From: an uncultured Prevotella sp.
Lineage (GTDB): Bacteria; Bacteroidota; Bacteroidia; Bacteroidales; Bacteroidaceae
Assembly: GCA_905233825.1 (NCBI GenBank)
Contig: CAJOFE010000003.1
Span: forward strand, 1-64,000
Length of the DNA stretch: 64,000 nucleotides
Direction of reading: 5' to 3'
In this document: positions 1 to 64,000 of the stretch, one piece after another
How the letters are laid out: each line of letters opens with the position of its first letter
Numbering within the stretch: the first letter of the stretch is position 1
Program-made: the position numbers and the translations under genes
The notes under the pieces: generated by a model
Databases searched by the model: none
Seen by the model: only the letters and a program-made list of their open reading frames with translations
What the model was told of the DNA's origin: nothing

Positions 1-23
1 AATCCAGCAACTTCTTTAGCCAT
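1..23 (-). CDS. rplK: Ribosomal protein L11, N-terminal codons only (MAKEVAG...)
   Basis: Reverse strand reads ATG GCT AAA GAA GTT GCT GGA; position directly downstream of nusG matches secE-nusG-rplK order. Confidence 0.8.
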
Positions 24-121
24 TTCTGTTTTAAAATATTAATTGTGATTGTTATATAAGCCAGAGAGTGGAAGCCTCTCATGACCGTATATAGAATCGG
101 ACACACCGTAACAATTGTGCC

Positions 122-670
122 CTATTCTTTCTCAACTTGTGTGAATGCCAGCTCGAGTGGGGTTTTACGTCCGAAAATCTTAACCATCACCTTCAGCTTA
201 CGCTTCTCAGTGTTCACCTCTTCGATAACACCACTGAATCCGCTGAACGGTCCATCAGTAACCTTCACGGTCTCATTGACCTCGTAAGGAATATTGAGCT
301 CTACATTTTCAATGGTTGTCTCCTCAGCTGTACCCAGAATTCTGTTCACCTCCGACTGACGTACCACCTGAGGATTGTCCATACCGCCTAAGAATCCCAA
401 CACATTGGGGATAAAGCGCAGCATGTGAGTTACCTCTCCCTGCAGAGAAGCCTGCACCAAGACATAGCCAGGCAAGAAGAGTTTCTCCTTAATGACACGT
501 TTGCCATTACGGAGCATGGCGTACTTTTCTGTGGGCAGAAGGACCTCACCAACGTGAGTAGCGAGTGTATCGTTCAGCTTCTTGGCTGCTTCGATATACT
601 CCTTAACCTTTGCTTCTTTTCCACTTACGGCACGCAGAACATACCACTTCATTCCCGTTGTATCGGCCAT
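122..670 (-). CDS. nusG: Transcription termination/antitermination protein NusG
   Basis: [25 protein letters not shown] (KOW) motifs; synteny. Confidence 0.97.
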
Positions 671-691
671 CTCTTAACTATCTCTACTTTA

Positions 692-889
692 TTAATTAGG
701 ATAAACTGAACTCATGACTGCCTTGAACGCAACGTCCATCAGCCAAACCACCACTGCAATAACCAATGAAGCCGTCAGTACTACCACAGCACTTTGAGTC
801 AGCTCCTTATAGGTAGGCCACGTTGTCTTGTGAGCCAGCTCGTCATAGCAAGCTTTGCAATAATTGATAAATGTCTTAATAATGTTCAT
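692..889 (-). CDS. secE: Preprotein translocase subunit SecE (start at MNIIKTF)
   Basis: Short single-TM protein with ELAHKTTWPTYKEL signature, upstream of nusG. Confidence 0.93.
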   Translation of the reverse strand: MNIIKTFINYCKACYDELAHKTTWPTYKELTQSAVVVLTASLVIAVVVWLMDVAFKAVMSSVYPN

Positions 890-907
890 ACTATCTTTTA
901 TATTTAG

Positions 908-980
908 CACGGGAAGGAGGACTCGAACCCACGACCCTCGGTTTTGGAGACCGATGCTCTACCAACTGAGCTATTCCCGT
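908..980 (-). tRNA. tRNA-Trp (CCA)
   Basis: Reverse strand ACGGGAATAGCTCAGTTGGTAGAGCATCGGTCTCCAAAACCGAGGGTCGTGGGTTCGAGTCC...TTCCCGT; anticodon CCA. Confidence 0.95.
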
Positions 981-1026
981 ATGAAAGCCCCCACCCGTAA
1001 GCGGGTGGTCTAGAGGCTCTTGAGGA

Positions 1027-2220
1027 TTAATCCTCGAATACCTCAGTGATCTGACCAGAACCAACGGTGCGGCCACCTTCACGGATAGCGAAGCGCAGAC
1101 CCTGGTTCAGAGCAACAGCGTAAATCAGCTCAACAGTGATCTCTACGTTATCACCAGGCATTACCATTTCAACACCTGCGGGGAGAGTGATCTCACCTGT
1201 GCAGTCCATGGTGCGGAGATAGAACTGAGGACGATACTTGTTGCCGAATGGAGTGTGACGACCACCCTCTTCCTTCTTCAGGACATAGATAGAAGCCTTG
1301 AACTTCTTGAAGGGCTTGATCTGTCCGGGATGGCAGAGCACCATACCACGCTTGATCTCGTTCTTGTCGATACCACGGAGCAGCAGACCTACGTTATCAC
1401 CAGCCTGACCCTCGTCGAGCAGCTTGCGGAACATCTCAACACCGGTAACCACCGAGTTCTTGTCCTCACCAAGGCCGAGCAGCTCAACTGCGTCACCCAC
1501 GTGAATCACACCAGTCTCGATACGGCCGGTAGCCACAGTACCACGACCCGTGATTGAGAACACGTCCTCAACAGGCATCAGGAAGGGCTTGTCGGTAGCG
1601 CGAGGAGGCTCCTGAATCCAAGTATCGCAGATGTCCATCAGCTCCATCACCTTGTCTTCCCACTTCTCAACGCCGTTCAGGGCACCGAGAGCAGAACCGC
1701 GGATGATAGGAGTCTCGTCCTCGAACTCATACTGAGCGAGAATCTCCTGGACTTCCATCTCAACGAGCTCCAGCATTTCCTCATCGTCAACCATGTCGCA
1801 CTTGTTCAGGAACACGACCAGACGGGGAACGTTTACCTGACGGGCGAGCAGCACGTGCTCACGAGTCTGAGGCATAGGACCATCGGTAGCAGCTACCACG
1901 AGGATAGCACCATCCATCTGGGCAGCACCAGTAACCATGTTCTTCACATAGTCAGCGTGTCCCGGGCAGTCCACGTGAGCATAGTGACGCTTCTCGGTCT
2001 CGTACTCAACGTGAGCAGTGTTAATAGTGATACCGCGCTCCTTCTCCTCAGGGGCGTTGTCGATAGCGTCAAAGCTCTTCACCTTGTCAGCGTTACCGGC
2101 CACACGCTTCGAAAGAACGAGCGTGATAGCAGCGGTCAAAGTGGTCTTACCATGGTCAACGTGACCGATAGTACCAATGTTCACGTGCGGTTTGGTGCGC
2201 ACAAAAGTTTCTTTTGCCAT
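1027..2220 (-). CDS. tuf: Elongation factor Tu
   Basis: [30 protein letters not shown] motifs. Confidence 0.99.
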
Positions 2221-2289
2221 TGTTGTTTTTTGTTTTTATTAATTTTGTGAATATACAATTGTTTTTGCTCCTCCTATCGTTTCTCAGAG

Positions 2290-2361
<72 letters not shown>

Positions 2362-2373
2362 ATATGTTTATAG

Positions 2374-2446
2374 AGCGGAAAACGGGGCTCAAACCCGCGA
2401 CCCCCAGCTTGGAAGGCTAGTGCTCTATCAACTGAGCTATTTCCGC
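2374..2446 (-). tRNA. tRNA-Gly (TCC)
   Basis: Cloverleaf on reverse strand; loop CTTCCAA. Confidence 0.95.
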
Positions 2447-2532
2447 AAGTACGGCATGTTTGGCTTCGTCTCGGCATAAGCGAGCTTCTGCTCTCGACTT
2501 GCACAAAATTCCGCAAAAACATCTCTTGAGAG

Positions 2533-2615
2533 TGGGAGGTGATGGATTCGAACCACCGAAGTCGAAAGACAACAGATTTACAGTCTGCCCCATTTGACCG
2601 CTCTGGAAACCTCCC
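2533..2615 (-). tRNA. tRNA-Tyr (GTA)
   Basis: Cloverleaf with long variable arm; CAGACTGTAAATCTG. Confidence 0.95.
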
Positions 2616-2679
2616 ATTATTTTTTGCTTTTCCGAAGAATCTCTTTTCTCCGATTTCCCTTGGCTTTCGCCCTTCCTTG

Positions 2680-2753
2680 AGCCTCTTGTCGGATTCGAAC
2701 CAACGACCCCGAGATTACAAATCACGTGCTCTGGCCAACTGAGCTAAAGAGGC
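2680..2753 (-). tRNA. tRNA-Thr (TGT)
   Basis: Cloverleaf on reverse strand; loop TTTGTAA. Confidence 0.95.
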
Positions 2754-2853
2754 TTTTTAAGCAGCCGCTCTCGTTTCAGATTTACGACCTGTCGGAAAAC
2801 GGCTGCAAAGTTACGACTTATTTTTGAATTACCAAAATTTTTCAGGACTTTTT

Positions 2854-3156
2854 TTAGTAATTTCTCGATTTTTCCTTTATTTTCTGTAGCTGTACCCTCA
2901 GCGCATCGACACAAAGGTCTATTCCTTCCTCAAAAGTGTCGTTCACTTTCTCCACATGCACAGGAGTCTGGCCAGGTATGGTGACCGTGATACTCGTCTC
3001 CTTATTTTGTGCAGTAGCAGGTTTCACAACTTTCAATTGCACCTCTACTTTCTGAATATCTTCGTACGATTTTTCTAACTTGGCGACCTTCTTCTCGATG
3101 AACGCCTCTAACTTCTCGGTAGCGTCGAAATGAATCGACTGAATCTTAATTTCCAT
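2854..3156 (-). CDS. hpf: Ribosome hibernation promoting factor / RaiA family
   Basis: 100 aa, MEIKIQSIHFDATEKLEAFIEKKVAKLEK... typical HPF/RaiA. Confidence 0.9.
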   Translation of the reverse strand: MEIKIQSIHFDATEKLEAFIEKKVAKLEKSYEDIQKVEVQLKVVKPATAQNKETSITVTIPGQTPVHVEKVNDTFEEGIDLCVDALRVQLQKIKEKSRNY

Positions 3157-3193
3157 AGTTACCTCCTATTTTTTAAAAGTTAAACTATAAAGC

Positions 3194-4084
3194 TCAGCCC
3201 CTTGGATGGGCATCTTTGTAAACTCGTTTCAGCTGTTCAAACGTGGTGTGGGTATAGATCTGGGTTGTTTCCAGACTCTCATGCCCCAACAGCTTCTGCA
3301 CACTTTCCAGTCCTGCGTCGTGGTTCAGCATAGCGGTGGCAAACGAGTGGCGAAGCACATGCGGCGACCTTTTCTTCATGGTTGTCACCTTCGTCAGGTT
3401 CTCCTTCACGATGGCATACACCTGTTGTCCTGTCATCCGCCGGCCATGATTATCGACGAAGAGCGCATCGTCCTCATGTCCCGTTTCCTCATCGCGCACC
3501 TCTATATAGTGGTGCAGCTGCTCTGCCAGTTCCTGTCCGAAGGGCACTACCCGCTGCTTGTTCCGCTTGCCGGTCACCCTCAGTTGGCTCATGGCAAAAT
3601 CCACGTCACTGTCATTCAGTCCTGTCAGTTCTCCGCGTCTCAGCCCTGCCTCATAGAGTAATATTAATATAGTACGCGCGCGTACATCTTTAATATTATC
3701 CCCCCACTCCTCTTGATCCAAGAGTCGGTCCATTTCGTCTTCACGGACGAACTGCGGCAGTGGTTTCCGTTTCTTCGGTCCTTTAATGCTGTGCGCCGGA
3801 TCGCGCTCCACCAGTCCCCTGGTCAACGCAAACCTGAAGAACGAACGCAGTGCCGAGAGGCCTGTATCAACGGTCGAGGCTATATTCCCCCGATCCATCA
3901 AGCTCTCCATCCATCCCCGGATAATGTCGGCATCCACCGATGCCCAAGTGACCTCTGCGTTCAGAGACTGAAAATATGCCTCAAAGTCGCGAAGACTTAT
4001 CTCATAGCGCTTGACGGTCTGCTCACTGCGGTTCCGTTCATAGCGCAAATAGCTGAGAAATTGGTCAATCACGCTTTTCGGCAA
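3194..4084 (-). CDS. Tyrosine recombinase XerC/XerD family
   Basis: Phage-integrase catalytic motifs GLRRGELTGL, SPHVLRHSFATAML, LLGHESLETTQIYTH. Confidence 0.93.
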   Translation of the reverse strand: MPKSVIDQFLSYLRYERNRSEQTVKRYEISLRDFEAYFQSLNAEVTWASVDADIIRGWMESLMDRGNIASTVDTGLSALRSFFRFALTRGLVERDPAHSIKGPKKRKPLPQFVREDEMDRLLDQEEWGDNIKDVRARTILILLYEAGLRRGELTGLNDSDVDFAMSQLRVTGKRNKQRVVPFGQELAEQLHHYIEVRDEETGHEDDALFVDNHGRRMTGQQVYAIVKENLTKVTTMKKRSPHVLRHSFATAMLNHDAGLESVQKLLGHESLETTQIYTHTTFEQLKRVYKDAHPRG

Positions 4085-4132
4085 CGAATTTACGGAAATT
4101 TTTTGAATCTACCAAATTTTCCGGAAACTTTT

Positions 4133-4327
4133 TTAATTTTCCTCGGCTGTACGGAGCTGCTGTACATAGATAGCGTGTTCCATCTTCAGGCGCTTCAGTA
4201 CAGAGGGCTTGTTGAACTGCTGACGGCGACGGAGCTCTTTCACGATGCCTGTCTTTTCAAACTTTCTCTTAAACTTCTTGAGGGCCTTCTCGATGTTCTC
4301 GCCTTCTTTTACCGGTACAATAATCAT
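4133..4327 (-). CDS. rpsU: Ribosomal protein bS21
   Basis: MIIVPVKEGENIEKALKKFKRKFEKTG...LRRRQQFNKPS. Confidence 0.95.
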   Translation of the reverse strand: MIIVPVKEGENIEKALKKFKRKFEKTGIVKELRRRQQFNKPSVLKRLKMEHAIYVQQLRTAEEN

Positions 4328-4393
4328 ACTGTTTTTTGACTTTAATTTTTTGATTGTTAGACATTTTGCATCCTTCGCGCGCTATGCGCACAC

Positions 4394-4422
4394 GAATTGC
4401 GGGTGCAAAGGTACTACTTTTT
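4394..4422 (-). promoter_or_regulatory. rpsU promoter core AAAAAGTAGTACCTTTGCACCCGCAATTC
   Basis: TAnnTTTG -7 element; 29 bp identical to sequence upstream of tRNA-Gln (53898-53926). Confidence 0.8.
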
Positions 4423-4547
4423 AGCGAATCTACCAAGCTTTTTGCCAAATTTTATTAATTTCAGCCCCCAAAAGCCTTTTCTGATTACACATTTTGTCAC
4501 AGGATGGAGCAGCAGTAAAAGCCGCCCCACCCTTTTTGTTAATTTGC

Positions 4548-5684
4548 TTATTTGCTTCCTTTCCTCCTGTTACATTCCCTGCAAAGCATCTGACAGTTTT
4601 CTATTACCGTACGCCCACCTTCGCACCAAGGGGTGATGTGGTCGCCCTCCATCTCTGATATTTCAAACTCCTGTCCTGCATTGGGACATTCGGGATTGGC
4701 GCAGAGGTGATGCTGCCGCTCATAGACCTCCAGTTTGATGTCATCAGGAAAAGCACGTAACCCCAAATCGTGCTCGTCACGAGTCAATACGAAAGAGCAA
4801 ATGCCTTTCTTATTCTGCACCTCGCTGTCAATCACCAGTCGGCTAATCTCTGCATCCAACTGAGCCTTGTCAATTACCTGCTCATGGAAATGGTCATAAA
4901 GCGAGCCCCAATCCACGCCTTTCATGATTTGCTTACGCTTGCCGATATCGAAGGTTGCAGCCACCCACGTCATTACTGCCGAGAAATGCTGCCACAGCTG
5001 TGAGGCATTAGGATCGTGCTGGTGCTTAGCCATGTAGCCTTCAATAGTCTGCTTGAGACCAGGACGGCTTTCACTATTGGCTTTCCACTTCAAGGCCGTT
5101 TCCAAGAAGTCCTGCCGAATGGGGGAACCATTCATCAGATACTTTCCCATGTTATAGGCTGCACAATTCGACTTCGAGAAATACCGTTTGGCATCACTGA
5201 CGAACGGCCCTGCATAGACGGCATTTCGCAACTCTTGTGACGTAAGCCGCTCACCTGCAATATTAATGGTCTCAAACCAGTCGAGCTTCTCCTTGTCATT
5301 GCCAGAACACACATAGACCATCAGCTCGTAATCCAGTATCTGTCTTTGCTCCTCTTGTGTCAGATTATGGAAATACTGGAAGTCGTAGGCAAAGTCACCA
5401 TTCACATACTGGCAGATGCTGATAGTACGCTGTTGGCCGTCCATCACCTCAAAGGGCGCATCGGCATCTTCATCACGCGTGGCCCAATACATCACGTTCA
5501 ATGGGAAGCCCTTCTTGATAGTTGTAATGACGGCAGCCCGTTTCTTCTCGTCGTAGATAAACTCACGCTGGTAGGGAGGACGGATATCGAGTCGGCCACC
5601 ATAGCCTCTTACTCCCTGTTCTTCATTGTCCTCGTAGCCTGCTGTCAGCTCACGGACGGTAATCTTCTGTAATTCGATTTGCAT
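4548..5684 (-). CDS. DUF262 (GmrSD-like N-terminal) protein with C-terminal HNH endonuclease domain
   Basis: DUF262 motif FEVMDGQQRTISI; C-terminal CANPECP...GDHITPWCEGGRTVIENCQMLCRECNRRK HNH. Confidence 0.88.
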   Translation of the reverse strand: MQIELQKITVRELTAGYEDNEEQGVRGYGGRLDIRPPYQREFIYDEKKRAAVITTIKKGFPLNVMYWATRDEDADAPFEVMDGQQRTISICQYVNGDFAYDFQYFHNLTQEEQRQILDYELMVYVCSGNDKEKLDWFETINIAGERLTSQELRNAVYAGPFVSDAKRYFSKSNCAAYNMGKYLMNGSPIRQDFLETALKWKANSESRPGLKQTIEGYMAKHQHDPNASQLWQHFSAVMTWVAATFDIGKRKQIMKGVDWGSLYDHFHEQVIDKAQLDAEISRLVIDSEVQNKKGICSFVLTRDEHDLGLRAFPDDIKLEVYERQHHLCANPECPNAGQEFEISEMEGDHITPWCEGGRTVIENCQMLCRECNRRKGSK

Positions 5685-5689
5685 AGTAG

Positions 5690-6718
5690 TTATTTCTTTT
5701 TGATGAGTATTCGTGTATATAACTCCTTACCATTCAGAATAGGTTTCGCAAGGTCGTATATGTTATCACATCCATGATTTAACACACCAACAATCTCAAA
5801 TTGTTTTGGATTGTATTTGTGCAAAAACGTTATGGGTACCCCCATTACTCCATCATAGTTTACAGGAATATTTTCAACTCTATCTACATTAATTGCGTTG
5901 TATGAATCATACTTGGGATAATCGTCTGGAGTATATGTCCTGAAAAGGATTATTTCTTCGTTTCGCTTTTTATTGTCCAAATTGGTAAACCACACAACGG
6001 ATTTAACGAATGCATATTTTATACCTTCTATCACCTTACCCGTCTTTTCCGTTAGAGGATAAGTATCTGGAACTCTAAAATAATGATTTCTTCCATCCAT
6101 TGAGACTCCAAGCCACATTCTATTTTGAATTATGTAAGGAAAAATCTCCTTGTATTTAAGAGCATTCTGATTACCGATAATGATAAACTTCTTCTCATAC
6201 TTCATCAACTGTGCCACATACTCACGGAACAGGGAGAATGGCGGATTGGTTACCACGATGTCAGCCTCTTTCAGCAGTTCAATGCATTCACGGCTGCGAA
6301 AGTCACCATTCTCTTTCAGCGTGGAGAGCACATTCTTGTCATTCTGAATCAGGTAGCGCACATCAGCCAAATCTACACGCCCATCACCATTCACGTCCGT
6401 CACTTCCGAAATCTCAACCTTGTAGGCTACCTTCTTCTCGTTGCCTTCCTCGTCAATGGCAAAAAGCGGAAGCTCCTGTCCCGTTATAGGCGAACCGTTA
6501 TAGCATGTGGCTATGAGCTTCTTCAGCCCGAAAGCATTGAAGTTGTTGGCGAAATACTTGAAGAAGTTACTCTCGTAAGGGTCATCACAGTTGCACAGAA
6601 TCACCTTGCCGCGAAAATGCTGGCGATAGTGCTTTAGTTCGTTCTCAATGTCGGCGAGCTGGGTATAGAACTCGTCCTTTTTGGCCTCTTTAGCCGCATT
6701 CAGGTTTTTGTTTGCCAT
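5690..6718 (-). CDS. EcoRI-family adenine-specific DNA methyltransferase
   Basis: N-terminal AKKDEFYTQLADIENELKHY, NPPF catalytic motif; 5 bp gap to DUF262-HNH gene. Confidence 0.88.
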   Translation of the reverse strand: MANKNLNAAKEAKKDEFYTQLADIENELKHYRQHFRGKVILCNCDDPYESNFFKYFANNFNAFGLKKLIATCYNGSPITGQELPLFAIDEEGNEKKVAYKVEISEVTDVNGDGRVDLADVRYLIQNDKNVLSTLKENGDFRSRECIELLKEADIVVTNPPFSLFREYVAQLMKYEKKFIIIGNQNALKYKEIFPYIIQNRMWLGVSMDGRNHYFRVPDTYPLTEKTGKVIEGIKYAFVKSVVWFTNLDNKKRNEEIILFRTYTPDDYPKYDSYNAINVDRVENIPVNYDGVMGVPITFLHKYNPKQFEIVGVLNHGCDNIYDLAKPILNGKELYTRILIKKK

Positions 6719-7027
6719 AGATTGATAGTTTTAGTCATTGCACCCAACTATCAATCACGCCACCAAGCGAACACATAATAAAGGCGTGATGCACCTTATT
6801 GCGTTCAGCTTTGAGGCAGCCTCGGATGGAAACCTCACCAACCTAACAAGAATGCAACACGCCGAAGCGTGAATGCATTGCTATATTGGTTGGTAAGATG
6901 CTCCATACCGAAACATCTTATCACATATTATCTCTGTGCGTTGTTATTTCCAGAAAGTTTCCGAGGCTTTTGGCTGAACGCGAAATAATAGCGAATGCTT
7001 TTCTTTAGTCCGGATTTCTCCCCGAAC
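6719..7027 (-). ncRNA. Candidate structured 5' leader RNA of the methyltransferase/HNH operon
   Basis: Perfect paired arms read by eye: 6801-6809/6973-6981, 6819-6826/6960-6967, 6837-6843/6888-6894, 6851-6856/6874-... with cUUCGg loop, 6895-6900/6914-6919, 6754-6761/6783-6790, 6720-6730/6746-6756. Confidence 0.6.
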
Positions 7028-7033
7028 CGTTTG

Positions 7034-7065
7034 CAAAGATAGTCATTTTTTTGTAAAGAAGCAAA
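7034..7065 (-). promoter_or_regulatory. Promoter TTTG-N20-TATCTTTG for the structured leader
   Basis: Exact match to Bacteroidetes -33/-7 consensus on the reverse strand. Confidence 0.75.
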
Positions 7066-7135
7066 ATTAACGATAATATTTTTTATTTATTGCAGATATG
7101 CAAGTGGTGAAAAGCCGTGTTTTGAAACTGAAAAA

Positions 7136-7225
7136 GGTGCCTTCTTTATGGCAAAGAGATGCCTTCTTTATGCCCTGAAGGTGCCTTCTCCAAGGCATGA
7201 AGAAGGCACCTTTCCATTTTTAATG
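7136..7225. repeat. 22-bp period tandem repeat array A
   Basis: GGTGCC/GATGCC/GGTGCC/GAAGGCACC starts at 7136, 7158, 7180, 7202. Confidence 0.85.
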
Positions 7226-7653
7226 CTCGCGCGCGCATGCGCGCACACCCTATTTTTTTTTCAATGAAATATCTGCACTTCTGCTCCAACCCTTTGCAAA
7301 TTATTGAATGACAATGAGATAGATAGGTGCAGATATGGTAACAATAGTGACAGATATTCGGTAATTTGGCATAAAAACCTGCATTTTTTTGAAGAAAAAC
7401 GATGAAAAAAGTTCAAAAATACTCAAAATCGGATTGAAAAACAGCCAAACAGCCCCGTTTTTACCCCCAAATTCGGTATTTCAGAGCAGAAATGCATCAG
7501 AAAAATAGAAAAAATCAGCAAAAAACAGAAAAATTCGATAAAAAAGTAAAAATGTAGCTGTTTATATCTCGTTTTGCCAAGCTATTTAAATAGTGGCCCT
7601 GGAGGTGGTGGTTGGCACTGATTCTCAATAAAACATATAACACTTGGACGACA

Positions 7654-8358
7654 TCATTTCCCCAAGAATTTTGTGTCCAAATAAGCATGAAATGCGTCCT
7701 TGTAGAGGTCGCCGATGGGAAGGTAAGTGTCTGCATCCATGATGATGCGGTTTTTGTTCACCTCTTGAATCTTGGTAAGATTAACGATGTAAGAACGATG
7801 AATGCGCATGAAATAGTTTGGCAGGCGCTCTTCCATCTTTTTCATCGAGAGCAAGGTGACAATGGGCTTCGCCTCGCCTTCTATCCATACCTTCAGATAC
7901 TCACTCATGCCTTCGATGTAGCGAATATCAGAGATGCTAACCTTCACGATACGGTAGTCTGTCTTGAGGAAGATATCAGACCCACCCTCGGCTTCTCCCT
8001 GGGGGGAGAGTCTCTCCTTCAGGCGGTTTGCTGCCCGCTGGAAATCTTGCAGGCCAAAAGGCTTCAACAGGTAATCTATGGCATTGACGCGGAAGCCTTC
8101 TACGGCATATTCGGAGTAGGCGGTGGTGAAGACAACGAGGGGCGGTACGGCGAGCGACTTCACGAAGTCCATGCCGTTGAGGTCGGGCATGTTGATGTCG
8201 CAGAAGATGGCATCGATGGTGTCGTGCTCCAGAAACGCACGAGCCTCCAGAGCGCTCTGGCACTGGGCGGCAAGTTCGAGGAACGGCACCTTACTGATAT
8301 AAGTTACGAGCTGCTTGAGCGCCAACGGCTCATCATCTATGGCGAGACAACGGATCAT
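7654..8358 (-). CDS. LytTR-family response regulator
   Basis: Receiver (CDINMPDLNGMDF) plus LytTR domain (RIHRSYIVNLTKI). Confidence 0.93.
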   Translation of the reverse strand: MIRCLAIDDEPLALKQLVTYISKVPFLELAAQCQSALEARAFLEHDTIDAIFCDINMPDLNGMDFVKSLAVPPLVVFTTAYSEYAVEGFRVNAIDYLLKPFGLQDFQRAANRLKERLSPQGEAEGGSDIFLKTDYRIVKVSISDIRYIEGMSEYLKVWIEGEAKPIVTLLSMKKMEERLPNYFMRIHRSYIVNLTKIQEVNKNRIIMDADTYLPIGDLYKDAFHAYLDTKFLGK

Positions 8359-8378
8359 GGAGATTTGAGGTTTGAGAT

Positions 8379-9563
8379 TTAGGAAATGAAGGGGATAACG
8401 AGTTCAACAGTATATACGTCGGCGACATCGTCGATGTGGAGCGTGTAGTTGCTAGCATAGAGCAGGTCGAGGCGTTTGCATACATTGGCGAGGCCGACGC
8501 CACCCTTTTCCTCGTTTGGTCTTTCTACTTTAGAATTACTGCAAGTGAACTGGAGTTTTTCGTTCTCCACAGCGACCTGTACTTCAATGAACGACTCATG
8601 CTGATAGCTGACGCCGTGCTTGAAGGCATTCTCGATGAAGGTGATGAGCAGGAGCGGAGGGATCTGGCGGTCAGGCACTTCCTGAGGCAAGTCAAGCGTG
8701 ATGCGCACCTTCTCCGTATAGCGCAACTGCATCAATGCGACGTAGTGGCGGATGAAATCCAACTCGCGCGAGAGCGGCACGCCCTGCTTGTTGCCTTCGT
8801 AGAGCACGAAGCGCATCATCTTCGACAGTTCTACGATAGTTTCCTTCGCCTGTTCAGGGTCAATATCGACGAGGGCGTGGATGTTGTTGAGCGTGTTCAT
8901 GAAGAAATGCGGATTAATCTGGTAGCGCAGATATTCCAACTGTTGCTCCAGGTTCTCATGCTCCAGTTCAGCCAGACGCTTGCGGTCGTCGCGGCTACGG
9001 AAATAGCCCTTGATACCGAGGTTGGCGCCAAACATCAGGATGAGCACCACGACACCCAGGATGTCACGCTCGCCCACGATGGGAGGCGGGACATCGGCAG
9101 GCCGGGATAGACGTGGTGGGCGTCTATCAGGATGCGATGATGCATCAGCAGGCAACGGCGAACGATTGTCGCCGAACTCCATCGGAGGTTCTTCAAAGTG
9201 GGGTGGCCGGTGTCTACCTTCCTGTTCCATCGGAGGCTTATGTCCCATTGGCCTCTTCATCTCTGGTCGGCTACTGCATTGATAGATGGTGAATGCTGCT
9301 ATGACAACAGCCACAATGGAGAAATAGGCCACGCGCCGATGCTGATGCACCAGCAGAGGTGCCAGCAGGAAGTTATGTACGAGGAACAGCAACAGATAGA
9401 CGGCGAACTTGCGCCAAACGACAAACACTTCCGTCCAGTCGAACACAACATTCGAGTCACTGATAGTGCGTACATACAGACTCAGTAGCGGGGCTGCAAA
9501 GAGCAAACTCCACACTACCAAGTAAGTAATGTTCTCCTGACGTGACTGTTTCATCCAGTACAT
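8379..9563 (-). CDS. LytS-type sensor histidine kinase (His_kinase family)
   Basis: QINPHFFMNTLNNIHALV H-box; HGVSYQ / GVGLANVCKRL ATPase region. Confidence 0.92.
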   Translation of the reverse strand: MYWMKQSRQENITYLVVWSLLFAAPLLSLYVRTISDSNVVFDWTEVFVVWRKFAVYLLLFLVHNFLLAPLLVHQHRRVAYFSIVAVVIAAFTIYQCSSRPEMKRPMGHKPPMEQEGRHRPPHFEEPPMEFGDNRSPLPADASSHPDRRPPRLSRPADVPPPIVGERDILGVVVLILMFGANLGIKGYFRSRDDRKRLAELEHENLEQQLEYLRYQINPHFFMNTLNNIHALVDIDPEQAKETIVELSKMMRFVLYEGNKQGVPLSRELDFIRHYVALMQLRYTEKVRITLDLPQEVPDRQIPPLLLITFIENAFKHGVSYQHESFIEVQVAVENEKLQFTCSNSKVERPNEEKGGVGLANVCKRLDLLYASNYTLHIDDVADVYTVELVIPFIS

Positions 9564-9608
9564 CTTTCTCCTTATCTATAATAACGTAAGAATCGGGAAA
9601 ATATTATA

Positions 9609-11414
9609 TCAATGCCAACCGCCAGGGCCGCCGCCCATACCGCCAGGCCCCATGCTGTTGCCGCCCGTGTAGGACGAGAGACTGACGGAGGATCCGCCAC
9701 TGACTGTGCCATCCGTGATGGCTAAGCCACCGAACCAGGAAGTACCGCCGTTCAGGCTGACATCCGATTGGAGTGTCGGCTGGGAGGCCGATGACACGAC
9801 GATGCCTGAACCGCCACTCGACGGGGTCTGGAACGAGAATGTATTACTGCCATTGGTCAGCGTGTACCATGTGTTGGAACTCCACGACGAGGCCTGATAG
9901 CACGACTGTGTCAGACTGCTACCGCCTTCCAGTTCGCCCACGGCGACGATAGTGCCGCCCTCTACATAGAGCTTGTATCCACCCTCGGTATTGGCATCGA
10001 TGGCCACCTCGGGCTGTCCTGAGCAGATGGCATAGACGGTACCACCCTTGATGTAGCAGTTGCCGTTGGCATCCAGTCCGTCGTTGTGCTGACCTTGGGC
10101 ATAGACATAGCCGCCGCTGATGGTCATCGTGCTCTTCGAGTTGATGGCATCGTCATAGGCATACGAGGCCACCTCACCACCCGTGATACTCAGTTTCTTC
10201 TTAGTCTCGATGCCCTCGCCGTTGTAGCCATTGGTGCGCACCCAGATACGGCCTCCGCTGACGGTGATGTTGCCGTCGGCCTTGATGCCCTTGGGCGACG
10301 AGGTGTCGTTCTCGCCTTGCGAGCGACCAGAGGTCGAGCGATTGCTCTTGTACTGTCCGCCTGTGGTGACCACATAGACGCTACCACCGTTGAAGTTGGC
10401 AGCCATATCTACGTTGATACCCTTGCCACCCGAACCGGTACTCTTCAGCCACAGCTCGCCGCCATTCACAGTCAGCGCCGAGTCGGCCTTGATGCCGGCT
10501 GCTCCCTTGGCCTCGCGGTCTGTGCTGTCGTAGGTGCCGTCACCCGTGGTCAGCACGGTGGTACGCCCACCGTTCACGATGATGTTACTTTCGCAGTTGA
10601 TGCCCTTTGCCGCCGCTGCCGATACTTCAACATTCAGGATGCCGCCGTTGATGAAAACACCATCGTTAGCCTTGATGCCGTGATTAGCCGTTGATTTCAC
10701 GTAGATATTATTGCCCTTGTTAAAGGCTATATAGTCGGCTGAGTGGATGCCGTTGTTCGTGTTGCCTGTAACGCTGAGCTTGCCCGTCCCGTTGAAGAGC
10801 AGCTTGCCCTTGCAGTAGAGCGCACCTTTCTGAGAGCCGCCCGTGCCGTCGGCCAGCGTGTTCGTGGTGCCGTCGGCCAGGATGACGAAGGCCCGCTTGC
10901 CGCTGAGCAGGTTAAGTGCTGCAGAGTCGGGGTTGGTGATATTCACGCCGTTCAGCATCACGGCGTACTTCTTCTCGCCCAGGATGGTCAACGAGCCGTT
11001 TGCCGTCGTACCGCTCACCACATAACACACCTTCTTCTCAGAACCGTGGTTTGTCGTCACGTGTCCGCCATTGACCGTCACCTCTACGCCGTTTTCCGTC
11101 TTTGCCACGGGGTTTGAGAGGTCTATCGCCACCTCCGTCGTAAACTCATTGTTCTCCAGCGCGTCCTCCTCGTCGGGGTAATAGGCCTCCGTGCTCTCTA
11201 CCGGCTCTGCCGAGGCCTTGTCAATCGCGATGTCAAACGTGGTCAGTTCACCTGAGGTGGCCGAGTTTCCGCTTCCATTAGGAATGACGCCTCCACCATT
11301 ATTCCAACCTTCATCATTATAACTATCATAGTCCTCAAACGGATCTTCAGCTGTGCAGCACATCACTACTGAGAGTGATGCGACAAGCATCATAAAAAAC
11401 AATATCTTCTTCAT
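9609..11414 (-). CDS. Cthe_2159-like carbohydrate-binding beta-helix lipoprotein
   Basis: Lipobox-like SVVMCC; repetitive GG..V.S...ggkGIn.../ DGLDANGNCYIKGGTVYA pattern. Confidence 0.8.
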   Translation of the reverse strand: MKKILFFMMLVASLSVVMCCTAEDPFEDYDSYNDEGWNNGGGVIPNGSGNSATSGELTTFDIAIDKASAEPVESTEAYYPDEEDALENNEFTTEVAIDLSNPVAKTENGVEVTVNGGHVTTNHGSEKKVCYVVSGTTANGSLTILGEKKYAVMLNGVNITNPDSAALNLLSGKRAFVILADGTTNTLADGTGGSQKGALYCKGKLLFNGTGKLSVTGNTNNGIHSADYIAFNKGNNIYVKSTANHGIKANDGVFINGGILNVEVSAAAAKGINCESNIIVNGGRTTVLTTGDGTYDSTDREAKGAAGIKADSALTVNGGELWLKSTGSGGKGINVDMAANFNGGSVYVVTTGGQYKSNRSTSGRSQGENDTSSPKGIKADGNITVSGGRIWVRTNGYNGEGIETKKKLSITGGEVASYAYDDAINSKSTMTISGGYVYAQGQHNDGLDANGNCYIKGGTVYAICSGQPEVAIDANTEGGYKLYVEGGTIVAVGELEGGSSLTQSCYQASSWSSNTWYTLTNGSNTFSFQTPSSGGSGIVVSSASQPTLQSDVSLNGGTSWFGGLAITDGTVSGGSSVSLSSYTGGNSMGPGGMGGGPGGWH

Positions 11415-11550
11415 AAGCATTGCGGTTTGTTGTTAGAAATCTGTGGCAAAGATACAACCGTTGCTGTTCTCCGCCAAATTAATTCAACGAAACGGTTATT
11501 TCGTTCAACAAACAGAGAAAGCAATAAAAGAAGATATGGATCAAAAAGTC

Positions 11551-13152
11551 TTACTTCAGGTTACCCAGAATGTCACGCGTCAGCTCACGGGTGATGGTGC
11601 GGGTGGCAGCACTGGTGGCATTCTTTGCCACACGACCTGTGGCCGAAGTGCGGCTCTTGGTCTTCTTACCTGTTACCTTGTCGCTGACAAAAGTTCCCAA
11701 GATGGTGGCCAGCGTACCTGTGATGGCAGTAATGATGGCTTTGATTATCTTACTGAAAATGCCTGGCTTGCTCTTCTTCTTAGTCTTTGCCTCTTTCTCA
11801 GCAGCCTTCTCGGCCTCCTCTTGCTCTGCGATGGCAGTCTCTTCCTCGTTCTCCTTCATCAGCATTTCGTAGGCACTCTCGCGATCAACCATCGTGTCGT
11901 ACTTGCCATAGATGCGGCTCTGTTTGATGATGTCCAAACGTTGCCCGTCGGTGATGGCACCTATCTGACTGAGAGGGAACAGCACTTTGGCACGCTGCAC
12001 CACGCTGGGAGCGCCCTTCGGATCGAGGAACGAGACAAGGGCCTCGCCAGTCTCCAACTGCATGATGGCCTCGTCGGTCTTGAAGTCGGGATTGGCACGG
12101 AAGGTGTCAGCGGCAGTCTTCACGGCCTTCTGATCCTTCGGTGTATAGGCACGCAGGGCATGCTGTACACGGTTGCCCAGCTGGCCGAGGATATTCTCAG
12201 GAATGTCACTGGGGCTCTGCGTAATAAAATAGATACCCACGCCCTTCGAGCGGATGAGGCGGATAACCTGCTCAATCTTGTCGAGCAGCGCCTTCGACGT
12301 TCCTTCAAACAACATGTGGGCCTCGTCGAAGAAGAACACGAGCTTCGGCAGTTCCAGATCGCCCACTTCAGGCAGTTTCGAATAGAGCTCACTCATCAGC
12401 CATAGCAGGAACGTACTATAGAGCTTAGGCTGCATCATCAGCTTGTCAGCGGCCAGCACGTTCATGATGCCCTTGCCACCCTCGCTCTGCATCAGGTCGT
12501 AGATGTCGAACGACGGCTCTCCAAAGAAATGGTTAGCCCCCTGATCCTCCAGTTGCAGCAATGTACGCTGTATGGCGCCTACCGTCATGCTCGTCACCGT
12601 TCCGTATTTCTCCCTGATTTCCTTCGCGTGGTCAGCCACATAGGTGAGCATGGAGCGCAGGTCTTTCAGGTCGAGGATGAGCAGGCCACGTTCGTCGGCC
12701 AGACGGAATGTGATGTTAAGCACACCTTCCTGTACCTCGTTCAACTCCAACAGACGGCTCAGCAACTGAGGCCCCATCTGGCTCACGGTGGCACGCATGG
12801 GATGGCCCTGCTCGCCAAAGACATCGAAGAACCTTACGGGACAGGCCTGGAACTCAGGATTCTCCAGTCCGAACTCGGGCAGTCGCTTCTCGATGAAGCT
12901 GCTCATCTTGCCTACCTGCGAGATACCGCTCAGGTCGCCCTTCATGTCGGCCATGAAGCAGGGCACACCTGCCTGGCAGAACGATTCGGCCATCACCTGC
13001 AGCGTGACCGTCTTTCCCGTACCTGTGGCTCCCGCTATCAGTCCGTGACGGTTGGCCATCTTACCAATGATACTCAGCGCGCCTTCTGCGCAGTGGGCAA
13101 TGTACAGCCCGTGTTCCTTGTCGTACATAGTTGCTTTGTAATATTTATCCAT
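11551..13152 (-). CDS. HerA-like / DUF853 ATPase
   Basis: [12 protein letters not shown] Walker [13 protein letters not shown] Walker B. Confidence 0.88.
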
Positions 13153-13282
13153 GCAAAGTTAAGGATTTTCCACGAAATGACAAACAAAAAAGGGGAAAAA
13201 TTGCATAATAAAGATATTTTTCGTAACTTTGCACCCCAAATTGCTGAATCGCAAATAGTAAATAGCCAAATAGTAAATCATC

Positions 13283-15952
13283 ATGATGACTGCAAAAGAA
13301 ATCCGCGACTCGTTCAAGAAGTATTTCGAGTCAAAGGGACATGCCATCGTGCCCTCGGCTCCGATGGTGATTAAGGACGATCCGACGCTGATGTTCACCA
13401 ACGCCGGCATGAACCAGTGGAAAGACATTATATTAGGTACACGCGACCCGGAGCCGCGTCGCCGTGCCGACACGCAGAAGTGCCTCCGCGTCAGTGGCAA
13501 GCATAACGACCTGGAAGAGGTGGGCCACGACACCTACCACCACACCATGTTCGAGATGCTGGGCAACTGGTCGTTCGGCAACTACTTCAAGGAGGGCGCC
13601 ATCGACATGGCCTGGGAATACCTGGTCGATGTGCTGAAGCTGAACCCAGACGACCTCTACGTCACCGTGTTTGAGGGCTCGCCCGAAGAGAACATCCCCC
13701 GCGACGACGAGGCTGCCCGCTATTGGGCGAAGCACGTGCCCGAGGACCACATCATCAACGGCAACAAGCACGACAACTTCTGGGAGATGGGCGACACAGG
13801 TCCCTGCGGTCCCTGCTCCGAGATTCATGTCGATAGCCGTACACCCGAGCAGCGCAAGGCCAGCGGCAAGAGCGGCCGTGAGCTGGTGAACCAGGACGAT
13901 CCGCAGGTCATCGAGATATGGAACCTCGTCTTCATGCAGTTCAACCGCAAGGCCGACGGCTCACTGGAGAAACTCTCCATGAACGTCATCGACACGGGCA
14001 TGGGCTTCGAGCGCCTCGTTCGCATGATGCAGGGCAAGCACTCCAACTACGACACCGACGTGTTCCAGCCCATCATCAAGGCCGAGCAGGAAATTACGGG
14101 CCTGAAATACATCACCTTCGAAGAAGAAGCTAACAGCCAAGAGCCAATTGCCAAGAGCCAGAATGACATCAACGTGGCCATGCGCGTCTGTGCCGACCAC
14201 CTGCGTGCCGTCTGCTTCTCCATTGCCGACGGTCAGCTGCCTTCGAATGCCAAAGCCGGCTACGTCATCCGCCGCATCCTGCGTCGTGCCGTGCGCTATG
14301 CCTACACCTTCCTCGGGCAGAAAGAGGCCTTCCTCTACAAGCTCCTGCCCACACTCGTCGAGGAGATGGGCGATGCCTTCCCCGAGCTGAAGGCTCAGCA
14401 GCAGCTCATCAGCCGTGTCGTCAAGGAAGAAGAAGATTCGTTCCTGCGCACGCTCGACAAGGGCATCGCGCTCTTAGACAAGGCCATGGAGGAGATGAGG
14501 AGTAAAGGTAGTAAGGAGTTGGACGGTGTGCAGGCCTTCCGCCTGTTCGACACCTACGGATTCCCCCTCGACCTTACGGAACTCATCTGCCGCGAGAACG
14601 GCTTCACGGTGAACGAAGAGCAGTTCCAGGTGGAGATGCAGAAGCAGAAAGAGCGTGCCCGCAATGCCGCCGCCGTTGAGAACTCCGACTGGGTGGAACT
14701 TGCCGCTGGCGAACAGCAGTTCGTGGGCTACGACTATACGGAATATACCTGCCACATCATCCGCTACCGCAAGGTGACGCAGAAGAAGAACGAGTTCTAC
14801 GAGCTGGTGCTCGACTACACCCCGTTCTACGGCGAGATGGGCGGACAAGTGGGCGACCAGGGCGTGCTCGCTGGCGAGAACGAGACCGTAGAGATCATCG
14901 ACTCGAAGCGCGAGAACGGCCAGACCGTACACATCGTCAAGCAGTTGCCGAAAGACCCCATGGCCGAGTTCATGGCCTGCGTGGATACCGACAAGCGCGA
15001 CGCCTCGGCTGCCAACCACACCGCTACCCACCTCCTCGACTATGCCCTGAAGCAGGTGTTAGGCGACCACGTAGAGCAGAAGGGTTCGTTCGTCAGCCCC
15101 GACATCCTGCGCTTCGACTTCTCACACTTTGAGAAGGTAAGCGACGAGCAGCTGCGCGAAGTAGAGCGCCTGGTGAACGACATGATCCGTCAGGACCTGC
15201 CACGCGACGAGCATCGCGACATGCCTATTGAAGAGGCCAAGAAGCTGGGCGCCATTGCTCTCTTCGGCGAGAAATACGGCGACAAGGTGCGCGTGATGCG
15301 CTTCGGCCCCTCATGCGAGCTCTGCGGTGGCATCCATACCACCTCGACAGGTCGCATCGGCTTCTTCAAGATCATCTCCGAGAGCAGCGTCGCAGCCGGC
15401 ATCCGTCGCATCGAAGCCACCACAGGCAAGCAGTGCGAGGAACTGCTCTACAACATCGAGGACACCCTGAAAGCCGTCAAGGCATTCTTCAACAACGCCA
15501 AGGATCTGCAGGGCGTCATCCGGAAGTACATCGAGGAGCACAACTCCATGAAGAAGGAGATAGAAGGCTTCCAGGCCCAGGCCGTAGAACGCTATGCCAA
15601 GCAACTGGTAGAAAAGGCCCGCGTGATGGGTGGCGTGAAGGTCGTTACCGCCGTCATGCCCATGGACCCGCAGGCAGCCAAAGACCTTGCCTTCAAGGTC
15701 CGTGCCAACGTGGAAGGCTCGCTCCTCTGCGTCTTAGGCACAAAGGCAAACGACAAGCCCCAGCTCACCATCATGATGAGCGACGATATGGTCAGCGACC
15801 ACGGCCTCAATGCCGGACAGCTGGTGCGCGAAGCCGCCAAGCTCATCCAGGGTGGCGGCGGCGGACAGCCCCACTTCGCCCAGGCAGGCGGCAAGAATGC
15901 CGACGGACTCAGCGCCGCCGTTGACAAGGTCATCGAACTGGCCAAGCTGTAA
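13283..15952 (+). CDS. alaS: Alanyl-tRNA synthetase
   Basis: [40 protein letters not shown]. Confidence 0.98.
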
Positions 15953-15976
15953 GAAACAGAAAAAAACACACAAAAA

Positions 15977-16012
15977 AAGCACCAACGCCAAATTTCTGAC
16001 GCTGGTGCTTTC
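15977..16012 (+). terminator. Rho-independent-like hairpin after alaS
   Basis: AAGCACCAACG...GACGCTGGTGCTTT inverted repeat between convergent genes. Confidence 0.65.
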
Positions 16013-16027
16013 CTTTTGAATTCTATT

Positions 16028-17320
16028 TTATTTGAACAGTAACTGTGCAAACTGGTACAGGCTGCGACGCCAGGTGTGCCACTCGTGAGCCGTTCCGGGC
16101 GACTCGTAACCCACGGCGTTCATGCCCACCTGCTCCTTGATGTTCTTGGCAGCCTCGACACATCCCATGTTCTCCTTGCCACCACCACTCATGAAGAGCA
16201 GCTTCACATTCTTGGCAAAGCCTTCAGAACCCTTTACCTGGTCAACACTCCAGGCACCACTGCTGAACGAACCTACGTATGCGAACTTCTCAGGATTAGC
16301 AAGCGAAATCTCGCGAGCCTGCATGCCACCCATTGAAAGACCGGCATAAGCACGATGCTGAGAATCGGCAATCACGCGGTAGTTCTTCTCAACCATCGGA
16401 ATGATATCATTGAAGAGCACATTCTTGAAGCCCTCGGAGAAACCGCCAAAGCCGCCGAAGCCACCGGGACGGCCACCCTGCGGACGCTGACCAGCCTGTC
16501 CGGGAGCACCCTGAGGAGCACCCTGCGGACGCTGACCCTGACCAGCACCGGGAGCACCCTGCGGACGCTGACCGCCACCAAAGCCACCGAAGCCGCCGAA
16601 GCCACCCTGCTCACCAGGACGGCGCGTGTTCAGACCATTATCCATCACGATGATGCAGGGAACAGCTTTGCCCTCGGCAATCAGGTTGTCCATAATCTGA
16701 GCCGTGTGACCCTGCTCTGCCCATCCGTACTCGTTCTCACCCATACCGTGCTGCAGATACAGAACGGGGAATTTCTTAGTGGGATTGGTGAAATACTCAT
16801 GAGGCAGATACACATGGCAACGGCGCATCTGCTCAGTATAGGTTGACCAGTAGAACACCTCGCTTACCGAACCCTGCGGCACGTTCTTCACCTGCCAGAA
16901 ATCCTGGTCGTCGGAAGGAATCTCGATACCGCTACCCCAGCGGCTGGCACCATAGTAGTACAGGCTATTCGGATCGGGCACATTAGCACCGTCGATGTTC
17001 AGCTGATAGTAGTGGAAGCCCTCGTCCTGAGGCTCTGAAGTACCAGTCCACACACCGTTCTCGTCCTTGGTCATCTCATAGATCTTACCAGCGATGTCCA
17101 GTCCTACGAACGTGGCCTTAGGAGCCGTGATCTGTGCACGGACCTGACGCTTTGAGTTCACTGCGGGGAACTGCTTACCCTCCTGATTGGTTATTGCAGG
17201 CTTGAAGTCTTCAACCTCTGCTTTCACTGAAGGAACTACGGGGTTTCCTCTCTGAGCACCAAACTGTGCTGATGCCGTCATAGCTGCCATGGCAGCCACC
17301 ATCAAAAATAGTTTTCTCAT
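16028..17320 (-). CDS. Secreted alpha/beta-hydrolase esterase (CE1/feruloyl-esterase-like) with N-terminal Ig-like domain
   Basis: YLQHGMGENEYGW, AGLSMGGMQA nucleophile elbow, HEWHTWRRSLYQF. Confidence 0.85.
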   Translation of the reverse strand: MRKLFLMVAAMAAMTASAQFGAQRGNPVVPSVKAEVEDFKPAITNQEGKQFPAVNSKRQVRAQITAPKATFVGLDIAGKIYEMTKDENGVWTGTSEPQDEGFHYYQLNIDGANVPDPNSLYYYGASRWGSGIEIPSDDQDFWQVKNVPQGSVSEVFYWSTYTEQMRRCHVYLPHEYFTNPTKKFPVLYLQHGMGENEYGWAEQGHTAQIMDNLIAEGKAVPCIIVMDNGLNTRRPGEQGGFGGFGGFGGGQRPQGAPGAGQGQRPQGAPQGAPGQAGQRPQGGRPGGFGGFGGFSEGFKNVLFNDIIPMVEKNYRVIADSQHRAYAGLSMGGMQAREISLANPEKFAYVGSFSSGAWSVDQVKGSEGFAKNVKLLFMSGGGKENMGCVEAAKNIKEQVGMNAVGYESPGTAHEWHTWRRSLYQFAQLLFK

Positions 17321-17498
17321 AATGTTTAATAGTTAAAAAACAAACTGCCCATTTGACGTAATTCAGTAAAAAAAGTATAACGCCCTATTCCTAAATTTAT
17401 ATTTTTTTTGCAAGTTTTTGGCCGAAAACGTTGGTAATAAAAAAAATCTTCGTATATTTGCACACCAGACATTCAAAGCCACCTTTAATCAGAACAAT

Positions 17499-18593
17499 AT
17501 GAAAAAACTACTTGCTTTATTTGTTGCGATGACAATGACCATCACATTGATGGCGCAGGCGGAGAGCCACATCAATGTGCTTGTAGGACAGACGCTCAGC
17601 ACGTATCCTACGGGCCATGTCCTAATGACCTACACCGTCGAGAGCGGAGGCGACTGCGTACAGGTTTCGCAGTCAGGGTCGATGTTCACGTTCAAGGGTT
17701 TGAAAGTGGGTGATGCCGTCCTCAAACTCTCATCTTCCAAAGAGGTGTCGATGACCCTCTATGTCCATGTTCGCCTTCACTCCTACGCAGAGGGCCCCGA
17801 AGTAGTTGTCGATCCGCCAACAGGTGGTGAGCCTGGCACTCTGGTGGGTCCAGAATGGAAGGGGCATTACCAACAAATGAAACCTTCTGGCAATTATCAC
17901 ATCTGTGTCCGACGATTCAATGAACACGGGCAAGACATCTATCGGGATACTTATGCATGCGTGGCTAACGAACAGTTCTACGTCTTCAACTGTATGTATA
18001 TAGGGGGTACAGAAGCAGGCGATCATTATGCCTTGGAAGTGCACTATTTTGATTATTTGAAGAAAATAGGATACACAGGCGGCATGAGAGAGGAAGACGA
18101 CCGCGCTCACCTTTTTTATGATGACGGCTTCGAAATCATTCCTGAGAATGAACATGTTGGTCATAACTGGTTCAAGACATTTGCTCCCCAGCCATGGACT
18201 GATGCCCTATACATACAGGCTCAGTCACTCTTCGACTTTGGTCGCGATGTTTGGAAACAGGGCTTGGACGAGGACGTATATCAGCCAGGCATGGTATTGC
18301 AACAACTGCGCCAGAATGGGGAGAAGGAGTCCATTTTGGCAAAGTTCTATCGTGGCGATGAAATGATTTGCGGCGTTAAGTGTTGGGTGTTCGACTTCCG
18401 CAAGCTCAAAGGTAAGGGGGCAGTAGAAGGCTGTTGGTGGGTAGATCAAGACACAGGCATGGTTTTGCAATACATTAGCGATAGTGGTGCTGGTTTTACT
18501 GTTACATTGTTTGACCTAAGATACTACCGTTGGGATGTCTTCACCCGTCCAGACCTCGCAGGGCCAAACGTCACCCTGAAAATTGGTGAATAG
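17499..18593 (+). CDS. Secreted hypothetical protein
   Basis: Signal peptide MKKLLALFVAMTMTITLMAQA; internal start of the 17418 ORF. Confidence 0.7.
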   Translation: MKKLLALFVAMTMTITLMAQAESHINVLVGQTLSTYPTGHVLMTYTVESGGDCVQVSQSGSMFTFKGLKVGDAVLKLSSSKEVSMTLYVHVRLHSYAEGPEVVVDPPTGGEPGTLVGPEWKGHYQQMKPSGNYHICVRRFNEHGQDIYRDTYACVANEQFYVFNCMYIGGTEAGDHYALEVHYFDYLKKIGYTGGMREEDDRAHLFYDDGFEIIPENEHVGHNWFKTFAPQPWTDALYIQAQSLFDFGRDVWKQGLDEDVYQPGMVLQQLRQNGEKESILAKFYRGDEMICGVKCWVFDFRKLKGKGAVEGCWWVDQDTGMVLQYISDSGAGFTVTLFDLRYYRWDVFTRPDLAGPNVTLKIGE

Positions 18594-18599
18594 TGATTC

Positions 18600-18671
18600 T
18601 GGTGTGAGTCCTTGGTTCGAGTCCAAGTGTCGGCACAAAGTGTAAGTGGCTGCTTTTTCAGCCACTTTTTT
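18600..18671 (+). pseudogene. 3' fragment of tRNA-Val plus its terminator-like hairpin (inverted partial copy of 18983-19054)
   Basis: TGGTGTGAGTCCTTGGTTCGAGTCCAAGTGTCGGCACAAAGTGTAAGTGGCTGCTTTTTCAGCCACTTTTTT; no 5' half present. Confidence 0.85.
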
Positions 18672-19018
18672 ATATACTGGTCCTCCTTAGCACGCCCCCC
18701 TGCGAAGAAGTACTTCTTCCTTCATCGCTCGGCTATGCCGCTTTCTTGCGTCCCGTTGGTAGCAAGCGTCTCCTTCGTCGCCGAGCGGCTTTGCAAAGAA
18801 TTCTTAATTCTTAATTCTTCCTTGCTGAAAGCAATCCCTCTTCGCTCGGCTTTGCCGCTTTGCTTGCAAAGAATTCATAATTCCTAATTCTTACATCCCA
18901 CAGGGGTCATCGGGGGTAAAATAGGGGTGCTACCTTACCCCCCTATGGAGTTTCTTGGGCTTCGTAGGAGGCTCAGAGCACAAAAAAAGTGGCTGAAAAA
19001 GCAGCCACTTACACTTTG

Positions 19019-19092
19019 TGTCGACACTTGGACTCGAACCAAGGACCCCCACCATGTCAAGGTGATACTCTAACCAGCTGAGCTATGCCGAC
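19019..19092 (-). tRNA. tRNA-Val (GAC)
   Basis: Cloverleaf on reverse strand; CACCTTGACATGGTG. Confidence 0.93.
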
Positions 19093-19104
19093 TTATTTTC
19101 GTTG

Positions 19105-19186
19105 TGCGCCTAACAGGACTCGAACCTGCACTTCGTGAGAAACCAGATCCTAAGTCTGGCGCGTCTGCCAATTCCGCCACAGGCGC
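19105..19186 (-). tRNA. tRNA-Leu (TAG)
   Basis: Cloverleaf with variable arm; CCAGACTTAGGATCTGG. Confidence 0.93.
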
Positions 19187-19230
19187 AAATCACGTCCTTT
19201 TCCGCCCTCCGGCGGGGTTTTCTGTCAAAC

Positions 19231-19275
19231 GCGGGTGCAAAGGTACTACTTTTTTCTGGAACGGCCAAATTATTC
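19231..19275 (-). promoter_or_regulatory. Promoter of tRNA-Leu/Val: TTTG-N20-TACCTTTGCACCCGC
   Basis: Consensus -33/-7 plus shared CACCCGC. Confidence 0.75.
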
Positions 19276-20310
19276 AGCTAAAAGTTTTCGCGCAAATTCA
19301 ATAATTGTGTCTTTACCGCGCTGAAAGTCGGCATCGGAAAGGGCAACGGCATAGTCGGGATCGATGCCGAACTCTACTGACTGGCGCTGGGCGTCGTAGC
19401 TGGGCACTGCGGAGAAGCGAACACTCCAGCCATTGGGCAGCGAACTGCTGAAGGGCATGCCTGCTCCCCCACCCGTGCGGTCGCCCACGACGGTGACCTG
19501 AGGCAGGGCTTTCATATACATGACGAACTCGTTGGCAGCTGAATATACATGACGGTTGGTAAGCACCACGACGGGTTTGTGCCAGCGTATGTTGCCCGAA
19601 GGCTCGAGATAGTGTGCCTCCAGGGCAGAGAAGTCGCTGTGGCCGGGGCCTGTCTTGTGCTGGGAATAGCCTACGAGCGTCTTCTCATGGCAGAAACGGG
19701 CAGCCAGCTTCTCGGCATTGGTGAGGTCGCCACCGCCATTGCCTCGGATGTCGATGATGAGTCCCTGACACAGCATGAGGTACATGAGCACCTCGTCGAG
19801 GTTTCCTTCACCAATGCCCGACTGGAAGCTCTCGTAGCGCACGTAGCCGATATTATCGTCGAGGAGGCGGTAGTCGAGTCCAGAGGCTATCTTATAGTCG
19901 GTACCCATATAGGCGCGATAGAGCGTGTCGCTGAAGTTGGTGGGGAAATCTTCATACCACGACCAGTAGCGGCCATAGTCGTGCGAGGCAGAGAGGTTCA
20001 CATGGCCGTCGCGCAGCTCGCCCAGCATCTGGGTGAGCACCTCGAAGAGCTGCAAGTCGGTCATCTGCTCATCTACGCGTACCTTATATTTATGATACAC
20101 CTGTTGCCAATCGAGCCCGATGGTCTGCTGCTTGTAGTCGAGGAAGCAATAGTGCTCGTCGATGATTTTCCACAGCGCCTCGAAATTGCCCTGCGGGGTG
20201 TCGGCAAACTCATCTTCATCGACACAGCCGGTAAAAAGTAAAAAGGCAAAAAGGCAGAGAGGCAGGCCTCTCACCCATTTTCTGATGGTCGTTATTGTTC
20301 TGGTCTTCAT
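19270..20310 (-). CDS. S41 family peptidase lipoprotein
   Basis: LFTGCVDED lipobox; IDIRGNGGGDLTNAEKLA; VYSAANEFVMYMKALP. Confidence 0.87.
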   Translation of the reverse strand: MKTRTITTIRKWVRGLPLCLFAFLLFTGCVDEDEFADTPQGNFEALWKIIDEHYCFLDYKQQTIGLDWQQVYHKYKVRVDEQMTDLQLFEVLTQMLGELRDGHVNLSASHDYGRYWSWYEDFPTNFSDTLYRAYMGTDYKIASGLDYRLLDDNIGYVRYESFQSGIGEGNLDEVLMYLMLCQGLIIDIRGNGGGDLTNAEKLAARFCHEKTLVGYSQHKTGPGHSDFSALEAHYLEPSGNIRWHKPVVVLTNRHVYSAANEFVMYMKALPQVTVVGDRTGGGAGMPFSSSLPNGWSVRFSAVPSYDAQRQSVEFGIDPDYAVALSDADFQRGKDTIIEFARKLLAE

Positions 20311-20314
20311 CTTC

Positions 20315-21148
20315 TTACTTTTTTATCGCTACGCCCAGCATGAAGTGACTGCAGTACACATGCTGTTTCAGGTTATTGACATGCAGCTGCTGGTAGTCGG
20401 CGAGATAGCCCACGGAGAAGGCAAGGCTGCGCGTGATCTTATGCGTCAGCGAGAGCTGCTGACGGAAACAGGGTGCCGACAAGAACGTGGTAGGCACGAC
20501 ATTATGGTCGTAGTTGCCCTGTGAGAATATTTCGTAATAGGACTGGCCATAGTTGGGACTGAAGGCCAGTCCCACGAGTGGCAGATCGATTTCATAGCGC
20601 AGGGAGGCCTTGCCGTGCTTCTGCGTGAAAGAAGTGCCGAAAAGGCGAAACTGCCAGGTGGCAATGGCCGATGGCATGAGCTGCAGCCCCAGACGAGCCT
20701 GAGCAGGATTGTTGGAATTGCGGGTGTTGTAGATGAAGCCCACGCCGAAATCGGCCAGTCCACCTGCCTGCAGGCACAGACGGTCGTCCCAAAGCTGCCA
20801 GGCACGGTAGCGCCCTACGTAGAGGTTGTAAGCTCCCTCGAGCAACGACTCGTGATCGGCACGGTCCTTGGCGGAGGTGAGATGAATCTGATGCTGGATG
20901 ACGGACGACCAACTCTTGGGCACAGAAAGCATTTCGCCGTTAGGCTGCAATAGCTTCTTCTGACCACGATGCTCGCTGAGAGAGAGAAAGGTGGTGCCCT
21001 CGCCATGGAATTTCTCTTGCGAGAGATAGGTGTCGAGAATGTCGGTCGCACCAACACCCAGCTGATAGCTGGTCTGAGCTGTGGCGCCGATGACAGAGAA
21101 CTGACAGGCGACGAGCAGCCAAAAAGCTAACCACTTGTTCTTACTCAT
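20315..21148 (-). CDS. DUF3316-like secreted protein
   Basis: Signal peptide; [25 protein letters not shown] resembles this family. Confidence 0.6.
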
Positions 21149-23858
21149 CGGGGAACAGGCTTAGTTGTCCGGTGGCATCGGGATTGAGGGGTTCGGCAGG
21201 CTCAGCAGGGGCGGCAGGGGCTACCGTTTCCTCTACCGGCGGCTGCGCGGAGGGGGCTTCTTCCTCTTCTGCCTCCTCGGGCTCCTCGGGGAACCTGACG
21301 GGTTCCAACTCCTCGATGCGCTCTATCTCATAGGTGCTGAGGCGCTTGCCCTTAGCCTTGAAACCTTTCACGGCAATGAACTGCTCGGCATCGATATCCT
21401 CGGCACCACGGAAGTCGTCCTTACCGCCATAGGTGACACGCACGAGCGGGAAGACCTGGTCGGAGAGCAGCACGAGCTTCGAGGCTGGATTATCGCCCAT
21501 GAAGTTCTGCTTACGCTTGGCTGCCTCCATGAGGAAGCGCTTCAGATAGGGATAGCCCTGATTGTCGGCATCGAAGAGCACAGCCGTCCACACCTTGTCG
21601 GGCTGGTACTTCTCGAGGCGCAGAATATCGTCCTCGTAGTGGTTGTTAAGGTCGAAGTTTGACAGGTAGAAGTCACCATTGGGGAGCACGACGAGTATCT
21701 GGTCATCGTCGTAGAACTCGCCCAGGAGCCGTCCGTGCTCGTCGTAGTTCAGACGGTTCACGTCGGGGTCGAACCACACCTTGCGGCCGCCCAGCGTGCT
21801 GTGGCCCTGACTCTTCAGCGTGATGCGATGGACGGGGAACTTGGTCAGGAGATTGCCTTTCGACGAGCGTCCCTTGATGTCGATAGTGGCAAACGACCGT
21901 TCCAGGAAAAGACTCATGCGCGGATGGTCGTTCTGCACAGAGGCTTCGAGCGTCACCTTGATGACCTCAGCCTCGCCGTTAGGATTGGCCGTGAAATACA
22001 TCACGCGGCTGCCCGGTGTGCCCTGCGTGAGGTCGTTTTCGCGCTCACGAGTGATGCCTGTGATGTTGAAGCGTTTCATGTAGCAAGGGCCTCCTCTGCC
22101 GTCGCGATAGACCACATTATATATGGTACGCGTGTCGTTCTTCTTAAACACGCCCAGCCACAGGATGTTCTTGCCCACAAAGAGCTTCTCGGCGACACGC
22201 ACCACCTTGTATTTGCCATCGCGATAGAAGATGATGATATCGTCGATGTCCGAGCAGTTGCATACGAACTCGTCTTTCTTCAAGCCTGTGCCGATGAAGC
22301 CCTCGGAACGATTGACGTAGAGCTTCTGATTGGCCTCGGCCACCTTCGTGGCTTCAATGGTGTCGAAGTTCTTGATCTCGGTGAGACGAGGGTGCTGGGC
22401 ACCGTACTTGTCTTTCAGGAACTGGAACCAGGCGGCAGTAACCTCGGTGAGGTTTGCCAGGTCGCGGTCAATGTCCTCAATCTCGGCACGTATGCGGGCC
22501 ATCAGCTCGTCGGCCTTTTCCTTGTTGAACTTCAGGATGCGCTGCATCTTGATTTCCAGCAGGCGCAGGATATCGTCCTTGGTCACCTCGCGAATGAAGG
22601 TGGGATAGTAAGGCGTCAGACGGTTGTCGATGTGCTCGCAGACCTTATCCACGTTGGGAGCCTCCTCAAACTTCCTGTCCTTATAGATGCGCTCCTCGAT
22701 GAATATCTTTTCCAACGACTGGAAGTGGAGCTGCTCCAACAGCTCGTTCTTGCGGATCTCCAGCTCCTGACGAATGAGGTCCTTGGTGCGCTCGGTGCTG
22801 TGGATAAGCACGTCGCTGATGGTAAGGAACTGCGGCTTGTCGTCCTTGATGACGCAGCAGTTGGGCGAGATGTTGATCTCACAGTCGGTAAAGGCATAGA
22901 GGGCGTCGATGGTCTTGTCGCTCGATATGCCTGGCATCAGGTGAACCACAATCTCCACCTGAGCGGAAGTAAGGTCATCTACATGACGAGCCTTGATCTT
23001 GCCCTTCTCGATGGCTTTCTTGATACTCTCGATGAGGCTCTCGACGGTTTTCGAGAACGGCAGCTCACGGATGACGAGCGTCTTCTGGTCAAGTTTCTCA
23101 ATCTTGGCACGCACCTTCAGCACGCCACCGCGCTGGCCGTCGTTGTACTTCGAGACATCGATGCTGCCACCCGTCTGAAAATCGGGATAGAGATGGAACT
23201 CCTCGCCATGCAGGTAGCTGATGGCGGCATCGCATATCTCGCAGAAGTTGTGAGGAAGAATCTTCGACGACAATCCTACGGCAATACCCTCGGCACCCTG
23301 ACTGAGCAGCAGCGGATATTTCACTGGCAGCGTGATAGGCTCCTTGTTGCGACCGTCGTAGCTCAGCTGCCACTCAGTGGTCTTGGGATTGAAGACGGTG
23401 TCGAGTGCAAACTTGCTGAGGCGAGCCTCGATGTATCGTGGAGCAGCAGCACGGTCGCCAGTGAGGATGTTACCCCAATTGCCCTGCGTGTCGATTAGCA
23501 GGTCTTTCTGTCCCAACTGCACCAGCGCGTCGCCGATACTGGCATCACCATGAGGGTGGAACTGCATGGTATGACCCACAATGTTGGCCACCTTGTTATA
23601 GCGACCGTCGTCCATGCGCTTCATGGAGTGCAGGATGCGGCGCTGCACAGGCTTCAGGCCGTCCTCGATATGGGGCACGGCACGTTCCAGGATGACATAC
23701 GAGGCATAGTCCAGAAACCAGTTCTGATACATGCCACTCAGATGATGCACGGCAGCAGCGTCGAAACGGTTCACCGGCTTATAGTCGGAATGGCCCTCGG
23801 CGCCCTCTCCCTGTTCACTCACTTCCTGCAGCTCGTCGTCTTTTATTTCTTCGTCCAT
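21141..23858 (-). CDS. parC: DNA topoisomerase IV / gyrase subunit A (start at MDEEIKDD)
   Basis: [34 protein letters not shown] catalytic Tyr region. Confidence 0.92.
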
Positions 23859-23914
23859 CTTTCGTTCTTTTTTACAGCGCAAAGGTACGAATAAACGAGC
23901 AAAATGCAAAGAAA
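23856..23914 (-). promoter_or_regulatory. Promoter/5'UTR module (TTTG-N19-TACCTTTG ... GAACGAAAG ATG)
   Basis: 57/59 identical to 28513-28571; core repeated again at 23968-23997. Confidence 0.8.
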
Positions 23915-24160
23915 AAGCAGATTTTTCTTTTCATTTTCGAGTGAAAGTATCTTCGAGCAAAGCTCAGAGGTACGAATAAACGAGCAAAATGCAAAGAGAA
24001 TCACTTTTTTTTGCTGCTCAAAGGGCAAAAAAAGCGTCCCAAAATAAAAAGGAGTTAAAAAACAAACGTCTAAAGCCACTTTTTCCATAAACAGAAGTGG
24101 AATGTGCAAAATAATGTGTAATTTTACAGCCGCAATATGAATTACTAAAATAGATAAAAA

Positions 24161-26809
24161 ATGAAAAGAATCCTATTGTTAGCATTTCTGGTAATTGGAA
24201 TCGGTGCCAGAGCACAAAGTGAATATGAGATTACGGTGGAGAGCAAGCAGCCCTCGGGCATCATCGACGAGATGCTCTACGGACAGCTTTTCGAGCATAT
24301 CTATTTTAGTGCCAACAACGGCGTGTGGCAGGAGCTGATACAGGAACGCTCGTTCGAGCCGGAACAGTATCCCGGCATCCATCCACGTGACGGCTATTTC
24401 GACGGATGGTTCATGGACGACGACCAGGTGCTGCACTCCCCGACCCGTTACGAGCAGCCGCTGAAAATTGACAGCATCAACACCTGTGACTTCGACCTGA
24501 CGATGGATGTGAACTGGCGTGCCTACAAGCTGGCACGACGTAGCTGGAGCGGTGGTCTGATGGACATCCGCTTCGCTTTCCGTAATAAGCCCGACGGCAC
24601 ACCTTATTATGTCCGCATACACGACCCATATTATGAGAGCCGCACTTTCACTCCGGCACAGACGCAGGCACAGATCGACGCGGCCAACGAGGCTGCTGCC
24701 CGTGCTGCCCTTCAGCAGCAAAGCGCCACAGCCGATTTCTCCATCTGCACGATGGAAGAACGCGAAGTGGCAGGCTTCGGCGGACGTACCCGCCGCATGA
24801 ACACCCTCACTCCATTGGTATCTGCTCCTGCCACCAAAGAGCAAGTAAATGAGGAGCAGCAATGGCACAAGCTGCGCATCGAGAGTCGAGGTAGCAAGGC
24901 TACCATCTATTGGGACGGCAAGGAGGTGCTGACCTATGACGGTCTGGAGAAGTCAGAACAGAATTTCGTGACCTTCTGGGTGAACTATACGGAGGCTACC
25001 TACCGCAACATCAAGCTGACAGCTGCTGACGGAAAGACTTTGTTTGAAGGTACTCCTGGCGATGTGAAGATTCCTGCCGTCGCTCAGCAATGGACAGCCT
25101 TTGGCGAGGGAGGTAAGTATAGACTGATTAAGGATGATGCCGTGAATATGCGCTACTCACAGGAGATTACGGCAGGAAAGACGGAGGCAGGCATTTTCCA
25201 AGGTCCGTTGGACATTGATGGCGATAAATTAGTGGGCTCCATCTATGCGAAAGGTAAGGGCGAACTTATCGTCGGACTGCGTAGTACGAAAGGTAATATC
25301 ATTGCCCGCCAGTCGTTTAAGGTGAGCAAGGACTGGAAGAAATATGAATTCACGCTTGTTCCCGAGAGAATCGAAGGTGAACTCCGAATCGCCGAGGACA
25401 GCATTGGTTTCGAGTTAAGTGAAGCACAGCGCCGCATCGCCGAGCAACACAACGCCAAGATCATTAGGAAGATAACAAAGGTTAGCTGTGATGCTGATTT
25501 CGTCATCATGGTGAAAAACGGAACGGTACAGGTCGATATGGCTACGATGACGACCCAGACAGGTCTTGATCTGGGTGGCTTCCGTCCTGACATCCTGCAG
25601 GTCGTGAAGGAGTTGCATCCCACCTGTCTGCGCTGGCCGGGTGGCGGCTACGTGGCCCAGTACGACTGGAAATGGGGTATCGGTCCGCAGGAGAACCGTG
25701 AGCGCTGGGCACACTGGATGTGGATGGACTACGACCAGAACTGCTTCGGAACTGATGAGTTCATCCGTTTCTGCCGTGAGGTGAATTCTGAACCGATCAT
25801 CGTTGTCAGCGTGAAGTTCGAACGTCCTGCCGAAGAGTACGACCAGATTCTGCAGGATGCCGTCAACTGGCTGCGCTACTGCAATGCCCCTGCCACCGAT
25901 GAATGGGGCGCGAAACGTGCTGCCAACGGACATCCCGAACCCTACAACGTGAAATACTGGGAGATAGACAACGAGATGTGGGAGATGGGCATCGAGCGCT
26001 ATGAGAAGTGTGTGCGCGACTTCAGCACCGAGATGCGCAAGATTGACCCGAGCATCAAGATTATTGCCTGCGGAGGATTCCGTGAGGACGAGGATTTCAT
26101 TAAGCGTAGTGGCCAATACTTCGACTATCTGAGCCTGCACCACTACGAGCAGCAGGGCGGCTATGCTACGGGCCCCGCCCGTCTCGGTCAGCAGTATGAC
26201 CGCTATGCACAGATGATTGCCGAAGGTCCCAACCCGAACATCAAACTGTTTATATCGGAGTGGAATCTGAATAGTATCGATTGGCGCACAGGTCTTTTCG
26301 CAGGCGGGTTCCTCAACATGTGTGAGGCACGCGACGTAGTGGCGATGGGTGCTGCTGCGTTGTTCATACGCCGTACTGACGCCCCCGACTGGAACAATGC
26401 TTTTATCAATTTCGACTATAAGGATCTGTTCAAGGCACCTAACTGTCAGGTCACCGAGCTCTGGTACGACCATTTCTCGAAGTACCGCCTGGCCTACAGC
26501 GGTGAGACGGGAAATGTCAGCGTGAGCACCACTCTGTCAGAGAACGGTGCCGACGTCATTGTGAAGGTGGTAAACCCCACCGAAGAAGCCGCCGTCCTGC
26601 GCATCAAGGGTGACTGGGCTGGAGTTGCCAAGACAGCCTTCGACTACTACGCCCCAGGCTCGCTGACGGTGGCCAACAGCATGGAGAACAAGCAGGCAGT
26701 AGCCCTCCAGCACGCAACACCCAAGATTGATGGCAATGATGTCCTCCTCTCCGTCCCTGCCCTCTCAGCCGGTGTGCTCACTATCACCAAGTCGCAAACT
26801 TCGTTTTAG
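24161..26809 (+). CDS. Alpha-L-arabinofuranosidase, GH51-like with LamG/CBM-like insertion
   Basis: LYGQLFEHIYFSANNGVWQELIQERSFE; CLRWPGGGYVAQYDWKWGIGP; WEIDNEMW; FISEWNLNS. Confidence 0.92.
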   Translation: MKRILLLAFLVIGIGARAQSEYEITVESKQPSGIIDEMLYGQLFEHIYFSANNGVWQELIQERSFEPEQYPGIHPRDGYFDGWFMDDDQVLHSPTRYEQPLKIDSINTCDFDLTMDVNWRAYKLARRSWSGGLMDIRFAFRNKPDGTPYYVRIHDPYYESRTFTPAQTQAQIDAANEAAARAALQQQSATADFSICTMEEREVAGFGGRTRRMNTLTPLVSAPATKEQVNEEQQWHKLRIESRGSKATIYWDGKEVLTYDGLEKSEQNFVTFWVNYTEATYRNIKLTAADGKTLFEGTPGDVKIPAVAQQWTAFGEGGKYRLIKDDAVNMRYSQEITAGKTEAGIFQGPLDIDGDKLVGSIYAKGKGELIVGLRSTKGNIIARQSFKVSKDWKKYEFTLVPERIEGELRIAEDSIGFELSEAQRRIAEQHNAKIIRKITKVSCDADFVIMVKNGTVQVDMATMTTQTGLDLGGFRPDILQVVKELHPTCLRWPGGGYVAQYDWKWGIGPQENRERWAHWMWMDYDQNCFGTDEFIRFCREVNSEPIIVVSVKFERPAEEYDQILQDAVNWLRYCNAPATDEWGAKRAANGHPEPYNVKYWEIDNEMWEMGIERYEKCVRDFSTEMRKIDPSIKIIACGGFREDEDFIKRSGQYFDYLSLHHYEQQGGYATGPARLGQQYDRYAQMIAEGPNPNIKLFISEWNLNSIDWRTGLFAGGFLNMCEARDVVAMGAAALFIRRTDAPDWNNAFINFDYKDLFKAPNCQVTELWYDHFSKYRLAYSGETGNVSVSTTLSENGADVIVKVVNPTEEAAVLRIKGDWAGVAKTAFDYYAPGSLTVANSMENKQAVALQHATPKIDGNDVLLSVPALSAGVLTITKSQTSF

Positions 26810-26871
26810 TTCCTGGCAAGAATACTTGAACGAGTCAAGCGGCATAACAGGAGTCAGAGGTCCAGACAAAC

Positions 26872-26959
26872 GGCACTTTCGAGCTCAGGAAACGGCATTT
26901 GTTTGGCTTGCAGAAGGCATCTGTTTGGCCTGCAAACGGCATTTGTTTGCTGGATTGCA
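26872..26959. repeat. 22-bp period tandem repeat array B
   Basis: GGCA- unit starts at 26872, 26894, 26916, 26938. Confidence 0.88.
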
Positions 26960-26979
26960 TGATTTTGTCTGATTTCAGG

Positions 26980-28515
26980 TTACGGACAAACGGCACGAAC
27001 CGTTAATCCGTCAATCCGGTCTGTCCATTCCTTAGGGTTCTGAAAACCAGTCAGCTCAAAACCGAAAGCATGAGCAGGAAAACTTGGATCAAGATCGGAT
27101 GTCCAGCAAAACACCGTGAACACTACACGATCTTGCCAGTATGCATATCCTGCGAATGGAAATAATATGTAATTACCGTTAGGGCCCGTCACCTTCATCA
27201 CATGTTCACCTCGACGCAGTATTTCCTCAATAGTACACTTTTCAATAAGTTCCTGAGCCTCCTCTGATGTAGGCATACGCCAGTTTCCTCCTAAATAGGC
27301 ATTCGCAGCATCATCTTCAAGTTCGAGCCGCGTCTTGTTATCCACTTCTCCCCATGCGCTATTGGTGACATATTTTGTAAACTTGCTATAAGCATTATCA
27401 TCTTCGTTCACTTCCTTACACAACTTATAATCATCCCAACGGTAATAGCCTATTGGTTTAGGAGTCAGTTCTCCCCAAGATAGGTAATAGCCGTAGTCAT
27501 CCTCGTTGCGTGCACCCACATTGGCTGATGCCCAGCGCACGGATAGGCCAAGATCCACAGCCTTGATATCACTGGGCTTAGGCAGTAGATACAAATCTGT
27601 GATTGCCAAGCGAAGTTTCTGGGCTGCTTCATTTATTTGCTGTTGTGTCAGTGCATTCTCCCTGATGTCAAGAGCATGCTTGTATGCATTGTCAAGGGAT
27701 TGATAGCTTGTCACGCTATAGTCCTCTGGCTTCATTGTGGCAAGCAACTGTTTGGCTTGCTCAATATAGCGTTCAAGAACGTTGTATTTCAAATCCCTGG
27801 TAATTGTTGCCTTCTCCGTTCTTACCGGACGTATAGGCAATCCGAGTGACCTGGTTTCCTTACCACCCCACACGCCACCATATTCATTGATGTCTATAAT
27901 TGGTGCTACATTGCCTGTTGCACAATCTGAGCACCAATATTTTACACCACATTCCACGTTGATCAGTACGTCTTCTACAATTATGCCACAAGAAGGCAGG
28001 AATAACGTATTTCCATTAGGACCAATATATTCATACCCAAAAACGCCATTCTTGATGGCTCTTCTATATTCACAAGACATTAATTTACTCATTTCCTCGA
28101 ACGTTGGCATACGCCAGCCTTCTCCTAGAATAACTGTTGCGGCATCATCTTCTGGTTGAAGGAATGCGTAATCTGGATGAACATTATCCGGGTAGAAATA
28201 TTTTGAGAAAATGATTCTTTCATATATATAATTCTCTTCCGTAGTAGGCTCTGCCCATTTGTATGTTTTCCAGTCATAATACGATTTTGGGCTCACTTCA
28301 CCCCACGCAAAATAATCGCCAAAGTCTTCTGGACTCTTCGCTCCCAAGTTCTTGGTAGCGAACAACAAACCATCTAAGCCAAGATCCACATAGTCCTCGG
28401 TCTCAACATAACTTGGAGCCGAAGAGCCTGCATCATGATCATCACTTTTCTCACATGATGTAAACACACAAATGACTAGAGTAAATAATACGTAAAGCTG
28501 TTTTTTCATCTTCAT
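26980..28515 (-). CDS. FISUMP-domain lipoprotein with two FISUMP repeats separated by a FIVAR-like helical segment
   Basis: YVDLGLDGLLFATKNLGAKSPEDFGDYFAWGE and AVDLGLSVRWASANVGARNEDDYGYYLSWGE; lipobox VFTSCEK; start at MKMKKQ. Confidence 0.82.
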   Translation of the reverse strand: MKMKKQLYVLFTLVICVFTSCEKSDDHDAGSSAPSYVETEDYVDLGLDGLLFATKNLGAKSPEDFGDYFAWGEVSPKSYYDWKTYKWAEPTTEENYIYERIIFSKYFYPDNVHPDYAFLQPEDDAATVILGEGWRMPTFEEMSKLMSCEYRRAIKNGVFGYEYIGPNGNTLFLPSCGIIVEDVLINVECGVKYWCSDCATGNVAPIIDINEYGGVWGGKETRSLGLPIRPVRTEKATITRDLKYNVLERYIEQAKQLLATMKPEDYSVTSYQSLDNAYKHALDIRENALTQQQINEAAQKLRLAITDLYLLPKPSDIKAVDLGLSVRWASANVGARNEDDYGYYLSWGELTPKPIGYYRWDDYKLCKEVNEDDNAYSKFTKYVTNSAWGEVDNKTRLELEDDAANAYLGGNWRMPTSEEAQELIEKCTIEEILRRGEHVMKVTGPNGNYILFPFAGYAYWQDRVVFTVFCWTSDLDPSFPAHAFGFELTGFQNPKEWTDRIDGLTVRAVCP

Positions 28516-28694
28516 CTTTCGTTCTTTTTTACAGCACAAAGGTACGAATAAATGAGCAAAATGCAAAGAAATTGCTAGTTTTTTTATCCCAGCATTATAG
28601 CCGCCCCTTATCAAGGGGCTCTAAATCTTTTGAAATTTTCAGAAAATCATTTGGCAGTTACACTTTTTATGAGTAAATTTGCAAACTGAATCAA

Positions 28695-29426
28695 ATGGCT
28701 ATGAAGTACATCGTGCTACCCGACCTAAAAACAACTGAACGGCAACTGTCGTTCTACTTAGCCATGGAGGAATATGTGGCACGCTGCATCGACGAAAACG
28801 ACATTTTTTTCATGTGGCAGGTGGCGCCAAGCGTCATCTTCGGAAGGAACCAGGTGCTGGAGAATGAAGTGAACGTGCCATACTGCCGCGAGCACGACAT
28901 TCAGCTATTCAGACGGAAGAGTGGCGGTGGCTGCGTCTATGCTGACAGGGACAACGTGATGCTGTCGTTCGTCACTCAAGAAAAGAACGTGGGGCTGGCT
29001 TTCAACCGTTTCATCAACATGGTGCTGCTGGTGTTTCATAAGATGGGCATCGAAGGTGCGGGCACCAGCCATAACGACGTGATGCTACGGGAGGATGGAA
29101 GTTGGCGCAAGGTGTGCGGCACTGCCTGCTATCAAGTAAGTGGAAGAAGTATCATCCACAGCACGATGCTCTACGATACAAATATGGAGCACATGCTGAA
29201 CGCCATCACACCTGGCGCTGAGAAGTTGGAGGCCAAGGGCATACAGAGCGTGAGCCAGCGCATCACCCTGCTAAAAAACCACACGACGCTGAGTCTGGAA
29301 GAACTGAAAGCGCTCATCCGCAAAACGCTCTGCAACGGAGAAGTGCAGCTTAGCACGGATGACGTGACTGAGATAGAACGGATAGAAGCCGGCTACCTGC
29401 GCGAAGAATTCATCAAACGATTATAA
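28695..29426 (+). CDS. lplA: Lipoate-protein ligase A family
   Basis: RRKSGGGCVYADRDNVMLSF, GAGTSHNDVMLREDGSWRKVCGTA. Confidence 0.9.
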   Translation: MAMKYIVLPDLKTTERQLSFYLAMEEYVARCIDENDIFFMWQVAPSVIFGRNQVLENEVNVPYCREHDIQLFRRKSGGGCVYADRDNVMLSFVTQEKNVGLAFNRFINMVLLVFHKMGIEGAGTSHNDVMLREDGSWRKVCGTACYQVSGRSIIHSTMLYDTNMEHMLNAITPGAEKLEAKGIQSVSQRITLLKNHTTLSLEELKALIRKTLCNGEVQLSTDDVTEIERIEAGYLREEFIKRL

Positions 29427-29440
29427 TCAAATCTGAGCAT

Positions 29441-30565
29441 ATGGAAAACAAAAGAACATGTCTCTATGACAAACATGTGGCACTGGGCGCATTGATATCG
29501 CCCTTTGCGGGCTTCGAGATGCCCATCCAATATACTGACATCACTGACGAGCACCAAGCAGTGAGAACGGCCTGCGGCGTGTTTGACGTCTCACACATGG
29601 GTGAGGTCAGCGTTAAGGGCAAGGATGCCGAGCGCTACGTGCAGCACATCTTTACCAACGATGTGAAAGGGGCTCCAGTAGGAAAAATCTACTACGGCAT
29701 GATGTGCTATGAAAACGGCAGCACCGTCGATGACCTATTGGTTTATAAGATGGCAGGACTCCCACCCCTCAGTCCTTCTGACAGCTCCCCTCAGGCAGGG
29801 GAGCAGTTCTTCCTCGTCATCAATGCCGCTAACATCGACAAGGACTGGGCATGGATGCAGGAACAGGCCAAAGGTTTCGACATCGACCTGCAAAACCTGT
29901 CTGACAAGTACGGACAGATAGCCGTGCAGGGGCCGGAAGCCGAGCAGGTAGTGGAAGAGGTGCTGGGCCTGCAGTGCAAGGAACTGGAGTTCTATACGGT
30001 GAAGACCATCGGCGACATCATTGTATCGAGGACGGGCTACACGGGAGAGGACGGCTTTGAGATTTACGCTACGCCTGCATATATTAATGAGTGTTGGGAT
30101 AAACTGATGGCCAGCGGACGCTGCAAGCCCTGCGGACTGGGCTGTCGCGACACCCTGCGCTTCGAGGTTGGTCTGCCGCTCTATGGTGATGAGCTCTCAC
30201 AGGACATCTCGCCCATCATGGCAGGCCTCGGCATCTTCGTCAAGCTCGACAAGGAGGAGTTCATCGGCAAGGAAGCCCTGTTGAAACAGAAGATCGAAGG
30301 CGTGGCCAAGAAACTGGTGGGCATCGAACTGCAAGACAAGGCCATTCCCCGTCATGGTTATACCGTGCTCACTCCAGAAGGTGAGGCTATCGGAGAAGTG
30401 ACCACCGGCTATCATGGAATCTCCGTGGACAAGAGCGTCTGCATGGCCTTGGTAGATAGCCGCTACGCTAAACTCGACACTCCCTTGCTGGTGCAGATAC
30501 GCAAGAAAGTATTCCCCGGCAAGGTAGTAAAGAAACGTTTCTACGATAAACATTACAAAAAATAA
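29441..30565 (+). CDS. gcvT: Glycine cleavage system aminomethyltransferase (T protein)
   Basis: GVFDVSHMGEV, GYTGEDGFEIY, CGLGCRDTLRFEVGLPLYG. Confidence 0.97.
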   Translation: MENKRTCLYDKHVALGALISPFAGFEMPIQYTDITDEHQAVRTACGVFDVSHMGEVSVKGKDAERYVQHIFTNDVKGAPVGKIYYGMMCYENGSTVDDLLVYKMAGLPPLSPSDSSPQAGEQFFLVINAANIDKDWAWMQEQAKGFDIDLQNLSDKYGQIAVQGPEAEQVVEEVLGLQCKELEFYTVKTIGDIIVSRTGYTGEDGFEIYATPAYINECWDKLMASGRCKPCGLGCRDTLRFEVGLPLYGDELSQDISPIMAGLGIFVKLDKEEFIGKEALLKQKIEGVAKKLVGIELQDKAIPRHGYTVLTPEGEAIGEVTTGYHGISVDKSVCMALVDSRYAKLDTPLLVQIRKKVFPGKVVKKRFYDKHYKK

Positions 30566-30572
30566 AAGAATT

Positions 30573-30950
30573 ATGGCAAAAGTTATTGAAGGACTCTATT
30601 ACAGTGAGTCGCACGAGTATGTGAAAGTGGAGGGTGATTTCGGCTATATCGGCATCACCGATTATGCCCAGCACGCATTGGGCAATGTGGTTTACGTTGA
30701 TCTGCCCGAGGTGGATGACGAGGTGGAAGCCGGTGAGGAATTCGGTGCTGTAGAGAGCGTGAAAGCTGCCAGCGACATCATTGCTCCCGTCAGCGGTACC
30801 ATCGTAGAAGTGAACGAGGCCTTGGACGACAAGCCTGAGTTGCTGAACGAGGATGCCTACGAGAACTGGATCATCAAGGTGGAGCTGAGCGACAAGAGCG
30901 AGCTCGACAACCTTATGGATGCCCAGGCTTATGCTGCCTTCTGTGACTGA
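30573..30950 (+). CDS. gcvH: Glycine cleavage system H protein
   Basis: GITDYAQHALGNVVYVDLPEV; ESVKAASD lipoyl site. Confidence 0.98.
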   Translation: MAKVIEGLYYSESHEYVKVEGDFGYIGITDYAQHALGNVVYVDLPEVDDEVEAGEEFGAVESVKAASDIIAPVSGTIVEVNEALDDKPELLNEDAYENWIIKVELSDKSELDNLMDAQAYAAFCD

Positions 30951-30952
30951 GT

Positions 30953-31064
30953 CCCCTAAGTTAGGGGACTATAGGGGTCTGAACAAGCGCAGACTTCGAT
31001 AATATTATTACTTAAAAAGCGGTCTGATAAACGCTTGTTCAGACCCCCCCCCTAACTTAGGGGG
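30953..31064. repeat. Imperfect inverted repeat between gcvH and gcvPA
   Basis: Arms 30953-30989 and 31032-31064: CCCCTAAGTTAGGGG(ACTATA)GGGGTCTGAACAAGCG / reverse complement. Confidence 0.92.
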
Positions 31065-31073
31065 CATGAAAAA

Positions 31074-32405
31074 ATGTACAAATATTTCCCCCATACAGAG
31101 GAAGACTTAAAGGCAATGCTTTCTGCCATCGGCGTAGATTCTATTGATGCCCTCTACGCTGAAGTGCCAGAGCAAATACGCTTCAGAGGCGACTATCAGC
31201 TGCCCGAGGAAATGAGCGAACTGGAAGTGCATCAGTTGTTCGAACAATTGGGCAAGCAGAATCGCCAACTCACCTGTTTTGCCGGTGCTGGCGTCTATGA
31301 CCACTATACACCCAGCGTCATCCCCCAGTTGCTCAACCGCTCGGAGTTTCTGACAAGCTACACACCCTATCAGGCCGAAATCTCACAAGGTACGCTGCAC
31401 TACATTTTCGAGTTCCAGTCGATGATGGCTGAGTTGACGGGCATGGACATCTCGAATGCTTCCATGTACGATGGTACCACCGCTTCTGCCGAGGCTATGA
31501 TGATGGCAGTGGCAGCAGGTAAGAAGCAACCACGCTTTCTCGTTTCAGAGACTGTTGACCCGAAAACCGTCAAAGTAATGAAAACCTACGCCCATTTCCA
31601 TGGCGTAGAGCTGGAGATGATTCCCGCAGAGAACGGCGTTACTTCGAAGGAAAGCCTCAAAATGCAATTGGCTCAGGGTGGTGTGGCAGGCATGATGGTA
31701 CAACAGCCCAACTACTATGGTATTGTTGAAGATTACAGCGGCTTTGCCGACCTGTGCCACGATAACAAAGCCCTTTTCATCATGAACGGTATCATTGCCG
31801 ACTACGCCGTGCTGAAGACGCCGGGAGAGTGGGGTGCTGATATTGCCGTGGGCGACGGACAGTCGTTGGGTATCCCCATGCAGTTTGGTGGTCCTTACGT
31901 GGGGTATATGTGTTGTACGGAGAAACTCATTCGCAAGATGCCAGGTCGCATCGTTGGTAAGACAGTCGACAACCGAGGGCAGCGCGCCTTCGTACTCACG
32001 CTCCAGGCCCGCGAGCAGCATATCCGCCGCCAGAAGGCCACGTCGAACATCTGCTCCAACCAGAGCCTCATGGCGCTCTGGGCTACTGTTTATTGTTCAC
32101 TCATGGGCAAACCGGGACTAAAGGAAGCTGCCGAACTGAGTTATGCAGGGGCACATTATTTGTGCGACCAGCTGTTGAATACGGGCCTTTTCCAGCTTGT
32201 TTACGACAAGTCGTTCTTCAACGAGTTCGTCCTGCAGTTCGATGGCGATGTAGATATGCTACAGAAGTTCTGGATAATGAATGGCATACTCGGCGGCATT
32301 AAACTATCCGACAACCAGATCATGTTTGCTGTTACCGAGAAACGGACAAAGGAAGAAATAGACCGCATGGTCACATCCTTACCATTATATAAAGGTATAA
32401 GTTAA
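31074..32405 (+). CDS. gcvPA: Glycine dehydrogenase (decarboxylating) subunit 1
   Basis: YFPHTEEDLKAML...SYTPYQAEISQGTLHYIFEFQSM. Confidence 0.97.
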   Translation: MYKYFPHTEEDLKAMLSAIGVDSIDALYAEVPEQIRFRGDYQLPEEMSELEVHQLFEQLGKQNRQLTCFAGAGVYDHYTPSVIPQLLNRSEFLTSYTPYQAEISQGTLHYIFEFQSMMAELTGMDISNASMYDGTTASAEAMMMAVAAGKKQPRFLVSETVDPKTVKVMKTYAHFHGVELEMIPAENGVTSKESLKMQLAQGGVAGMMVQQPNYYGIVEDYSGFADLCHDNKALFIMNGIIADYAVLKTPGEWGADIAVGDGQSLGIPMQFGGPYVGYMCCTEKLIRKMPGRIVGKTVDNRGQRAFVLTLQAREQHIRRQKATSNICSNQSLMALWATVYCSLMGKPGLKEAAELSYAGAHYLCDQLLNTGLFQLVYDKSFFNEFVLQFDGDVDMLQKFWIMNGILGGIKLSDNQIMFAVTEKRTKEEIDRMVTSLPLYKGIS

Positions 32406-32441
32406 ACTACCCAAGAACTCATAAACTCAAGAGATATATTC

Positions 32442-33851
32442 ATGAACAACCGACTATACGGAAACTTGATATTCGAGTTATCGCAGGAGGGCCGCAAAGG
32501 CTATTCGCTTCCTAAGAACCGCTTTGGTAATTACGATATACCTGCTGAACTGCGCCGCAAGGACGATGCCGCTCTGCCTGAATGTGATGAGATGACCGTA
32601 GTGCGTCACTATACCAATCTCTCAGCCAACAACTTCGGTGTGGATAATGGTTTCTACCCGTTAGGCTCCTGTACGATGAAATACAACCCGAAGATTGATG
32701 AAGAGATAGCTGCTTTGCCTCAGTTTGCCAACTTACATCCCTTGCAGCCAGCCGAGACTACTAAGGGTGCCGAAGCTATCTGCACACTACTATGCAAATC
32801 GCTTTGCGAGCTGACTGGTCTGTATGCCTTCACATTGAAGCCCTTTGCCGGCGCTCATGGTGAACTGACTGGTCTGATGGTAATCAAGAAGTATCACGAA
32901 AGCCGTGGTGATGATGCACGCCGTCTAGTCATCGTACCCGACTCAGCCCACGGTACCAACCCCGCCTCAGCAGCCGTCTGCGGACTGGACATCATCGAGG
33001 TGAAGTCACTCAGCAACGGTACCGTCGATGTGGAAGCGCTGAAGACCTTATTGTCAGAACATGGGTCTGAGATTGCCGCCATGATGATGACCAACCCCAA
33101 CACATTGGGACTCTTCGAGCGTCAGATTCCTATGATTGAGAAAATGGTGCACGAGGCTGGCGGCCTGATGTACTACGACGGTGCTAACCTGAATCCCATG
33201 CTGGGCGCTTGCCGTCCAGGCGACATGGGCTTTGACGTGATGCACATCAACCTACACAAGACATTCTCCACACCTCACGGAGGTGGAGGCCCTGGTGCAG
33301 GCCCAGTAGGTGTACGAAAAGGCTTGGAAAGATTCTTCCCCGAAGTGTCGCCCTATCACGGCAACTTCGCAGTGGCCATGCGCGCCTACGCTTACATCCT
33401 CTCGCTCGGTCGTGAGCATATCAAGGAGGTGGGGCCGTTGGCAACGCTTAATGCGAACTATATCAAAGAATCTCTAAAGGATGTCTATGAGCTCCCTATT
33501 GACACGACCTGCTGTCATGAGTTCGTGTTCGACGGCCTGAAGGATAAGAGTACAGGTGTCACCACGATGGATGTAGCCAAGCGTCTGCTCGACTACGGGT
33601 ATCATGCACCTACGATTTATTTCCCGTTGCTGTTCCATGAGAGCCTGATGATTGAACCCACAGAGAACGAGTCAAAGGAAACCATCGACGGCTTCATTGC
33701 CGTGATGCGGAAGATAGCTGAGGAAGCGAAGACCGATCCAGAGCTGGTAAAGTCAGCACCCCACAACACGCCTATCGGACGTGTGGATGACGTGCTGGCC
33801 GCCAAGCATCCTGTTACCACTTATAAACAAATGCTCAATGACAACAACTGA
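32442..33851 (+). CDS. gcvPB: Glycine dehydrogenase (decarboxylating) subunit 2
   Basis: LGSCTMKYNPKI; DVMHINLHKTFSTPHGGGGPGAGPVGV PLP lysine. Confidence 0.97.
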   Translation: MNNRLYGNLIFELSQEGRKGYSLPKNRFGNYDIPAELRRKDDAALPECDEMTVVRHYTNLSANNFGVDNGFYPLGSCTMKYNPKIDEEIAALPQFANLHPLQPAETTKGAEAICTLLCKSLCELTGLYAFTLKPFAGAHGELTGLMVIKKYHESRGDDARRLVIVPDSAHGTNPASAAVCGLDIIEVKSLSNGTVDVEALKTLLSEHGSEIAAMMMTNPNTLGLFERQIPMIEKMVHEAGGLMYYDGANLNPMLGACRPGDMGFDVMHINLHKTFSTPHGGGGPGAGPVGVRKGLERFFPEVSPYHGNFAVAMRAYAYILSLGREHIKEVGPLATLNANYIKESLKDVYELPIDTTCCHEFVFDGLKDKSTGVTTMDVAKRLLDYGYHAPTIYFPLLFHESLMIEPTENESKETIDGFIAVMRKIAEEAKTDPELVKSAPHNTPIGRVDDVLAAKHPVTTYKQMLNDNN

Positions 33852-35061
33852 TCTTATTATCATCGGCGCGGGGCCTGGAGGCTACCGCGCCGCTGAATAT
33901 GCCGCAAAGAACGGACTGAAGGTAGTCATCTTCGAAGGCTCTGAGGTGGGCGGTACCTGTCTCAACGTAGGCTGTATCCCCACGAAGACCTACGTCCATA
34001 GCGCCACCTTCAACGAGGCCCGCGAGCGAATGGCGCAAGTGGTGCCACAGCTCCGTGCAGGTGTCGAAGGTATTCTCTCGCATCCTAACATCACACTAGT
34101 ACGTGAGACGGGTGCTTTTACGGATGCCCACACTATAGGCGACTATACTGCCCCCTTCATCATCGTAGCTACGGGCTCAGAAACGAAACTTATTCCCATC
34201 CAGGGGCTTGATGACCCACGTGTGGTTGACTCCACCGGCTTACTTCACCTCGACACCCTGCCTAAAAAGCTATGCATCATTGGCGCGGGCGTGATAGGCA
34301 TGGAGTTTGCCAGCGTGTTCAACCGCTTCGACTCTGAAGTCACAGTTATTGAATATCTGAAAGAGTGCCTGCCTGCCCTCGACAGCGACATTGCCAAGCG
34401 GTTGCGCAAATATCTTGAGAAACAGGGCATCACCTTTAAGATGAAGACCGCTGTAGAGAACGTAGCCGACCTTGATGCTGACGTAATTCTGATGGCTACT
34501 GGTCGTAAACCGCGTGTGCAGCCAGACTTTGCCAACACAGGCTTCGAGTACGACGGGCGCAAGGGCGTCAAGGTCGACGACTATTGCGAAACCACCGTTG
34601 CTGGCATCTATGCCATCGGTGACGTCAACGGCCGTCAGATGCTTGCCCACGCAGCCGAGATGCAGGCCATACATGCTGTGAACCATATTCTCGGCAAACA
34701 GGACGGCATCCGCTTCGACATCATGCCAGCCGCCATCTTCACGACCCCCGAAGCCGCCTGCGTAGGCCCCACCGAAGACCTGCTGAAACAGGAAGGCACG
34801 GTCTATGAGTGTCGTAAGGCCTTCTGGCGTGCCAACGGTAAAGCTATGGCTATGGGTGAGACCGAAGGTATGCTGAAGCTTTGCTCAGAGCCCAATGCAG
34901 GGCGCATTCTTGGTTGTCATGCCTATGGTGCCCATTCCGCTGATATTATTCAAGAGGTCAGCGTCCTGATGTGTCGCGATACTACCGTAAAGCAGTTGCG
35001 CGACATGGTGCACATTCACCCTACCCTCAGTGAGATTCTTCTTACCGCAGCGGAAACATAA
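33838..35061 (+). CDS. lpdA: Dihydrolipoyl dehydrogenase
   Basis: GGTCLNVGCIPTK redox motif; start overlaps gcvPB stop. Confidence 0.95.
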   Translation: MTTTDLIIIGAGPGGYRAAEYAAKNGLKVVIFEGSEVGGTCLNVGCIPTKTYVHSATFNEARERMAQVVPQLRAGVEGILSHPNITLVRETGAFTDAHTIGDYTAPFIIVATGSETKLIPIQGLDDPRVVDSTGLLHLDTLPKKLCIIGAGVIGMEFASVFNRFDSEVTVIEYLKECLPALDSDIAKRLRKYLEKQGITFKMKTAVENVADLDADVILMATGRKPRVQPDFANTGFEYDGRKGVKVDDYCETTVAGIYAIGDVNGRQMLAHAAEMQAIHAVNHILGKQDGIRFDIMPAAIFTTPEAACVGPTEDLLKQEGTVYECRKAFWRANGKAMAMGETEGMLKLCSEPNAGRILGCHAYGAHSADIIQEVSVLMCRDTTVKQLRDMVHIHPTLSEILLTAAET

Positions 35062-35088
35062 ACATAATAACGATTAGGAAAAACGATA

Positions 35089-37464
35089 ATGAAAAGATTA
35101 GTACTGCTGCTATCTGTTATTCTGATAGCGATGACTATGTCTGCTGGAGTAGTAACCATCGATGAGGCCTTACAGAAAGCCCAGGATTTCATGGCAATAC
35201 GCCACGGTATGGACACCACAGGCAAGCTACGGCTGGTTCAACAAAAGAACACGCTACAACAGGCAGAAGGGCAGATGGACTGCAAGTACTACATCTTTAA
35301 TCAAGGTAGTGATGAGGGATTCGTCATCGTCAGCGCCGACGACCGAACGGAACCTATTCTGGGCTATGCCGATGCCGGCACCTTCGACGAACAATACATT
35401 CCAGACAACATGCGCCAGTGGCTGAGGGATTACACGGAGCAGATTCAACAGCTTGACGTCTGCGGCATAGAAGATTGCCTGACAGCCTCTGCTGTACCCA
35501 TTGGCAGACAATATATCCAACCAATGCTGACGACCCGATGGGGACAGGACACCCCATACAATAATTTCTGTCCCATCGACAGTACCAATACCATCAGCCT
35601 CACAGGATGTGTGGCTACTGCTATGGCACAGGTTATGAGCTACTACCGTTATCCATCGCGCACTACGATGACGATTCCTGCATACACTACCGAGACACAA
35701 AACATAGCAGTACCTGCCATTACAAGGACAACCATCGACTGGGACAACATGCTGCCTTCCTACAACGGAGTGGTTGTCAACGAGGCTCAGATACGGGCTG
35801 TAGCCACACTAATGGCCCTCTGTGGATTTTCGGTACAGATGGACTACGGTAGCGGCGCCAGTTCGGCACCCATGGATGAAATTCCAAAAGCCATGATACA
35901 CTATTTCGGTTATGATGCCAGCACCAGACAGATCAATCGCTCTGGCATTACCACGACACAGTGGGAAAGCATCATCTATGGCGAACTGGTTGAGGGGCGC
36001 CCCGTCATCTATCGTGGTAATCGCGACACTAAAGGAAAAGACAGTGGCCATGCATTTGTCATCGACGGCTATGATGGGCAAGGATACTATCATGTCAATT
36101 GGGGATGGACAGGTAATTACAACGGCTTCTTCCTACTATCAGTATTGCCACCATACGTCACTTCCGAGGAAGAAAGTCAACTCAGTAATGAAGGCTATTG
36201 CCTGACACATCAGGCCGTCATCGGCATACGGCACGATGGCGGAGGGAAAGCAGAGGCTTTGCGCATGACGTCACGCAGCATGGAACTTACGAGTTCTACC
36301 TCCGTCAGCCGTTCTTCAACATCCAACCATTTCCCCAACATGTCGCTTACGATGGGCACCTATAACTTTACGGGCGCCACCAATACCTTTGACGTGGGCG
36401 TAGGACTATTAGACGAGCAAGGCTCGCTTGTAGCAACGAAAACCGTTGTCCAAGAATATACGCTTGACGAGAATTGGGGATGGAAAGCCCTTAAGGCTGA
36501 CTTCACCTTCGGCAAAGGCCTAGCTAACGGAACCTACCGTATTGTAACCATCAGCCGCCTGAGTAGCGAACGCTCCTGGCAACTGAACGAATATGCAGAA
36601 CTTCATTGCATCTATGCCACTATCAATGGGAAGAATATGACGCTCAGGCCCTCTACCATCGACCTGAGTGGAAGCATCAAGTTAGAAAGTCAGGCAGAAG
36701 CCTTAAAGCTATTGACACTAAATGTCCACATCCAGAACAACGGTACAGCCTTCAGCAATCAGGTCTATCTGTTTATTGACGGCGAGAGAGCCGGAGGACG
36801 CTATATCGATGTTGAAACTGACGGTACGACCGACTTCAAGATTGGCTTCACCCCCACCACGGCTGGCAGCCACCAACTGAGCATAGCCTACTACAAGGAT
36901 GGTGAATATGTCACTTTTGCTCAGCTCAACATCAAGGTTGCTGAGCCTGCTTACAATCTTTTAGAGATGAAGATGCTGGCATCTAATGCCAAGAACAAAA
37001 CAGTGGGCAGTCGCCTGTGGCTGAATATCAGCGCCAAGAACTTGAATACATCTGCCTACGACAACAAAATCAGAGCCAACATATATAAGCTGCGCCACGA
37101 CGGCAGCAACGTGGGCGACTTCGTGACAAGGTGCGAACGCTACGTACATATCGCCCCAGGAGCTACCACTACCACCGATCTCCTGTTTGAGAATCTGGAG
37201 GACGGAGAGACCTATTTCGTCTGGATATACTATTTCTCTGAAGGTCAGCAGGACAAGGACAACCGTATCTATGGCGGACAATACAAGGTTGATTATGCCA
37301 CTGGTATCGAGCCTGTAATCACAGAACAGCCTCCGACAGTAAACATCTACACCATCGGAGGCCGTCTAATCGGACAATGCCAACGCTCTCAATTGTCTAA
37401 GCAACTCCGCGCCCTTCCCTCTGGCTTCTATGTCGTCGACGGAAAGATAGCTGTTAGCTATTAG
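35089..37464 (+). CDS. C10 family (streptopain-like) cysteine peptidase with T9SS-like C-terminal domain
   Basis: LTGCVATAMAQVMSYYRYP; SGHAFVIDGYDGQGYYHVNWGW; C-terminal NIYTIGGRLI...LPSGFYVVDGK. Confidence 0.87.
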   Translation: MKRLVLLLSVILIAMTMSAGVVTIDEALQKAQDFMAIRHGMDTTGKLRLVQQKNTLQQAEGQMDCKYYIFNQGSDEGFVIVSADDRTEPILGYADAGTFDEQYIPDNMRQWLRDYTEQIQQLDVCGIEDCLTASAVPIGRQYIQPMLTTRWGQDTPYNNFCPIDSTNTISLTGCVATAMAQVMSYYRYPSRTTMTIPAYTTETQNIAVPAITRTTIDWDNMLPSYNGVVVNEAQIRAVATLMALCGFSVQMDYGSGASSAPMDEIPKAMIHYFGYDASTRQINRSGITTTQWESIIYGELVEGRPVIYRGNRDTKGKDSGHAFVIDGYDGQGYYHVNWGWTGNYNGFFLLSVLPPYVTSEEESQLSNEGYCLTHQAVIGIRHDGGGKAEALRMTSRSMELTSSTSVSRSSTSNHFPNMSLTMGTYNFTGATNTFDVGVGLLDEQGSLVATKTVVQEYTLDENWGWKALKADFTFGKGLANGTYRIVTISRLSSERSWQLNEYAELHCIYATINGKNMTLRPSTIDLSGSIKLESQAEALKLLTLNVHIQNNGTAFSNQVYLFIDGERAGGRYIDVETDGTTDFKIGFTPTTAGSHQLSIAYYKDGEYVTFAQLNIKVAEPAYNLLEMKMLASNAKNKTVGSRLWLNISAKNLNTSAYDNKIRANIYKLRHDGSNVGDFVTRCERYVHIAPGATTTTDLLFENLEDGETYFVWIYYFSEGQQDKDNRIYGGQYKVDYATGIEPVITEQPPTVNIYTIGGRLIGQCQRSQLSKQLRALPSGFYVVDGKIAVSY

Positions 37465-37467
37465 CTG

Positions 37468-38292
37468 TTACTTCAGACCATTCCAATTCTGACGCGGAGC
37501 AAAGATATTGACATAGAGCGACGAACAGTTGTTCACCCTGTAGAGGTTGTCGCCACGCCAGGGAAGCATAATCGTGACCGTGCGCTGTTCGGTATTCCAC
37601 GCATTTCCGCTGATGATGTACAGCTGATAGACGTTGGCCTGGAGTATCTCGCTCTCCTCAGCCCATTGAGCCTTGCGCCCGATGGATATATTTACAGTAT
37701 ATGGCTCCTTGGGATTGTAGCCGTTCTCCTTGCTGGCACCCTCGAGCACAGCGGCAGGCAGACAACGCTGCACATAGGGATCGTCGGCAGGCGACTGCGA
37801 CGACAGCTCCATGTGAGCAGGCAGCTGGCGCATAATCTCGTTATAGCATGTTCCACCCGTAATGAGCGCAATACATTGTTTGCCCACCTCATGGTCACGC
37901 CCCCACATCTCAAATGCCATCGGCAGCATGGCTGCAACTCCATAGCAGGTCTTGCCCAGTAGCTGCTCATAGACGGTGCAGAACTCCTCGTAGTCCGAAG
38001 GCACATGGGTGAACGTCACCTTGCCCTTGCCTCCAACTACATAGTCCTCTTCCATGTTTCCATCCATCGTGTAAGTATGGGTATCGTAGGTCAGCGTATT
38101 ACCGTCCAGCAGCCAACAGATGTCGCTCTCCGTCACTTGCTCCTCTTCCTCCGAAGTGCCACGACCGTCAACATAGCCTTCCTCAAAAGCTTTCGCTGCC
38201 TCCTTTACATCTTTTACAGAACAGGACAAAAACATAGTTCCTCCTGCCACAAACAGTGACAGGAGGAACAACTGCGAGAATATCTTCTTCAT
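37468..38292 (-). CDS. Hypothetical lipoprotein
   Basis: Signal peptide with lipobox TMFLSCSVK. Confidence 0.7.
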   Translation of the reverse strand: MKKIFSQLFLLSLFVAGGTMFLSCSVKDVKEAAKAFEEGYVDGRGTSEEEEQVTESDICWLLDGNTLTYDTHTYTMDGNMEEDYVVGGKGKVTFTHVPSDYEEFCTVYEQLLGKTCYGVAAMLPMAFEMWGRDHEVGKQCIALITGGTCYNEIMRQLPAHMELSSQSPADDPYVQRCLPAAVLEGASKENGYNPKEPYTVNISIGRKAQWAEESEILQANVYQLYIISGNAWNTEQRTVTIMLPWRGDNLYRVNNCSSLYVNIFAPRQNWNGLK

Positions 38293-38301
38293 ATCCTGTG
38301 C

Positions 38302-38928
38302 TTAGAAGTTCACGCCCAGGTTGATGAACAAGGCTCCATTGTGAACAGAGGCGTCGTCGTGATTCTCAAGCTCCCAATCTGCAATGTTGGTAATACCAAA
38401 CTGATAACCCAACTCCAGATAGAGTTTGTTGTACTCAGCACCACAACCTAACTTGATGCCCACATCGGCACGCTTGAACTTACCATCACCGAAAGAATCC
38501 CATTTGCCTACACCGCTGACTTTTTGTTTTCCACCAAACAGACCGTAGCGGAACGTAGGTCCAATGAACGGCAGTACAGCGATATCATCAGTAGCCTGGA
38601 TGCCATACTTGATGAGCAGGGGCAGCTCAAGGTAGTTCAGGCTGACCGAGTTCTTGTCTTTCTTAGCGCCGCAGCCAGTGTAGTACAAGCCGCTCTCCAG
38701 GAACAACGGGGTGGTGTCGCTGAGGCGCAGACCAATCGTACCACCAAAGTTCAGGCCCACCTTTGAACCTGCATCGGTAGCATCGCCCGTAAGAGTGGCA
38801 ATGTTCATGCCGAGGCGAATGCCATAGTAAACACTACTTTCACTGAGTGAGAAACCGCCGCTGCTGTACTGAGCGAACGAAGGTGCTGCAAAGAGCACAG
38901 CCATGATGGCAACTAAAAACTTTTTCAT
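38302..38928 (-). CDS. Outer-membrane beta-barrel (porin-like) protein
   Basis: MKKFLVAIMAVLFAAPSFAQ signal; YYGIRLGMNIATLTGD...LYLELGYQFGITNI. Confidence 0.8.
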   Translation of the reverse strand: MKKFLVAIMAVLFAAPSFAQYSSGGFSLSESSVYYGIRLGMNIATLTGDATDAGSKVGLNFGGTIGLRLSDTTPLFLESGLYYTGCGAKKDKNSVSLNYLELPLLIKYGIQATDDIAVLPFIGPTFRYGLFGGKQKVSGVGKWDSFGDGKFKRADVGIKLGCGAEYNKLYLELGYQFGITNIADWELENHDDASVHNGALFINLGVNF

Positions 38929-39229
38929 GTTCGTTTTTTGTTTATTAGTGAATAAATGTTTATTTCGACTGCAAAGGTAGTGCAAAATTTCGATTTAACG
39001 AAAAGAATTCAAATAAATTTTGCCTTCTTGAGTATGAGAATTGTAAAATTGCAGCGCCGTAGGGCCTGCGGACAGTATGATAGGATACAAAGCACTCCAT
39101 AGGAAGTGCCCTATTAACAAGACACTCCCGTTCGAAACTAAAAATAAATCGCGATTTATTTGGTTCTTTGCTCACTTATTAGTATCTTTGTCCGTCGTTC
39201 TGAAAAAGATAACTAAAAACAATATAAAT

Positions 39230-40765
39230 ATGGCAAAAGGATTATCAAAGTCGCGTTATACGCAGTTCTGCCAGTGCCGTAAAGCACTTTGGCTGAGAGT
39301 GAACAAGCCCGAAGAGGCTATAGTGGATGCGGGCGTAGAAGCTCGCTTTGAAAGTGGTAATGAGGTAGGTGACCTTGCCATGCAACTGTTTGGTCCGTTT
39401 GTTGAAGTGACCACCAAACGGGAGGATGGAGGACTTGACCTTCAGGCTATGGTGGAAAAGACCAAGGAAGAGATGGCATGTGGGACAGAAAATATCTGTG
39501 AGGCATCTTTCAACTTTGAGAGGAACTACTGTGCCGTCGATATCCTACGCAAGACTCCTGGGGGCTGGGCTATCTACGAGGTGAAAAGCAGCAGTTTCCC
39601 TGAGTTCGACGGACAGGAAACGAGACTGGAGAAATATGCACCTGACATCGCTTACCAGAAATGGGTGATGACGCAGTGTGGCATCAACGTGACTGATACT
39701 TATCTTGTTTGCCTCAACAGCGACTATGTGCGTCAGGGCGAGCTTGATATTCAGAAACTCTTCACAGTCATCGACATGAAGGAACTGGTAGAGAATGAAT
39801 ATCTGAAGGTGCCTGCCCGCGTCAGTCAAGCAATGAAACTGTTAGCTGAAGATGAAGAGCCAGATATAGACATCTCAGAGCATTGCATGAAGCCCTACGG
39901 CTGTGCCTTCTTTGACTATTGTAAACGGCAGCACGGTATCCCCAATGATGAGCCTACCGTCTTTGACCTCTATCGCATGAACTTTGCAAAGAAGCTGGAG
40001 CATTATCGCGCTGGGCGTATATTATTTAATGATGTACGCGAGGAAAAGTTGAGCGACAAGCAGCAGATGCAGGTAGAGTGTACGCTGAACCAGACGGAGC
40101 ATATAGACCTCGCAGGTATTCGCGAATTCCTTGACGGTCTCAGCTATCCACTCTATTTTCTTGACTTCGAGACGCTGCAGCAACCTGTGCCGCAGTATGA
40201 CGGACAACGGCCTTATCAGCAGATTACCTTCCAGTATTCGCTGCACATCAAGCCCTCAGCGACTGCAGACTACGAACATCGCGAGTTCCTCGCTCCTTCC
40301 GACGGCAGCGATCCTCGTCGCCATTTGGCCGAGCAACTTTGCAAGGATATTCCCATGAATGTCTGCACGTTGGCCTACAACAAAGGCTTTGAATGTGGGC
40401 GTATCAAGGAACTGGCCTCGCTCTATCCTGATCTCGCCGTTCATCTGTTGAACATCCGCGAGCATATCCGAGACTTGCTCACGCCATTCCAGAGCGGTTA
40501 TTACTATGTGCCTGCCATGCACGGATCGTTCTCTATCAAGAGTGTGCTGCCAGCCCTCTTCCCTGATGAACCAAGCCTGAACTACCATAATCTCGATGAG
40601 CGTTGCCAGAACGGAGGCCACGCCATGACTCTCTTCCCCCAGATTCAATTCATGGAACCTGAAGAGGCCAAAGCCAGCCGCGAAGCCCTGCTCCGCTACT
40701 GCGAACTCGACACATGGGCTATGGTGAAAGTCTGGGAACGTTTGGAACAGCGAGTGCAGAGCTAA
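39230..40765 (+). CDS. DUF2779-domain protein (Cas4/PD-(D/E)XK-like N-terminus)
   Basis: LSKSRYTQFCQCRKALWL; AIYEVKSSS; LYFLDFETLQQPVPQYDGQRPYQQITFQYSLH. Confidence 0.8.
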   Translation: MAKGLSKSRYTQFCQCRKALWLRVNKPEEAIVDAGVEARFESGNEVGDLAMQLFGPFVEVTTKREDGGLDLQAMVEKTKEEMACGTENICEASFNFERNYCAVDILRKTPGGWAIYEVKSSSFPEFDGQETRLEKYAPDIAYQKWVMTQCGINVTDTYLVCLNSDYVRQGELDIQKLFTVIDMKELVENEYLKVPARVSQAMKLLAEDEEPDIDISEHCMKPYGCAFFDYCKRQHGIPNDEPTVFDLYRMNFAKKLEHYRAGRILFNDVREEKLSDKQQMQVECTLNQTEHIDLAGIREFLDGLSYPLYFLDFETLQQPVPQYDGQRPYQQITFQYSLHIKPSATADYEHREFLAPSDGSDPRRHLAEQLCKDIPMNVCTLAYNKGFECGRIKELASLYPDLAVHLLNIREHIRDLLTPFQSGYYYVPAMHGSFSIKSVLPALFPDEPSLNYHNLDERCQNGGHAMTLFPQIQFMEPEEAKASREALLRYCELDTWAMVKVWERLEQRVQS

Positions 40766-40838
40766 ACTTGTTTAAGCTTTGCTGAGTCGTGACAAACGAA
40801 GACGGAGTCAAAACTGAAAGAAGTGGCAGGATAAGTCG

Positions 40839-40855
40839 TATCTTACGATAAGATA
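40839..40855. promoter_or_regulatory. Perfect operator-like palindrome TATCTTA-CGA-TAAGATA
   Basis: 7-bp perfect arms, 53 bp upstream of the 40908 ORF. Confidence 0.6.
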
Positions 40856-40907
40856 ATATGCATATATTAGTAGATAAAGTAGAATAACCCCTAACAATTA
40901 TTTAACA

Positions 40908-42770
40908 ATGGAATACAAAGAGTATTTAAACGAAATTATTTCCTTTAACAATGACAAGGGTCTTGTTGCATTACGTGAGAAATATAATGAACCTTCTTTT
41001 TTCGAGATTATTTCAAAGGAGAGGAGTGAAACAACGTATAGTGCTTTCCTAAAATGGCTTTTTCTTATTAACAGTACAAGAAGTAATGGTGTGTCGCCTA
41101 TTATGTCGCTTCTTGACATACTTGTGAAGCGTTGTAATCAACAAAATGATAGTCTTATTGAATCGAATTTGCAAGAGGCCATTTTATCTCGTAAGTTGAA
41201 AATCAACAATGTTTCTGTAGAAACAGAAAAATATGTTGGTCAACTGGCAATGCAAGAACTAAAAAGTCATAAAATAGAGAGTAATCGGACTCACTTTTTG
41301 AATAATGTGAAAGATTATTGTAAAGACAGAATTGATATATTCATTGAGTGTAAGGTTCTTATAAGGGAAAAAGTAAAACGAATGCAAATTATTATAGAAA
41401 ACAAAATTGACTCTAAAGAAGGAGGAGCAAAAAGTTCAGAAACTAGCAAGGGAATAAAAAATGCTGGTAAATTGTCGGATGAGTTCAAAAAATATCTTGC
41501 TTTAAGTCAGACATGCCGATATTATGAGGCGACACATCAGGGAAACGCCAATCTCATCCAATTATACGTGTATCTTACCCCTCTTTCCTCAAGCCGTTTG
41601 GATAATTTTAATGCGTTAAGGGAAGAACAAAAGCAATATGATGATACTAAAAAGAATATCCGTGTACTGTGTGATAATGTGAACTTTATTCAGATAAACT
41701 ACCAAGACATTTTGGATGACATTGTTGAGCCATTGTTGAGTTCTTCTGTTTCGGAAAGAAATCGATTCTTTTTGGAGGAATTCAAGAATGAACTGGCATT
41801 TCCAAACATCGACAGTTTTGACGAACAATCGTGTATTGCAATTGGGACGGAAGTGTCGGAGACAATGACAGAATATTGGAAAAGATACAAGCCATTAATT
41901 ATTGATTCTATTATTGCGACTACGAACTCTACATATTACATTGTTAATGGTACATATTATAATGGTCAGCCAAGACAAGAAATAATTAAATTATTAGTAA
42001 AACGGTGTCTGACTGAAGAGCTGAAGAATGAAGGGTGGCTTTCTGATTCTGTAGGAGAAGATGAAAAGAACAAATACTCAGAATTTGATGGGGTCTATTG
42101 GATAAAAAAAGGCAAAGGTTTTAATAGTCTAATGAAGATATCTAAAAGAAATGGATTATCTATTTGCGAAATAAAACTTAAATTGGACCATAAGACTAAT
42201 AATTTACTAAAATCATTTCTAACTGAGAATAGTAGTTTCATTTTTGCTATTATGAATGGATTGAAAGATGATGAAAGAAAGAAAATCCAATGTTTGATGG
42301 CATTTCTTACAAAAAGAAATTCGACTAAGTACACAATATTCTATAAAGATCGTAATATTGGAACCAATCTGACTTTCACTGATACGGCTTTTAGAATAAT
42401 AAAATGTTGGGCTCAGGATGTTAAGGAGAGTAATGTGGATTTAGAAGAATTACATAATAGATTTCCACGAAATATCAGTTTATATTATGAACGGGGTAAA
42501 TGGTTTCGCCATCTCATTTATGAATATAGTGAAAAAGGGGAATACTATTTTGATTTTGATAATGATGAAGAAGAAAAGAAAAAAGATGACAGCAACTGGA
42601 ATTTCTACACAAATGACAAGACAAAAGACAAACATTTCTTTGAAATCAAAGGTGGAGTAAAGGTTGTTGTGTTAAAGATGTGGCATGAAGAAGATGTGGA
42701 AAATCTGATTCAATATGTGTTTGAGGAGAATTTGTTTGGCGATGATAATCTGAAAATAGAACGCTCATAA
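40908..42770 (+). CDS. PD-(D/E)XK nuclease family protein
   Basis: TTYSAFLKWLF N-terminal motif; DRIDIFIECKV...MQIIIENKIDSKEG matches D-X-E-X-K core; AT-rich. Confidence 0.75.
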   Translation: MEYKEYLNEIISFNNDKGLVALREKYNEPSFFEIISKERSETTYSAFLKWLFLINSTRSNGVSPIMSLLDILVKRCNQQNDSLIESNLQEAILSRKLKINNVSVETEKYVGQLAMQELKSHKIESNRTHFLNNVKDYCKDRIDIFIECKVLIREKVKRMQIIIENKIDSKEGGAKSSETSKGIKNAGKLSDEFKKYLALSQTCRYYEATHQGNANLIQLYVYLTPLSSSRLDNFNALREEQKQYDDTKKNIRVLCDNVNFIQINYQDILDDIVEPLLSSSVSERNRFFLEEFKNELAFPNIDSFDEQSCIAIGTEVSETMTEYWKRYKPLIIDSIIATTNSTYYIVNGTYYNGQPRQEIIKLLVKRCLTEELKNEGWLSDSVGEDEKNKYSEFDGVYWIKKGKGFNSLMKISKRNGLSICEIKLKLDHKTNNLLKSFLTENSSFIFAIMNGLKDDERKKIQCLMAFLTKRNSTKYTIFYKDRNIGTNLTFTDTAFRIIKCWAQDVKESNVDLEELHNRFPRNISLYYERGKWFRHLIYEYSEKGEYYFDFDNDEEEKKKDDSNWNFYTNDKTKDKHFFEIKGGVKVVVLKMWHEEDVENLIQYVFEENLFGDDNLKIERS

Positions 42771-42800
42771 TTTGAATTTTTCCTGAAAAGTGTCTATATT
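42771..42800 (+). promoter_or_regulatory. Shared promoter module copy 1 (TTTG-N20-TATATT)
   Basis: 25/30 identical to 45545-45574, same distance to start codon. Confidence 0.7.
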
Positions 42801-42831
42801 AGCAAGGACAATAATTTAATTGGCACTGAAT

Positions 42832-43023
42832 ATGGAAATATTGGCTGTTATAGGCATCATCGCACTCATTGCCTTGATCTTCATTGGTGGGGGCATCTTG
42901 GGCTGGATCCTGCAAATAGTGGGTTTTATCTTCGGAAAACTGTTCGAAGGTTGCCAGACCACTTTCGGGTGCTTGTTCTTTGTCATTGTCTTCGGACTAC
43001 TGCTATTAGGAATGATCCTTTAA
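42832..43023 (+). CDS. Small hydrophobic membrane protein
   Basis: MEILAVIGIIALIALIFIGGGILGWILQIVGFIFG. Confidence 0.6.
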   Translation: MEILAVIGIIALIALIFIGGGILGWILQIVGFIFGKLFEGCQTTFGCLFFVIVFGLLLLGMIL

Positions 43024-43059
43024 ACCTGTGATATGAAGAAAAACTTGATTTGAACGCTT

Positions 43060-43329
43060 ATGCAAAACTGGAGTAAATACATAGAAAGACCGATAGATGA
43101 AGTTCTACCTGAACTGGAGTCAGAGGGCTATCGGGTGACGAGTGATGAATGTGTCATCTTCGGACAGCGGAACATTGACATTGAAAAGGGCGATGTGGCT
43201 GCTGAGATAGTGTGCGTGCCATACGACTTCGAAGAATATCAAGAGGGCAACATCGTACCAGAGAATGCAGACTGGTGGGTGGATGATGTTTTTGAGAACG
43301 GAGAGTCGTATCAAGAGTCAATCTCGTAA
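43060..43329 (+). CDS. Small acidic hypothetical protein
   Basis: ORF in a co-oriented cluster. Confidence 0.5.
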   Translation: MQNWSKYIERPIDEVLPELESEGYRVTSDECVIFGQRNIDIEKGDVAAEIVCVPYDFEEYQEGNIVPENADWWVDDVFENGESYQESIS

Positions 43330-43415
43330 AAAAAGTTCTTTGTAAACAAAGCGGCAGAGCATTATCCAAGCCATTGAAGAGAAGAAATCAAAATAGGTAC
43401 GGAGCTTGGGGCCTT

Positions 43416-43481
43416 CATATGCGGGGCCCGGGCTCCGTATATGCCGACCCCGCGCCCCGCATATGCCGAGCGGGCGGGCGG
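43416..43481. repeat. 22-bp period tandem repeat array C (GC-rich)
   Basis: CATATGC/TATATGC/CATATGC unit starts at 43416, 43438, 43460. Confidence 0.85.
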
Positions 43482-43686
43482 TACGCGTTAGAAGCCATCT
43501 CGCTCCCGATTTCATGGGACCAATCTCCCCATTCAATGCCTCCTTCATCCCTAACAGCGGCGTGTTAAAAGATCACACGACAGAACAAGTTAGTGTATTA
43601 GGGATTGTCTTTAATAACAAGGAATATGGGAAAAGAAAAGAAATTAGAAGGTGTCTGATTAAAACAAACAATAAAAACGAAGAGAT

Positions 43687-44031
43687 ATGAAACAAAGTTT
43701 GGATGAAATCCTTGAGAAAATTGGTCGCTCGTCGTTGCTGACTCATGAGGAAGAACTCGCACTGCTTAAGGCTGTGCAGGAGAAGGGTACAGACTGCGAC
43801 GAGATGAAACAATTGGAAAAGGCTAACATGCGGTTTATTGTGAGTGTGGCTAACCAGTATCAAAAACGCGGTCTGCCACTCGAGGAACTGATTGAGGCAG
43901 GATTAAAAGGGTTGAGGAAGGGGGCAATGAAATATAATTTCGAGGCCGACTTCAAGTTCATTGCCTATGCCGTTTGGTGGATTCGGCAGTCTATCTTACA
44001 AGCACTTGAAGACTTAAAAATTGAAGATTGA
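43687..44031 (+). CDS. Sigma-70-like protein containing essentially only region 2
   Basis: NMRFIVSVANQYQKRGLPLEELIEAGLKGLRKGAMKYNFEADFKFIAYAVWWIRQSILQAL; no regions 3/4. Confidence 0.8.
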   Translation: MKQSLDEILEKIGRSSLLTHEEELALLKAVQEKGTDCDEMKQLEKANMRFIVSVANQYQKRGLPLEELIEAGLKGLRKGAMKYNFEADFKFIAYAVWWIRQSILQALEDLKIED

Positions 44032-44046
44032 AGATTATAAAAAGTA

Positions 44047-44421
44047 ATGATGAGAGATTCTTATTTTCATTTTAAGGAGTGGTACATGACTACCGAACGT
44101 CCTGAGGATTTCGAACTTGTACGTGACTATGTAATGGAGCAGACCCGCATAGCCAGCATGGAGCAATTGGGGGTGGACTTGACCCAACAAAACACAGGCG
44201 ACTTCCAACAGGGATTCGTCATCGAGAAAAGAAAAGTAGGACAAGAAGAAAGGCTGTGCTTCGTGTGGTGGGACTTCTCGGAGTGCGAGAAACATGTTGA
44301 CTATCGTGTGTTAGAGAATGACATCGTGAAGCATTTTTGGCCTGACATCCAATTTGTCGGCTCTGCATCAGGCAGTTTGTTTACTGGCGGAACACGTGAG
44401 AACTGGAGGTTAGAACAATAA
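44047..44421 (+). CDS. Hypothetical protein
   Basis: ORF in a co-oriented cluster. Confidence 0.55.
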   Translation: MMRDSYFHFKEWYMTTERPEDFELVRDYVMEQTRIASMEQLGVDLTQQNTGDFQQGFVIEKRKVGQEERLCFVWWDFSECEKHVDYRVLENDIVKHFWPDIQFVGSASGSLFTGGTRENWRLEQ

Positions 44422-44434
44422 AAAAACAACCATT

Positions 44435-45337
44435 ATGAACGACAAACTTGAAAATGCCCGCAAGGGCGATTTAGAAACTCAAAGAGAAGTGATTGACGCT
44501 ATCTTCAACGCTGATTCCTTTGAGCAAATGATGAGTCAGCTGCAGCCCGATGACGAGCAGTGGTTGCGACAATTGGCCAACGAGATGCATGATGCACGTG
44601 CCATCACCCTGCTGTTGGTAGGCATGGAGAACCGATATCAGACGTGGGATGAAGAATATGAAGACGAGGATACAGGTGAACCATTTATGGTTGTCAGGTA
44701 CGAGGCCGTCGATGGTGAAACGCTCTTCCCTCGTAACGATGCGGAGTCGCTGAGGCTTTACACCTGGCTCTGCCAACATTGGCAGCAGATTGACAATGCC
44801 GACTTGTACCATATCTGGAACATCATCAAGTGCTGCACCACACTGGACTACACGATGTTGCTGCATCATCTGCCCGATGAGGGTAACAACTGGGATGCAC
44901 AAGATGCATTGGCTGAGGCTTATCGCTATGGTGACGAACGCAACGGCATCTACATCAATCGTCCTATGGCCAAGAAATACTACGACATGATGGGCGAGGA
45001 CTATGATCCTGCTGAGGATGACACGGAAGACGATCCCGTAGAAACCGATTACACGCTAAAAGGTAATGCTGAGACGCTGAAAGGTATTCGCGATACCATC
45101 AACGACCTCTGTAAGAAGTTTGGAACACCCGATAATGAGTTGGGGGTGTTTGTTCCCTTGCAACCGCTCATAAAACTGCTGGTGGGGGCGGACGATGAAG
45201 CCTATCGTGGGAATGTTTTGAGGATGGAACAGAAGGAGGCCAATACCCTCGTCCTGCACACCGAGTCGAACAATCCAGGACCGCTCTATTATGCCCTGCA
45301 CCAGTGTTTCCCAAACTTGGAAATAGTGCAAAGCTGA
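44435..45337 (+). CDS. Hypothetical acidic protein
   Basis: 300 aa ORF with plausible coding composition. Confidence 0.65.
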   Translation: MNDKLENARKGDLETQREVIDAIFNADSFEQMMSQLQPDDEQWLRQLANEMHDARAITLLLVGMENRYQTWDEEYEDEDTGEPFMVVRYEAVDGETLFPRNDAESLRLYTWLCQHWQQIDNADLYHIWNIIKCCTTLDYTMLLHHLPDEGNNWDAQDALAEAYRYGDERNGIYINRPMAKKYYDMMGEDYDPAEDDTEDDPVETDYTLKGNAETLKGIRDTINDLCKKFGTPDNELGVFVPLQPLIKLLVGADDEAYRGNVLRMEQKEANTLVLHTESNNPGPLYYALHQCFPNLEIVQS

Positions 45338-45467
45338 TTAATAAGACATAGAACCAGTCGTGGAAAGTTTCGAGTAAGCGAGAGCAGAGTGAAGCTCGCT
45401 TCGACATTGCCGAGCATAAGGAACTTCGACTAAAGGTCAAAGTTTCATCTGAAACCGGAGGCTGGCA

Positions 45468-45516
45468 GGCATCCTTCTCATCCTGTAGTAGAAAGGTCTT
45501 GGGATGCCGTTTTTTA
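45468..45516 (+). terminator. Terminator-like hairpin GGCATCC...GGATGCC-G-TTTTTT
   Basis: 7-bp stem followed by T-run downstream of 44435 ORF. Confidence 0.5.
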
Positions 45517-45544
45517 TTGTCATGAAAAAAAAGTTGCCCTGATT

Positions 45545-45574
45545 TTTGAATTTTTTCGCGAATGTGTCTATATT
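45545..45574 (+). promoter_or_regulatory. Shared promoter module copy 2
   Basis: See 42771-42800. Confidence 0.7.
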
Positions 45575-45604
45575 CTGCACATAACGATTTAAAATTCAAA
45601 AGAT

Positions 45605-45826
45605 ATGGCAACAACCATTAAAACCAGTTCCAAGAACTACTTCAACAAAATCCAGAAGTACCTCACCAACAAAAGAGTCTTTTTTACTCCATCACTAAAC
45701 CTTGGGGTCTATACCCTCACCATTTTTGACCTCAATCAGGATCAAACCAACTCTCTCATTTCAAGAATGGCAAAACACTTCCACCTCTCCCCAAAACAGC
45801 AGGAGCCTCTGGCTCTTGCTGCCTAA
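45605..45826 (+). CDS. Small (73 aa) hypothetical protein directly upstream of AAA ATPase
   Basis: Promoter module upstream; 7 nt gap to next gene. Confidence 0.6.
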   Translation: MATTIKTSSKNYFNKIQKYLTNKRVFFTPSLNLGVYTLTIFDLNQDQTNSLISRMAKHFHLSPKQQEPLALAA

Positions 45827-45833
45827 AACATGA

Positions 45834-47501
45834 ATGACTATGGCAACGACGATGAAAAGTAAGACAAAAAATGAAATGACGCTGCTGCAGGCCATTGAGC
45901 GTGTGGTGGAGTTGGCAGAGGACTCGAAGTTGAGTCAGGAGTTCATGAAGAAGGCCAAGACTGAGATTCAGTTTTTGGCTAAGAGTTATGGCGTCACGGA
46001 GCGACAGGCTGTGCTGTTCTGTGTCTGTATGGAGAAAGGACCGAGACGGGTCGATTATGATGACTTGGCCTCCTATCTAGACCTTAATAAGATAGGTGTG
46101 CTTAGTTATGCCAGTGACATCGATGCGCTGGTGCGTCGCAGACTGTTGCGCTATCGTGATGTGAAAGACGAGGACGACTTCGACATTCCCACCGCAGTTA
46201 TCCGCTGTCTGAAACACAACGAGGTGTATCAGTTACCCAAGCGAACAGGGCTGGACTGCAGCGAACTGTTCGAACTGCTTGATATGTGGTTTGAGGATTT
46301 GGATGACAACGCCATCTCGCCCAAAGAACTACGCGAGGAACTGGAAGCGCTCTTCAACGACAATCCGCAGATTGGTTTCGTTCGTCATCTGAAAGAATAT
46401 TATTTGAAGGATAATGACCAATTGCTGGTGACGTTCTTCTGTCACTGTTTGATAAACAAAGATGACGATGACATCAGGTTTAGCCAGATGGAGGATTTGT
46501 TTGATAGCAAGAACGAATTCAATATAGCTAAAGGCAGCCTGCGTAGTGGAGAACACAAGTTGATGAAGAAGGAACTGATAGAGCATCGCTGTGAGGACGG
46601 CATCGCCGATAATGCACGCTATAAACTGACGGAGAGTGCCAAGCGGACGCTCTTGGCAGAGATGAACATTAATACGTCAACAGAAAAACTGGCAGATGTT
46701 ATTGATCCGAATACGCTAAGCGAAAAGCAACTGTTCTTCCCCAAGGATATTCAGCGACAGGTGGAGGAGTTGGGACGATTCCTTCAGACAGAGAACTACC
46801 AGAAAATTCAGGAGCGCATGAAGGAAAAAGGTTTCCGTAATGGTTTTGCTTGCTTGTTTTATGGTTTACCAGGAACGGGAAAAACAGAAACTGTCTATCA
46901 GTTGGCGCGACAGACAGGACGGAGTATCATGGTGGTGGATGTGCCACGTATCAAGAGTAAGTGGGTAGGCGAGAGTGAGAAGAACATCAAGGCCCTCTTT
47001 GATCGCTATCGTGAACAGGTAAAGCGCGCCCAATTGACACCTATTCTACTCTTCAATGAGGCAGATGCCATCATCGGCATCCGTAAGAACGGGGCGCAGA
47101 GTGCAGTGGATAAGATGGAAAACTCCATCCAAAACATCATCCTACAGGAAATGGAAACGCTCAATGGCATCATGATTGCCACCACCAACCTACAGCAGAA
47201 TCTGGACAAGGCATTTGAACGTAGATTCCTATACAAAATCAAGTTCGACAAGCCCACAGAAGAGGCTCGCGCCCATATTTGGCATTCGATGATTCCAGAC
47301 CTTAGCAAACTGGATGTCCACACGCTGGCCTCAAAGTATGACTTTAGTGGTGGTCAGATAGAGAACATCGCCCGTCATTACACCATCGACAATATCTTAC
47401 ACGGAAATAGTGAAGACATCCTCTCTATGCTCATCCGCCATTGCGATAATGAACGACTTGATGAAAAGAACTCACGGAAAATAGGCTTCTCGTGGGAATA
47501 A
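45834..47501 (+). CDS. AAA+ ATPase with N-terminal winged-helix-like region
   Basis: FYGLPGTGKTETVYQLA; ILLFNEADAIIG; MIATTNLQQNLDKAFERRFLYKI. Confidence 0.85.
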   Translation: MTMATTMKSKTKNEMTLLQAIERVVELAEDSKLSQEFMKKAKTEIQFLAKSYGVTERQAVLFCVCMEKGPRRVDYDDLASYLDLNKIGVLSYASDIDALVRRRLLRYRDVKDEDDFDIPTAVIRCLKHNEVYQLPKRTGLDCSELFELLDMWFEDLDDNAISPKELREELEALFNDNPQIGFVRHLKEYYLKDNDQLLVTFFCHCLINKDDDDIRFSQMEDLFDSKNEFNIAKGSLRSGEHKLMKKELIEHRCEDGIADNARYKLTESAKRTLLAEMNINTSTEKLADVIDPNTLSEKQLFFPKDIQRQVEELGRFLQTENYQKIQERMKEKGFRNGFACLFYGLPGTGKTETVYQLARQTGRSIMVVDVPRIKSKWVGESEKNIKALFDRYREQVKRAQLTPILLFNEADAIIGIRKNGAQSAVDKMENSIQNIILQEMETLNGIMIATTNLQQNLDKAFERRFLYKIKFDKPTEEARAHIWHSMIPDLSKLDVHTLASKYDFSGGQIENIARHYTIDNILHGNSEDILSMLIRHCDNERLDEKNSRKIGFSWE

Positions 47502-47548
47502 TACGGTTTTATGCTTTACGTCGTCCTCTTTCCTTTCGCCACTCACCC

Positions 47549-50473
47549 CTATTTATAAATATCTTCCTTATGCAGTTCCACCACTTTGCCGTAGCGGGCG
47601 AGGGCTTGGAAGTCAGTCAGCTTGCGATCGCCGATGACGAGCCAGACACGCTGATTGCCGGCTACCTGCTCCTTCTGATAGCGCTCCACGTCAGCAACAT
47701 GCAGGTCAGGCAGCTGCTCTACCAGCATGCAATCAGGGTCGGTGGTGTAGCCATGCATCAGACTGTTGGCCACATAGGTGGCAATGGTGCGGAACGATGG
47801 ATAGGTGTTCTGCACCCGGCTGAGCAGATACTGACGGGCGGCATCGAGGTTTTCCTGCTTCATGGGCATCTGACGCATCAGGGAATCAACAGCTTCCACT
47901 ACCTGCAACGTCTTGTCGGCCTGCGTGCCAGTAATGGTAACATAGCCCATAGCATCGTCCCAGCGACGGGCATCGGTAGGAGCGAGCAGGGTGCCCTGCG
48001 TACTGTAGGCCAGCGAGCGGAACTCGCGGATGTTCTGGAATAGCACGCCCGACATGCCGCCACCCATATATTGTCCCCACAAGATGGCTGTGGAGCGGCC
48101 GGTAGCAGTAGGCTGGGCATGCAGCTGCTCATAGGAGCACACATAGTTCTGGCGTGACTTAGGAATATGATAGAAATAGACGATGGGCTCGGACACGGGC
48201 TGAAGCAGGCGATGGACCTCTACCCGTTTGCGCTGACACTGGCCGAGGGGGAGCGTCTGTTGCGCGAGTGCTGCCACATCGTGAGCGGATCGGCGCCCGC
48301 AATACACAAGATCGCACTCATACTGCTGTAGCTCGCGGAAGAGGGCAAGCAGCCTGTCGCTGGTAAGTGCCTTCACCTCTTTCAGCGAGGGCTGACGCAG
48401 GTAGTCACTCTGCCGCCCATAGCGCACGTAGTCAATCATGGGAATCAGCGCATCATCTTTCTGCTTGCCGAAGGACTTGTCTGTCACTTTGGCCTCCTGC
48501 TTCAGGTCTTTCAAAGCCTTGTCATCGCCCTGGGCATGGGCCAGAAAGTGAGCCAGCAGGCGCAGGGCTGGCTCCAACTGGTCATCACGGCCCGTCAGCG
48601 TGAAGGCGAAACGTTCGTCGCCTGCATCGGCCGTCATCGTCACGCCCAGTTGCAACCAGGCATTCTCCAGCTGCTGCTTGCGCAGCGAGTCGGTACCAAT
48701 AGCACTCAGATAGCCGGCTAACTGCGAGAGCAGCGGCGTCTCGTACGTTCCATTATAATATCTTAAGGTAAAAGTGAAGATATCGTTCACAGGGTTCTGC
48801 TTGTAGTAGAGAAAGCACCCCCCTTCATCCCCCGAGGGGGTAATAGGCAAGCGCTGCACATCACGCTCGAAATCAACGGTACGAATGGGAGAATTCTCCG
48901 TGGAAAGTGTGTCCAGCCACTCGGCGAAGGATGACTTTGCGCCGGCATTCTTCGACTCCACAGGTGTGTAACCTGGCTGACGGAGTGTTTCCTTCTTTTC
49001 CGTTCCATATTTCTTGCGCAACGTCAGGTGTTCGTCGCCGTAATATTTGCGGGCTGCAGCCACCACGTCGGCCTTGGTGATTGTCCTTACTCGCTCAATG
49101 CGGTCGAGATACTCCTGCCACGTGCGGCCTTGCGAGAATACATCAATCATCACATCAGCACGGTTCCCTACAGTCTCGATACCCCGTTCCATCTCCTGTA
49201 GCAGACTACGTTTCTGTAGCTCCAACTGCTCATCGGAGAAATTACCTTGCATTATCTTCTCTAACTGTGCCAGCACCAGATTCTCAGCTTTCTTCATCTT
49301 GCCGAAGGGAATCTTGGGGATGACGTAGAGTGCGGTCACACCGGCATCATCTTTCGTCAAGTGCATCGCTCCTGCTTCCATCACACGATGCTCGTTGGTC
49401 AGGGAGTCGAGCAGCCCGGCCTTCTCGTCGCTCAGCAGGCGGTTGACCAACACCAACGCGTCGGCATCAGGCTCAAAACTTGTGGGTGCCCGATACACCA
49501 GCGCCTCAGCCTTGACGATGGGGATAGGTAGCTTGATCTCGGTCTGCTCACCCTTCTGGAAGGGAGGGATGGGCGAAGGTGTCCGCTCAGGCACGGGGCC
49601 AGTCTGCACCCGTCCGAAAGTCTGCTCCAACAGGGCAGTCAGCGTGCTGTCGGGAGTGATGTCGCCAACAAGCATCAGGCACATGTTCGGCGCCACATAG
49701 TATTTCTTATAGAAGGCCTCCATGTCTGACAGGCGAGGATTCTTCAGATTCTCAGTCGAGCCCAGCACGGGATAGGCATAAGGCTGTTCCTTGAACACAG
49801 CACGCAAGGCAGCGTCGTAGGCCATATTCAGTCCATCGGCAGCACGGTTTTTCTCCTCATAGACAGCCTCCAGTTCCGACTGGAAGCCACGGAACACGGG
49901 ACTGATGAGCCGCTCGCTGTTCAGCCAACACCATTGCACGATGTACTGCGGCAGGAACGTGTTGTAATACACCGTCATGTCGGCACTCGTACCGGCATTC
50001 AATCCCGTACCGCCGTACTTCGAGATGAGACGACTGAACTCGTTGGGGATGGCATAGTCCGCTGCCCGCAAGCTCAGCTCGTTGATATGCTGCTGGATGG
50101 CAGAACGGCGGGCCTCAATCTCCTCCTGTGTTAAACCCTGTAGAACCGTGGCATTTGTCTGGCTCAGCAAGTCATACTGCGCCGAGATGCTGTCTAACCA
50201 GGGCCGCTCTGCCTCGTAATCGACGGTACCAATGCGGTCGGTACCTTTGAACATGATATGCTCGAAATAGTGGGCAATGCCCGTATCAGGACAGTCCTTG
50301 CCACCAGCACGTACCACCACGCCACCATACACTTTCGGCTGCGTGTGGTCTTCGTTTAACCACACCGTCATACCGTTCTGCAGCTTCAACTCTTTCACTT
50401 GCAGCTCTTTGGGCTGCGAAAAAAGTGCAGCCGAGAAAAAGACTGCACTTATCAGGGATATTATTCGCTTCAT
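47549..50473 (-). CDS. M16 family (pitrilysin-like) zinc peptidase
   Basis: GIAHYFEHIMFKGTDRIG inverted zinc motif HxxEH; two M16 halves. Confidence 0.93.
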   Translation of the reverse strand: MKRIISLISAVFFSAALFSQPKELQVKELKLQNGMTVWLNEDHTQPKVYGGVVVRAGGKDCPDTGIAHYFEHIMFKGTDRIGTVDYEAERPWLDSISAQYDLLSQTNATVLQGLTQEEIEARRSAIQQHINELSLRAADYAIPNEFSRLISKYGGTGLNAGTSADMTVYYNTFLPQYIVQWCWLNSERLISPVFRGFQSELEAVYEEKNRAADGLNMAYDAALRAVFKEQPYAYPVLGSTENLKNPRLSDMEAFYKKYYVAPNMCLMLVGDITPDSTLTALLEQTFGRVQTGPVPERTPSPIPPFQKGEQTEIKLPIPIVKAEALVYRAPTSFEPDADALVLVNRLLSDEKAGLLDSLTNEHRVMEAGAMHLTKDDAGVTALYVIPKIPFGKMKKAENLVLAQLEKIMQGNFSDEQLELQKRSLLQEMERGIETVGNRADVMIDVFSQGRTWQEYLDRIERVRTITKADVVAAARKYYGDEHLTLRKKYGTEKKETLRQPGYTPVESKNAGAKSSFAEWLDTLSTENSPIRTVDFERDVQRLPITPSGDEGGCFLYYKQNPVNDIFTFTLRYYNGTYETPLLSQLAGYLSAIGTDSLRKQQLENAWLQLGVTMTADAGDERFAFTLTGRDDQLEPALRLLAHFLAHAQGDDKALKDLKQEAKVTDKSFGKQKDDALIPMIDYVRYGRQSDYLRQPSLKEVKALTSDRLLALFRELQQYECDLVYCGRRSAHDVAALAQQTLPLGQCQRKRVEVHRLLQPVSEPIVYFYHIPKSRQNYVCSYEQLHAQPTATGRSTAILWGQYMGGGMSGVLFQNIREFRSLAYSTQGTLLAPTDARRWDDAMGYVTITGTQADKTLQVVEAVDSLMRQMPMKQENLDAARQYLLSRVQNTYPSFRTIATYVANSLMHGYTTDPDCMLVEQLPDLHVADVERYQKEQVAGNQRVWLVIGDRKLTDFQALARYGKVVELHKEDIYK

Positions 50474-50524
50474 ATTCTATCCTAATAGAAAGATGAATTG
50501 TATTTATTGTTTACATTGTCTTCT

Positions 50525-51370
50525 TTATACCAGCGTCAAGGTAAACAAGTAGATGACGGTAGCAGGAATGGCCAGCAGCGAGGAGTCGAAGCGGTCGAGC
50601 ATACCTCCATGGCCTGGCAGGATGTTACCGCTGTCTTTGATGCCCAGTGTGCGTTTAAAAAGGCTCTCCACTAGGTCGCCCCATGTACCGAAGACCACAA
50701 CCGTCAGTCCCAAGCCTGCCCATTGCCAAGGGGCATAGCCCGTAGGAAAACCATTGGCCTCGCTGATAAGAGCAAAGGCGACGGCAGCAACGACGACGAG
50801 CAGTCCACCACCGATACTACCCTCCCACGACTTGCCTGGAGAGATGCGGGGAAACAGCTTGTGTCGCCCGAACAGCGAGCCGAAGCAATAGGCACCGCTA
50901 TCATTAAGCCATAGACAAACGAAGACGCTGAGGGGCAATATATAGTCATAACGCACTTCAGTACCATCGAAGCGGAAAGCCAACACGTTCAATAGTGAGA
51001 ACGGCAGGGCGATATAAAGCTGTGACAACATCGTATAGGCCCAATTGTTGATGGGGTCTTTTTCTTTCAGGTAGAGCTCGGCCACCAGCAGATAGACAAT
51101 ACTGACAAGATAAGGGATGAAGACAGTAGAAGGTGTCAGTCCGCTATTGTAGCCTGCCATAGCGTAGAACAGATAGACGGCGGCAACGGTGCAGATGAAG
51201 CGGTTCACACGCACACCGTCCCTTTCATTAACCAAACCACAGAACTCCCACACGGTGAGTCCAGTCACGATGGAAAACAATAGCACCATTGCCCTCGGGT
51301 TCAGGAAGCTAACCACGATGGCGGTTACAAAGATGATGCCAGTTATTGTCCTAACTACAAAATTACTCAT
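50525..51370 (-). CDS. cdsA: Phosphatidate cytidylyltransferase
   Basis: FPRISPGKSWEGSIGG; GDLVESLFKRTLGIKDSGNILPGHGGMLDRFDS. Confidence 0.96.
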   Translation of the reverse strand: MSNFVVRTITGIIFVTAIVVSFLNPRAMVLLFSIVTGLTVWEFCGLVNERDGVRVNRFICTVAAVYLFYAMAGYNSGLTPSTVFIPYLVSIVYLLVAELYLKEKDPINNWAYTMLSQLYIALPFSLLNVLAFRFDGTEVRYDYILPLSVFVCLWLNDSGAYCFGSLFGRHKLFPRISPGKSWEGSIGGGLLVVVAAVAFALISEANGFPTGYAPWQWAGLGLTVVVFGTWGDLVESLFKRTLGIKDSGNILPGHGGMLDRFDSSLLAIPATVIYLFTLTLV

Positions 51371-53378
51371 CTTCTTTCTTTTCTTCTGTTTCCTTTTCTG
51401 CCAGTTCACGCTCCCGCTCTGCAGCCATGCGCTCGGCATCGGCACGCATCTGGGCTTCCAGAAGCTCCTCGCTGCGGCTCACCCAGGGACGTTTTCCAAA
51501 GATGTGCTCCACATCATCGGCAAAGATGACCTCGCGCTCTATCAGCAGCTGAGCCAGCTGGGCGTGGCCCTCCTTATGCTCTAATAGGATTTGCTTGGCG
51601 CGCTCATACTGCTCATTAATCATCCGTAGCACCTCATCATCCATGACCTTGGCAGTAGTCTCGGAATAGGGACGCTGGAACTGGTACTCACTATTATTAT
51701 AATAGCAGATGTTGGGCAGTTTCTCCGACATACCGGCAAAAGCTATCATACCATAAGCCTGCTTCGTGGTACGCTCGAGGTCGTTCATAGCTCCTGTAGA
51801 AATGGTACCAATGAACAGCTCCTCAGCAGCACGGCCACCCAAGAGCGAGCACATCTCGTCAAGCATAGCCTCCTTCGTCTGAAGCACACGCTCCTCAGGC
51901 AGATACCAGGCAGCACCTAAGGCACGGCCACGGGGCACGATGCTCACCTTCACTAATGGATTAGCGAACTCGGTGAACCATGAGATGGTAGCATGACCAG
52001 CCTCATGGATGGCAATAGATCGCTTCTCTGCCGCAGTCATGATCTTCGTCTTCTTCTCCAGACCGCCAATGATACGATCGACAGCATCGAGGAAGTCCTG
52101 CTTACCTACCGTCTGACTGTTATGACGGGCAGCGATAAGTGCGGCCTCGTTACACACGTTGGCAATATCGGCACCCGAGAAGCCAGGTGTCTGGCGGGCC
52201 AGGAAATCGACATCTACAGCTGGATCGAGCTTCAGCGGCTTCAAATGCACTAAGAATATTTCCTTACGCTCGTTCAGGTCGGGTAAATCGACATTAATCT
52301 GACGGTCAAAACGTCCAGCGCGTAGGAGTGCCGAGTCGAGCATATCCACGCGGTTCGTAGCAGCAAGGATGATAATGCCGCTGTTCGTGCCGAAGCCGTC
52401 CATCTCCGTCAGCAGGGCGTTCAGCGTGTTCTCACGCTCGTCATTACCACCCATGGAGGGGTTCTTCGAACGGGCACGGCCCACAGCATCTATCTCGTCG
52501 ATGAAGATGATACACGGGCTCTTTGCCTTGGCCTGCGCAAAAAGGTCACGCACGCGACTGGCACCCACACCTACGAACATCTCTACGAAATCCGAGCCAC
52601 TCATCGAGAAGAACGGTACACCAGCCTCACCGGCCACAGCCTTCGCAAGTAACGTCTTACCCGTTCCTGGAGGGCCAACGAGCAGGGCTCCCTTGGGAAT
52701 CTTACCACCCAGCTCGGTATATTTCTTCGGATTCTTCAGGAAATCCACAATCTCCTGTATCTCCTGCTTGGCGCCGGCCTGTCCGGCCACGTCCTTGAAC
52801 GTGATGCCCAAGTCACCACCTTTCTCATACATCTTCGCCTTCGACTTACCTACGCTGAAGATGCCTCCACCACCCATGCCGCCTCCCATACCGCGACGCA
52901 TGATGAGCAACCATAAGCCAATGAACAGAATCATGGGGAACAACAGGCTGAACAGGCTACCCAGGAAGCCACTACCCTCGTCGTGTTCGTAGGTCAGACT
53001 ACCCGTAAAGCGCTCATTTTTGCGAGCCTCCTCCAAGAAAGTCTCCACCTTGTCTATGCTGCCAAACTCCACAGAAAGATAAGGCTCATTACCCACTTCG
53101 GAGGGAGCGCGGTTGAACACCTCGCGGATGTATTCGGGCTTCACATACATCTTCAGCTCCTTGGCATCCTTATTCACAACGACCTTCGAGGCATAGCCAC
53201 TATCCACACGGGCCTTAAATTCGTCGTAGCTGGCCTCCTTAGTCGATGAGCGCGGCTGCTGAATGCCGTTCGACTCACCTGAGAAATAAAAGAATGCCAG
53301 AGCGGCAATCACAATAAGATAGATCCAGTTCATATTGAACTTGGGCATCTTTGGCTGGTTATTCTGTTGTTGGTTCAC
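51363..53378 (-). CDS. ftsH: ATP-dependent zinc metalloprotease FtsH
   Basis: [51 protein letters not shown]. Confidence 0.98.
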
Positions 53379-53426
53379 CTTTTTTATTTGTTATTATGTT
53401 ATTATGTCTAAACCCGATATTCTGTC

Positions 53427-53783
53427 TTATTCATCGGGAATATGGGTCAACGGAGCATCTGCCCACAGATGTTCCAAATCATAGAACTCACGCATCTCAG
53501 GTACGAAAACATGCACCAGCACATCGCCATAGTCCATGGCCACCCACAATGCACGCTCCAGTCCCACCACACGAGCAGGTTTCTCATGCAACTCCTCACG
53601 CGCCATGTCGCCAATAGACTCAGCAATGGCCTCCACTTGAGTGGGCGAACCGCCCTGGCACACCACGAAGTTACGACAGATAGCACCATCAATGGCGCTT
53701 AGGTCGGCAATCACGATATTACTTCCCTTCTTCTCTTGAATCCCTTTAACAATAGTTTTTACTAACGTTTCTGTTTGTTCCAT
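53427..53783 (-). CDS. rsfS: Ribosomal silencing factor RsfS
   Basis: AICRNFVVCQGGSPTQVEAIA; WVAMDYGDVLVHVF; YDLEHLWADAP. Confidence 0.93.
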   Translation of the reverse strand: MEQTETLVKTIVKGIQEKKGSNIVIADLSAIDGAICRNFVVCQGGSPTQVEAIAESIGDMAREELHEKPARVVGLERALWVAMDYGDVLVHVFVPEMREFYDLEHLWADAPLTHIPDE

Positions 53784-53897
53784 TCAATTTCATTTAAGAC
53801 GCTACAAAGTTACAGCATTTTATCCGATTACAACGCAAAATCCCAAAAAAATTGAGTTTTTTTAGAAAAAAGTACCAAAAAGTTTTGGCAGTTGCAG

Positions 53898-53926
53898 AAA
53901 AAGTAGTACCTTTGCACCCGCAATTC
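53898..53926 (+). promoter_or_regulatory. tRNA-Gln promoter core AAAAAGTAGTACCTTTGCACCCGCAATTC
   Basis: TTTG-N19-TACCTTTG; 29/29 identical to rpsU upstream region. Confidence 0.8.
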
Positions 53927-53958
53927 AGGCAGAGGTCTGTTGCTAAGCTGAATAGTTT

Positions 53959-54028
53959 GGGGTATGGTGTAATGGTAACACTGCAGATTCTGGTCCTGCC
54001 TTTCCTGGTTCGAGTCCGGGTACCCCAA
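53959..54028 (+). tRNA. tRNA-Gln (CTG)
   Basis: TGGGGTATGGTGTAATGGTAACACTGCAGATTCTGGTCCTGC...TACCCCA; loop TTCTGGT. Confidence 0.9.
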
Positions 54029-54037
54029 CAGACTAGT

Positions 54038-54080
54038 ATCCCAAAACCTTGACAAATAAAGGGTTTTGGGATTTTCTTTT
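54038..54080 (+). terminator. Terminator of tRNA-Gln
   Basis: ATCCCAAAACC...GGGTTTTGGGAT followed by TTTCTTTTTC. Confidence 0.8.
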
Positions 54081-54154
54081 TCTAAAAATCGCGATTTTCT
54101 ATTCCGTTTTCAATGAAAATCGGCTGACCCACTCTCCTTTTGTCCGACGACAAT

Positions 54155-55162
54155 CTATAAAACCCTCTTAACTCCTGGAATCAGTCTTAACAAATAAGTG
54201 AACAGGAACGAAAGGATGCTCGCAATGGTGGCAATCAGGAAGAACTTGACGATGCCTGGCAGCACTATCTGATCTGTCGCATTCTGGACGAACAGCAGAA
54301 TAAACAGATGAACGATATAAGCGCCGTAAGCCTGCTGGGCACACCAGTCAAGAAATCTATTAGGCCGATGGGCATATTTGCTAAAGAGCCAGAGCAAGCC
54401 ATAACTGAGGAAGACGCACAACAACGATTCGTAGATGCCAAACCATTGATAGACAAAGAGGTTCCATGCGCCATTATCACGCAGGAGGTTGCCTACAACA
54501 AATGCCACACCAATGAGCAGGGCGATGCGCCCCGTAGTGTTCTTGATTTCACTAAGCCACTGGAAGCGATAGGCCAGGATGCCCAGTATAAACATCATGA
54601 CGTATTGCAGATAATGGGCAGGCTCGATATGGATAACGCCCAAAACCCATATCCAATTGTCCTGTGGACTTACCTGACGAATCAGATGACCGCCAACGCC
54701 CATGACAAGTGCCACTACCAACAATCCTACAAGTGAAAGACTAAAGTGAGCTTTGACGGGTTGGATGAATTGCCGTACTAAAGCATAGACCAGACAGAAT
54801 AGCAAGAGACTCTCCACATACCACAGATGGCCTACCTCTAACTGACCCGTAAGCAGCGTGAGTAAGGTAGTAATAATGACTAACGGGACGCCCAGCCTCA
54901 TCAGTTTTTTTTGTATGAAGGTCGCCGTACCTTGGCGGTCGAAGCTTCTCGGAACGAAATAACCAGCTATCAGAAAGAACAATCCCATGAAGTACGATGC
55001 ATTCGTGGAAAGGAAATGCCACATCCATGGCATTATCTCCTCTGGATGACTCGTGGTATAAGCCCATTCGCTACCAGGCGAATAAGGTAAGGCTGCATGA
55101 TGGAATACCACCAATACAGTAAGCGCTACTTTCAGATAATCGAGATAATAAAGACGCTTCAT
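54155..55162 (-). CDS. Acyltransferase 3 family membrane protein
   Basis: YYLDYLKVALTVLVVFHHAALPY N-terminal motif and multiple TM segments. Confidence 0.85.
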   Translation of the reverse strand: MKRLYYLDYLKVALTVLVVFHHAALPYSPGSEWAYTTSHPEEIMPWMWHFLSTNASYFMGLFFLIAGYFVPRSFDRQGTATFIQKKLMRLGVPLVIITTLLTLLTGQLEVGHLWYVESLLLFCLVYALVRQFIQPVKAHFSLSLVGLLVVALVMGVGGHLIRQVSPQDNWIWVLGVIHIEPAHYLQYVMMFILGILAYRFQWLSEIKNTTGRIALLIGVAFVVGNLLRDNGAWNLFVYQWFGIYESLLCVFLSYGLLWLFSKYAHRPNRFLDWCAQQAYGAYIVHLFILLFVQNATDQIVLPGIVKFFLIATIASILSFLFTYLLRLIPGVKRVL

Positions 55163-55265
55163 TCCCCTTTATCGTTTCTATTCTTTCTGTCAGCAACGTT
55201 TTCTTTCCTGTCAACTACGCCCTTTCTCCCTTTTCCACGCATCCTTCTGCGTCACACTGGAAGTG

Positions 55266-58200
55266 TTACTGTTTCTCGTGCTCACGCATATAGTCACGAG
55301 GCGACATGCCATAGAAGCGCTTGAAGATGGTTGAGAAGGAAGTGGAGTTGGAGAAACCACAGGCGTACATCACCTCGGTGACATTCATGCCTTGACTGGC
55401 CAGCATGGTGGCGGCACGCTTCAGGCGGATGTTACGGATGAAGTCGTGGGGCGTCTGACCAGTGAGCTCCTTCATCTTGCGATGCAAGTGGACGCGGCTG
55501 ATGCCCACCTCACCGGCTATGGTATCGACGCTGAGTTCAGAATCGTCGAGATGCTTGTTAATAGAGTTCATGACACGCTCGAGCAACTTCTCGTCGGGCG
55601 ACATGGGCACCTCTACCTCAGACAAGTGCTGCTCAAGGTTGTCATTGCGGCCGTACTTCAAGCGCAACAGCTGATGGGAGCTGATAAGGTTGAAGATGGT
55701 ACGCTTGAGGATGTCCATATTGAACGGCTTCACGATATAGGCGTCAGCACCTGTCTCCAGACCCTCAAGACGGCTCTCGTCGGTACTCTTGGCAGTAAGC
55801 AGCACCACGGGGATATGGTTTGTGGTGGGATTGGTCTTCAGCTTGCTGCAAAGGGCATTACCGTCCATCTCGGGCATCATCACGTCGGAGATGACAATGC
55901 TGGGATGAACACGGTAGATCTCAGAAAGGGCCTCGCGACCATTAGGTGCAGCATGCACGTCGTAGTCCTGACTCAGCTCGGTAGCCAGGTATTCACGTAT
56001 CTCGTCATCATCCTCGGCAATGACGATAGTCATGCGGGTGTTGAACTTCTGCAGCGGCTCCCCTTCTGCGGTATCCTCGACCACTTGCTCTTCCGGCTCG
56101 ATGATGACGGTGTCGGTCTCTTCCGGCTCTTCCTCTACCACCATTTCCTCGGGCCTGAGGTGGGCATTACCAAGCGGAATGGTGACCACAAACTCACAGC
56201 CTTCTTCCAGGTTATGGGCAGTGATAGTACCATGATGCAACTCGACGAGCGAGCGGGTGAGGTCAAGGCCGATGCCCGTGCCTACATGACGGTCGTTGGC
56301 TGCAGAGGGCGTCTGGTAGAAACGTTCGAAGATACGCTCCAGCTTGTCCTCCTGAATCTTCTCGCCATTGTTACGGATAGCAATGACTGCATGCTTCTGG
56401 TCGTGGGTGATGCGGATGCCAATCTCTCCGCCCACGGGAGTGAATTTGAAAGCGTTAGAGAGAATATTGACGATGACCTTGTCGAAATTCTTGCGATCAA
56501 TCCACACGGGCAGCTTGTCGGCATCGTGCTCAAAGCGCAGGGTGATGCGCTTGGCCTCGGTTTGATGTTCGAACAGGTCGTGCAAGTCCTTGACGAAGCC
56601 CACGAGGTCGGTCTCAGCCATGTGCATCTGCATCTGACCCTTGTCAATCTTTCGCAGGTCCATCATCTGGTTAATGAGCGACAGGATGCGGTCTGCATTG
56701 CGCTGGATAGTCTTGTAGATACCGCGCCGCTGGGCATTCTGCTCGTTCTTGATGAGCGAGCGCAGGGGCGAGACAATGAGTGTCATAGGCGTACGTATCT
56801 CGTGGCTGATGTTCATGAAGAAACGCAGCTTGGCATCAGCCATCTCCTCAGCATGGATATGTTCCTGCAGACGCAGACGGTCTTTCTCCTTACGACGGAG
56901 ATAGGACAGGAAGAACCACACGGCAGCGATAGCCAGGGCAGCATAGATGAGATAGGCCCAGAAGGAACGATACCACGGTGCCTCAACCACAATGGTAAAG
57001 GTGCGTTCCTCAGTAGATGAGTCATTCTGTTCGGCCTTTACATGGAAATGATAGGTACCCGGAGGCATGTGTGAGAAGGTAATGACATTCACACCTGGCT
57101 GCAAACGAATGAAAGGCTCACCGTTGATACTATATAGATAGGATGTATGCTCGGGATTGTCGAAGGTGAGCGTAGAGAACTGTATGGCGAAGGAGTTGTC
57201 GTGATAGCCTAAGCGGAAACGGTCACTGGCGAAAATCGGTTTTTCTGTAACTAGGTCACCGCCCGACTGTGCACTGCTGCTCACTTGCAGTCCGTTGATG
57301 AAGAAACCAGTAATCCGCACGCTGGCTTTCCACGGGGTATGGACAATCTCATCAGGCTTGAACCACGTCAGACCACCCGTACCACCCATGAGGATGGTAC
57401 CGTCGGGGGTGACACACGAGGCATTGTCGCCGAACTCATTGCTCTGCAGGCCATCATCGGCGTAGTAGTTCTGCAGGACATCCGTCTTGGGGTCGAGGCA
57501 GTTCAGTCCATGATTCGTACCTATCCACAGCTTGCCATCCTGAGCCCTCTCAATGGAGGCGATGCCGTTGTCGGTCAATCCCTCGGTGCGGGTATAGCGC
57601 TTCAGCTCCCTGCCCTTGAAGTCATAGCAGCTGAGACCTGTATTGGTACCTACCCACAGCTGGCCGTCAATCTCCTTGACGACTCTGATGGGGACGCTGT
57701 AGTTCAGGCAGTTGCCGCCGAAGGTCTCCGTCCAGCTGCGACGGTTGATGTCAAGGCAGCAGAGCCCCATCGACGTAGAGACATACAGACGCTTACCGTC
57801 GGGAGAGAGCGAAATCTGCGAGGCATAGTCATTGACAATGCTGTTCACATCAGGGTCGTTGGGAGCGTCGGGATCCATACTGAACTCTTCGATGCTGCCG
57901 TCATTCATATCCATGCATAGCAAGCCGTGCTTCATCGTGGCCAGCCACATGTTCCCTTTCTTGTCGATGGCGATATCCATCACGATGAGATGCTCGTCAC
58001 CGGCATAAGGCTGCCGGTGATACTGCATCGTGGCCTTGTCTATCCAGCCGAAGCCTTCCTGATAGGAACCCACCCAGATGCGACCGTCGCCATCCTCGGC
58101 CAGTGCCATCACTACTGAAGGATAGCCTTCCTTCAAGTGGCGCGACGTCTTGGTGTCGGGGCTTACATAGTAGATACCGTCCTTGTCCGTTCCTACCCAG

Positions 58201-59255
58201 ATGCCTTTATTGCTATCCACCAGCGTGCTCACCACAAAGGCCTCGCCGATAAGGTTCTTCGGTCCTAAACGGCTGCCTAAGTAATGGAAAGCCTTGGCGT
58301 CCATAGGCTGTTTGTAGATACCTTTCTGCAACAGGCCCAGCCACATGTTGCCGCTGTTGTCCTCGGTAAAGGAATATACCTTGCTCTTCGACAAATCAAC
58401 CTCCATACTAAAGAAGGGATTGTCGGTGAGCTGCTCGTGTTCAGGGTCGTAGATGGCCAGGCCGCTGCCGTCGTAACCAATAAATATCTGCCCCATGCTG
58501 TTGCAATAGAGGGCCGAAACCGACTGGTTGCCCGTGCCTTCCATATGCACGAAGTTGTAGCCCTGCTGACGGAACACACCACTGTTTGACGTACCTACAT
58601 ATATATTACCCTCCTGGTCTTCGCACAGACAGTTGAGATCGTTACGCTCTGTCAGGTATTCTCTTGCCGTCTGGCCGTCGTAGCAAACCAATCCGTGCGT
58701 GTCGGAGGCCATCCACAGGCGCCCCCTGCTGTCTTCCAGCAACGAGTTCACCGTATGCAGGTCGGCCAGCGGACCGCCCATCTGCTGTGCATTCTCCGAA
58801 TCAGAGAACTTCATCACGCCCAGTCCCGAGGTGCCTGCCAGCACGTCACCGTTCTTGCGTTCCAAGAAGCAATTGGCATAACAATGCCCTTTCTTGCCTT
58901 CCAGGTCGGTCATGCGCACATCGTGATAAATGCTGCCGTCCCACGTCTGCAGAGCACCGTACATGCCGAAATAGAACAACCCGCGGCTGTCCTGCATGAT
59001 GCAGTTCACATAATTACTGAACAGAGTGTTATCGGACTCATTGTCACGCTTGAACACCCGGAACTGGTAACCGTCATAGCGGTTGATACCGTCGCGGGTG
59101 GCCACCCAAAGGAAACCTTCGTGATCGACATACACCTGAGTGACGAAGCTGCTCGACAGCTGCCGCTCATTATTATAGAATTTACCAATCTGTGCCTTCG
59201 CGCTTATGAAAAAAGTCAGCGCAAACAGGGCTGGTAATAGTTTTTTCATCTTCAC
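55266..59255 (-). CDS. Hybrid two-component system regulator (periplasmic beta-propeller, histidine kinase, receiver, AraC HTH)
   Basis: FFMNISHEIRTPMTLIVSPL; ISDVMMPEMDGNALCSKLK; AraC-type ...GFSNSTSFSTIFKRFYGMSPRDY. Confidence 0.95.
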   Translation of the reverse strand: MKMKKLLPALFALTFFISAKAQIGKFYNNERQLSSSFVTQVYVDHEGFLWVATRDGINRYDGYQFRVFKRDNESDNTLFSNYVNCIMQDSRGLFYFGMYGALQTWDGSIYHDVRMTDLEGKKGHCYANCFLERKNGDVLAGTSGLGVMKFSDSENAQQMGGPLADLHTVNSLLEDSRGRLWMASDTHGLVCYDGQTAREYLTERNDLNCLCEDQEGNIYVGTSNSGVFRQQGYNFVHMEGTGNQSVSALYCNSMGQIFIGYDGSGLAIYDPEHEQLTDNPFFSMEVDLSKSKVYSFTEDNSGNMWLGLLQKGIYKQPMDAKAFHYLGSRLGPKNLIGEAFVVSTLVDSNKGIWVGTDKDGIYYVSPDTKTSRHLKEGYPSVVMALAEDGDGRIWVGSYQEGFGWIDKATMQYHRQPYAGDEHLIVMDIAIDKKGNMWLATMKHGLLCMDMNDGSIEEFSMDPDAPNDPDVNSIVNDYASQISLSPDGKRLYVSTSMGLCCLDINRRSWTETFGGNCLNYSVPIRVVKEIDGQLWVGTNTGLSCYDFKGRELKRYTRTEGLTDNGIASIERAQDGKLWIGTNHGLNCLDPKTDVLQNYYADDGLQSNEFGDNASCVTPDGTILMGGTGGLTWFKPDEIVHTPWKASVRITGFFINGLQVSSSAQSGGDLVTEKPIFASDRFRLGYHDNSFAIQFSTLTFDNPEHTSYLYSINGEPFIRLQPGVNVITFSHMPPGTYHFHVKAEQNDSSTEERTFTIVVEAPWYRSFWAYLIYAALAIAAVWFFLSYLRRKEKDRLRLQEHIHAEEMADAKLRFFMNISHEIRTPMTLIVSPLRSLIKNEQNAQRRGIYKTIQRNADRILSLINQMMDLRKIDKGQMQMHMAETDLVGFVKDLHDLFEHQTEAKRITLRFEHDADKLPVWIDRKNFDKVIVNILSNAFKFTPVGGEIGIRITHDQKHAVIAIRNNGEKIQEDKLERIFERFYQTPSAANDRHVGTGIGLDLTRSLVELHHGTITAHNLEEGCEFVVTIPLGNAHLRPEEMVVEEEPEETDTVIIEPEEQVVEDTAEGEPLQKFNTRMTIVIAEDDDEIREYLATELSQDYDVHAAPNGREALSEIYRVHPSIVISDVMMPEMDGNALCSKLKTNPTTNHIPVVLLTAKSTDESRLEGLETGADAYIVKPFNMDILKRTIFNLISSHQLLRLKYGRNDNLEQHLSEVEVPMSPDEKLLERVMNSINKHLDDSELSVDTIAGEVGISRVHLHRKMKELTGQTPHDFIRNIRLKRAATMLASQGMNVTEVMYACGFSNSTSFSTIFKRFYGMSPRDYMREHEKQ

Positions 59256-59267
59256 AACAATTTATTG

Positions 59268-59282
59268 CAAATGTAACATTTG
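59268..59282. promoter_or_regulatory. Palindrome CAAATGT-A-ACATTTG in the divergent HTCS/GH3 intergenic region
   Basis: Perfect 7-bp arms. Confidence 0.45.
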
Positions 59283-59414
59283 ATGGTGCAAAGGTAAATA
59301 TTTTTTTTTATTCCGCCAAAATTGTTACACAAAAAAAAATAAATGTTACTCATACGAGATAATAAAAGGAAGAATATGGCTAACTTTGCACCGTCAATTT
59401 ATAAAACATCGAAC

Positions 59415-62000
59415 ATGAAGCAACATTTACTCATCATCGCGACGGCATTTTGCCTTACAGCAACAGCGCAGACACTCCCCTACCAGAACCCCGAACTCTC
59501 GGCCAGGGAGCGTGCCGTTGATCTGTGCAGCCGTCTCACGTTGGAGGAGAAAGCACAGCTGATGCTCGATGAAAGTCCTGCCATTCCCCGCCTCGGCATC
59601 AAAAAGTTCTTCTGGTGGAGCGAAGCCCTGCACGGCGCCGCCAACATGGGCAACGTCACCGTCTTCCCTGAGCCGATAGCTATGGCATCGTCCTTCAACC
59701 CCGATTTGCTGTATCAGGTTTTCGATGCTGCCAGCACCGAGTTCCGTGCTCAGTACAACGAGCGCATGCAGCGTGGTTCTGGCGAGGACGAGAAGTTCCA
59801 CAGCCTCTCGGTGTGGACACCCAATGTGAACATTTTCCGTGATCCCCGCTGGGGACGCGGTCAGGAGACCTACGGCGAAGACCCCTACCTCACCAGTGTC
59901 ATGGGCACTCAGGTAGTGAAGGGTCTGCAAGGTCCTGAAGACAGCAAGTACCGCAAGCTGTGGGCCTGCGCCAAGCACTATGCCGTGCACAGCGGTCCCG
60001 AATACACCCGTCATAGTGCCAACCTCACCGACGTGTCGCCCCGTGACATGTGGGAAACCTACATGCCCGCCTTCAAGACCCTGGTGCAGGATGCCAAAGT
60101 GCGCGAGGTGATGTGCGCCTACCAGCGACTCGACGATGATCCCTGCTGCGGCTCCCAGCGACTGCTGCAGACCATTCTCCGCGATGAGTGGGGCTTCCAG
60201 TACCTCGTGGTCAGCGACTGCGGTGCTGTCAGCGACTTCTACTCCTCACACAAGTCATCTACCGATGCCGCCCATGCCTCTGCCAAGGCTACCATCGCAG
60301 GTACCGACGTGGAGTGCGGCTACGGCTATGCCTACCGCAGCATCCCCGAGGCTGTGAAACGTGGCTTTATGACTGAAGCCGAAGTCGATATGCATGTCAT
60401 CCGCCTTTTGGAAGGCCGCTTCGACTTAGGCGAGATGGACGACCCGTCGCTCGTGGAGTGGTCGAAGATTCCCTACTCCGCCATGTCGAGCAAGGAACAC
60501 GCCCAGATAGCTTTGGATATGGCCCGTCAGAGCATCGTGCTCTTGCAAAACGATCAGTCCGTGCTGCCTTTGAAGAAAGACAAGAAGATTGCCATCATCG
60601 GCCCCAATGCCGACAATGCCCCGATGATGTGGGGCAACTACAACGGCATGCCCAACTACACCTACACCATCCTCGACGGCATCTGCAACAAGCTGAAGGT
60701 AAAGAAGGCCAACATCAAATACTTCCCGGGCTGTGACCTTACCTACGACCAAGTGCTGGAATGCCTCTTTGCCTCACAGTGCAGCTTCGAGGGGAAGAAA
60801 GGCCTGAAGGGAACTTTCTGGAACAACCGCCAGATGGAGGGTAATCCCGTTACCACACAGTATTACACCACGCCGTTAGCCGTCACCACGGCAGGCATGC
60901 ACAACTTCGCCCCTGGTGTACAGTTGGAAGACTTCTCGGCCAAGTACGAGACCGTCTTTACTCCTAAGGAGGCTGGCGAATATGTGGTGAACGTCGAGGG
61001 CTGCGGACATTTCGAGCTCTTCATCGACGGTCAGCAGAAGTTCCGCCACCACATCTGGCGCACTACTCCCAACCGCGTGCCCATTCAGGCTGAGGCCGGC
61101 AAGAGCTATAATATTGAAGTGCGTTTCTCACACATACATACTTATAATGCCAACCTGAAGATCAACATCGCTAAGGAGCATCCCATCGACTATCAGGAGA
61201 CCATCAGTCAGCTGAAGGGCATCGACAAGGTCATCTTCGTGGGTGGCATTTCGGCAGCCCTCGAAGGCGAGGAGATGCCCGTCGATATCGACGGCTTCAA
61301 GGGTGGCGACCGTACCCATATCGAGCTGCCGAAGGTGCAGCGCGACTTCCTCCGTGCGCTGAAGGATGCCGGCAAGACGGTCATCTTCGTCTGCTGCTCC
61401 GGCTCGTGCATCGCCCTGCAGCCTGAGACCGAGACCTGCGATGCCATCCTCCAGGTATGGTATCCCGGCCAGATGGGTGGCACTGCCGTGGCTGATGTGC
61501 TCTTCGGCGACGTGAACCCGAGCGGCAAGCTACCCGTCACGTTCTACAAGACCAGCAGTCAGCTGCCCGATTACGAGGACTACTCGATGAAGGGCCGCAC
61601 CTATCGCTACTTCAACGATGCCCTCTTCCCCTTCGGCTACGGTCTGAGCTATACTAACTTCGAAATTAGAAATGAGAAATTAGAAATGAGGAATGGCGGC
61701 AACGGCACCGTCACCGTAGAAGTGGCCAACACTGGCAGCAAGGATGGCGACGAGGTGGTGCAGCTCTACATACGCGATTTGCAGGACAAGGAAGGACCGC
61801 TGAAATCGCTCCGCGGCTTCCAGCGTGTGCATGTGGCAGCAGGCAAGACGACCACCGTCACCTTGCAGCTTACGCCGCAGTCGTTCGAGTTCTGGGATGA
61901 CGCCACCAACAGCATGCGGGTGAAGTCAGGTCAGTACGAATTGCTCATCGGCACCAGCTCGCAGGACAAGGATTTGAAGAAACTTACAATTAACATTTAA
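59415..62000 (+). CDS. GH3 family glycoside hydrolase (beta-xylosidase/beta-glucosidase-like)
   Basis: Signal peptide from MKQHLLII; VVSDCGAVSDFY; ALFPFGYGLSYT; FnIII-like C-terminus. Confidence 0.93.
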   Translation: MKQHLLIIATAFCLTATAQTLPYQNPELSARERAVDLCSRLTLEEKAQLMLDESPAIPRLGIKKFFWWSEALHGAANMGNVTVFPEPIAMASSFNPDLLYQVFDAASTEFRAQYNERMQRGSGEDEKFHSLSVWTPNVNIFRDPRWGRGQETYGEDPYLTSVMGTQVVKGLQGPEDSKYRKLWACAKHYAVHSGPEYTRHSANLTDVSPRDMWETYMPAFKTLVQDAKVREVMCAYQRLDDDPCCGSQRLLQTILRDEWGFQYLVVSDCGAVSDFYSSHKSSTDAAHASAKATIAGTDVECGYGYAYRSIPEAVKRGFMTEAEVDMHVIRLLEGRFDLGEMDDPSLVEWSKIPYSAMSSKEHAQIALDMARQSIVLLQNDQSVLPLKKDKKIAIIGPNADNAPMMWGNYNGMPNYTYTILDGICNKLKVKKANIKYFPGCDLTYDQVLECLFASQCSFEGKKGLKGTFWNNRQMEGNPVTTQYYTTPLAVTTAGMHNFAPGVQLEDFSAKYETVFTPKEAGEYVVNVEGCGHFELFIDGQQKFRHHIWRTTPNRVPIQAEAGKSYNIEVRFSHIHTYNANLKINIAKEHPIDYQETISQLKGIDKVIFVGGISAALEGEEMPVDIDGFKGGDRTHIELPKVQRDFLRALKDAGKTVIFVCCSGSCIALQPETETCDAILQVWYPGQMGGTAVADVLFGDVNPSGKLPVTFYKTSSQLPDYEDYSMKGRTYRYFNDALFPFGYGLSYTNFEIRNEKLEMRNGGNGTVTVEVANTGSKDGDEVVQLYIRDLQDKEGPLKSLRGFQRVHVAAGKTTTVTLQLTPQSFEFWDDATNSMRVKSGQYELLIGTSSQDKDLKKLTINI

Positions 62001-62039
62001 CTTATTTTTTATTAACCTCTTTAAAAAAAACATGTGATT

Positions 62040-63878
62040 ATGAAAAAATTCTTTACGCTTATCGCATTAACACTGCTTAGCAGCGGTGCTTTTGCACAAG
62101 GCAAATGGAACTATCTCGTCGTCAATGGCGACATGGAGGGCGAGCAGGATCCTATGTGGAGCAGCTTCTGGTGCCACGACTATCGCCAAGGTCTTGAGTT
62201 CAACGCAGAAAGTGGCCAGCAGTATTCTGAAAGTGGCCAGTTCCAGGGCTTTGCCGAGATCATCGAAGATCCCGTTATCGCTGGTAACCATTGCGCTCGC
62301 GTCATTGCCCGTAGTGAGGCAGAGGCCGACGAGGCTGGTAACAAGACTGAAGCCAACGGCGGATTAGCATCGTGGGACTGCCAGTTCTTTATCTATGGTA
62401 CCGACACCATCCCCGAGGGTATGGAACTGGTAATGACCTTAAAAGTAAGAGCAGACAAAGATGGACAGTTCGAAACACAGGCTCACTGGACTCCAGGTGA
62501 CTACAACTACTGGCAATGCTTCGGCAATGTGAGTGTCACTACCGAGTGGAAGGAAGTAGAAGTGTCTACAAAAGTTACTTCTAACATGGCACACGGTGAA
62601 GGTGGCGGCAAGCGCATGCAGTCTGTAGCCTTTAACCTCTCGACCAACACCGAAGGTAATGTTTTCTATTTCGACGATGTCGAACTGAAATGGCGTACAC
62701 CAAAGGCACCCGAAGATTTCAAGACATGGTTCAACATGCTGCGTCATGGCACAGAATCTATGGATAAGATTGGAAACTACACCAACTTCACGGGGCGCGA
62801 TGCCAAGGATGGCACTGACCGTCCATGTCGCGTCGTCGCCGATCCTGTTGACGGCCAGCCTGCACTAACGGTTGCTTCTGTTGGTTGGGAAGGTGAGAGA
62901 CAAGTCGTTGATTCCATTGGCAATCCCAAATTCGACGACGAAGGTAATCCCGTCATGGAGTCGTTCTTCACCAAAGATGACGGTACTGAAAAGACCTCTA
63001 TTGATGACTGGGAGGCTCAGTTCTTTGTAACCGTTCCCCACAAGTTCGTCCCTGGCTCAAAGTATCGTCTGGTGATGTGGTATCGTTCCGATGTGGATGG
63101 TTCTGTCGATACCCAATTACACACAATGCCTGGAAACTATATACACTATGAGGCCATTGGCACACTGAGCACCACACCTGAGTGGCAGAAACTTGAAATT
63201 GAGGAGCCTATGAGGGATCAAGGTGACGGTTGCCAGACCATCGCTTTCAACTGCAACAAAGATAAGAACCAACCCAACAACTTCTATTTCCGCTTCGAGG
63301 AGTTCTCGTTCAACTCTGCTGAAGTTAGCGATGATGAGGCCACACTGGCTACGGAAAATGTCATGCTGCCCGTTCCCGAGCCAGCTAAGACTGAAGGTGC
63401 AGTTGGTACCATTGACTTCACCAACTGTCTGAGCACCTTAGAGACCGAGGCGTTCGAAGTCCTTGTTGAGAACATGACTGTACGCAGCGGCGAAGAAAGC
63501 TTCGACAAGGTTGATGCTACTGCTGGTTTCTATATTGCTGACAACGGCTGGCTGTCACAAGATGAAACCCCGATTGCTTTTGAGGTTGGTGATGTTTCTG
63601 ACGACAATCCTATGATGGAAATCACCACCTACAACACAGGTGACTCCTTCGTTGGTAAATCTATACCTGTTAAGTTCCGCTATTCTTATGGAGACAGCAA
63701 CCTGAAGTGGTTCTATCTCTTCAATGTAACCCTCGTTCCTGAGGAGACCTATACTGGCATCAGCGAGGTGAAGACTCCTGCTCAGAACAACGTGATGTAC
63801 GACCTCATGGGCCGTCGCATCCAGAAGGCTGTGAAGGGCATGTACATCATGAACGGCAAGAAGTACTTTGCCAAGTAA
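62040..63878 (+). CDS. Secreted protein with two carbohydrate-binding-like repeats and T9SS-like C-terminus
   Basis: MKKFFTLIALTLLSSGAFAQ; two repeats ending in ..YNYWQCFGNVSVTTEWKEVEV / ..NYIHYEAIGTLSTTPEWQKLEI; C-terminal YDLMGRRIQKAVKGMYIMNGKKYFAK. Confidence 0.75.
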   Translation: MKKFFTLIALTLLSSGAFAQGKWNYLVVNGDMEGEQDPMWSSFWCHDYRQGLEFNAESGQQYSESGQFQGFAEIIEDPVIAGNHCARVIARSEAEADEAGNKTEANGGLASWDCQFFIYGTDTIPEGMELVMTLKVRADKDGQFETQAHWTPGDYNYWQCFGNVSVTTEWKEVEVSTKVTSNMAHGEGGGKRMQSVAFNLSTNTEGNVFYFDDVELKWRTPKAPEDFKTWFNMLRHGTESMDKIGNYTNFTGRDAKDGTDRPCRVVADPVDGQPALTVASVGWEGERQVVDSIGNPKFDDEGNPVMESFFTKDDGTEKTSIDDWEAQFFVTVPHKFVPGSKYRLVMWYRSDVDGSVDTQLHTMPGNYIHYEAIGTLSTTPEWQKLEIEEPMRDQGDGCQTIAFNCNKDKNQPNNFYFRFEEFSFNSAEVSDDEATLATENVMLPVPEPAKTEGAVGTIDFTNCLSTLETEAFEVLVENMTVRSGEESFDKVDATAGFYIADNGWLSQDETPIAFEVGDVSDDNPMMEITTYNTGDSFVGKSIPVKFRYSYGDSNLKWFYLFNVTLVPEETYTGISEVKTPAQNNVMYDLMGRRIQKAVKGMYIMNGKKYFAK

Positions 63879-63916
63879 GCTGTAGCATCCTGAACGCATT
63901 AGCTTATTAAATAAAT

Positions 63917-63971
63917 CTCACGTGGGAAATTCTCTGCGGAGGCACCGTAGGAATTTCTCACGTGAGTTTTT
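63917..63971 (+). terminator. Strong terminator-like hairpin
   Basis: CTCACGTGGGAAATTC...GAATTTCTCACGTGAG followed by TTTTT. Confidence 0.8.
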
Positions 63972-64000
63972 AGATGAAAGGAAAGACAATATGAAAAGAC

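Follow-up and report, generated by a model that had tools for sequence, protein, structure and literature searches.

A putative attenuator-type leader RNA common mainly to restriction and defence operons in Bacteroidales

Defence genes need safe silence yet useful activity, and the coordination of many unrelated systems of this kind is largely open. In type II restriction-modification (R-M), expression can be controlled by a C-protein or by antisense. The leader RNA that we describe here is likewise predicted to govern the expression of R-M genes, but it is a structured cis leader common to several R-M types and is not accompanied by a controller protein gene. With transcription-attenuating riboswitches and leaders it shares a large conserved core, mutually exclusive helices of which one ends in a U-rich tract, a 5' UTR position, and a presence ahead of different operons, in several copies per genome; it differs from them in having no Rfam match, in heading restriction and defence genes rather than metabolic ones, and in an extra hairpin at the start codon. 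HEARO and the IscB omega-RNAs are also long structured RNAs that precede a gene pair including an HNH nuclease, but the leader here has no Rfam match, no IscB and no guide-like segment, and its cargo usually consists of unrelated enzymes. Lastly, DUF805 RNA (RF03081) is, again, a cis-regulatory leader motif of Bacteroidetes, but at 68 nt it differs in both sequence and structure, and it has no match in the window, by which we mean the whole 64,000-nt stretch of DNA from an uncultured Prevotella sp. (contig CAJOFE010000003.1) that was analysed.

In the window, the leader occupies positions 6719-7035 of the minus strand, the strand that also carries its promoter and the two genes behind it. A preliminary description of this region had proposed a promoter, a folded RNA and a downstream gene pair. 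Indeed, we found both elements of a Bacteroidetes-type promoter (7034-7065), with TTTG at 7062-7065 and the -7 box TATCTTTG at 7034-7041, and the distance from this box to the ATG of the methylase is 317 nt. The expected transcript start coincides with an optional 5' hairpin, H0 (CGGTTCGGGGAGAAATCCGGACT, 7007-7029), whose stem changes with compensation across copies and whose unchanged apex, GGGGAGAAATCC, is present in about 90 of them. The 5' box GCATTCGC (6991-6998), with a GCA that is invariant in a 33-sequence alignment, begins the core of the covariance model. The two genes behind the leader are what they had been taken for, namely an EcoRI-type adenine DNA methyltransferase of 342 aa (5690-6718; PF13651, 463 bits; PADLOC MTase_II) and a 378-aa GmrSD_N (DUF262) protein with an HNH nuclease domain (4548-5684; PADLOC REase_II PDLC03418, 398 bits). 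On the 5' side of the promoter, positions 7130-7245 hold a GCGCGCATGCGCGCGCG tract and recurring inverted stretches of the GAAGGCACCTT type, which lie outside the conserved element.

The RNA had not been recognised as a named class in the preliminary description, and cmscan against Rfam 15 likewise assigned the window leader to no family at the gathering threshold and returned nothing plausible at E ≤ 5; nor did any Rfam 15 family match the RNA in 14 related loci. The T-box model, too, was not matched in Rfam, and among the scanned window genes and the first genes there is no reverse transcriptase that would indicate a retron or DRT ncRNA. The literature that we searched gave no description of the class, though the tables of a large survey of human-microbiome candidate RNAs (PMC8040213) may list it. 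Its own genome contains the leader sequence only once, which rules out a multi-copy repeat there. The terminus of a known mobile element had been raised as another identity; blastn gave no match to the leader in phage and plasmid records, and no exact motif match was found in IMG/VR, and these empty searches speak against a phage or plasmid origin.

Relatives of the leader were detected by blastn in 32 of 149 related genomes. A covariance model, R1, built from 33 copies, matched 169 of the 398 genomes of the genus, with at most four copies per genome, and 27 of 393 genomes of the order, spread over 16 genera; in the phylum sample, the remaining 296 genomes gave no match, suggesting that the RNA class is so far confined to Bacteroidales. 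Exact motif matches in named GTDB contigs, mostly of rumen and gut origin, came from Prevotella, Xylanibacter ruminicola, Marseilla, Prevotellamassilia, Muribaculaceae and Paludibacteraceae. Cultured relatives with copies of the leader include Xylanibacter ruminicola and Prevotellamassilia timonensis. At locus L059 (6640-6989), a leader with H0 and with pairs resembling P1, P3 and Y:Z (helices described below) precedes a gene for a 263-aa membrane protein. Since this leader escapes R1, the class is wider than the model detects.

Folding of the minus-strand leader (6719-7035) gave -120.3 kcal/mol, much more stable than dinucleotide shuffles (-83.0 ± 5.2 kcal/mol; z -7.17), with 0 of 100 shuffles as good. 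Covariation was assessed in two ways. In an alignment of 100 sequences we used a fitting model that contained P1, P3, P4 and the central hairpin, so that the pair counts of these helices lean towards it, but neither P2 nor the GAGG/CCTC hairpin; here we found compensatory change in 36 of 45 pairs, and changes on both sides that keep pairing in 451 cells versus 128 in shuffles, a value reached by 0 of 500 shuffles. In an all-against-all test, the leader from 44 nonredundant copies was cut into 21 segments, set by alignment columns, and in each of the 210 pairs the pairing of a segment with its own partner was scored against that with the same segment from other copies, a comparison whose protection against lineage effects is incomplete. 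The median z over the 210 segment pairs was -0.06, and the top ten were, in order, C1, P1, P3, Y:Z, P4, VH, X:Y, P2, P1b-U+ and S. Thus the folded RNA proposed in the preliminary description, as a cis-regulator or a stand-alone ncRNA, has stems that covary among homologs and finds no counterpart in Rfam or in phage or plasmid records.

The core of the RNA is built on P1, in which GCGTTCAGC (6973-6981) pairs with GCTGAACGC (6801-6809; 98.4% of cells paired, 9/9 pairs compensated, z -18.6), on P3, GCCTCGGA (6960-6967) with TCCGAGGC (6819-6826; 98.4% paired, 8/8 compensated, z -14.3), and on P4, TGGAAA (6947-6952) with TTTCC (6828-6832; 93.9% paired, 4/4 pairs covarying, z -10.0). P2, formed by TATTATTTC (6982-6990) and GAGATAATA (6926-6934; 89% of cells paired, z -6.6), is pseudoknotted with P1. 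A GAGG/CCTC hairpin (6813-6836), which is GGGG/CCCC in relatives, encloses in its loop the 3' arms of P4 and P3 and, like P2, is pseudoknotted with P1-P3-P4; about 86% of its cells are paired, and it is weaker in the all-against-all test (z -4.2). Further elements are the variable hairpin VH (AAGATG...CATCTT, 6895-6919, z -9.6), the central stem C1, ACCAACC (6888-6894) with GGTTGGT (6837-6843), and a two-part AATGCA-CACGC-TTCG-GCGTG-TGCATT hairpin at about 6845-6879. C1 is hypervariable in sequence and maintained in pairing, and its z of -22.5 is the top value of the 210 segment pairs. All arms quoted in the preliminary description were located where it had placed them; it had called them nested, and their complementarity stands, but P2 and the GAGG/CCTC hairpin are pseudoknotted and some arms take part in mutually exclusive helices.

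Within P1, P2, P3, G4, C2 and C3, G-U combinations far exceed A-C combinations (272 versus 55), and this points to the RNA of the transcribed strand, not a DNA hairpin, as the selected molecule. A compact core with several pseudoknots, in which unpaired AAAC and GCA are invariant in the 33-sequence alignment, would also suit a ribozyme that cleaves or processes itself and thereby shapes defence mRNAs at their 5' end or in their stability; we regard this as highly improbable, as no known ribozyme family was matched in Rfam and as the alternative helices and U-rich tract described next suggest regulation instead. Three further candidate features were rejected: a regulatory helix z-w (ATCACGCC/GGCGTGAT) showed covariation not above swapped controls (Z-Sa, z +0.7), a contact between the loop of S and the invariant 5' GCAUU was unsupported (z -1.0), and a conserved upstream ORF was discarded because ATG-TGA-like triplets are, by reading, not maintained among copies.

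The ten helices recovered in the all-against-all test include two mutually exclusive sets. The segment Y, GGCGTGTTGCATTCTTGTT (6845-6863), pairs through its 5' part with X, AATGCATTCACGC (6867-6879), to form the X:Y hairpin (z -9.1), and it also pairs with Z, AATAAGGTGCATCACGCC (6783-6800), to form the Y:Z helix (z -11.0). Y is unable to pair with X and Z simultaneously, and since both helices score, selection acts on both. A separate own-versus-swapped comparison gave -16.0 for Y:Z with its own partner and -11.0 with swapped ones, and the control pair X-Z, two segments that are alike (possibly by descent), was without covariation (z -0.7). In the second set, the 3' arm of P1 scores with two incompatible partners, namely its P1 partner and the segment after the U-rich tract (P1b-U+, z -6.5), so selection acts, by the same reasoning, on both P1 and the anti-P1 alternative. 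The anti-P1 alternative is the hairpin Q, GAACGCAATAAGG-TGCATCACG-CCTTTATTATGTGTTC (6769-6806). Directly 3' of Z lies a U-rich tract (6777-6782 in the window), and 48 of 51 nonredundant copies have such a tract, with 5 or more T in a window of 7 nt. Q is the sole terminator-like site in 6600-7400 (6797-6781), though a weak one, as one site compares with a shuffle mean of 0.8. Read from the sequence, the alternative helices together with the U-rich tract are the anatomy of an attenuator: as in known attenuator leaders, a structured domain supported by covariation is combined with mutually exclusive helices (X:Y/Y:Z; P1/P1b:U+), one of them terminator-like.

The position of the RNA relative to genes is regular. 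In 173 of 205 copies a TAnnTTTG box was found no more than 110 nt upstream, where shuffles predict 14, and the first ATG mostly follows about 50-70 nt past the end of the model, across all cargo families. Between the end of the model and the ATG of the window copy, no TAnnTTTG was seen by reading. The start codon is adjoined by the S hairpin, GATTGATAGT (6747-6756) with ACTATCAATC (6720-6729; z -5.8), which is significant in 85 of 103 copies before restriction or defence genes and in 45 of 60 in a second set, and which in L145, L152 and L161 differs in sequence and has the same pairing. The ATG spacing and the upstream promoter box match the 5' UTR position of attenuator leaders, on a predicted transcript. 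If the RNA were instead a stand-alone ncRNA acting in trans, perhaps regulatory or antitoxin-like, with a length of about 260 nt and its 3' end at the U-rich tract, it would have the promoter box of its own that we see, and a terminator-like end with the U-rich tract of 48/51 copies. We nevertheless consider this unlikely: a gene starts about 50-60 nt after the RNA regardless of cargo, leaving scant space for a second promoter, S both adjoins the start codon and covaries, and with unrelated cargo families no single protein partner fits. Because the ATG spacing is nearly constant and a conserved hairpin abuts the ATG, a cis-leader is favoured over such an ncRNA. The covarying S hairpin beside the ATG and the weakness of the terminator-like site in the window could also be read as a leader that works only as a translational switch, akin to an RNA thermometer, or on mRNA stability, without transcription attenuation; Y:Z and the U-rich tract, kept in nearly all copies, would then be superfluous, and we give this reading very little weight.

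About 60% of the copies precede an EcoRI-type methylase/GmrSD-HNH pair, and the remainder stand mostly before other restriction or defence genes, with a minority before surface or unrelated genes. The tie to this R-M pair seen in the preliminary description thus stands, but it extends to restriction and defence operons generally. In a first set, in which one representative was scanned per cluster, 75 of 131 downstream first genes were EcoRI_methylase, with L134 another by Pfam. The minor cargo of this set comprises four N6_N4 methylases, three DISARM-helicase-like and three MmeI-type IIG proteins, two HsdM, two DEDDh exonucleases (PDC-S48), and single cases of DndC, Tsp45I, a D12 methylase, PDC-S11, another methylase and an HNH-helicase. 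A second set, whose genomes partly overlap those of the first, had EcoRI_methylase in 49 of 64 cases, and its minor families were the same. Eight copies of the first set precede a protein of 769-837 aa without a Pfam or PADLOC match, in which an NPPF methylase-like motif was found by reading (L039:4616-6919, with relatives at L144, L166, L181, L185, L191, L198 and L210); this family is a candidate for an unannotated DNA modification or defence enzyme. Conversely, of about 25 EcoRI_methylase genes sampled in Bacteroidales, only 8 had the RNA.

The HNH domain of the second gene, with a long structured RNA immediately upstream as in omega-RNA, and a weak match of its HNH segment to IscB and Cas9d far under the cut-off, would be expected if the RNA were part of a ribonucleoprotein effector, guiding the HNH protein in the manner of IscB/HEARO. 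This is extremely improbable, as the leader also heads operons whose first genes are not HNH genes (HsdM, MmeI, DndC and others), HEARO was not matched in Rfam, the HNH protein reaches about 21 bits against an IscB cut-off of 175, and the variable regions are paired stem arms, not guide-like single strands. Adjoining the leader copy of L040 is a divergent ORF of 1415 aa (about 2020-6270), which starts MSKILAFDPGTNSLG and is Cas9-like by reading.

Among 126 first genes with close spacing, about 20 could not be recognised as defence genes, so the regulon may not be limited to defence. These genes include sulfatase/EptA, acyltransferase_3, BspA LRR, Big_2, BACON, CsgG, Band_7 and others. S is significant in 5 of 23 copies before non-defence genes, and several of the copies without S may be relics. 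L037, L060 and L178 look like leaders whose operon was lost. At L044 (347-370), the methylase starts with ATT rather than ATG and its frame is interrupted, with the leader intact, which likely represents a decaying operon.

Leaders that are 90-97% identical carry unrelated cargo. In one pair, 97% identical, the cargo is MmeI in one case and PDC-S11 in the other; in another, 95% identical, an EcoRI methylase is exchanged for the 779-aa family. Leader identity and methylase identity show no correspondence (rho 0.03, 2415 pairs), and upstream flanks are related in only 14 of 7626 pairs. As like leaders bear unlike cargo, identities are uncoupled and flanks are rarely related, the leader behaves as a module, with defence genes exchanged behind it; homologous recombination is the simplest route. 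The unrelated cargo behind leaders 91-97% identical, the mostly unrelated upstream flanks and the limit of four copies per genome could also be expected of a DNA element, that is, a recombination or docking site (an attC-like folded single strand) for the exchange of defence cassettes. We hold this to be very unlikely, as a DNA hairpin would not be expected to give the bias of G-U over A-C on one strand, orientation, promoter and ATG spacing are all fixed, mutually exclusive helices would not be predicted, and ordinary homologous recombination within the shared leader accounts for the same data.

Taken as a whole, the RNA probably represents a new class, an attenuator-type leader that acts in cis and is common mainly to restriction and defence operons, with a putative role in their regulation. 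It would be made as a 5' untranslated RNA of about 310 nt from its own Bacteroidetes-type promoter, and the transcript would continue into the gene that opens a restriction or other defence operon. The core, a double pseudoknot in which P2 and the GAGG/CCTC hairpin join P1-P3-P4, may serve as a sensing or timing domain, whose state would select either X:Y with P1, or else Y:Z or the anti-P1 hairpin Q, ending at the U-rich tract. Depending on this choice of helix, we infer, transcription would halt ahead of the operon or read through, and the S hairpin at the start codon could add a second layer, at translation. Because unrelated cargo reuses the leader, several defence operons in one cell may be under one RNA-encoded control.

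The putative attenuator leader, found with type I, II and IIG restriction, phosphorothioation and candidate defence genes, would, if the reading is true, directly attest a layer of control that these systems have in common, and it would mark uncharacterised defence genes, any gene behind it being a candidate. Through its alternative helices the switch is open to direct tests by point mutation. A more speculative proposal, which we find attractive but doubtful, is that a riboswitch-like class senses one intracellular signal and turns on an RNA-defined regulon of unrelated defence and some surface-modification genes. The putative signal might be the cell's establishment in a new host, or a change in a metabolite or nucleotide under phage attack; new defence cassettes would be recruited to the regulon by recombining behind the leader.

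Lastly, two loci show unusual arrangements. L209 carries tandem leader copies (1545-1762 and 5287-5512), about 3.7 kb apart, the second without a close ORF. At L162 (1483-1745), a distant member of the class, with P1 GTATCGG/CCGATAC and P3 TCTGGAAA/TTTCCAGA recognised by eye, is followed immediately by a DUF805 RNA (RF03081) and then an ORF, and a second DUF805 RNA lies upstream of the next gene.
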